32,967 nt of DNA from Flavobacteriales bacterium. GTDB lineage: Bacteria > Bacteroidota > Bacteroidia > Flavobacteriales_D > Sanyastnellaceae. Location of the stretch: the NCBI GenBank assembly GCA_029245065.1, contig JAQWQB010000118.1, positions 1 to 32,967 of the forward strand, read 5' to 3'. The notes under the pieces were generated by a model. That model was not told the origin of the DNA, made no database searches, and worked only from the letters and a program-made list of their open reading frames with translations. Of this stretch, positions 1 through 32,967 are shown one piece after another (position 1 is the stretch's first letter; each line of letters opens with the position of its first letter). The position numbers were made by a program, and so were the translations under genes.

Positions 1-42
1 AAAACTCGCCCCTCAAAACTCTCAACTCCAGACTCAAAACTC
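1..42. repeat. Degenerate AAAACTC short repeat, cut by window edge
   Basis: AAAACTC occurs exactly at 1-7, 15-21 and 36-42, with the related TCAACTC at 22-28. The last copy runs into the stop codon (41-43) of the minus-strand PhoD-like gene. On the minus strand this is a run of GAGTTTT units just downstream of that gene. Comparable low-complexity GAGTTTT-type tracts occur in Bacteroidota intergenic DNA (from memory). The left extent is unknown because the window starts inside it. Confidence 0.45.
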
Positions 43-1339
43 ACTTACTCTCAATACGCTTCTCCCACAACAACTCACCCGCATTGTCATACACCTTCAT
101 GGTCAAAACGCGTTCTTTTCGTTTTCCAGAAAAGGTGAGCAGGGCGAAATTTCGTTCGCCAACAATGGTCTTGTCTACGCGAAGGGTGTTGGGCTCTTTT
201 GAATGATCATATGAAGTAGAAGTCAAAGGGGAGATGGTCAAATCGTAAATGGTAATATCCTCTATAAGGTCTAGCTGCGTGAGTTCGGTATGGTGACGAT
301 CTCCGGTGAGAAAGACAACGTTTTTGATGCCTTCTGCTTTGATGCGGTCAATAACACGTTGGCGCTCTTCTTCGAATTGGGCGTGGTTTTCGTAAAGCTT
401 TGCATCACTTAAAAACTGTCCGCCGGTGGCTATAATCTTGAAAGGGGCGTTGCTGTACTTCAGCGCTTCAATCAACCAATCCTCTTGCGTTTTGCCCCAA
501 ACTTGAGGAGTCACACTTGTCAGGTTGTAATTCGTTCTGAACATACGGTTGTCCATGAGGAAGAAATCGATGTCCATGTAGCGAAACTGGCTGGTAATTC
601 CGCGTTCATCTGGCAAGCCATAGCTTGGGTTCGCCCAGAATTCTTCAAATACTTCTTGAGACCAATCACTATGCACAAAGCTTCTATCAGAATCATTTGG
701 GCCGAAATCATGGTCGTCCCAAATGGCGTAGTTCGGACATTCTAACAGAAGTGGAGCAAGTTCAGGTAGTTGACGAAAATGCGAATAGCGGTATTGAAAT
801 CCCCATTTACTCTGCAGATCGACCTCTCTTAAATAAACGTTGTCGCCCAACCACAGCATCATGTCTGGAAGCATGGAAGCAATGGTGGTGTAAATCTGAT
901 TCTCTCCACCGTAGCCTTTTCCAGGCCGATCGTACTTAGGGTCGTTGGTGTAAGCACAACTTCCGCTAGCTACTGTGAAGGTTGGAGGATCCTTGCGGTA
1001 TTGCCAAAGCGGTTGCGTGCTGAATTGGAATGAATCGCTTTCAATGGCTTTGCCGTTCAGCAAAAAAGAAAAACCGTAAGACCTTCCTGGCTCCAGGGCT
1101 ACTGCTTCGAACGTGGCTGTAAGTGCTTTGGTCTTTTCTATTTTAACAGGGGTGGAAGTCATGGTTGAGTCCTTCGCCGCTGCAGGCCAATAGACCATGC
1201 TGGCAACTCCTGGCTTTTCAAATTGAGCCCACACCAGTGCAGCTCTTAAATCAGTATGGCCAATCATCGGGCCTGAGGCCAATTGTGCCGAAAGATTGAT
1301 TGAAAAGAAGAAAAATAGAAGGGAGGTTACAATGCGCAT
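41..1339 (-). CDS. PhoD-like metallophosphatase (alkaline phosphatase D family), exported
   Basis: Predicted secreted phosphodiesterase/phosphatase of the PhoD family, 432 residues. It begins with a signal peptide (residues 1-19, hydrophobic run ending in LSAQ). An N-terminal beta-sandwich region of about 20-110 resembles the Fn3-like PhoD_N domain. The metallophosphatase core starts with ASGSC (124-128) and carries GDN (165-167), WDDHD (207-211) and TGDRHH (345-350), the expected metal-ligand blocks of PhoD-like enzymes. Known members hydrolyse phosphate mono- or diesters with Fe/Ca or similar metals; the substrate here is not readable. The product probably acts in the periplasm or outside the cell. 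A -7-like TATCTTTG box lies 17 nt before the ATG. The gene appears monocistronic, since the next gene upstream on the same strand ends with a terminator hairpin. No phosphate-regulon box was recognised. Confidence 0.9.
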   Translation of the reverse strand: MRIVTSLLFFFFSINLSAQLASGPMIGHTDLRAALVWAQFEKPGVASMVYWPAAAKDSTMTSTPVKIEKTKALTATFEAVALEPGRSYGFSFLLNGKAIESDSFQFSTQPLWQYRKDPPTFTVASGSCAYTNDPKYDRPGKGYGGENQIYTTIASMLPDMMLWLGDNVYLREVDLQSKWGFQYRYSHFRQLPELAPLLLECPNYAIWDDHDFGPNDSDRSFVHSDWSQEVFEEFWANPSYGLPDERGITSQFRYMDIDFFLMDNRMFRTNYNLTSVTPQVWGKTQEDWLIEALKYSNAPFKIIATGGQFLSDAKLYENHAQFEEERQRVIDRIKAEGIKNVVFLTGDRHHTELTQLDLIEDITIYDLTISPLTSTSYDHSKEPNTLRVDKTIVGERNFALLTFSGKRKERVLTMKVYDNAGELLWEKRIESK

Positions 1340-1356
1340 ATCCAGAGATTAAGTCT

Positions 1357-1364
1357 CAAAGATA
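1357..1364 (-). promoter_or_regulatory. Putative -7 element for the PhoD-like gene
   Basis: Read on the minus strand this is TATCTTTG, an exact match to the Bacteroidota -7 consensus TAnnTTTG. It ends 17 nt before the ATG, giving a short leader. No convincing -33 TTG lies at the usual 17-23 nt spacing, so the call rests on the -7 match and its position. Confidence 0.4.
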
Positions 1365-1406
1365 TTTGATTGTCTCGTTGGTACTGTTCAGAAAATGTCA
1401 AGAAAT

Positions 1407-1433
1407 AAAAAAGGCGCATGCAAATGCACCTTT
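1407..1433 (-). terminator. Intrinsic terminator after the 73-residue gene
   Basis: Arms 1410-1419 and 1424-1433 pair over 10 bp (one G-T wobble on the minus strand) around a 4-nt loop. On the minus strand the stem runs into six consecutive T residues (1412-1407). It lies 25 nt beyond the stop of the small gene at 1459 and is oriented to end its transcript before the PhoD-like gene. It is the only classical rho-independent terminator I could find in the window. Confidence 0.7.
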
Positions 1434-1458
1434 ATTATCGATTAGGAAATCATGGTTA

Positions 1459-1680
1459 TCAATCGGTGTCAAACCATCGATCAATGTTCTTTTCGCGTTT
1501 TTCCAGCTTGATGACATAATTCATGTCGCCAATGCTAAAGCGAATAGCAGTATAAACTTCATTTTTGGCAGGGTGTTCAAATTCAAAGACTTTATGGTCA
1601 TAGCCATACGGGTACATTGAATTGAGTGCCTGCATTACGGGCTGAGGTAATTTTTCAATACTTACGATCAGATTTTTCAT
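1459..1680 (-). CDS. Small conserved-looking hypothetical protein (73 aa)
   Basis: A 73-residue soluble protein with no signal peptide or membrane segment. It starts MKNLIVSIEKLPQPV and continues with an ALNSMYPYGYDHKVFEF block, then a beta-rich tail (EVYTAIRFSIGDMNYVIKLEK). The pattern 'LP.PV..AL...YP.GY' followed by a short beta hairpin resembles small uncharacterised Bacteroidota proteins I recall, but no function is known to me. Support for a real gene: an ATG start, a plausible composition, and an intrinsic terminator 25 nt after the stop. The upstream gap (67 bp to the HYR-type gene) has no clear -7 box, so it may be read through from that gene. Confidence 0.7.
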   Translation of the reverse strand: MKNLIVSIEKLPQPVMQALNSMYPYGYDHKVFEFEHPAKNEVYTAIRFSIGDMNYVIKLEKREKNIDRWFDTD

Positions 1681-1747
1681 AGGGCGATAAATCCGTTAAA
1701 GGGTTCACCACCTTTTACTGAATGAAGTTCAAAAGGTTACATTCAGC

Positions 1748-2248
1748 TTAAATGTCGGTGAGTTTGATGGTCTGTTTCACAATGCTGGTGTTGCCACATT
1801 GGTCTTCGGCAGTCCAAATTCGAACTACATTGTCATCGACTCTTTTCTCAGAGAGCGAAACCGAAACCGGTTTACCGCTGTTGTCTGAAGCGGTCACAGC
1901 TGGTGCTTCTGGAAGATTGTCCATTCCAGCGCTCAGCGTAGGAGTCACTTCGTCTAAAACAGGAGGGGTAGAGTCAGTTAATTTAATGTACTGTTCTGCT
2001 GTGGCACTGTTACCGCATTCATCTGTAAAAGTATAGGTGCGAACAAGGTTACCAAGACATCCGCCAGAGAAAATAGCTTCCTTTACGGTAGAAGTCACGA
2101 CCCCGCAATCACTTTGAGCGGTAATTGGAGCTACGGCTTCAACCTGATCAACATCCGCTTCCAACTCAATGGTATAGTTGTCTACAGTAATCTGAGCAGT
2201 CAAACCTGTGGTCATGCCCAACGCAATTATGGCTAGTAGTTGTTTCAT
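1748..2248 (-). CDS. Short secreted HYR-like repeat protein
   Basis: A secreted protein of 166 residues from the preferred ATG at 2248 (alternative in-frame ATGs at 2257 and 2260). The start MKQLLAIIALGMTTGLTAQ is a clean signal peptide. The mature part holds about one and a half HYR-like repeats, an immunoglobulin-fold module common in large Bacteroidota surface proteins. One is the segment ending YTFTDECGNSATAEQ, followed by the linker IKLTDSTPPVL; the second ends WTAEDQCGNTSIVKQ then IKLTDI and the stop. The cysteine-plus-Gly-Asn (CGN) and 'TPPV' marks are typical. HYR modules usually occur in long tandem arrays inside adhesins, so a two-module stand-alone protein is odd. No T9SS C-terminal sorting domain is visible. 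Role unknown; adhesion or surface coating is only a guess. Confidence 0.75.
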   Translation of the reverse strand: MKQLLAIIALGMTTGLTAQITVDNYTIELEADVDQVEAVAPITAQSDCGVVTSTVKEAIFSGGCLGNLVRTYTFTDECGNSATAEQYIKLTDSTPPVLDEVTPTLSAGMDNLPEAPAVTASDNSGKPVSVSLSEKRVDDNVVRIWTAEDQCGNTSIVKQTIKLTDI

Positions 2249-2273
2249 CTTTATCATCATATCAAGTACAACA

Positions 2274-2281
2274 CAAATTTA
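2274..2281 (-). promoter_or_regulatory. Putative -7 element for the HYR-like gene
   Basis: TAAATTTG on the minus strand, an exact match to TAnnTTTG. It lies 25 nt before the preferred ATG at 2248. A TTTG further upstream is 27 nt away, longer than the usual spacing, so the -33 element is uncertain. Confidence 0.4.
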
Positions 2282-2345
2282 ATGCCGTTCATTGCATCGT
2301 TTATCACGCAAATAACACGTTTTATCGATATTTAGCCTTTGTTGG

Positions 2346-4781
2346 CTACCAAAGATCCAACTTGAGCCCAACCCAAAGACTTCGAGGCGCAGCAGGAATT
2401 ATTCCCGGTCCTGGGTAACCCGATGCTCGTCTGGTGAAGTAGGACGAATTCAACACGTTATCGATACCCGCTTGAATAGACCAAGCTTCCCTTCGGTAAC
2501 CAATGTTTACATCATGAATACTGTAGGTCGGAATAGCACCTACCACTGCATTCGGGTCAGCACCGAATGGGGCGTTGGAAGCGTCAGTAAATTGCTCGGT
2601 AATGAGCGTGAATTGGTAACCAAAGCTCCAAGCCTTTACCTTGAACGAAGCCCCTGTCTTGATATTCCACTCTGGGACATATTCTACTGTGTTTCCATCG
2701 ATTGAGGAGTCATCTGACGAAAGGTATTCTGACTGGATGTGCGCAACATTCACAAATGCACGCAATTCATTCTTGGTTTCGCGTTGAAGGGCCGTAAGCA
2801 CATCTATTTCCGAAGTGAATTCAATCCCGGCAGTGTAGGCATTGGCGATGTTTCGACGTACTTGAGCAACTTGGGTACCTAGTGCCGGACTGACTAAAAC
2901 TGATTCTAGGTTGTTGCCGATTTTATCTTCGTATGCCAAGAAAAATAGTGAAGCATCTATAAATAGCCAGTCGGTTAACGTACCCCGATAGCCGAGATCG
3001 GCGGTAAACCCTTGCTCATCGTTGATGTTGGGGTCTACTACTTGGTTCGGATTGATGATGCGAATGTCTGAGAAGTTGATGCCGCGGTAATTGCGCGAGA
3101 AGTTAGCGTACAACTCGCCTTTCCCTTTGAGTCGTTTTGATACACCTAAACCATAGAGTAGGATGTTCCTTGTACGGTTATCAGCTTCGTAATTCACACG
3201 TGGGTAGGATGGAAGTATGTTGCCCGCGCCATCGCGAACAACCTGCGTGTAATTCCCATTCGATGCGGTTGATATATGTTCGAAACGAAAGCCAGGAGTG
3301 ATGGTCCAGTTTCCTTTCACACGAATTATTTGTTCTAAGAAGACGGCTACATTCTCATTATCAAAGTCGTAATCAGACCCGTTAAACGCATCTGACGAGA
3401 TGAATTCGAACGAAGCATCGTCACCATCATTCGCTAGTCCTTGTTGATTGCGGGTGTTACCATCAAAATAGCGCACGCCAAAAACAGATGTAGACAGTTG
3501 TTTGCCCAGTTCCCAACTTCGACGAATTTTTCCTTCCACTCCCCAGTTGTTGAATTCACCTCTGATGAGGTCGCGTTCACCCCCTAGGTCCAATCGCGAT
3601 ATTCGTCCTAATACGCCCAACGCTTCTCTAGAGGCGCTTAGCATGAAAGGGCGAATGAGTACGCGTGTTTTTGAGTTAAGGTCTTGCTCGTAGTTCAACG
3701 CAAGCAGATTCCACTTGACTTTGAACCAGTTTCGGTCGCGGTAAGAAGCGGTAGGGTCTTGTTCAAATTGCGCATCTGTGAGGCCACCAGCTTGTTTGGC
3801 GAGGTAATCGTAATAAGACCACTCAATGTTGATGCTGCCATTTCCGTCGAGCTTTCGACCAACTGAAACGTGAGCGTTATTGGATTTGAAATCGCTGTTC
3901 GGTCTCCAGCCTTCTCCTTGTTTACGCTGGTAATAGGCCATGTATTCCGTTCGGTCGACGGTTCCTCCAATGGCATTGAATGAAGAGAGAATGCCGAATG
4001 AAGCCATGGACTGTTCAGAGATCACACCCAGCTTCTTTTTAGAAGCATCCATCAAGTCGTAATTCAACATGCCGCCAAATTGCGGACCAAATTGAAGACT
4101 GGCTGCTCCTCTGATGAGCTCAATTTTTTGAATGGCTTGAATAGGAGGGGCGTAATAACTTTCTGGATAGCCCAGTGGGTCTGCAGAGATATCGTATCCG
4201 TTTTGACGGGTGTTGAAGTTGGAAGTACGGTTCGGGTTCAAGCCTCTACCGCCAATGTTTAGTTGCAAACCAGCGTCGCTGTTGTCAAAGATGTTCAAAC
4301 CTGAAACATGCGAGAACAGTTGCCTAGCGGTTGCTGTGGCGCCACTAAGTGTAATTTCAGACGGACGAATAATATCTGCCTTCTTTCCGGCGTAAACGGT
4401 GAAGTTGTCTACGCTCACCCCGGGAACACCGGTGAATTGACTCCCTTCGCCATAAATAACAGCTCCTTTGTAGAGCTTGATGTTCATCCCAAACGAAACA
4501 CGTTGATGGATGCGAACGTCAATCACCGTATCAATGGGTTCAAAGCCCACGTAGCTGATCTTCAGTGCTACTTCGTCCTTCTCCACAGGAATTCGAACCT
4601 TTCCGAAATGGTCTGTAACGTGTCCGTCTGTTTGATTCACAAGCACTACAGCCATGGGAAGAGGCTCACTCGTCATCAAGTCGTACACTTCAACAGTCAA
4701 CTCGGTTCTGTCCGTAGCCAAAGCGAGCAGTGGCAATACCGCTAGAATCAATGAAACGCTATGTAGCCAAATTCGCTTCAT
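2346..4781 (-). CDS. FecA-like TonB-dependent outer-membrane receptor
   Basis: An 811-residue outer-membrane receptor for active uptake of a metal chelate or similar ligand, energised by TonB-ExbBD. After a signal peptide (residues 1-22) comes a carboxypeptidase-regulatory-like domain (about 25-105) typical of Bacteroidota receptors. A plug domain follows (about 125-240, with the block LSGATATARQLFSHVSGLNI and later IELIRGAASLQFGPQFGG). The rest is a 22-strand-type beta-barrel ending in an aromatic residue (LWVGLKLDLW). The 'YYAPPIQAIQKIELIRGAASLQFGPQFGG' region resembles Fe(III)-dicitrate receptors. It is last in the DUF4856/imelysin/VKGC-like operon, and its ATG overlaps the upstream stop by 4 nt (ATGA), so translation is probably coupled. 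The neighbours suggest iron or another metal, but the ligand cannot be read from sequence. Confidence 0.92.
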   Translation of the reverse strand: MKRIWLHSVSLILAVLPLLALATDRTELTVEVYDLMTSEPLPMAVVLVNQTDGHVTDHFGKVRIPVEKDEVALKISYVGFEPIDTVIDVRIHQRVSFGMNIKLYKGAVIYGEGSQFTGVPGVSVDNFTVYAGKKADIIRPSEITLSGATATARQLFSHVSGLNIFDNSDAGLQLNIGGRGLNPNRTSNFNTRQNGYDISADPLGYPESYYAPPIQAIQKIELIRGAASLQFGPQFGGMLNYDLMDASKKKLGVISEQSMASFGILSSFNAIGGTVDRTEYMAYYQRKQGEGWRPNSDFKSNNAHVSVGRKLDGNGSINIEWSYYDYLAKQAGGLTDAQFEQDPTASYRDRNWFKVKWNLLALNYEQDLNSKTRVLIRPFMLSASREALGVLGRISRLDLGGERDLIRGEFNNWGVEGKIRRSWELGKQLSTSVFGVRYFDGNTRNQQGLANDGDDASFEFISSDAFNGSDYDFDNENVAVFLEQIIRVKGNWTITPGFRFEHISTASNGNYTQVVRDGAGNILPSYPRVNYEADNRTRNILLYGLGVSKRLKGKGELYANFSRNYRGINFSDIRIINPNQVVDPNINDEQGFTADLGYRGTLTDWLFIDASLFFLAYEDKIGNNLESVLVSPALGTQVAQVRRNIANAYTAGIEFTSEIDVLTALQRETKNELRAFVNVAHIQSEYLSSDDSSIDGNTVEYVPEWNIKTGASFKVKAWSFGYQFTLITEQFTDASNAPFGADPNAVVGAIPTYSIHDVNIGYRREAWSIQAGIDNVLNSSYFTRRASGYPGPGIIPAAPRSLWVGLKLDLW

Positions 4782-6139
4782 TCCTGAACCAACAGATTAT
4801 CTGGTGAGACAAGCCATTCCATTCTGTTTGTAGCGGGTGAAATGGTTGTTAAATCTATGGCTGGATTAACGAAGCGTTGACTTCCTTTTCCGTTGAGCGA
4901 AACGAAACTTTCGGCATAAATTTCAGGGGACTCGATACCAGCTAATTCTGCTTCTGCCTTCAGAAAAGCGGCGTATTGAAGTATCATGTCTGGCTGCGTA
5001 CTCATCTGTATTTCTTGCAGTTGTGTCAAGTGTGCCGAAGGTTCTACCAATTTGCGTTTCCCACTAGAAGGGTCAACCACTGTAAAATGGATGTACCCTG
5101 CTTTTTCCATGAGCATTACTCTCCATGAAAAACGATAGCCCGCTTCGTCCCAGAAAACATTGTCTGACAACCAATGACTTCTTAATGGAAGCATGAGTTG
5201 TACGAAGAAGTGAATGCTCAAGAAGGCCACAAAAGTGCGTGAAACAATGCGCTTAGGTGTCACGGGAATGTCAAGAGCTACTGTTCCATTGTTTCGCTCA
5301 AATCGTTTCCAAAAACGTTCATGTGCTGAAGGAGGGAAGAAGACAAGGGTCAGGCCAATCATGATCCAAGGGAACATGCCAATTTGGAAAAGATACCATG
5401 TCATTACATGGAAAATAACGACGGCTGCGTAAGCCCATTTTCGGGTTCTTGAAGCCATCAAAAAGAAGACAATGGTGAGGTCATAAAAAGCACCCATCCA
5501 GCTGAAAAGGTATGCTGTTTCTTCTAGCCTTAAGAAGCTTCCAATTAGGGGAGCATCTGCGCGAGCAGGGAGCCAAATTTTCATCGGCATAGCGTCCAAA
5601 AGCCAAGCGCTATTTAACTTCGCTACTCCTGCGAAAAGGTACACGAGCGCTAGTTGAATAATGAACATATACACCTGATATGCAGGGATATGTGTTATTT
5701 TGTCTGAAGTTATTAATGAATCAATGCTCAATCGCTTGTTTGCCGAGGTGAAGCACAGCAATAGGGCAATAATGGAAACGAAGTAATAGTGATTTAAGTA
5801 GGGTGCTTTATCAAGCAATTCGACATACGTGAACAGGACAAAAAAGGAAATGCTTGCTATTCGAAAAGCAGCTCCCAAAGCGATGCAAATAGCAGCTAGA
5901 AACAGCAGGAAGAAAACCATGTACATTCCTGCTTCTGGCAACGGCTGAATGAAGTCGAAACCGAACCATGTAAAATGAAATGATGGATCCACGTATAAAT
6001 CGTGAATCCATCCCTTGAACCAAAAACGTGCTATACTGAAAGCCATGAGGCTCCCGAACACTATCCGAAGTGTAACCAACGGAAATATGGAGATTGGTTT
6101 GCTTAACCAACTGACGATATGTTGCAGTTGATTAGTCAC
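4778..6139 (-). CDS. HTTM / vitamin-K-dependent gamma-carboxylase-like membrane protein
   Basis: A 453-residue polytopic inner-membrane protein of the HTTM/VKGC family. The first ~310 residues hold several hydrophobic helices. Signatures I recognise from human GGCX and its bacterial homologues: LDKAPYLNHYY (109-119; Asn116-His117 match GGCX Asn159-His160), FAGVAKLNSAW (169-179; Lys174 matches the catalytic base Lys218), and FH....YLFQIGMFPWIM (243-260). The soluble C-terminal part has the family blocks YRFSWRVML (335-343), TQPDMILQYAAFL (381-393) and FVSLNGK (412-418). VKGC enzymes oxidise reduced vitamin K and carboxylate glutamates; whether this one is catalytic is unknown. Bacteroidota use menaquinone, a possible cosubstrate. 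The start is GTG, overlapping the imelysin stop by 8 nt; no in-frame ATG occurs before the first membrane helix. It overlaps the receptor gene by 4 nt. Confidence 0.88.
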   Translation of the reverse strand: MTNQLQHIVSWLSKPISIFPLVTLRIVFGSLMAFSIARFWFKGWIHDLYVDPSFHFTWFGFDFIQPLPEAGMYMVFFLLFLAAICIALGAAFRIASISFFVLFTYVELLDKAPYLNHYYFVSIIALLLCFTSANKRLSIDSLITSDKITHIPAYQVYMFIIQLALVYLFAGVAKLNSAWLLDAMPMKIWLPARADAPLIGSFLRLEETAYLFSWMGAFYDLTIVFFLMASRTRKWAYAAVVIFHVMTWYLFQIGMFPWIMIGLTLVFFPPSAHERFWKRFERNNGTVALDIPVTPKRIVSRTFVAFLSIHFFVQLMLPLRSHWLSDNVFWDEAGYRFSWRVMLMEKAGYIHFTVVDPSSGKRKLVEPSAHLTQLQEIQMSTQPDMILQYAAFLKAEAELAGIESPEIYAESFVSLNGKGSQRFVNPAIDLTTISPATNRMEWLVSPDNLLVQE

Positions 6140-7220
6140 CGTCGTTGTCTGTGAAGGTAATACTGATGCCTAAAGCACTTGGAAGGTCTACCTTGAGGAG
6201 CACCACAACTTCTTGTAATTCATCGTATGCCTCCTGAACAATTTGAGGATTTACATCGATGGTGTCACTCAGCGGGTCTGGAACTTGTTCAAGAGCAGTT
6301 TGCGCCTCTTGTATGGCAGTTAGAATGGCATCTGACAAATCCATCTGCGAACCGTCATGGTATGCGCCCAGTTCATCCAGCAGTGCTTTTAATCCTCTTC
6401 CTTCAAATCCGTCTATGCTCTTGCGAAGAGAGGTCAGGTGCTGGAGTGCCAATTCAACCGAATAGCCGCCGTGGTAGGCTTCTACTTTGTCTGGCAATGG
6501 AATGTCCAACGTCAATAGCCCTAAAGGAAGAGCTACTTTATCTCTTTTCAGTAACTCGTAATCTTGAACGAAACTATTGATGTATAAGCTCATTCCAGCA
6601 CCAGCGAATGCACCGCCGTTGCTTCTGAATTCTTCAGCATAGTTGCTTTGCCAAGCACTTTCGAGTGCCGTAATGTTCGCAACAAGCTCATTGGAACAAA
6701 CAGAGAGAACGTTCATTCTGGACGCCCCTGTTGTTTCATTGGTGAAGGCCGTCAACAATTCGTCTGCTGTCAAGTTCGCCTCATTCAGCAGCCAATCCAA
6801 TGCTGGCAAACCCTTTTCATCATTCGCCGGATTGACGTATTCTCCGGTTTCTAGGGCGTTCTGCAGAAACATGGCATCAGCAGGGAAGGTATTCAGTTGC
6901 GGGATGATGAACTCCCCTGGCCCAAAACGGAGGAATGAAATCTGTTGGAATGAAATCCAGGCATTTTTGTGGCTTTGTTGAACGTTGGCCAGATTAGAAA
7001 GGGTAGGTGCGATTAGGAAAGATTCTACCGCGTTGTTCAACAGCTCGATGTCTTGAGAAGCCTCGGAAATACCAGGAGCGATAATGTCTTCCTCAAAATA
7101 TCCGAGTTGGGTTCTGTACTGCGTAATTTCTTCTTCTACCAAGATGTCATCACGCCCACAATCGGAGCATGATGACATACCTAGTACACAAAGAATAAAT
7201 GCGAGGTGGGTAAATTTCAT
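6132..7220 (-). CDS. Imelysin-family lipoprotein
   Basis: A 362-residue imelysin (peptidase M75/IrpA-type) protein, predicted to be a lipoprotein: hydrophobic leader with a lipobox-like MSSC and modified Cys18. Family hallmarks are AWISFQQISFLRFGPGE, the LPALDWLLNE block (family 'PxLEYLLF'), and a late YHGGYSVELALQHLTSLRKSIDG helix pair, giving the two-bundle imelysin fold. The GxHxxE motif of the M75/EfeO branch is not present, so this belongs to a divergent branch and is unlikely to be a peptidase. Family members bind or help import iron. A Glu-rich patch (residues 29-44) follows the lipidated Cys. The ATG at 7220 lies 1 nt after the DUF4856 stop; the frame is also open upstream, but a start there would delete the leader logic. 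Position between DUF4856 and the VKGC-like gene supports a metal-uptake role. Confidence 0.88.
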   Translation of the reverse strand: MKFTHLAFILCVLGMSSCSDCGRDDILVEEEITQYRTQLGYFEEDIIAPGISEASQDIELLNNAVESFLIAPTLSNLANVQQSHKNAWISFQQISFLRFGPGEFIIPQLNTFPADAMFLQNALETGEYVNPANDEKGLPALDWLLNEANLTADELLTAFTNETTGASRMNVLSVCSNELVANITALESAWQSNYAEEFRSNGGAFAGAGMSLYINSFVQDYELLKRDKVALPLGLLTLDIPLPDKVEAYHGGYSVELALQHLTSLRKSIDGFEGRGLKALLDELGAYHDGSQMDLSDAILTAIQEAQTALEQVPDPLSDTIDVNPQIVQEAYDELQEVVVLLKVDLPSALGISITFTDNDGD

Positions 7221-7221
7221 A

Positions 7222-8364
7222 TTATATACTTGCGAATTCAACCAGTTCAATCAACGTGTTGTTGATCAAGAATTCAATGGTGGCATCAATGTCTTCTTCT
7301 GTCGTTTCATAGAAGTTGTCACCTAACAGGTCATACGCTTCTTGCACTTGAGCGGGCGTCAATGCTAGGTCAGTTCTGTTGTGAAGCAAGTTGCCGATGA
7401 AAGCGCGTGCTTCGCTTAGTTCATGGCACTTAAGCGCGGCATCGTCTATGTTTTCTTTTGCATCTTTCAGGTAACTCAACGCTGTCCCGACAATGGCACG
7501 GTGCCATTGTGTTCGCAACGCATCTGTGTGTGTGCTTACGTCTTCGTTACCTGTAATAGCGGCTCTTGTTGCAAGAAAGGCATCCATGATCGTGTTAGTA
7601 CCCAGGGCTGCATCTCTGGAGTTGCAGTATTTCCCATGAAAACGCACACCATCTGTATTCGAAGGGAAGTCAGTTGGAATTCCGAAGTACCCAAATGCTT
7701 CGTCAAATTTATGCTCTGCTTCGGTGTAGTACTTTCCTTCAGCAGCATCTGTTATCGTCACGTTATCATAAGAACCCGCTTCCGTTCCGTCGATGTAGGT
7801 AGCCATCGCTTGGTAGTACAACACATCTCCCATCAATCCTTTTTCAATGAGCTGAATGTGTTCCATTCCATTTTCATCAAGCAAGTAGGCTTTGGTATTG
7901 TTGGTGGTACTAGTAACTACACCCGCTGTTCCGTTGGAACCTTCAACTGTGCTCATTGAGGCGGTTTCCAAGGCCGTGAAGTAGTCTAAATAAATATCTA
8001 ATGTTCCAAGAAAACACTTGTTCTGTAGTTGTTTTCCACTCACTGCTGCATCTGCGGTGAAGTGAACCGAACCGTTGCCATCTCCATTAGAAAACATATC
8101 CAACAGTACTGCTGCGTCAACTACCGTATTGGGCGTATTGCCCGTTTTCATGTACGCAGTAAGTTCCTCCAATTGATTCAATCGAGCTGTTTGACCTGAA
8201 TAAGACACCGTACTATTGCCATCTCTAAGAAAGCAGTACGTTCCTGTTTCACATGTTAAACTCTCTGTAGTTGTGGTGTCTTCGCACACTACGGGGTCGT
8301 CTTTCTTACAAGCTGACAGACCTATTACAACGATTCCTATTGCTACCCAGTTTTTCTTCATCAT
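7222..8364 (-). CDS. DUF4856 lipoprotein
   Basis: A 380-residue predicted lipoprotein: MMKKNWVAIGIVVIGLSAC with lipobox LSAC, then a Cys-containing, Thr-rich linker. The body (YSGQTARLNQLEELTAYMKTG and later helical segments, ending YETTEEDIDATIEFLINNTLIELVEF) matches the DUF4856 family as I recall it. DUF4856 proteins are found in Bacteroidota, often next to imelysin genes, and are thought to belong to surface metal-binding or uptake units; no biochemical role is established to my knowledge. It is the first gene of the operon. The start is ATG at 8364 (or the adjacent ATG at 8361); a longer open frame upstream begins before the predicted promoter and would bury the lipoprotein leader. A promoter-like pair (TTG, 20 nt, CATTTTTG) sits 32 nt upstream. 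Confidence 0.85.
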   Translation of the reverse strand: MMKKNWVAIGIVVIGLSACKKDDPVVCEDTTTTESLTCETGTYCFLRDGNSTVSYSGQTARLNQLEELTAYMKTGNTPNTVVDAAVLLDMFSNGDGNGSVHFTADAAVSGKQLQNKCFLGTLDIYLDYFTALETASMSTVEGSNGTAGVVTSTTNNTKAYLLDENGMEHIQLIEKGLMGDVLYYQAMATYIDGTEAGSYDNVTITDAAEGKYYTEAEHKFDEAFGYFGIPTDFPSNTDGVRFHGKYCNSRDAALGTNTIMDAFLATRAAITGNEDVSTHTDALRTQWHRAIVGTALSYLKDAKENIDDAALKCHELSEARAFIGNLLHNRTDLALTPAQVQEAYDLLGDNFYETTEEDIDATIEFLINNTLIELVEFASI

Positions 8365-8396
8365 TCCCTTACTTAGATTCGTTTTAAATAACACTG

Positions 8397-8427
8397 CAAA
8401 AATGGGATGAACAACGGGGCTACCCAA
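8397..8427 (-). promoter_or_regulatory. Putative promoter of the imelysin/TonB operon
   Basis: On the minus strand, TTG (8427-8425) is followed after exactly 20 nt by CATTTTTG (8404-8397). This matches the Bacteroidota pattern TTG-N17-23-TAnnTTTG with one mismatch. The box ends 32 nt before the DUF4856 ATG. An inverted repeat, CCATA-TT-TATGG (8430-8441), lies immediately upstream of the -33. Confidence 0.45.
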
Positions 8428-8461
8428 TACCATATTTATGGGATAAACACCTTCATTTGTG

Positions 8462-8476
8462 TTATCATACTGATAA
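8462..8476. promoter_or_regulatory. Perfect 6-3-6 palindrome, candidate operator
   Basis: TTATCATACTGATAA: arms TTATCA and TGATAA separated by TAC. It lies in the 297-bp divergent gap between the metal-uptake operon (minus) and the 125-residue gene (plus), about 35 nt upstream of the putative -33 of the operon. The arms contain GATAA/TTATC, as in Fur-type boxes, but the arrangement is not the classical Fur 7-1-7 consensus. Operator function is an inference. Confidence 0.35.
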
Positions 8477-8661
8477 ATAAGTGGTTAGGAAATGAGGCGA
8501 TTTTGCAAATACCCTGTTTGTGGTATGGGAAACTTCTCATAATGGGAGAAAGCGTTCAAATGTTGGAGGGTTTTTTGACTAGATGAAAATGTATGTGTCT
8601 GATATACAGTGGTTAAAGGGTGTATTCGTTCTTTGGCACACCTATTGGACAGGGGGCAGTG

Positions 8662-9039
8662 ATGTACAAACACGCATACATACTAAGCAATAATGCACCA
8701 CTTGGAGATTTCGTTGCCAAACGATTGAAACAAGCAAGTGGAATAAACGCTTCTATCCTAGGTCCAGAACGAATGAATGGCCAGCAAGGACGATTCTTAA
8801 TCCTGGTAGAAAGTGTTTTGGTTAATACATCTGGGGGAAATCTGTCGATTGAGCAACTAAAGGCACGGTACGAGTATGCTGATGTAATTGTTTTCGGTAA
8901 TGAGGATGGACACGCCAATCAACGATACATTCTTTCTGGAGCCCGCGACTTCCTCACTGGGCGAATGTTGACTTCCCCTGAATTCGTTAAGTACTTAAAA
9001 CTTCGAATCGAACGCGACTGGCATCCTGCCATCAATTGA
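8662..9039 (+). CDS. Hypothetical protein, possible small alpha/beta fold (125 aa)
   Basis: A 125-residue soluble protein that I do not recognise. The preferred start is the ATG at 8662 (MYKHAYILSNNAPLGDF); a frame-open ATG at 8620 would add 14 residues with no family signal. Alternating strands and helices can be seen: AYILSN, then a helix, INASILG, GRFLILVESVLVN, a helix (SIEQLKARYEY), ADVIVFGNEDG, and a basic helical C-terminus (FVKYLKLRIERDW). This could be a small Rossmann-like or receiver-like fold, but no catalytic motif is evident. There is no signal peptide. It diverges from the metal-uptake operon across a 297-bp gap with a palindrome. Its stop overlaps the convergent EEP-family gene by 8 nt. 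The opposite-strand frame here is shorter and lacks coherent features. Confidence 0.6.
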   Translation: MYKHAYILSNNAPLGDFVAKRLKQASGINASILGPERMNGQQGRFLILVESVLVNTSGGNLSIEQLKARYEYADVIVFGNEDGHANQRYILSGARDFLTGRMLTSPEFVKYLKLRIERDWHPAIN

Positions 9040-10072
9040 TCAGCTTCACAGCTAATTTCACTGGTTGGTGATCCGAAAATTGAAATGCGAGGTCCACCAC
9101 CGAAATGGCTTCTACAGATAAGTTCGGACTCAACACAAAATGGTCAATGACAGAAGTGTAACTGTTTTCATTGTACACAGTTGTCAATTTTCTATTGGTA
9201 GGAGTAGAGGCATCCGCAACCCATCTGAAGCCTTCGGGGAGTTGATCATTGCTTAATACAAATTCATTGTAAGCGCCTGTGGTATCAATGGGCGTGTAGT
9301 TGGGAGGACACTGATTCCAGTCGCCTCCAATCACAACATAATTTCCTTTGAGGTATTCCTTTTCAGCGAACTGCATGATTTTCTTGATTTCGTTCGCCAC
9401 CATCGTTCCGGCCGTATCATAAGCTGAACAATGGGTGTTGATGACAACAAGTTCCTTTTCGTTGCTGAGTTTCACGCGCTCGCTTAAAAAACAGCGGTCT
9501 AGAAAGAAGATGCTTGTTGGCCATGAAAACTGACTATCAAAACCGTGGCGTTCATGATTGAATGACGGCAATTGAGTGAATGTTGCCAATCCAGAAACAA
9601 CTCCTCCCATAGGCTCAGTAAGTGGCATGGGAACAAAGTCAACATCATAATTCTTAGCGAATGACCATTGGTAGTCAGCAAGTTTTTGATGAATCGTTTT
9701 CATTTGATTCACGCCGTGACTTCGTTTTGCCGCGGAATCAACCTCCTGAAAGAGGAAAAAATCAATTTCTTTATTGGCTTCAATGAATGCAGTAATGCCC
9801 TCTCGGTTCTTTTGTACCAGTTCTTCTGTTTGGATCACTGTTTTTCCTCCGTCGTAGAAGAAGTCTGTTTCTTCTCCTAATCCGGTAAACCCAATATTCC
9901 AAGTAACGAACGTGAAGATGCTATCTGGTACTGCCGTCCCTTCCCCTTGATGCTCTAGTGTAATAAGTGCTCCTGGTTCGTAATCAGTAACCGTTCCCCA
10001 AATGAGCACGCCTGCAATGTAGAGCCCAAAGGGAAGTGCAATAACCAAGATGAATTTGATGATTTTCTTCAT
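9032..10072 (-). CDS. Membrane-anchored endonuclease/exonuclease/phosphatase (EEP) family protein
   Basis: A 346-residue EEP-superfamily hydrolase. The first ~28 residues form a basic-hydrophobic membrane anchor or uncleaved signal, so the catalytic domain lies outside the cytoplasm. Metal-dependent hydrolase motifs appear in order: TWNIG (57-61, Asn59), FQEVD (108-112, Glu110), INTHCS, GGDWNQ, SVIDHFVLS and FSDHQPV. The His/Asp pairs match the DNase I/sphingomyelinase-type fold. The substrate may be a phospholipid or phosphoinositide-like phosphodiester rather than DNA, given the export signal and the co-transcribed lipase-like gene; this is inference. The start at 10072 (MKKIIKF) overlaps the hydrolase stop by 4 nt (ATGA). 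It ends the lipocalin/hydrolase/EEP operon and converges with the 125-residue gene. Confidence 0.85.
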   Translation of the reverse strand: MKKIIKFILVIALPFGLYIAGVLIWGTVTDYEPGALITLEHQGEGTAVPDSIFTFVTWNIGFTGLGEETDFFYDGGKTVIQTEELVQKNREGITAFIEANKEIDFFLFQEVDSAAKRSHGVNQMKTIHQKLADYQWSFAKNYDVDFVPMPLTEPMGGVVSGLATFTQLPSFNHERHGFDSQFSWPTSIFFLDRCFLSERVKLSNEKELVVINTHCSAYDTAGTMVANEIKKIMQFAEKEYLKGNYVVIGGDWNQCPPNYTPIDTTGAYNEFVLSNDQLPEGFRWVADASTPTNRKLTTVYNENSYTSVIDHFVLSPNLSVEAISVVDLAFQFSDHQPVKLAVKLIN

Positions 10073-10962
10073 GATGGCTGCTTCAAAAAGGAGAGAATAT
10101 CTTGCGTTACTTCTTGGGCGCATGAATCATTCAATAATTCATGTCGGCCTTGGGGATAAATCTTTTGTGTGAGAAGGGAAGTTTGCTGTTGAATGGCTGC
10201 AACCACTTTTTCAGCCCCTTTTTGGTATTCCACAACTGGATCATCCTCACCTGCAATGTAAAGAATGGGCAGTTCAGTGGGTAGTTCAACTAGGTTTTTA
10301 TGAACTGCATCAGTCATTCTCGCTAGGTTCGTGAAGAATCCAATGGTAAACACTTCGCCGCAGTCGGGATCATTGATGTACCAATCGACCTCCTGCGTTT
10401 CCCGAGACAACCAATCGAATTTCGTTCGAGGTGAAGAGATTCCTTTGCTGAATTTCCCGAAAGTTAGTCCGTCCATAAAAGGAGAGGCTGTTTCCGTTCC
10501 GAATACCTTTCCCATAATGGAGCCCATGATTTTCCCCGCATGCACCAATGCACCAGGATGGGGAGGGAAAGCTGAGATAATGAGTTTGTCGAGCGCTACA
10601 TTTTTTCGCTCTGCAAGTCCCATGCTGAGGATAGACCCCATACTATGACCGAATAGAATCAGAGGTGATTGACCATCACGAACTTCTAATAAGTACGCTT
10701 CAATCACATCGATGACGCCGTTCCAATCAAATGGGGCGAAGGAGCCTCTGAGGCCGTTTTCTTCGCTTGTTGCGCCGTGTCCAGGGAGGTCAAGCGCAAA
10801 CACAGAAATACCTTGGGCATTCAATGCGTTGGCAAAACGATCATAGCGAACGGCTTTTTCGGCCATGCCATGAACAACAACGAGTCGTTGAGTTTCGGCA
10901 TCTGCTTGCCAGCTATAGCTTGCGAGTTTAACCCCTTTGAATGTGAAGGTTCTTTGAATCAT
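10069..10962 (-). CDS. Alpha/beta hydrolase, monoacylglycerol-lipase-like
   Basis: A 297-residue cytosolic alpha/beta hydrolase of the Hydrolase_4 (serine aminopeptidase S33/monoglyceride lipase) type. The oxyanion-hole block VVHGMAEKAVRYDRF (28-42) is followed by ALDLPGHGATS (56-66). The nucleophile elbow is GHSMGS (Ser107), the acid is in AGEDDPV (Asp240 or 241), and the base is in GRHELL (His274). The family usually hydrolyses monoacylglycerols, lysophospholipids or other carboxyl esters; the actual substrate is unknown. No signal peptide is seen. The ATG shares one base with the stop of the lipocalin-like gene (TAATG), and the stop overlaps the EEP gene, so the three products are probably made together. 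Confidence 0.88.
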   Translation of the reverse strand: MIQRTFTFKGVKLASYSWQADAETQRLVVVHGMAEKAVRYDRFANALNAQGISVFALDLPGHGATSEENGLRGSFAPFDWNGVIDVIEAYLLEVRDGQSPLILFGHSMGSILSMGLAERKNVALDKLIISAFPPHPGALVHAGKIMGSIMGKVFGTETASPFMDGLTFGKFSKGISSPRTKFDWLSRETQEVDWYINDPDCGEVFTIGFFTNLARMTDAVHKNLVELPTELPILYIAGEDDPVVEYQKGAEKVVAAIQQQTSLLTQKIYPQGRHELLNDSCAQEVTQDILSFLKQPS

Positions 10963-11339
10963 TACTTAGAGAGGACGAAATGCATTTTATCTCCCTTGAT
11001 GACCATTTCATTGGTCTCCGCATCGTAGGATTCAACATCGAATAACATTTGATCACCGCGCTGGTCAATCATTGTAATCGTAGTTGTTTCTTCGTCGTAC
11101 GTGTATTTACCCGTTTCTGTCCTTCCCAAAAGCGTTAGGTGACATTCACCATGGGCTCCAAATTCGAACATAAGATCTCCGAACATCTTCTTACTGATCT
11201 CTTTGCTTTCCGCGTCCATCGTTTCGAGCACAGAATCAGGCAGGCGGTCGAAGCCCCATTTCCCAACTAGTTCGTCGGCAGATTGCGCATTTACGAGGCA
11301 TGCGAAGCATAAAAGAAAAGAAGTGACAAGTAATTTCAT
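10962..11339 (-). CDS. Exported lipocalin-like small protein
   Basis: A 125-residue exported protein: signal peptide to about residue 18 (LLCFACLVNAQ), then GKWGFDRLPDS, a helical segment (ETMDAESKEISKKMFGDL) and repeated beta strands (MFEFGAHGECHLTLLG, GKYTYDEETTTITMI, QMLFDVESYD, NEMVIKGDKMHFVLSK). The opening 'VGKW' plus antiparallel strands is the usual look of the small lipocalin-like domains of Bacteroidota. Such domains often bind hydrophobic ligands. It is first in the operon with the alpha/beta hydrolase and EEP protein, which fits, but does not prove, a lipid-handling role. Not assigned to a numbered family with certainty. Confidence 0.75.
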   Translation of the reverse strand: MKLLVTSFLLCFACLVNAQSADELVGKWGFDRLPDSVLETMDAESKEISKKMFGDLMFEFGAHGECHLTLLGRTETGKYTYDEETTTITMIDQRGDQMLFDVESYDAETNEMVIKGDKMHFVLSK

Positions 11340-11395
11340 AGTTAGTTGATTTGGAGAGAATATACGAATTAGCGCCTAAGTTCAATGGTTTTTGG

Positions 11396-11403
11396 CACAT
11401 TTG
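11396..11403 (+). promoter_or_regulatory. Putative -7-like element for the methyltransferase gene
   Basis: CACATTTG, one mismatch from TAnnTTTG, ends 11 nt before the ATG at 11415 and 20 nt before the ATG at 11424. It lies downstream of the ATG at 11385, so if it is real the longer start cannot be used. Confidence 0.3.
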
Positions 11404-11414
11404 CAATCGAGGTT

Positions 11415-12314
11415 ATGAGTGAAATGAAAAAACATGTTCGGTGCATTTCGTGCAATAGTGACAATCTGCGTTCAAAACGAGGGTATGAACGTCATGCGCT
11501 AGTTCACTGTGGATCATGTGGATTGCATTTCATTGAACAGATTCCGACACAAGAAGAGCTCACTGCCTTTTATGCGAAGTACGCGTATTCAAAAGACCCG
11601 TGGATTTCTCCCATCACCATCAAGCGTTACCACACCTTGTTAGATCAGTTCGAACCGTATCGAAAGACGAACAAACTCTTGGACGTTGGCTGTGGCGCCG
11701 GACATTTTCTAAACGTAGCGAAAGAGCGAGGGTGGGAAGTGCACGGAACAGAGTATTCTCCTGCGGCCATCGCCTTGTGCGAAGCCAAAGGGATTGAAAT
11801 GAAGTCAGGAGCGTTGAACCCAGCCGATTTCGACCTATCCTCGTTTGATGTTATTACCAGTTTTGAAGTGCTAGAGCACATTAATAATCCACAAGAGGAT
11901 ACTGGTTCCATTGAGAAACTCCTTCGCCCTGGAGGCATGCACTATTTAACTACTCCCAATTTCAACGCACTATCTCGATTTTGGCTCAAAGCAGATTACA
12001 ATGTCATCGGGTATCCAGAACATTTGGCTTACTATTCGCGCGCTTCACTCAAGAAATTGATGAAGTCTTTCGACCTGAGCACCAAACGGTGTGTTACAGA
12101 GGGTATCAGTATTTCTCGGATTCGAAAAAGCAAGGGTGATGCTACTTTCAAACTGAATTCGGAAGCTGCTCCTGATGAAAACTTGCGGGCGAAAACGGAA
12201 ACCAATCCGTTTTGGAAAGGGGTGAAAAGGTTAGCAAATACGGTGTTTCGTGTAACAGGAACAGGAGTAACATTGAAAGGGTATTTCTTGAAGCCAACGA
12301 AAGCCAGCAAATGA
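11415..12314 (+). CDS. Class I SAM-dependent methyltransferase with N-terminal zinc ribbon
   Basis: A 299-residue protein from the ATG at 11415 (MSEMKKHVRC). A four-cysteine zinc ribbon opens it (CISC at 10-13, CGSC at 32-35). The methyltransferase core has motif I LLDVGCGAGHF (88-98), an acidic end of strand 2 (HGTEYSP), and FDVITSFEVLEHI, the UbiG-like motif. This is the Methyltransf_23 type often found in surface-glycan or small-molecule modification clusters. The target is unknown and no glycan genes are adjacent. The C-terminal ~60 residues are basic. A longer ATG at 11385 was rejected because it precedes the -7-like box and adds nothing to the zinc ribbon. The downstream pdxH gene starts 88 bp later. 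Confidence 0.85.
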   Translation: MSEMKKHVRCISCNSDNLRSKRGYERHALVHCGSCGLHFIEQIPTQEELTAFYAKYAYSKDPWISPITIKRYHTLLDQFEPYRKTNKLLDVGCGAGHFLNVAKERGWEVHGTEYSPAAIALCEAKGIEMKSGALNPADFDLSSFDVITSFEVLEHINNPQEDTGSIEKLLRPGGMHYLTTPNFNALSRFWLKADYNVIGYPEHLAYYSRASLKKLMKSFDLSTKRCVTEGISISRIRKSKGDATFKLNSEAAPDENLRAKTETNPFWKGVKRLANTVFRVTGTGVTLKGYFLKPTKASK

Positions 12315-12315
12315 C

Positions 12316-12329
12316 CTGATAAAAATCAG
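12316..12329 (+). terminator. Weak hairpin after the methyltransferase gene
   Basis: CTGAT-AAAA-ATCAG, a 5-bp perfect stem with a 4-nt loop, starts 1 nt after the methyltransferase stop. It is followed by CTCCTTTC rather than a T run, so termination would be inefficient. Confidence 0.25.
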
Positions 12330-12402
12330 CTCCTTTCACGCCTTTCCATCGTAATTTAGCATACCGAAATGAACGTTTTGTATATCTAAAGGTTAACTAG
12401 TC

Positions 12403-13044
12403 ATGAGTGATTTAAAGACAGTTCGAAAAGACTATGATAGTCGCCAGTTATTGGAATCAACCATCAACAAAGATCCATTTGCATTGGTTGAGTCTTGGTT
12501 GAAAGACGCCAAGGAACATGCCGGTCTAGATTACAACGCCATGACATTTGCCACTACTGATGAGGCTGGGTTTCCGAACTTAAGAACGGTGTTGCTCAGA
12601 GGCTTTAGCAGAGATGGGATTTCATTCTATACGAACTACACGAGTAGCAAGGCGAAAGAGATCGAAAAGAATAACAAGGTTGGCGTCAACTTCTTTTGGA
12701 AAGAACTCGAGCGACAAATCCGCATGAAAGGAATTGTCAAAAAAGCGCCCGAAGCAGATTCTGACGCTTATTTTGCTTCTAGGCCTAGAGCAAGTCAACT
12801 TGGCGCTTGGGTAAGTGATCAAAGCAGTATCATTGAAAACAGGGAAGTGCTGGATCAACTCAAAAAAGAAGTTGAAGAGCGCTTTGAAGGGAAGGATGTA
12901 ACGCGTCCGCCTTTCTGGGGTGGATACACCATTCAAATCACCTACTTCGAATTCTGGCAGGGAAGACCAGGTCGTTTGCACGATCGCATTGCTTTCATGA
13001 TGAACGCAGACGGTGAGTGGTTTCTAGAACGACTAGCTCCTTAA
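12403..13044 (+). CDS. pdxH: Pyridoxamine 5'-phosphate oxidase
   Basis: A 213-residue FMN enzyme that oxidises pyridoxine or pyridoxamine 5'-phosphate to pyridoxal 5'-phosphate, the last step of PLP synthesis and salvage. Length and motifs fit PdxH throughout: RTVLLRGF (FMN/PLP contact), FYTNYTSSKAKEIEKN, WKELERQIRMKG, the ASRPRASQLGAWVSDQS block, RPPFWGGY, and the C-terminal FWQGRPGRLHDRI followed by W.LERLAP. The start is ATG at 12403. It follows the methyltransferase gene in the same direction; co-transcription is possible given the weak hairpin between them. Its TAA overlaps the TAA of the convergent RlmI-type gene within the palindrome TTAA. Confidence 0.96.
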   Translation: MSDLKTVRKDYDSRQLLESTINKDPFALVESWLKDAKEHAGLDYNAMTFATTDEAGFPNLRTVLLRGFSRDGISFYTNYTSSKAKEIEKNNKVGVNFFWKELERQIRMKGIVKKAPEADSDAYFASRPRASQLGAWVSDQSSIIENREVLDQLKKEVEERFEGKDVTRPPFWGGYTIQITYFEFWQGRPGRLHDRIAFMMNADGEWFLERLAP

Positions 13045-14237
13045 TCAACTCGTACAACCAAGCCTTTTAAGTATTCTCCTTCTGGATGAAATGCATTCAC
13101 TGGGTGATCAGCCGGTTGATGCAACTGGTGAAGAATACGCACTTTTCGTCCGGCTTCCATGGCAGCTGAAATCACAGTGTGATTGAAAAGCTGCTTGTCT
13201 ACTGCCTGGCTGCATGAAAACGTGAACAGCAATCCGCCCGGCTTGATCTGCTTCATGGCCAACGCATTAATCCGCTTATAACCTTGCACGGCCTTGTGCC
13301 TCGCTTTTAAGTGCTTCGCGAAAGCAGGTGGATCCAAAATGATGATGTCGTAATCTTCTTCAATGTCCTTTAGATACTGAACAGCGTCTGCTTGAATTAC
13401 AGCGTGTTTGTCTCCTTCAAATCCATTGAGTGCCACATTCTGATTCGCTAATTCCAACGCGGGTCCAGAGCTATCCAGACTGTGTACGAGTGTAGCATCC
13501 GCCGCCAATGAATAAACCGAGAATCCGCCTGTATAAGAAAAGGTGTTCAATACTTTCTTTCCCTTTGACAAACTACCTAAGAGGGCTCTGTTTTCCCGCT
13601 GATCAATGAAGAACCCTGTTTTCTGTCCGTTCACCCAATCAATGTTGAATTTCAATCCGTTTTCCAAAGCTATTTTCCCGTCTGTTTCGTCGCCAAATAG
13701 AAAGCCGTTGGTTGTTTTTAGGGAAGAAGAGCGAGGAAGGGTATCTTCACTCTTATTGTAAATAGACGTACAGTTGTCGCCGTATATTTCTTTCAAACTT
13801 TCAGCAATACCGTCTAAATAGTGCAGCATTCCTTCGGTGTGCACTTGGATGACCAAGGCGCCGTCATAATGGTCAATGATCAATCCTGGAAAACCATCTC
13901 CTTCGCCATGAATTAATCGGTAGCAATTGGTCGAGTCATTTCCAGCCAAATTCAGCTGCAGGCGCACATCAAAAGCATTTTGCAAGCGTTCATGCCACCA
14001 ACGTTCCGTAGGTGCTTCTTCGCCAAAATGGGTTAACCTAACAGCAATGGAAGCTCCAGGAGTGAACAGTCCATGGCCCAAGGTGATGCCTCCTGTTTCC
14101 GCAATGCGAATCATTTCACCTGCAACAGGATCCCCCTCTAAGTAGGCGATGGCTCCTGAGAACACCCACGGGTGAAAACGTTTGATTGAATGGCTTTTCT
14201 TGGCCTTAATGAAAGCGGTGGTCTGAATATTTTCCAT
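13041..14237 (-). CDS. rlmI: RlmI-type 23S rRNA methyltransferase (PUA + SAM MTase)
   Basis: A 398-residue class I methyltransferase of the RlmI/YccW family, which makes m5C in 23S rRNA (C1962 in E. coli). An N-terminal PUA domain (about 1-75: IKRFHPWVFSGAI) is followed by a linking domain with INGQKTGFFIDQR-like sequence (WVNGQKTGFFIDQRENR). The SAM-binding core has VLNTFSYTGGFSVYSLAA and the catalytic-region YDIIILDPPAFAKH; a FSCSQ near the end probably supplies the catalytic Cys. The start is ATG at 14237 (MENIQTTAF); an upstream frame-open codon overlaps the RecQ gene and adds residues without domain support. It lies 14 bp after recQ, so it is probably read from the same transcript. Assignment to RlmI versus a paralogue is by similarity of motifs only. 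Confidence 0.88.
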   Translation of the reverse strand: MENIQTTAFIKAKKSHSIKRFHPWVFSGAIAYLEGDPVAGEMIRIAETGGITLGHGLFTPGASIAVRLTHFGEEAPTERWWHERLQNAFDVRLQLNLAGNDSTNCYRLIHGEGDGFPGLIIDHYDGALVIQVHTEGMLHYLDGIAESLKEIYGDNCTSIYNKSEDTLPRSSSLKTTNGFLFGDETDGKIALENGLKFNIDWVNGQKTGFFIDQRENRALLGSLSKGKKVLNTFSYTGGFSVYSLAADATLVHSLDSSGPALELANQNVALNGFEGDKHAVIQADAVQYLKDIEEDYDIIILDPPAFAKHLKARHKAVQGYKRINALAMKQIKPGGLLFTFSCSQAVDKQLFNHTVISAAMEAGRKVRILHQLHQPADHPVNAFHPEGEYLKGLVVRVD

Positions 14238-14251
14238 GGGGGGCAAAGGTA

Positions 14252-16150
14252 CTAGTACAACGGCTTGTTCCAATGCAAAACATCATCTTCATTTCGGTTT
14301 ATCCTTTTCTCATCGATGTAAACCTCAATTAAAGCGATGACTTCTTTTTTATCAAACTCAGATAGGGTGTGAACAACATCAACCAAATGTGCATCGCCTT
14401 CCTTAAGCAAGTTCTTTAAGGCATTTGGAAGCGTGTGCGCTTGGTTTTTGTTCGCGATGCAATTGTCGCAATGACCGCATGGAACAGCATTTTTATCGCC
14501 GAAATACTGTGCTATGAACTGCGTACGGCATTCATCCAGGTGAATGTACTTCATCATTGAATTCCAGCGAGAAGTAGTTCGCTCTTTGCGCTCTTCGTAG
14601 GCTTCTTTTGGTAGTCGAAGATGTTCTTGTTCGTGTCTTCCGGTGAGCAAGGTCACGATCGGGAGGTCGTTTTGAGGCTGATAGCTCAAGACTTCCATGT
14701 TATCCATTCTAATGAGTGTTTGCCGCACTTTGTCAGAACTCCAACCTGTTTTCGCCGCAATAAAACGTTCATCAATTCTAACATACGTTTCGAAGAGTCC
14801 TCCGTAATTTCTGAGAAGAAGGCGTATGAATGGGTCCAACTCCGCGTTTCGCACTTGAAAATTGTAAAGCTCTTGCGCATTCAGCTTGAACATCATGCGC
14901 GACGGAATCAATACGCCTTCGCTAATGTGTAAATACCCTGCTATGGCCAGCGTTTCAATATCGTAAAATACATCCCGAGATTTCAACTTATACTGCTCAC
15001 AAAAAGAGCGCATATTGAAGTTGTGCTGTGTATTCAATCCGGCTCCGTAGGCAATCCCGAAGTGTGAGCATAGCTTGTGATAAGTGCTTCTAATGCGTTC
15101 TTTATCAGGGAATTGCAAGTCTATTTCTCGCTGACGTTGAAGCAACTGTGGTGTGGTGTACATTAGAATAGCCCAGCTGTCTTTGCCATCTCTGCCTGCA
15201 CGTCCGGCTTCCTGCACGTAGTTTTCCAAATTGGCCGGAGGAGCTAGGTGAACCACAAATCGAACATCAGGTTTGTCTATCCCCATACCAAAGGCATTTG
15301 TTGCGACCATTACAGGGAACTTGTTTTGAAGCCAGTCTGACTGCAGTTTATCTTTGGTAGCCGGATCAATTCCCGCATGGTAGAATCCAGCAGGAACACC
15401 GCTTTCGTTCAGGAATTCAGCAATGTCTCTCACCGACTTTCGAGTGGTAGAATACACAATACCGCTTCCACCCAACCTCCTACAAACCTTCACTAAGCGT
15501 GCTAGCGATTGCGGCTCTTCAATAACCGTGTAATTCAGGTTGTCTCGGGTCATCGGAGACTCAAAAACAGCTTGGTCTTTGAAATCGAGTTGGTCCATGA
15601 TGTCTTGTGCAACTTCCGGAGTTGCAGATGCCGTAACGGCAATCAGTGGAACGTCGGTATGAATCTCTCGAAGGGCTGCTATTTCTCGGTATGCTGGCCT
15701 AAAATCGTGCCCCCACTGAGAAATACAGTGCGCTTCATCCACAGCAATTAGATTTACTTTCATTTGCTTGAAGCGCTCCAAGAAAAGCTCATTTTTCAAC
15801 CTTTCAGGTGAGACGTAGAGAAACTTCATTTCACCGTAAATGGCACTATCAAGTAGGTGGTCCATTTCTTTGTAACGCTGGGCTGACGTGAGGTAGGCGG
15901 CTCGTATGTCCATTTGGCGCAGCCGATCTACCTGATCTTTCATTAATGCTACCAGCGGGGAGACCACAATACAGATTCCCTCCGTTGCTAAAGCTGGCAC
16001 TTGGTAACAAAGTGATTTTCCACCCCCGGTAGGCATCAAGGCCAAGGTGTCTTTCTTTTTCAAGACGGCGCGTATGATATCCTCTTGGGTTGACCTGAAT
16101 TGATCAAAGCCCCAATATTTTCGAAGAATATCAAGCGGTTCGGTGTGCAT
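14252..16150 (-). CDS. recQ: RecQ-family ATP-dependent DNA helicase
   Basis: A 632-residue 3'-5' helicase. The core has Walker A GGGKS (Lys45), DEAHC (138-142), ITASATPEVAQDIM, the ATNAFGMGIDKPDVRFVVH block and QEAGRAGRDG. After the core, instead of the usual immediate zinc domain, there is a ~170-residue winged-helix-like region (including SRDVFYDIETLAIAGYLHI and GWSSDKVRQTLIRMDNMEVLSY). The Cys4 zinc cluster comes later: Cys541, 558, 561 and 564 (CGHCDNC). A last helical segment (ALKNLLKEGDAHLVDVV...) may be another winged helix; no HRDC domain is seen. RecQ acts in recombinational repair and fork restart. The start MHTEPLDILRKYWGF at 16150 matches RecQ N-termini; a longer frame-open start is leader-like noise. 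The displaced zinc cluster suggests a paralogous RecQ class. Confidence 0.93.
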   Translation of the reverse strand: MHTEPLDILRKYWGFDQFRSTQEDIIRAVLKKKDTLALMPTGGGKSLCYQVPALATEGICIVVSPLVALMKDQVDRLRQMDIRAAYLTSAQRYKEMDHLLDSAIYGEMKFLYVSPERLKNELFLERFKQMKVNLIAVDEAHCISQWGHDFRPAYREIAALREIHTDVPLIAVTASATPEVAQDIMDQLDFKDQAVFESPMTRDNLNYTVIEEPQSLARLVKVCRRLGGSGIVYSTTRKSVRDIAEFLNESGVPAGFYHAGIDPATKDKLQSDWLQNKFPVMVATNAFGMGIDKPDVRFVVHLAPPANLENYVQEAGRAGRDGKDSWAILMYTTPQLLQRQREIDLQFPDKERIRSTYHKLCSHFGIAYGAGLNTQHNFNMRSFCEQYKLKSRDVFYDIETLAIAGYLHISEGVLIPSRMMFKLNAQELYNFQVRNAELDPFIRLLLRNYGGLFETYVRIDERFIAAKTGWSSDKVRQTLIRMDNMEVLSYQPQNDLPIVTLLTGRHEQEHLRLPKEAYEERKERTTSRWNSMMKYIHLDECRTQFIAQYFGDKNAVPCGHCDNCIANKNQAHTLPNALKNLLKEGDAHLVDVVHTLSEFDKKEVIALIEVYIDEKRINRNEDDVLHWNKPLY

Positions 16151-16239
16151 TGGTGAAAATAGAAGTGAAAGAAAAGTAGCGTGAAAATGCGTTTTTTCTA
16201 GCAACAAGTTTACGTAATTTGCACTCTTAAAGGAAGAAT

Positions 16240-17001
16240 ATGAACCGTAGAATTGTTGCCGGAAACTGGAAAAGCAATACCACTTGGAGTGAAGCTACCA
16301 GTCTCGTAGAAGATTTATCGAATGAATTGGAAGGAAAAGACCTATCAAATACCATGGTGATTGTATCACCTCCTATGGTGTATTTGTCGGCCTTAAAATC
16401 TCAACTCCCGCAACACATCCATTTAGCAGCGCAAAACTGCAGCGCACATTCAGAGGGTGCCTTTACGGGAGAAGTTACGGCAACAATGCTCAGTAGTGCA
16501 GGTGTTGATTTTATTTTAGCGGGACACTCAGAACGTCGCTCTATATTCGGAGAAACCGATGAGGTAGTAGCCCAAAAAGTTTCTAAAATCATCAGTGCAG
16601 GACTTCGTCCAATTTTGTGTGTAGGCGAATCGCTTGAAGAACGAGATGCTTCACGTCATTTTGAGGTGGTTAAATCACAGCTGGAAGCGGCATACTTCTC
16701 TAATGTAAAAGAAGGAGATGCTACCAAGGTCGTTATTGCATATGAGCCTGTTTGGGCCATCGGCACAGGGCGAACTGCTTCGGCAGAACAAGCACAAGAG
16801 ATGCACCAAGAAATCAGGTCTTGGGTACGCGAGCGTTTTGGTTCTTCAGCAGAAAACGTGACCATCTTATACGGAGGCTCAGCAAAGCCGGGCAACGCCA
16901 ACGAACTATTCGCTGGGGCAGATGTTGATGGAGGATTGATTGGTGGCGCTTCATTGAAAGCAGCAGACTTTACCGCCATCATTGAAGCGAACAACAAATG
17001 A
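16240..17001 (+). CDS. tpiA: Triosephosphate isomerase
   Basis: A 253-residue TIM-barrel enzyme that interconverts dihydroxyacetone phosphate and glyceraldehyde 3-phosphate in glycolysis and gluconeogenesis. Catalytic residues are visible: Asn9 and Lys11 in VAGNWKSN, His96 in LAGHSERR, and Glu169 in AYEPVWAIGTGRTAS (loop 6). The phosphate-binding YGGSAKPGNA and GLIGGASLK are in place. Length is normal. AGGAAG lies 7 nt before the ATG, a modest Shine-Dalgarno. A TAATTTG (16215-16221) upstream is close to a -7 box. Its stop overlaps prmA by 4 nt, making an operon with prmA and the RraB-like gene. Confidence 0.97.
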   Translation: MNRRIVAGNWKSNTTWSEATSLVEDLSNELEGKDLSNTMVIVSPPMVYLSALKSQLPQHIHLAAQNCSAHSEGAFTGEVTATMLSSAGVDFILAGHSERRSIFGETDEVVAQKVSKIISAGLRPILCVGESLEERDASRHFEVVKSQLEAAYFSNVKEGDATKVVIAYEPVWAIGTGRTASAEQAQEMHQEIRSWVRERFGSSAENVTILYGGSAKPGNANELFAGADVDGGLIGGASLKAADFTAIIEANNK

Positions 17002-17834
17002 ACTACAAAGAATACGTATTCAAAGTAACACCTGTGCTTCCTGGAAGGGAAGTGCTGATTGCCGAGTTGAGTGAATTGAACTTCGAAAGTTTTGTTGAAG
17101 AACCAGATGGTTTGAAGGCATACATCCAAGAAGAAGGACCAACGAAGGAAGAAATTGAAGGCCTGATGGCTTTTCAAATTGAAGGCACGTCAGTAGAAGT
17201 GACTATTTCTGATATGGCGCGTGAAAACTGGAATGCGAAATGGGAAAGTGATTTCCAACCCATTTTTGTGGGTGATGATGTGGTAGTTCGTGCCCCATTT
17301 CACGAGAAAACTTCTGCTCAGTACGACCTGCTCATTCAGCCTAAAATGAGCTTTGGAACGGGACACCATGATACTACATGGCTCATGATGGAGCGCATGC
17401 TATCAATGGATTTGGAAGGCAAGGCGGTACTCGACATGGGAAGCGGAACAGGTGTCTTGGCCATCCTTGCTGAAAAAAGGGGGGCTTCGAAAGTTGACGC
17501 CATTGACATCGACGACTGGTCGCAAGAGAATTGCCAAGAGAATGCAGATTTGAATGGGTGTAAGCTTATCAAAGCAGAAATTGGCGATGCGGCACTTTTG
17601 CCTGGAAGAGCATTTGATGTCGTTTTAGCCAATATCAATCGAAATGTCCTTGTAACAGATATGCCTGTCTATTCGTCTGTACTTAAGCCGAACGGGCTGC
17701 TTCAATTGAGCGGGTTCTTTCCAACAGATCAAGACATTCTTGTGGCTTCGGCAACAGAAAATGGTCTCACATTTGTAGCCGGAAAGGAACGAAATGGATG
17801 GATGACACTCGGTTTCGTTAAAAACGAAGGATGA
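16998..17834 (+). CDS. prmA: Ribosomal protein L11 methyltransferase
   Basis: A 278-residue methyltransferase that trimethylates ribosomal protein L11. An N-terminal L11-recognition domain (about 1-65) is followed by the family linker ENWNAKWESDFQPI (77-90). The SAM-binding domain has FGTGHHDTTWLM (119-130), motif I VLDMGSGTGVLAI (144-156), and the substrate-binding ANINRNVL (211-218), the Bacteroidota form of the NxNxN loop. The ATG overlaps the tpiA stop (ATGA, 16998-17001), and its own stop overlaps the RraB-like gene in the same way (17831-17834). Confidence 0.95.
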   Translation: MNYKEYVFKVTPVLPGREVLIAELSELNFESFVEEPDGLKAYIQEEGPTKEEIEGLMAFQIEGTSVEVTISDMARENWNAKWESDFQPIFVGDDVVVRAPFHEKTSAQYDLLIQPKMSFGTGHHDTTWLMMERMLSMDLEGKAVLDMGSGTGVLAILAEKRGASKVDAIDIDDWSQENCQENADLNGCKLIKAEIGDAALLPGRAFDVVLANINRNVLVTDMPVYSSVLKPNGLLQLSGFFPTDQDILVASATENGLTFVAGKERNGWMTLGFVKNEG

Positions 17835-18631
17835 TAAGAACACTAGTAGTAGTTGCACTCACCGTTCTCAGTAGCGCACTTTTTGCGCAAGAACAGTGGG
17901 AGGTTTACATGGCGCAAGAGGATTCACTCTTGACATCTTTTTCTGTAAACGTTGCTGCTGACGAGCAAGACTCATTGCGAACAAGGAGCTATTTGATTAC
18001 AGCTTCAGTAGCCTATGATATGCACAAAGGTGGCTTCCCAAGCGATGAAGCAGCTGCTATGATAGAAACGTATGAGTTGCGTTTGAACGACTTCCTTTAC
18101 CGACATCCTGAAGCCCAAATTGTTGGAAGTACTATGGGCAATGGCAAACGCTCCAGTTACCTCTACACCAGTGATACTTTGGGGGTACGAAATGAGCTGG
18201 AAGGAATACAATCTGCTCGTTTTCCCGCTATGAAAATCAACGCGACCGTAGAACGTGATCAACAATGGTCCCTTTTCTGGGAGTATCTTTTTCCAAATGA
18301 GTTGGAGCTTGAATACATCAACAATGCTTCGGTTCTTGACGAATTGATCGCGGAGGGAGATGATTTGACGCAGCCCAGAGAAATTTACTTTTGGTTCTAT
18401 GCGGGAACAGAAGCTGATTCCAGGGCTTTGCAAACTTCGTTAGAAGAAAAGGGGTACGAAACCGTGTCTGCTATGGTGTTGGACGGCGACTTGCCTTTTG
18501 CATTGGTGGTATCGAAGGTAGATTACGTCTTTATTATGGCCATCTCAGAGCAAACGCTCATGCTTCGGAATGAGGCCGCCTTGTTTGAAGCTGAATTAGA
18601 CGGATGGGAAACCTCTGTCATGAAGAATTAG
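17831..18631 (+). CDS. Exported DUF695-RraB two-domain protein
   Basis: A 266-residue protein with a clear signal peptide (MIRTLVVVALTVLSSALFAQ). Residues ~23-158 resemble DUF695 (WEVYMAQEDSLLTSFSVN..., then RSYLITASVAYDMHKGGFP). Residues ~165-262 resemble the RraB (regulator of RNase E activity B) fold, beginning at REIYFWFYAGTEADSRALQTSL, with a conserved middle and a helical end. Characterised RraB binds cytoplasmic RNase E and inhibits it; an exported version cannot do that unless the leader is not used. The fusion of DUF695 with RraB occurs in other bacteria (from memory). It is third in the tpiA-prmA operon, with a 4-nt overlap, so the ATG at 17831 is well constrained. Function unknown. 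Confidence 0.8.
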   Translation: MIRTLVVVALTVLSSALFAQEQWEVYMAQEDSLLTSFSVNVAADEQDSLRTRSYLITASVAYDMHKGGFPSDEAAAMIETYELRLNDFLYRHPEAQIVGSTMGNGKRSSYLYTSDTLGVRNELEGIQSARFPAMKINATVERDQQWSLFWEYLFPNELELEYINNASVLDELIAEGDDLTQPREIYFWFYAGTEADSRALQTSLEEKGYETVSAMVLDGDLPFALVVSKVDYVFIMAISEQTLMLRNEAALFEAELDGWETSVMKN

Positions 18632-18735
18632 TAACCTTTTGGGGTGCTTCGCCATCCTTGTACTAATAAGAAGGTCCTTCGGATAACTTTTCGCTTCACC
18701 ATTCGTTTTTAATAATGTGGATAAACCACGGCATA

Positions 18736-18761
18736 AGAATTGTGAAATAGTATGCAATTCT
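18736..18761. promoter_or_regulatory. Inverted repeat upstream of the giant-protein gene
   Basis: AGAATTG (18736-18742) and CAATTCT (18755-18761) are perfect complements separated by 12 nt. They sit in the 180-bp gap between the RraB-like gene and the giant gene, 50 nt before its ATG and 13 nt before a -7-like CATTTTTG (18775-18782). It could be an operator; there is no T run for termination. Confidence 0.3.
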
Positions 18762-18774
18762 GAGAAGGAAAAGC

Positions 18775-18782
18775 CATTTTTG
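18775..18782 (+). promoter_or_regulatory. Putative -7-like element for the giant-protein gene
   Basis: CATTTTTG, one mismatch from TAnnTTTG, ends 29 nt before the ATG at 18812. No TTG at the expected -33 spacing was found; the inverted repeat at 18736-18761 covers that area. Confidence 0.3.
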
Positions 18783-18811
18783 AAAGTACGCAATCCAAAT
18801 ATCCATTCCCT

Positions 18812-21800
18812 ATGCTTAAGTTGAGGTATTGCTTGATACTCATAACCATCTGTTTCACACAAAGTCTTCTTGCTCAAAAAGAGAAGACCTTTCCTTCTGA
18901 ACCTGAAGCGTTCGTGAAGGCCATGGCTGACTTCTTTGGAGCTTCCAAAAAGGAAGGAAAGAAGTTTGTAGAAGGTGAATTCGAAGAGGTGTATTTATCA
19001 GGACAAATCACACCTGACATGCAAACCATTGTCGTTTCAACGTGTAATAAATTTCGAGAAGCAAAGTTTACGGCTTACCCGGTTTTCAACAACTACTTGC
19101 ACGCTATAATGCATTATCCCAACTCCAATCAGGATCAAGCCTTTTTTATGAATTGGCACGAGGTCATGTACAAGATGATGGAGAAAAAACGAATGAAGAA
19201 GAAAGTGGGAGAGTTTCTTGAGCATTCCGCATCGTTATTTGAAAAGCGAATATTCTACAGCACCAACGCCGTTCAGTGGGCATTTGGATCAGATAACTAC
19301 ACCTTCGCCTATGATAGTCTTCCCAAGATTGTGTACCCTGAGGGAACATTGATTGGGTATGCAAAAGGAGATAGCACCCGTGTGCTGAATACCAAAGGAA
19401 TTTTCTTTCCTACGTTGGAAAGGTGGTTCGGAGAAGGTGGCCGCGTCAATTGGGATCGGGCAGATTTCAATCCAGAGACGACCTATGCGACCTTTGAGAA
19501 CTACCAAATTAGAATCAAAGGTTCATCCTACATCGTTGACAGCGTGTTGTTTTACAATGACTATTTTGAGCAGCCTTTGATGGGGCAGTTGACGGAAAAA
19601 GTACTAGCGAATAGAACAGGAGAAGATGCGAGTTATCCGAGGTTTGAATCGTACAACAAACGACTTGAAATCAAGAACCTCTTCGACAACGTTGATTATG
19701 ATGGTGGTTTCACCATGAGGGGAAGTAAACTTGCTGGCACGGGAACTGACGATGAACCAGCGCAGTTAATCTTTTACAGAGAAGGGGAAGCCTTTTTTAC
19801 TGCCCAATCATTGGAATTTACCATTCGACCAGAACGCTTTTCCTCTTCGCACACGCGTGTTTTATTTCGAATTGAAGAAGATTCCATTTACCACCCAGAT
19901 GTTTCCTTGAAATTTGATAGAGGAGACCGAAGATTAGTGTTGTTGCGAACAGATGAGGGATTGTCGAAAAGTCCCTATTTCAACAGTTATCACAACGTAG
20001 ACATGCGTTTCGAAGCGCTTTATTGGAACATTGATGACCCGATGATTGAAATGGGATCCATTTTCGGCTCCACCCAACATTTCGCCGTTTTTGAGTCCAA
20101 TGCCTTTTACAAAAAAGAACGCTACGACTCCATGATCGGTATCGGTTTGGTCCATCCGCTGATTGAAATACGAGACTTCACCCGGAAAATCAATTCCAAT
20201 TCGTTCTATGCCTATGAACTAGCAGGCTTTCTGAGGCTCAGTGAGGAACAAGGACAAATAATGCTGATCAATCTTGCCAATGCTGGTTTTTGCGAGTTCG
20301 ATTTGAACACCAATTTTGCTATCGTCAACGAAAAGCTATTCCATTACATCGATAATAGTGCGGGCAAGCGAGATTACGACGTAATTCAGTTCAACAGTGA
20401 AGTAGACGGAGGGAACAATGCACAGCTTAACCTCCTGAACTATAATTTGCTTCTGAAAGGAGTAGGGCGAATAGCGCTTTCTGATTCTCAAAACGTAAAT
20501 ATCTTTCCTTCGAAGGAAGAAGTGCTGTTGAAGAAAAACAGGGATTTCAAATTTGGCGGAAGAGTATGGGCAGGTAACTTCGAATTCATCGGGAAGGACT
20601 ATTACTTTGATTACGAAGAATTCAAAATTGACCTATTAACGGTAGACAGTTGTAGAATTTATGTGGAGGACGAGAATTCTGCAGCCGATCTTTATGGCAA
20701 TAAGAATAGATCTCGAATTAAGAACGTATTGGAGGAAATCAATGGGACACTCAAAATTGACTCTCCTACGAACAAGGGGGGGAATGTCTCGAGTGTTTAC
20801 CCGCAGTACCCCATTTTGACCTCGGCCAGTGAGTCATACGTTTATTACGATAATAGTAACATTCAAGACGGGGTATATGATAGGGACCGGTTCTATTACC
20901 AAGTGGAGCCATTTACCATTGATAGCCTCGATAACTTCTCTAGGAAAGATTTGGCCTTTCAAGGAACGCTGGTGTCAGGCGGCATCTTCCCTGATATAGA
21001 AGAACCATTGACTTTGATGGAAGATAATTCCCTTGGGTTTGATGTCAACACGTCAAGTGGCGGCTTACCGCTCTACAAAGGGAAAGGCCAGTTTACGGCC
21101 GACATTACACTGAACTACACAGGGTTGCAAGGAAACGGAACCATGGATTACCTAACTTCTTCAGCCGAATCCGAACAGTTTATTTTCCTTCCAGACTCTA
21201 CCGTTGGACGAACAACAGCATTCCTCAATAACGAAAAGCGGGGAGGAAAAGAAGTGCCGAAAGCGCAGGCAACGGAAGTAGACATCGTTTTCAATCCGGT
21301 AGGTGATTACCTGACCGCTACCAATGTGGAAGAACCGATAGTCTTCTTTGATGATGAGGCTGTCCTTGACGGAACGTTGAAGTTGAAACCGTCAGGAATG
21401 CGCGGTAAGGGAGACATGTCCTTTGATGGAGCGACCTTGAATTCACTTGATTTCGAATACACCGCACGAAAAATTTTGGCTGATACTTCCAACTTTGTGT
21501 TAGCGCAAACAGGCATGGAAAACCTCGCCTTCAAGACAGACAATGTATCTGCAGATGTGGACTTTGACGAACGAATGGGGGAATTCAAATCGAATGATGT
21601 TGAGACGAAAATTGAGTTTCCAACCAACCAATACATCTGCTTCATGGATGAGTTTAAGTGGTTCATGGACAGGAACGATATGGAGTTAACTTCTAGCAGA
21701 ACTGCGGCTGATGATTTCGTCATTGACACCAGTGATGACGCCGCAAAGAGCAACTTCTTCTCTATTAATGAGTTGCAAGATTCACTCAACTTCTTAGCCC

Positions 21801-23275
21801 CGAATGCCATCTATGATGTGGATAATTCGGTGATTACGTGTAAGAAGATCAAGTTCATTTCAGTGGCTGATTCACGTGTGATTCCAGACAGTGGGAAAGT
21901 ACTTATCCGGAAGAGAGCGAAAATGGATCCACTTGAAAGAGCAGTGGTGGTTTCGAACTACGTAACGCAGTATCACCGCATCTTTGGAGCCAACCTTCAA
22001 ATTAGAGGTAGGCTAGATTATGAAGGTGAAGGAGATTACAATTACGTAGATGAAAACAAGATTGAGCAGGTCATTCACATCGATAAATTCGAAGTAGACT
22101 CAACGCTTCAGACAGTGGGGGTTGGGAAAATCATGGACGAAGATGCTTTCACGTTGAGTCCGTTCTTTGAATTTGCCGGAGATTTTGAACTCTACGCCAA
22201 TCAAGAAAACCTAACCTTCGAAGGTGGTACACGAATACTTCATACATGCGACGCTATAGACAGGGCGTGGTTTAAGTTTAGAGCTGAGATCAAACCAACT
22301 GACATTTACATTCCTGTTGACACCAACATGCGCGATGTTGGAATGGCGAAACTGGGTGCCGGTGTAATGATGGCTGATGATTCGCCAATAGACGTCTATG
22401 GCTCGTTCCTCTCTAGAAAAGAAGACAGGCAAGATGAACCGTTGATTGATGCCATCGGATTCTTATACTATGATAAGGCGAAGAAGCAGTACAAGATTGG
22501 TTCGAAAGAGAAAATCAAGCAGCCGAAGCTACCAGGAAACCTCGTGGCATTGAATACAGAATCATGTGAGATTACTGGTGATGGAGAGATCAACTATCAG
22601 GTAGACCTTGGGCATATTCAATTGACGTCGTATGGAGACATCTTGCACAACAGTCTTGATAAATCCACTTCAATTAGCGGTGTTCTTGGAATAGACTTTT
22701 TCTTCGATGACGGAGCCCTCAAACGTATTTCTGATCAAATGGAGCAATGGCCAGGTTTACAGCCGGTTGACATTACCAAGACGAATTACGAAAAGGGAAT
22801 CAAGGAGATTATGGGGCTAGAAGCTTCAGATAAGGTTATTTCTGAATTGACGTTGAATGGTCAATTTAAGAAGGTGCCTCAAGAGCTCCAGAATACCTTA
22901 TTCTTCGCAGATGTGAAGTTCGTGTGGGATGATGTAGAAGAATCTTACGTTTCAGAAGGCACGCTAGGTGTGGGCACACTCGGAAAGAAACAAGTTTTCC
23001 GTTACATGAAAGGAAAGATAGAATTGCAGAAAGGACGAAGTGCTGATGTGATGCGTGTTTACCTTGAATTTGACCCAGGGAACTGGATATACCTGGAGTA
23101 CAAATTAGGAATCATGAACATTACATCGACAGATCAAGATTTCTTGAATATCTTAACGGAACTAAAAGATGACAAGCGAAGAACCAAAGACGACAATGGC
23201 AAGTTTACTTTCCAAGTAGTTGCTTCTAAGAAGAAGCGAAACGACTTTGTTGACCGCTTTAGAGAATTTGATTGA
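18812..23275 (+). CDS. Giant exported beta-rich protein of unknown function (1487 aa)
   Basis: A 1487-residue protein with a cleavable signal peptide (MLKLRYCLILITICFTQSLLAQ), so periplasmic or surface. No membrane helix appears afterwards. An N-terminal helical segment of about 23-170 (PEAFVKAMADFFGASKKEGKKF...) is followed by more than 1200 residues of predicted beta structure, rich in aromatic and acidic residues. Two similar stretches are seen near residues 771 (GLQGNGTMDYLTSS) and 862 (GMRGKGDMSFDGAT), about 90 residues apart, suggesting internal duplication. No T9SS sorting domain or catalytic motif was recognised; the C-terminus is basic (KKKRNDFVDRFREFD). Similar very long uncharacterised proteins occur in Bacteroidota (from memory). 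fadH follows 3 nt later, probably in one operon. The layered beta pattern might be of the AsmA/LPS-transport type, but that is a guess. Confidence 0.9.
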   Translation: MLKLRYCLILITICFTQSLLAQKEKTFPSEPEAFVKAMADFFGASKKEGKKFVEGEFEEVYLSGQITPDMQTIVVSTCNKFREAKFTAYPVFNNYLHAIMHYPNSNQDQAFFMNWHEVMYKMMEKKRMKKKVGEFLEHSASLFEKRIFYSTNAVQWAFGSDNYTFAYDSLPKIVYPEGTLIGYAKGDSTRVLNTKGIFFPTLERWFGEGGRVNWDRADFNPETTYATFENYQIRIKGSSYIVDSVLFYNDYFEQPLMGQLTEKVLANRTGEDASYPRFESYNKRLEIKNLFDNVDYDGGFTMRGSKLAGTGTDDEPAQLIFYREGEAFFTAQSLEFTIRPERFSSSHTRVLFRIEEDSIYHPDVSLKFDRGDRRLVLLRTDEGLSKSPYFNSYHNVDMRFEALYWNIDDPMIEMGSIFGSTQHFAVFESNAFYKKERYDSMIGIGLVHPLIEIRDFTRKINSNSFYAYELAGFLRLSEEQGQIMLINLANAGFCEFDLNTNFAIVNEKLFHYIDNSAGKRDYDVIQFNSEVDGGNNAQLNLLNYNLLLKGVGRIALSDSQNVNIFPSKEEVLLKKNRDFKFGGRVWAGNFEFIGKDYYFDYEEFKIDLLTVDSCRIYVEDENSAADLYGNKNRSRIKNVLEEINGTLKIDSPTNKGGNVSSVYPQYPILTSASESYVYYDNSNIQDGVYDRDRFYYQVEPFTIDSLDNFSRKDLAFQGTLVSGGIFPDIEEPLTLMEDNSLGFDVNTSSGGLPLYKGKGQFTADITLNYTGLQGNGTMDYLTSSAESEQFIFLPDSTVGRTTAFLNNEKRGGKEVPKAQATEVDIVFNPVGDYLTATNVEEPIVFFDDEAVLDGTLKLKPSGMRGKGDMSFDGATLNSLDFEYTARKILADTSNFVLAQTGMENLAFKTDNVSADVDFDERMGEFKSNDVETKIEFPTNQYICFMDEFKWFMDRNDMELTSSRTAADDFVIDTSDDAAKSNFFSINELQDSLNFLAPNAIYDVDNSVITCKKIKFISVADSRVIPDSGKVLIRKRAKMDPLERAVVVSNYVTQYHRIFGANLQIRGRLDYEGEGDYNYVDENKIEQVIHIDKFEVDSTLQTVGVGKIMDEDAFTLSPFFEFAGDFELYANQENLTFEGGTRILHTCDAIDRAWFKFRAEIKPTDIYIPVDTNMRDVGMAKLGAGVMMADDSPIDVYGSFLSRKEDRQDEPLIDAIGFLYYDKAKKQYKIGSKEKIKQPKLPGNLVALNTESCEITGDGEINYQVDLGHIQLTSYGDILHNSLDKSTSISGVLGIDFFFDDGALKRISDQMEQWPGLQPVDITKTNYEKGIKEIMGLEASDKVISELTLNGQFKKVPQELQNTLFFADVKFVWDDVEESYVSEGTLGVGTLGKKQVFRYMKGKIELQKGRSADVMRVYLEFDPGNWIYLEYKLGIMNITSTDQDFLNILTELKDDKRRTKDDNGKFTFQVVASKKKRNDFVDRFREFD

Positions 23276-26007
<2,732 letters not shown>

Positions 26008-26016
26008 AAAGCGAAG

Positions 26017-26610
26017 TTAAGGTCTTAGACGCAGATTGAGCGAAGTGAAAAATTCTTCTTTTGAGAGTTCCTTTATTTCTCCGGGTTGCATGCCCGTGAT
26101 GGTGAGTTCTTCGATTCCTTCTCGCACCAAACGAAGGGTAGGGAAGCCTACATGTGCGGTCATTTTTCTGACTTGGCGGTTTTTTCCTTCGCGAATAGCA
26201 AGTCGAATCCAAGAAGTTGGAATATTTGCTCTGTGACGTATTGGCGGAATTCGTTCTGGTAACCCAGGTACTACATCCAACTTTTCCGCTCGCGCAGGTA
26301 ATGTCTTATGATCTTTTTTCTTCAACCGAATGACCATTGGAAGTGTCAATTTCATGATCGCCTCTTCAGTAACTTCACCTTCCACTTGGGCCAAATAAGA
26401 GCGCCAGTGTGCTTTGTTCGGATTCAGCAATTCATTATTCACACGACGGTCATTTGTAAGTAGCAACAAACCCTCACTATCGGTATCTAATCTTCCCACG
26501 GGGTAAATGTCGTTATCAACATCTAGAATGTGTGATAGTCCTGGGTTCCCGCCTTCATCTGTAAATTGAGAGAGGGTACCAAAAGGCTTGTAAAGGGCGT
26601 AATATTTCAT
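26017..26610 (-). CDS. rluE: RluE/RsuA-family rRNA pseudouridine synthase
   Basis: A 197-residue pseudouridine synthase of the RsuA/RluB/RluE family, lacking the S4 domain, as in RluE (which modifies U2457 of 23S rRNA in E. coli). It begins at the KPFGTLSQF strand. The catalytic Asp42 is in GRLDTDSEGLLLLTND; then YLAQVEGEV, the basic REGKNRQVRKM and the C-terminal VREGIEELTI. I chose the ATG at 26610 (MKYYALYKPF); the ATG at 26619 adds MSA and lies only 4 nt from the -7-like CACCTTTG. The downstream acyltransferase starts 9 bp after its stop. Confidence 0.9.
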   Translation of the reverse strand: MKYYALYKPFGTLSQFTDEGGNPGLSHILDVDNDIYPVGRLDTDSEGLLLLTNDRRVNNELLNPNKAHWRSYLAQVEGEVTEEAIMKLTLPMVIRLKKKDHKTLPARAEKLDVVPGLPERIPPIRHRANIPTSWIRLAIREGKNRQVRKMTAHVGFPTLRLVREGIEELTITGMQPGEIKELSKEEFFTSLNLRLRP

Positions 26611-26623
26611 TGCAGACATAGTG

Positions 26624-26631
26624 CAAAGGTG
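26624..26631 (-). promoter_or_regulatory. Putative -7-like element for the rluE-plsC transcript
   Basis: CACCTTTG on the minus strand, one mismatch from TAnnTTTG, ends 13 nt before the ATG at 26610. The divergent gene has TACATTTC (26668-26675), also one mismatch, 20 nt before its own ATG at 26696, so the two divergent promoters fit into 85 bp. Confidence 0.3.
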
Positions 26632-26695
26632 GACAGAAAAGTAATAGATGCAAGTTCGTTACACAATTACATTTCCAATGATGTTTCTTTGCAAC

Positions 26696-27775
26696 ATGAA
26701 GCACTGGTTGTTTTCAGCTTTTATTCTGTGTGCATCGTTTGGCGTTTCTGGTCAATCCGATAGCACTGCAGTTGCTTCGGATTCGCTCAGACAGTCTAGC
26801 TTTTTCGGTTTTCCTGTTGTCTATTGGACGCCAGAAACGCGCCTAGGATTTGGTGGTGCGGCGGTCTATAATTTCTACATCGATAAATCAGATTCTATTT
26901 CGCCTCCTTCTCAACTTCAATTTGGTGCGGCCTATACCTTGGAGAATCAACTGCTTCTCTACCTTCCTTTTCAATGTTTTTGGGATGTACGGAAATGGTA
27001 TTCTTACGGGGAAATAGGATACTACAGGTACAATTATTATTACTTCGGAACAGGGAATAATGATGTTGAAGAACGGGAGCGGTATGGAGTTGACTTTCCT
27101 CGTATTCGCTTGAATCTGTTGCGAAAAGTGTGGCGAAATTGGCATGTTGGTGCAAGAGTTTGGGTCGAAGATTGGGAAACCAAGGATTTCGAGACCAACA
27201 GGCGCTTTGATACTGGACAAGTGCCCGGCGGGAGTGGAGGTTTGACCATTGACCCTGGAGCCATATTATTCAATGACTCTAGGGATAACGTGTTGTATCC
27301 AAGTGAAGGCTGGTACATGGAATTCACCACGCAACATGCTTCGGGAGATTTCTATTTCTCGCGCTACCGGGCAGACATTCGGAACTATCAAGCGGTAGGA
27401 AAGAAGCACGTGCTTGCTTTGCAACTGTTTATGGATTGGACAGAAGGATCAACACCATTTCACATGCTGCCAATGCTTGGAGGAACAAAAAGAATGCGTG
27501 GCTTTTATGAAGGGCGTTTTCGCGATAAGTCTGCTTCCATGTTGCAAACCGAATGGAGAACCAACGTTTGGAGAAAATGGGGTGTCAATGCTTTTCTTTC
27601 AGCAGGAATGGTGGGTGACGGACCAGAGAAGTGGGCTCTCAATACAACGCGAATCGCTGGTGGTGGTGGTGTTCGTTTTCAAATAGATAAGGAGAAGAAA
27701 CTTAACCTCCGTTTTGATGTTGGAATAGGAGAAGGACAAGCGCAGTACTATTTTACGATTGGAGAAGCGTTTTAA
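26696..27775 (+). CDS. Omp85/BamA-TamA-family outer-membrane beta-barrel protein
   Basis: A 359-residue outer-membrane protein from the ATG at 26696: MKHWLFSAFILCASFGVSGQ is a clear signal peptide. The mature protein is almost all amphipathic beta strands (LGFGGAAVYNFYI, LLLYLPFQCFWDVRKWYSYGEIGYYRYNYYYFG, and so on). It carries the Omp85-type marker MRGFYEGRF and ends in Phe after YYFTIGEAF. There is no POTRA region, so it is a barrel-only member rather than BamA itself. Known relatives insert or export lipids or proteins; the role here is unknown. A frame-open ATG at 26648 lies upstream of a -7-like box and was rejected. Its TAA abuts, with no gap, the stop of the convergent DUF547 gene. Confidence 0.88.
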   Translation: MKHWLFSAFILCASFGVSGQSDSTAVASDSLRQSSFFGFPVVYWTPETRLGFGGAAVYNFYIDKSDSISPPSQLQFGAAYTLENQLLLYLPFQCFWDVRKWYSYGEIGYYRYNYYYFGTGNNDVEERERYGVDFPRIRLNLLRKVWRNWHVGARVWVEDWETKDFETNRRFDTGQVPGGSGGLTIDPGAILFNDSRDNVLYPSEGWYMEFTTQHASGDFYFSRYRADIRNYQAVGKKHVLALQLFMDWTEGSTPFHMLPMLGGTKRMRGFYEGRFRDKSASMLQTEWRTNVWRKWGVNAFLSAGMVGDGPEKWALNTTRIAGGGGVRFQIDKEKKLNLRFDVGIGEGQAQYYFTIGEAF

Positions 27776-28534
27776 CTATTTTCCGTTCAGGCTCCAATTG
27801 TATTCTTGGTAGGTTATTTCGGCTTCGTCATTGATATGAATTTCGCTGTAAGCATTTAAAAAATCAATTAATGAGCCATCTCTGATAAAATCGCCATTGA
27901 ACCATTTGAAAATCCTGCTAATGGATGCCTCTCCTTCGTCAATTGAATTCTTAGGTCCGTTGATGAATTCTTTTGCTACTGTTGTCAGTTGTTCGTCTAA
28001 GGTAGCTGCTTCAAAAGCCCTGTTGTAAAGCTTGGGGCATGAAATGGAGGCACAGTTAATGGCAAAGTGTATTCGCCCATCCTGCCATTCTTCGCGCAGA
28101 ATGTCATGTTCAATGTTGTTCAAATCATAGTCTTGCCCTTCGATTTCAATGAATCGGATGTCCCATGGCGTGTTGACTTTGTATATCGCTCCACCTAAAT
28201 CCTTGATGCTTTCTACAGGGTAGTTGTCAACGATAAGTTGCACCGTAAAGGCGTTGTAAGCGTTGATCCAATATGCCTTTCGTTCTGCCGATGTCCAAGA
28301 GTCATTCGGGTGATGAGAAGAAAGCTGATTCAAATAGTCTCTAAACGCAAGGGAATCTTGTACAAATGCACCGTAGTCAACTGTACCTTTGTTATCTACA
28401 TTCTTTTGAAGCAACGCATCCCATTTCGAATGGACTATGGGGGAAGAACTGGAATTCACCTTTTTCAACGCGCATCCAACCAGTATTGATGAAAGGATGA
28501 AGCTGCTTAGGGAAAGGAAAGTGAAATGTCTCAT
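27776..28534 (-). CDS. DUF547 lipoprotein
   Basis: A 252-residue predicted lipoprotein, with a leader ending LVGC (Cys21). The DUF547 domain is visible: WDALLQKNVDNKGTVDYGAFVQD, AYWINAYNAFTVQLIVDNYPVESIKD, then DLNNIEHDILREEW and the conserved IHFAINCASISCPKL, followed by LDEQLTTVAKEFIN. Members have a circularly permuted papain-like fold by some accounts, and the conserved Cys and His support a hydrolase idea, but function is not established. It diverges from the glycosyltransferase gene across 76 bp that contains a large inverted repeat. Its stop directly abuts that of the Omp85-type gene. Confidence 0.88.
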   Translation of the reverse strand: MRHFTFLSLSSFILSSILVGCALKKVNSSSSPIVHSKWDALLQKNVDNKGTVDYGAFVQDSLAFRDYLNQLSSHHPNDSWTSAERKAYWINAYNAFTVQLIVDNYPVESIKDLGGAIYKVNTPWDIRFIEIEGQDYDLNNIEHDILREEWQDGRIHFAINCASISCPKLYNRAFEAATLDEQLTTVAKEFINGPKNSIDEGEASISRIFKWFNGDFIRDGSLIDFLNAYSEIHINDEAEITYQEYNWSLNGK

Positions 28535-28550
28535 ACATCGAAGGTGGTCA

Positions 28551-28581
28551 TATTTCCGGGATGAATCGTCCCAGAAATATC
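28551..28581. promoter_or_regulatory. 31-nt inverted repeat in a divergent promoter, candidate operator
   Basis: Arms 28551-28564 and 28568-28581 pair over 14 positions around a 3-nt AAT loop: 12 Watson-Crick pairs, one G-T wobble (28563/28569) and one mismatch (28558/28574). The outer 7 bp are ATATTTC/GAAATAT. The repeat sits between the DUF547 start (28534) and the glycosyltransferase start (28611), just upstream of a -7-like CATTTTTG (28585-28592), where the -33 region would be. It does not precede a T run, so a dimeric-regulator site is more likely than a terminator. Confidence 0.6.
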
Positions 28582-28584
28582 ATC

Positions 28585-28592
28585 ATTTTTGT
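28585..28592 (+). promoter_or_regulatory. Putative -7-like element for the glycosyltransferase gene
   Basis: CATTTTTG, one mismatch from TAnnTTTG, ends 18 nt before the TTG start at 28611. The 31-nt inverted repeat occupies the -33 area. Confidence 0.3.
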
Positions 28593-28610
28593 TTCCCAAT
28601 CGAATAGACC

Positions 28611-29312
28611 TTGATAAGCATTATAATTCCTGTTTGGAACGAAGTCGAAATGATCCAACGCTTGCATGACCATTTGCTAGCGTGTTTAGGCATTGATGAA
28701 TGCGAAATTATTGTGGTGGATGGCGGAAGCACCGATGGCACCAAAGAGCTCTTAGCGCATTTAGACGTTCAGGTCTTTCATTCTGCCATCACAAGCAGGG
28801 CGGTACAAATGAACTTAGGAGCCAAGCACGCAACGAAAGACGTTTTATGGTTTGTTCATGCAGACACGTTGCCTCCCACAACGTTCATCTCAGATATCCG
28901 AGACGGACTATCCAAGGGATATAAAAGAGGAGGGTATTCGTTCAAGTTTGAAAGCGATAGACTTCTCCTTCGATTGAACAGCATCATGACGAGGCTGAAT
29001 GTTTTCAGTTTTAGAGGGGGCGATCAGACGCTTTATTGCGAAAGGGATCGATGGGATGAACTCGAAGGTTACGATGAAGATTTCGTAATCATGGAAGAAT
29101 ATGACTTCATGAAAAGAGCTGGTGCTGCAGGTTATCCGCATTTATTGATGAAAGGAGATGTCTTGGTGAGTGCCCGCAAATACATACATAACAGCTACTT
29201 GAAGGTACAATGGGTGAATTTGCAGGCCATGCGTATGTTCCACAAAGGAGTGCCTTCTGAAGAGATTAAAACGTTCTACAGAGCTCATTTGAGGCAATCA
29301 AAAGCCCCATAA
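28611..29312 (+). CDS. TIGR04283-type family 2 glycosyltransferase, TTG start
   Basis: A 233-residue GT-A glycosyltransferase: ISIIIPVWNE (2-11), VDGGSTDGT (36-44), the metal-binding WFVHADT (80-86), and the family block RGGDQTLYCERDRWDELEGYDE with MEEYDFMKRA near 160-185. This matches the TIGR04283 family, named from arsenosugar biosynthesis; no arsenic gene is nearby, so that name is not support for function here. The start is TTG at 28611: an in-frame TAG lies at 28605-28607, and the next in-frame ATG (residue 14) would delete the first strand of the nucleotide-binding fold. A 31-nt inverted repeat precedes it. Confidence 0.85.
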   Translation: MISIIIPVWNEVEMIQRLHDHLLACLGIDECEIIVVDGGSTDGTKELLAHLDVQVFHSAITSRAVQMNLGAKHATKDVLWFVHADTLPPTTFISDIRDGLSKGYKRGGYSFKFESDRLLLRLNSIMTRLNVFSFRGGDQTLYCERDRWDELEGYDEDFVIMEEYDFMKRAGAAGYPHLLMKGDVLVSARKYIHNSYLKVQWVNLQAMRMFHKGVPSEEIKTFYRAHLRQSKAP

Positions 29313-29370
29313 AAGGGATAAGCGATAACTTTAGGAACTCCAACGGTCAATCATCGTATACAATTCGAAG

Positions 29371-29378
29371 TAACTTTG
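29371..29378 (+). promoter_or_regulatory. Putative -7 element for the DUF4870 gene
   Basis: TAACTTTG, an exact match to TAnnTTTG, ends 18 nt before the ATG at 29397. A -33 TTG at the usual spacing is not obvious. Confidence 0.4.
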
Positions 29379-29396
29379 TGATATATACAAACACCA

Positions 29397-29777
29397 ATGG
29401 ATTCTTTAGATCAACAAGACGAACATTTAATACCAACCCAAGACGAGAAAAACATCGCACTGCTTGCACATGCAGGCACGTTTATAGGAGGATTCATCGT
29501 TCCATTGGTTATCTGGTTAGTGAAAAAGGACGAGTCTGAATACATTGGCGAACATGCCAAACAATCATTGAATTTTCAAATTTCCATGCTCATTTATGCC
29601 ATAGGAGGGACGTTCATTTCCTTCATATTCATGATCATATTTATAGGCTGGATTTTGATGTTCTTCGTGCTAATTGGAATTAGCATATTAGCCCTTGTAA
29701 CAACCATTTTGGCTAGTATCAATGCGAGTCAAGGAAAGCACTATAAATACCCACTGAGCATACCTTTTGTCAAGTAA
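29397..29777 (+). CDS. DUF4870 membrane protein
   Basis: A 126-residue small membrane protein of the DUF4870 (Tic20-like) type. After a polar N-terminus (DEKNIALLAHAGTFIGGFIVPL) come three hydrophobic segments with the family marks VIWLVKKDESEYIGEHAKQSLNFQ between the first and second. It ends with the typical INASQGKHYKYPLSI. Relatives are widespread in Bacteroidota and Firmicutes and of unknown function. The stop at 29777 directly abuts the stop of a hidden microprotein gene on the other strand (29778). Confidence 0.9.
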   Translation: MDSLDQQDEHLIPTQDEKNIALLAHAGTFIGGFIVPLVIWLVKKDESEYIGEHAKQSLNFQISMLIYAIGGTFISFIFMIIFIGWILMFFVLIGISILALVTTILASINASQGKHYKYPLSIPFVK

Positions 29778-29939
29778 TCAGCACCCTTTGAAACCAAAGT
29801 AGGCCAAGGCAAAGATTACGAGCCAAACGAGCCCCTTTATTAAGAAAAATAGAAAAGCACCGATCCCTAGCCTTTTTAACCAAGGCGAAGAATTGGTGTT
29901 TTCTGGTTCGTCTTCGTTATGTTGAGTTAGTCTACCCAA
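29778..29939 (-). CDS. Hidden 53-residue membrane microprotein, TTG start
   Basis: A 53-codon frame, below the size most callers keep. It begins at a TTG (29939-29937) inside the end of the TolB-like gene, with an in-frame TGA immediately before it; there is no ATG or GTG in frame. The N-terminal half is polar and acidic (THNEDEPENTN-like), then SPWLKRLG and one strong hydrophobic segment, GAFLFFLIKGLVWLVIFALAYFG, ending FKGC. A single-pass segment with the FFLIKGL.WL pattern is reminiscent of small Bacteroidota proteins I have seen but cannot name. Its TGA abuts the DUF4870 TAA, exactly like the other convergent pairs here. It overlaps the upstream TolB-like gene by 13 nt, so coupled translation is likely. 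Function unknown. Confidence 0.55.
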   Translation of the reverse strand: MGRLTQHNEDEPENTNSSPWLKRLGIGAFLFFLIKGLVWLVIFALAYFGFKGC

Positions 29940-31069
29940 TCAGCAACGAATAGGTTGGTGTTTCTTGTTCTTCCGTTGTTTCTGTTACTGGCAAAAACAA
30001 GTTTTGAGCCATCGTAAGAGAACATTGGAAACGAATCGAATGCTTCATCAAAAGTGACTTGTTCCAAGCCTGATCCATCAATATTGATCATGTAAAGGTT
30101 GAAAGGAAATCCACGTTCACTCATGTGGTTAGAACTAAATAGGATCTTTTCTCCACTCGGGTGGAAGAAAGGCGCCCAGTTCGCATTCCCTAGTGTGGTG
30201 ATTTGGCGCGCGTCTGATCCATCGGCATTGGCAATGAATAGTTCCATGTTGGTTGGCTCAACAAGCCCTTCAGCAATAAGGCCAGTGTACTTCGCTACTT
30301 CTTCATCCGTAGTAGGTCTGCTTGCTCGCCATACAATTTTGCTTCCATCAGGAGAGAAGAATGCACCTCCGTCATACCCTAGGGTATTGGTCAGTTGCTT
30401 CACGTCTGAACCGTCGATGTTCATCGTATACAGCTCAAGGTCTCCAGAGCGCATGCTGGTGAAAATCATTTTATCTCCGTTTGGCGAAAGTGTGGCTTCA
30501 GCATCGTATCCAGGGGTCTCAGTCAATTGTGATAGAATGTTTCCTTCAAGATCTGCTGTGAAAATGTCAAAGCTCTCATAGATTGGCCAAACGTAGCGTC
30601 CTTCTTTACGCTCTGGCACGGGTGGACAAGAGTCATTTGCCAGGTGTGTAGAAGCGTAAACAATGGATTCATTACCAGGCATGAAGTAAGCACAAGTAGT
30701 TCGCCCCAATCCAGTTGAAACAATTGCTGGAGGAATAGAATCAGGAGTGCCGTCAGCCATGTTCATCACATATATCTGGTCACATGAAACGCCCCATTTT
30801 GGATTGGTAGCTTGAAAAACAAGCGCATCGTCTGTTGTGCTCCAGTATGCCTCTGCGTTGTCGCCTCCGAAAGTCAGTTGACGCATGTTCTTCAGGTGCT
30901 TCTCTTGAGGGTAAACCAAATCAGATGGTCCGTCGCTATTTGTAGAATCAGCAACTACTGCGCTTTTTTCAACCGCATTATCTGTTGTTGCAGGTGTGTC
31001 TGCTTTTGGCTCTCCTCCGCAAGATGCGAGTGCAATTGCAAGTGTAAATACTGGAATAAACTTTTTCAT
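29927..31069 (-). CDS. TolB-like (PD40 beta-propeller) lipoprotein
   Basis: A 380-residue lipoprotein from the ATG at 31069: MKKFIPVFTLAIALASC with lipobox, then a low-complexity Thr/Ala linker (~20-45). The rest is a PD40/WD40-like propeller with repeats such as EATLSPNGDKMIFTSMRSG, GAFFSPDGSKIVWRASRP, PFFHPSGEKILFSSNHM and PMFSYDGSKLVFASNRN, each preceded by 'NIDGS...QLT'. TolB-like propellers bind protein partners at the envelope; no enzyme motif is seen. A perfect AAGGAGG lies 9 nt before the ATG, rare for this phylum. The longer frame-open start at 31183 lies inside the divergent M28 gene and was rejected. The gene overlaps the microprotein start. It diverges from an M28 peptidase lipoprotein, and PD40 lipoproteins and peptidases sometimes act together; that is inference. 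Confidence 0.9.
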   Translation of the reverse strand: MKKFIPVFTLAIALASCGGEPKADTPATTDNAVEKSAVVADSTNSDGPSDLVYPQEKHLKNMRQLTFGGDNAEAYWSTTDDALVFQATNPKWGVSCDQIYVMNMADGTPDSIPPAIVSTGLGRTTCAYFMPGNESIVYASTHLANDSCPPVPERKEGRYVWPIYESFDIFTADLEGNILSQLTETPGYDAEATLSPNGDKMIFTSMRSGDLELYTMNIDGSDVKQLTNTLGYDGGAFFSPDGSKIVWRASRPTTDEEVAKYTGLIAEGLVEPTNMELFIANADGSDARQITTLGNANWAPFFHPSGEKILFSSNHMSERGFPFNLYMINIDGSGLEQVTFDEAFDSFPMFSYDGSKLVFASNRNNGRTRNTNLFVADWVD

Positions 31070-31078
31070 TTGGGACTT

Positions 31079-31085
31079 CCTCCTT
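31079..31085 (-). promoter_or_regulatory. Strong Shine-Dalgarno for the TolB-like gene
   Basis: AAGGAGG on the minus strand, 9 nt before the ATG at 31069. It is the best ribosome-binding site in the window and confirms the 31069 start. Confidence 0.7.
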
Positions 31086-31102
31086 AGTTTCGTGCGAAAG
31101 TA
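31085..31102. promoter_or_regulatory. Palindromic divergent promoter between TolB-like and M28 genes
   Basis: TAGTTTCGTGCGAAAGTA is an 18-bp near-perfect palindrome with one mismatch per arm. Each arm is a -7-like box: TAGTTTCG on the plus strand (17 nt before the M28 ATG) and TACTTTCG on the minus strand (25 nt before the TolB-like ATG), each one mismatch from TAnnTTTG. The whole intergenic region is only 40 bp, so the two promoters must overlap or lie in coding sequence. Promoter function is inferred. Confidence 0.4.
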
Positions 31103-31109
31103 GGAAACA

Positions 31110-32402
31110 ATGCGCAGACAAGAGAACTCAATATCAATTCTGATATCAACGGTTATTCCAACGTTGGTGATGTTTATAGCCATTTTACCTGGTTGTCAAC
31201 CCAATTCTTCCAACAGCTCGAACGCCAAAGAATTACGTAAAAACCTTGAATTCCTTGCATCAGACAGTTTAGAAGGAAGGGAAACAGGGTTTGCAGGGGC
31301 TGAAAAGGCGGCGTCTTTTTTGGTTGAAAAGTTTACCGCTTTGGGATTGGATCCTGCTGGTGAAGACGGTACCTATGTTCAGCAATTTGATTTCGTTCCG
31401 CATCCACCCATTCAAGAACACGTCAATGATGATGGCAAGTCACTGGGAATGGCTGTGGTTAAAAAACTAAACAGCGTCAATGTGATGGGCATGCTCAACA
31501 AAGGAGCAGAAGAGACCATTATTCTTGGAGCGCACTATGATCACGTTGGATGGGGAGCACAGAACTCTTTCCACACGGGGGATCCACAGATTCACAATGG
31601 CGCAGACGACAATGCATCTGGTGTAACCGCTTTGTTGGAATTAATCGCTCGTTTAAAGAATCAAGAATTGCGTCACAACATCCTCTTTATTTGCTTTTCA
31701 GGAGAGGAGAAAGGCTTGTACGGCTCAAATTTCTTTTGTGATAATCCTACCATTGATTTAGGTAAAGTAGAATGCATGTTGAACATGGACATGGTAGGCC
31801 GATTGAAAGACAGCAATGCACTTGCTGTCAATGGGGCTGGAACTTCTCCAGTTTGGGAAGAAGTTGTTGATAGTTGCAACGCTGACAGCTTGAATTTGGT
31901 GTATTCTGATTCAGGCGTTGGGCCTTCGGACCATACTTCGTTCTATTTGGAAGACCTTCCAGTGCTTCACTTCTTTACGGGGCAGCACGAAGATTATCAC
32001 AAACCAAGCGATGATGCCGATAAAATCAACTTCGATGGAATTCTCAAAGTTGTTGGGCTCATTGAACGTGTTACAGTGAAGTTGAATGATTACCAGAACA
32101 TGGAGTTCACGAAGACGAAGGACAGTGAAAGTGAAAGTACTCCTGCTTTCAATGTTACGTTGGGGGTTATTCCTGATTATTTATTTGATGGCGAAGGAAT
32201 GCGAATTGACGGTGTTTCTGAAGAGAAGCCAGCTCACAATGCCGGAATTATTGCAGGCGACGTAGTGGTTCAAATGGGAGATCATGTGGTAACGGACATG
32301 CAGACCTATATGGAAGGATTGAGCATGTGGGAGAAAGGAGATACGACTACAGTTATTGTCAATCGTGACGGGACTAGAAAACCATTTTTGGTTAACTGGT
32401 AG
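31110..32402 (+). CDS. M28-family metallopeptidase lipoprotein with PDZ domain
   Basis: A 430-residue di-zinc aminopeptidase-like protein. The leader ends LPGC (Cys29), so it is probably a lipoprotein facing the periplasm or surface. The M28 ligand set is complete: His142 (AHYDH), Asp166-167 (GADDNASG), the Glu199-Glu200 pair (FSGEE), Asp227 (NMDMVG) and His297 (DYHKPSD). A C-terminal PDZ-like domain (~345-430) has GVIPDYLFDGEGMRIDGV, AHNAGIIAGDVVVQMGD and a final VIVNRDG strand. It probably trims peptides. It diverges from the TolB-like lipoprotein over 40 bp. Its TAG abuts the DUF763 stop with no gap. Confidence 0.93.
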   Translation: MRRQENSISILISTVIPTLVMFIAILPGCQPNSSNSSNAKELRKNLEFLASDSLEGRETGFAGAEKAASFLVEKFTALGLDPAGEDGTYVQQFDFVPHPPIQEHVNDDGKSLGMAVVKKLNSVNVMGMLNKGAEETIILGAHYDHVGWGAQNSFHTGDPQIHNGADDNASGVTALLELIARLKNQELRHNILFICFSGEEKGLYGSNFFCDNPTIDLGKVECMLNMDMVGRLKDSNALAVNGAGTSPVWEEVVDSCNADSLNLVYSDSGVGPSDHTSFYLEDLPVLHFFTGQHEDYHKPSDDADKINFDGILKVVGLIERVTVKLNDYQNMEFTKTKDSESESTPAFNVTLGVIPDYLFDGEGMRIDGVSEEKPAHNAGIIAGDVVVQMGDHVVTDMQTYMEGLSMWEKGDTTTVIVNRDGTRKPFLVNW

Positions 32403-32967
32403 TTAGTCGAATAGATTCAATTGATTGTTTTCAGGTGGTTTTTCCCAGCCTTGTTTGGTGCGTCCGCCGTACTTCCATGAATCCTTCTTTTCGCGTTTGA
32501 GCAGTTCATCAAAGCCTTTGGTTGGCGTAAATCCTTCTTCTGCTTGCTGAGCTAGTTTACTTAGTTTGTCTATGGCTTTTCCTTTGTCTTTGTCCCCAAT
32601 GTTGGCACGACGAACGGCATCTTTCAAAGTAGTGATTGTTTCATCATAGACCTTCGTAGGAACAGGGAAGGGCGTACCCGTTTTTCCACCATGTGCAAAA
32701 GCAAAACGCGCCGGGTCCTTGAAGCGGGAAGGTGCTCCGTGAATTATTTCACTGACCAAAGCAAGCGACTGCAATGTGCGAGGCCCGAGGCCTTTAAGAA
32801 GCAGTAAGTCTTTAAATTCTGATGTTCCTGCTTCATGCGCCACATAGAGCATGCTGCCGAGTCGTTTCAAATCAATGTCTTTCGCTCTTATCTCATGATA
32901 CTTTGGGAGAATGAGTCGTTGTGCTTCGCGAATGATTACATCTGGTTTTTCTTTCAGAATGGAGAGG
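32403..32967 (-). CDS. DUF763 protein, 3' part; gene continues past the window end
   Basis: The frame is open to the last complete codon of the window (32966), so the 5' end is missing; an internal TTG is not a true start. The visible ~187 codons begin within LSILKEKPDVIIREAQRL and ILPKYHEIRAKDI, typical of DUF763. A helix-hairpin-helix-like LLLLKGLGPRTLQSLALVSE follows, then FAFAHGGKTGTPFPVP, which I recognise from the family. The C-terminal part is basic and helical (RRANIGDKDKGKAIDKLSKL) and ends KPPENNQLNLFD. DUF763 occurs in archaea and bacteria and has no firm function; the HhH suggests nucleic-acid contact. The final QLNLF resembles the beta-sliding-clamp-binding pentapeptide QL(S/D)LF. 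Confidence 0.85.
   Translation of the reverse strand, partial: LSILKEKPDVIIREAQRLILPKYHEIRAKDIDLKRLGSMLYVAHEAGTSEFKDLLLLKGLGPRTLQSLALVSEIIHGAPSRFKDPARFAFAHGGKTGTPFPVPTKVYDETITTLKDAVRRANIGDKDKGKAIDKLSKLAQQAEEGFTPTKGFDELLKREKKDSWKYGGRTKQGWEKPPENNQLNLFD

What the first reader, a model, noticed from the sequence alone, without database searches (positions are those of the whole stretch)
4778..8364. VKGC-like carboxylase homologue embedded in an imelysin/TonB metal-uptake operon
The membrane protein keeps residues that align, by my own memory-based reading, with human GGCX: Asn116-His117 (GGCX 159-160) and Lys174 (GGCX 218), plus the FH....LF.IGMF block. It is translationally coupled on both sides (GTG with 8-nt overlap; ATGA) to imelysin and a FecA-like receptor, and DUF4856 is 1 nt upstream of imelysin. 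Hypothesis: a menaquinol-dependent carboxylation, or a related modification, of a surface lipoprotein helps bind metal. Known HTTM proteins in bacteria have few assigned roles.
Basis: partly seen in the sequence, partly recalled or inferred. Interest (0 to 1): 0.7.

Follow-up and report, generated by a model that had tools for sequence, protein, structure and literature searches.

The report
Bacterial vitamin-K carboxylase relative in iron operon
A bacterial relative of the human blood-clotting enzyme vitamin K-dependent carboxylase sits in an iron-starvation gene set, partnered with one kind of imelysin protein that ends in Asp-x-Asp, and in some bacteria an unrelated hydroxylase takes its place, which suggests that both enzymes modify this partner to help capture iron.

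Summary
Window 4778-6139(-) encodes an HTTM + VKGC-lumenal protein matching human GGCX by sequence (E 4e-36) and predicted fold (Z 31.9, 437 residues). N116-H117 and K174 align with GGCX N159-H160 and K218; the naphthoquinone pocket is kept. It lies in a tightly packed DUF4856-imelysin-VKGC-FecA-like operon behind a Fur-box-like site; a like gene set is iron-responsive in Riemerella.

The partner is one imelysin sub-family ending D-x-D-COOH (172 of 179 ORFs; 0 of 42 canonical). In 198 Bacteroidota genomes the linked VKGC type and this imelysin occur in the same 41. Linked VKGCs form one clade with shared pocket changes. Of 25 Myxococcota tailed-imelysin loci without adjacent VKGC, 20 carry an FA_hydroxylase, 17 directly after the imelysin as VKGC is; 0 of 30 VKGC-linked loci do.

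I infer a menaquinol/O2-dependent enzyme modifying the imelysin, probably by carboxylation. The D-x-D tail is the best candidate site but unproven: it persists where neither enzyme is adjacent. Carboxylation was not testable, and part of the GGCX propeptide-binding region is missing.

The parts
8371..8389 (-). Fur-box-like 19-mer ATTTAAAACGAATCTAAGT just upstream of the DUF4856 start
   Evidence: 14 of 19 to the Riemerella consensus; 58 of 64 DUF4856 upstream regions reach >=14 against 5% of base shuffles
7222..8364 (-). DUF4856 lipoprotein, 380 aa, first gene of the operon
   Evidence: PF16148 112 bits; confident model without a clear known fold
6132..7220 (-). Imelysin-family lipoprotein of the D-x-D-tail (IPPA-like) kind; ORF is listed from 7250, likely start ATG at 7220
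   Evidence: PF09375 80 bits; best PDB relative 3pf0 IPPA, E 5.9e-10; groups with VKGC-linked imelysins
6135..6170 (-). C-terminal tail GISITFTDNDGD of the imelysin; D-x-D-COOH is its last three codons (6135-6143)
   Evidence: D-x-D-COOH in 172 of 179 tail-type and 0 of 42 canonical imelysin ORFs
4778..6139 (-). GGCX/VKGC homologue, HTTM + VKGC lumenal domain, 453 aa, GTG start
5789..5794 (-). Codons of Asn116-His117 (GGCX N159-H160)
5618..5620 (-). Codon of Lys174 (GGCX K218, the catalytic base)
   Evidence: role of K218 from PMC12589487
2346..4781 (-). FecA-like TonB-dependent receptor, 811 aa, ATGA-coupled to the VKGC gene
   Evidence: PF00593, PF07715; PDB FecA E 3.4e-28

Best explanation
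The 453-aa protein is a membrane enzyme of the GGCX family. It most likely uses menaquinol and O2 to generate a strong base facing the periplasm and modifies its operon partner, a D-x-D-tailed imelysin lipoprotein, probably by adding CO2 to an acidic side chain so as to make a hard iron ligand. The tail (DNDGD-COOH) is the best single candidate site. The operon is switched on by iron starvation and works with a FecA-like receptor. Shown here: homology, conserved catalytic Lys/His/quinone pocket, gene order, near-perfect co-occurrence with the tailed imelysin, conserved Fur-box-like sites, and replacement in many Myxococcota operons by another oxygenase-family membrane protein. Inferred: Fur control in this organism, menaquinol use, carboxylation, imelysin as substrate, tail as site, iron binding.
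For: Catalytic and quinone-pocket residues conserved; fold Z 31.9 over 437 residues. Imelysin adjacent in 79 of 80 GTDB loci, 75 on the same strand, the exception cut by its contig start. In 198 Bacteroidota genomes 39 of 52 VKGC genes lie beside an imelysin; tailed imelysins and VKGCs with the linked-clade residue signature fall in the same 41 genomes. Myxococcota: 30 of 48 VKGC genes beside an imelysin. Linked VKGCs fall in one clade, support 0.87, with V341 in 30 of 30 linked Myxococcota genes against M/T/S/K in 12 of 14 readable non-linked ones. Of 25 tailed-imelysin loci without adjacent VKGC, 20 have an FA_hydroxylase in the operon (20 of 22 not cut short), 17 directly after the imelysin; 0 of 30 VKGC-linked loci have one in the stretch read. 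Fur-box-like sites; Riemerella iron data, PMC5609570. The last residues of the IPPA crystal construct, 384-389, are disordered, PMC3143127. menA present in the genome.
Against: The tail is also present where the next gene is DUF1513 (Pseudomonadota) or where neither enzyme is adjacent (Sinorhizobium L129, Myxococcota L195 and L201), so it has a role without VKGC. Glu-pocket residues N158, R436 and M401 are changed and about 250 C-terminal GGCX residues are absent. No VKOR hit in this genome. The Riemerella paper's Fur-box table does not list this operon, and its rise in the fur deletion with iron is only 1.36- to 1.93-fold. A 2005 paper on the Leptospira homologue is titled, as I recall, as showing activity that suggests a role other than protein carboxylation; it is not held. 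VKGCs outside the linked clade occur without imelysin, and L187 has the linked-type residues without an imelysin in the 1.5 kb upstream.
Confidence: 0.42

Rival explanations
1. The enzyme does menaquinol epoxidation or another quinone/O2 reaction without protein carboxylation, for example to serve iron redox or oxygen chemistry beside the imelysin.
For: Quinone pocket more strictly kept than the Glu pocket; sister operons carry a di-haem oxidoreductase; no VKOR in the genome; recalled title of the Leptospira study.
Against: N159 and H160, which hold the substrate Glu in GGCX, are kept in 111 of 112 rows; linked VKGCs share pocket changes that track the imelysin partner, though within one clade.
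Confidence: 0.2
2. It modifies a small iron ligand or a lipid handled by the imelysin rather than the protein itself.
For: The replacing protein is of the fatty-acid hydroxylase family, whose nearest (far sub-threshold) NCBIfam model is an ornithine-lipid hydroxylase in the two scanned; the receptor is FecA-like.
Against: GGCX residues that hold a peptide Glu are conserved in part; operons of the DHOR kind keep VKGC without an adjacent receptor.
Confidence: 0.15
3. It modifies DUF4856 or the TonB receptor.
For: 31 of 33 DUF4856 genes lie beside a VKGC in 198 Bacteroidota genomes.
Against: Operons with DHOR and two imelysins keep VKGC and the tailed imelysin but not DUF4856.
Confidence: 0.1
4. 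A co-regulated passenger: the enzyme acts on an unrelated target and is merely placed in an iron regulon.
For: VKGCs outside the linked clade stand beside ribF or alone.
Against: Same 41 genomes of 198; gene order kept across phyla; FA_hydroxylase in the same slot elsewhere.
Confidence: 0.05

Closest known systems
Human GGCX (vitamin K-dependent gamma-glutamyl carboxylase)
   Same: HTTM fold and first lumenal part, K218, N159, H160, W223, F286, F294, F299; 26% identity over 437 residues
   Different: Covers about GGCX 43-509 only; no C99-C450 disulfide pair, K217 is Ala, N158 is Leu, R436 is Gln, M401 is Val; the partner has no Gla-type propeptide that I know of
Leptospira VKGC homologue (recalled, 2005 study, not read)
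   Same: Bacterial GGCX homologue (mentioned in PMC4555120, passage); Leptospira also has an iron-induced imelysin-DHOR-imelysin operon with LruB (PMC7567364, PMC13066512, passages)
   Different: Its sequence and gene neighbourhood could not be reached here, so membership in the linked clade is unknown
Imelysin operons of Pseudomonas (PA4370-PA4373) and IPPA 3pf0
   Same: Canonical imelysin, DHOR, second imelysin; iron/Fur regulated (PMC3143127 passages); D-x-D tail in 3pf0
   Different: The gene after the tailed imelysin is DUF1513 in four of the five annotated plasmid relatives seen, not VKGC
Riemerella RAYM_09779-09794
   Same: TonB receptor, gamma-carboxylase, imelysin and hypothetical protein listed together as raised without iron (PMC5609570 Table 4)
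   Different: Only listed there; no function proposed in the passages read

Membership tests
HTTM/VKGC (GGCX) protein family | HTTM domain and VKGC lumenal domain above curated cut-offs | tested here: met
   249 and 161.7 bits, cut-offs 27.7
HTTM/VKGC (GGCX) protein family | GGCX fold | tested here: met
   Foldseek E 4.5e-22; VIA Z 31.9, rmsd 3.4, 437 aligned
HTTM/VKGC (GGCX) protein family | Catalytic Lys218, His160, Asn159 | tested here: met
   K174, H117, N116 by sequence alignment
HTTM/VKGC (GGCX) protein family | Naphthoquinone pocket F286, F294, F299, W223, V210 | tested here: met
   F243, F251, F256, W179, V166
Animal-type propeptide-dependent protein carboxylase | Complete propeptide-binding region, C99-C450 pair | tested here: not met
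   Model aligns to about GGCX 43-509; C99 is F56, C450 is F392
Animal-type propeptide-dependent protein carboxylase | Substrate-side residues N158, Y395, R436, M401 | tested here: not met
   L115, Y335, Q378, V341: only Y395 kept
Animal-type propeptide-dependent protein carboxylase | Gamma-carboxylation coupled to vitamin K epoxidation | not testable with these tools
   needs an assay
IPPA-like imelysin family | Imelysin domain without the His of GxHxxE | tested here: met
   PF09375 80 bits; residues 147-152 read GLPALD, where I place the motif by eye; best PDB hit 3pf0
FecA ferric dicitrate receptor (equivalog) | NCBIfam FecA model cut-off | tested here: not met
   124 bits against 1100; relative of FecA, not the equivalog
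Fur regulon | Fur box at the promoter | tested here: inconclusive
   14 of 19 match, conserved in relatives; no binding test

The most novel reading that the evidence does not exclude
Bacteria across phyla build non-standard acidic residues into the C-terminal Asp-x-Asp tail of an iron-starvation imelysin lipoprotein, using either a GGCX-type menaquinol-dependent carboxylase (beta-carboxy-Asp or Gla) or, in an interchangeable gene slot, a membrane fatty-acid-hydroxylase-family enzyme (beta-hydroxy-Asp). Iron chelation would then be a bacterial, perhaps ancestral, role of vitamin K-dependent carboxylation.
Probability: 0.22. Interest if true: 0.95.

Novelty: new variant of a known kind. Interest (0 to 1): 0.74.

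Why it matters
What bacterial relatives of the vitamin K-dependent carboxylase do has been an open question (my knowledge). This gives one named partner protein, one candidate site at its very C-terminus, a growth condition (iron starvation) and a natural control (operons in which an unrelated oxygenase-family protein stands in), so the question becomes a direct mass-spectrometry experiment. It could also bear on how animal blood-clotting chemistry arose. In the held library only the Riemerella Fur paper contains both 'gamma-carboxylase' and 'imelysin'; 'imelysin' with 'HTTM', and 'DUF4856', gave no paper.

Tried and rejected
Tail as a VKGC-specific signature: it first looked exclusive to VKGC-linked imelysins, but 3pf0 and six Pseudomonadota imelysins on plasmids have it, with no VKGC annotated next to the five in annotated records, so it marks the imelysin sub-family. 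The Asp at tail position 368 is D in 80 of 90 linked rows (the window counted twice) and in 0 of 7 Pseudomonadota rows, but the seven are few and all one phylum; linked Myxococcota tails of the GDND kind differ again.

Glu enrichment of linked imelysins: not seen, 5.4% against 6.8% in canonical ones.

Other proteins with the same tail: the pattern [FY]xDxDGD followed by TRR in 198 genomes gave 48 matches in 43 genomes. Read by eye, 13 end in TGG (no stop), one has a stop inside, 31 coincide with imelysins, and three others with a true stop (G190:C34, G024, G039) were not followed up; the reversed control pattern also gave a few matches.

DUF1513 as a Bacteroidota partner: 0 of 198 genomes over the cut-off, four weak matches below it. 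VKOR in this genome: none. DUF4856 fold: no Foldseek match below 0.001, best VIA Z 8.8 over 96 residues, not informative for a helical protein. DUF4856 profile against PDB sequences: nothing convincing. FA_hydroxylase (L208) against PDB sequences: none. Surface-export lipoprotein signals: few fit (10 of 68 DUF4856, 6 of 122 imelysins by a crude pattern), no conclusion. Residues beside the active site as proof of co-evolution: the pattern follows one clade, so it is not independent evidence. Leptospira: no route to its genome found; 'Leptospira' with 'gamma-carboxylase' gave no paper.

Limits of counts: loci from genome contigs and from the genome search overlap in part (for example the contigs of L067 and L154 have the same length), so locus counts are not independent. 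The 30 linked Myxococcota loci were fetched with about 1.5 kb beyond the VKGC/imelysin matches (less at contig ends), so an FA_hydroxylase further away would be missed. In Myxococcota I fetched all 30 linked VKGC loci and all 18 non-linked ones. Four of the 18 are fragments left out of the residue count: L192 (not read), L238 and L242 (both read Val at 341), L241 (Gln). Of the two readable non-linked ones with V341, L185 is cut 0.3 kb upstream by its contig end and L187 is a true exception. Among 25 tailed imelysins without adjacent VKGC the five without FA_hydroxylase are L195, L201 and the contig-cut L199, L221, L223. Of the 57 imelysins without VKGC the others fetched are canonical by profile, or gave a weak or no profile match and were left out (L218, L220, L222, L224); those not fetched on their own are the partners inside linked loci and one fragment.
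Full report
What is there. The window carries four tightly packed genes on the - strand: DUF4856 (7222-8364), imelysin (6132-7220), a 453-aa HTTM/VKGC protein (4778-6139) and a FecA-like TonB receptor (2346-4781). The VKGC protein matches human GGCX in the PDB at E 3.8e-36.

Active site. Aligned with 113 bacterial rows (one of them the window's own locus) and the human stretches, N116, H117 and K174 stand at GGCX N159, H160 and K218 (111 of 112, 111 of 112 and 113 of 113), and the naphthoquinone pocket F286/F294/F299/W223/V210 is kept. The roles of these residues are from the 2025 GGCX structure paper PMC12589487, parts 1 and 2 of 3 read. K217 (Ala here) is reported there as not needed for catalysis. 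N158, R436 and M401 are Leu, Gln and Val, and C99/C450 are lost. The AlphaFold model (mean pLDDT 93.4) aligns with GGCX structures at Z up to 31.9, 437 residues, GGCX 43-506 in that row; Foldseek's 16 matches below 0.001 are all GGCX. The rest of GGCX, including part of the propeptide-binding region, is absent.

Neighbourhood. A scan of GTDB contigs gave 121 relatives, of which the best 80 were kept. 79 of 80 have an imelysin next to the VKGC, 75 on the same strand; in L043 the contig begins at the VKGC. Two main orders occur: DUF4856-imelysin-VKGC-receptor, mostly in Bacteroidota, and imelysin-DHOR-imelysin-VKGC in records labelled Chloroflexota or its classes, Nannocystis, Verrucomicrobia, Trueperaceae and some flavobacteria (DHOR confirmed as PF06537 in L034).

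Independent sample, Bacteroidota. In 198 genomes: 52 VKGC genes in 46 genomes, 56 imelysins over the cut-off in 47, DUF4856 in 33. 39 of 52 VKGC genes have an imelysin within 4 kb on the same strand; 41 of 46 VKGC genomes have an imelysin (Fisher p 2.4e-30, relatedness ignored). Of the 13 others, one is split between contigs (G136), one (G108) has its imelysins elsewhere in the genome, and 11 differ in residues. Seven of these 11 have a 308-315-aa gene directly upstream, which is ribF in the two scanned.

The partner. Imelysins beside VKGC group apart from the canonical, DHOR-adjacent ones, except that seven linked tips (Chloroflexota and others) branch near the base of the canonical side. With profiles built without the last 14 residues, tail-type imelysins end D-x-D-COOH in 172 of 179 ORFs and canonical ones in 0 of 42 (all loci then held except L001). 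The seven exceptions are one contig-cut gene and six ORFs from five Chloroflexota-labelled loci; five of the six end DGDSxR and one is the other piece of the two-frame gene in L066. In the Bacteroidota sample 43 imelysins are tail-type and 13 canonical (L153 is cut by its contig). Combining, tailed imelysins lie in 41 genomes, and these are the same 41 that hold VKGCs with the linked residue signature (40 of the 51 fetched genes, plus the window). The tail is older than, or independent of, VKGC: the crystal-structure relative 3pf0 and six Pseudomonadota plasmid imelysins have it, with DUF1513 next in four (PF07433 confirmed in L126), neither in Sinorhizobium, and one record unannotated. The 3pf0 paper reports residues 384-389 as disordered (PMC3143127, passages).

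Second phylum. In 140 genomes around Nannocystis (G199), 48 VKGC genes over the cut-off lie in 33 genomes and 30 of 48 have an imelysin within 2.5 kb. All 30 linked ones have Val at 341 and Thr, Val or Ile at 247, and all 30 imelysins end D-x-D; of 14 readable non-linked VKGCs 12 do not have Val341. A tree puts the linked genes of all sources in one clade (129 tips, support 0.87, including non-adjacent L085, L185 and L187) and 19 non-linked ones outside.

Replacement. 25 Myxococcota loci have a tailed imelysin but no VKGC beside it. 20 of them carry an FA_hydroxylase-family gene in the operon: 17, three more. Pfam confirmed 14 of the 17; L196, L198 and L207, and the three, rest on my own profile. 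In 17 of the 20 it directly follows the imelysin, as VKGC does; in L196 it follows the receptor and in L197 and L198 it precedes the imelysin. The five loci without it are L195, L201 and three cut by contig ends. None of the 30 VKGC-linked loci has one within the stretch read, and none of the other loci among L001-L214 gave a match. Some genomes hold both kinds of operon (for example G311 and G321).

Iron. A Fur-box-like 19-mer lies at 8371-8389(-), and 58 of 64 DUF4856 upstream regions have a match of at least 14 of 19 against 5% of shuffled ones (single-base shuffles). The consensus and the expression table are from PMC5609570 (passages and one section): RAYM_09779, 09784 (gamma-carboxylase), 09789 (imelysin) and 09794 have wild-type ratios without/with iron of 2.11, 2.64, 3.07 and 2.41; the fur-deletion ratios with iron are 1.90, 1.39, 1.93 and 1.36, and the paper's Fur-box table does not list these genes. 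The genome has menA, so menaquinone is likely made; no VKOR was found.

Reading. Strict pairing with one imelysin sub-family, likely joint iron control, a conserved catalytic core, and replacement by another membrane protein of an O2-dependent enzyme family point to an oxygen-dependent modification of the imelysin. Carboxylation is the default for a GGCX homologue, and hydroxylation would be the analogous change by the FA_hydroxylase; both would add oxygen ligands. These last steps are inference; that PF04116 proteins are membrane di-iron oxygenases is family knowledge, not tested here. The tail is attractive (flexible, acidic, C-terminal, nearly invariant) but is also kept where no modifying enzyme is adjacent. 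The changed Glu pocket is compatible with a different substrate residue, such as Asp; that GGCX can act on Asp in peptides is recalled, not read.

Noticed in passing
L083, L084, L086-L090: A second VKGC clade in Bacteroidota genomes stands beside ribF (Pfam in two of seven) without imelysin and keeps human-like Asn158, Asn290 and Met401 positions; its target is unknown.
   Followed up: partly
G000:C139:62033-62605 (L002): The window's genome has a second, weak HTTM gene (305 aa); the VKGC lumenal profile found no second match in this genome.
   Followed up: no
L186, L188, L193 (genome G199): The Nannocystis genome has four VKGC genes, three of them without imelysin within 2.5 kb and in long ORFs (504-617 aa).
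   Followed up: no
L236, L239, L240: Myxococcota VKGC relatives that keep the Lys but replace the catalytic His by Leu or Phe.
   Followed up: no
L052, L055, L064, L066, L076: Chloroflexota-labelled tailed imelysins end DTDGD-SxR, a three-residue extension of the tail; in four of the five the imelysin is on the opposite strand, convergent with the VKGC.
   Followed up: partly
L126-L128, L130: In Pseudomonadota plasmids DUF1513 takes the place after the tailed imelysin where VKGC stands elsewhere; no function known to me.
   Followed up: partly
window 1748-2260 (-): A small HYR_4C-domain protein follows the TonB receptor; whether it belongs to the operon was not tested.
   Followed up: no
window 7222-8364 (-): DUF4856 gives a confident helical model (pLDDT 91.6) with no clear match in the PDB; K175, Y246 and E318 are invariant in an alignment of 49 sequences.
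   Followed up: partly
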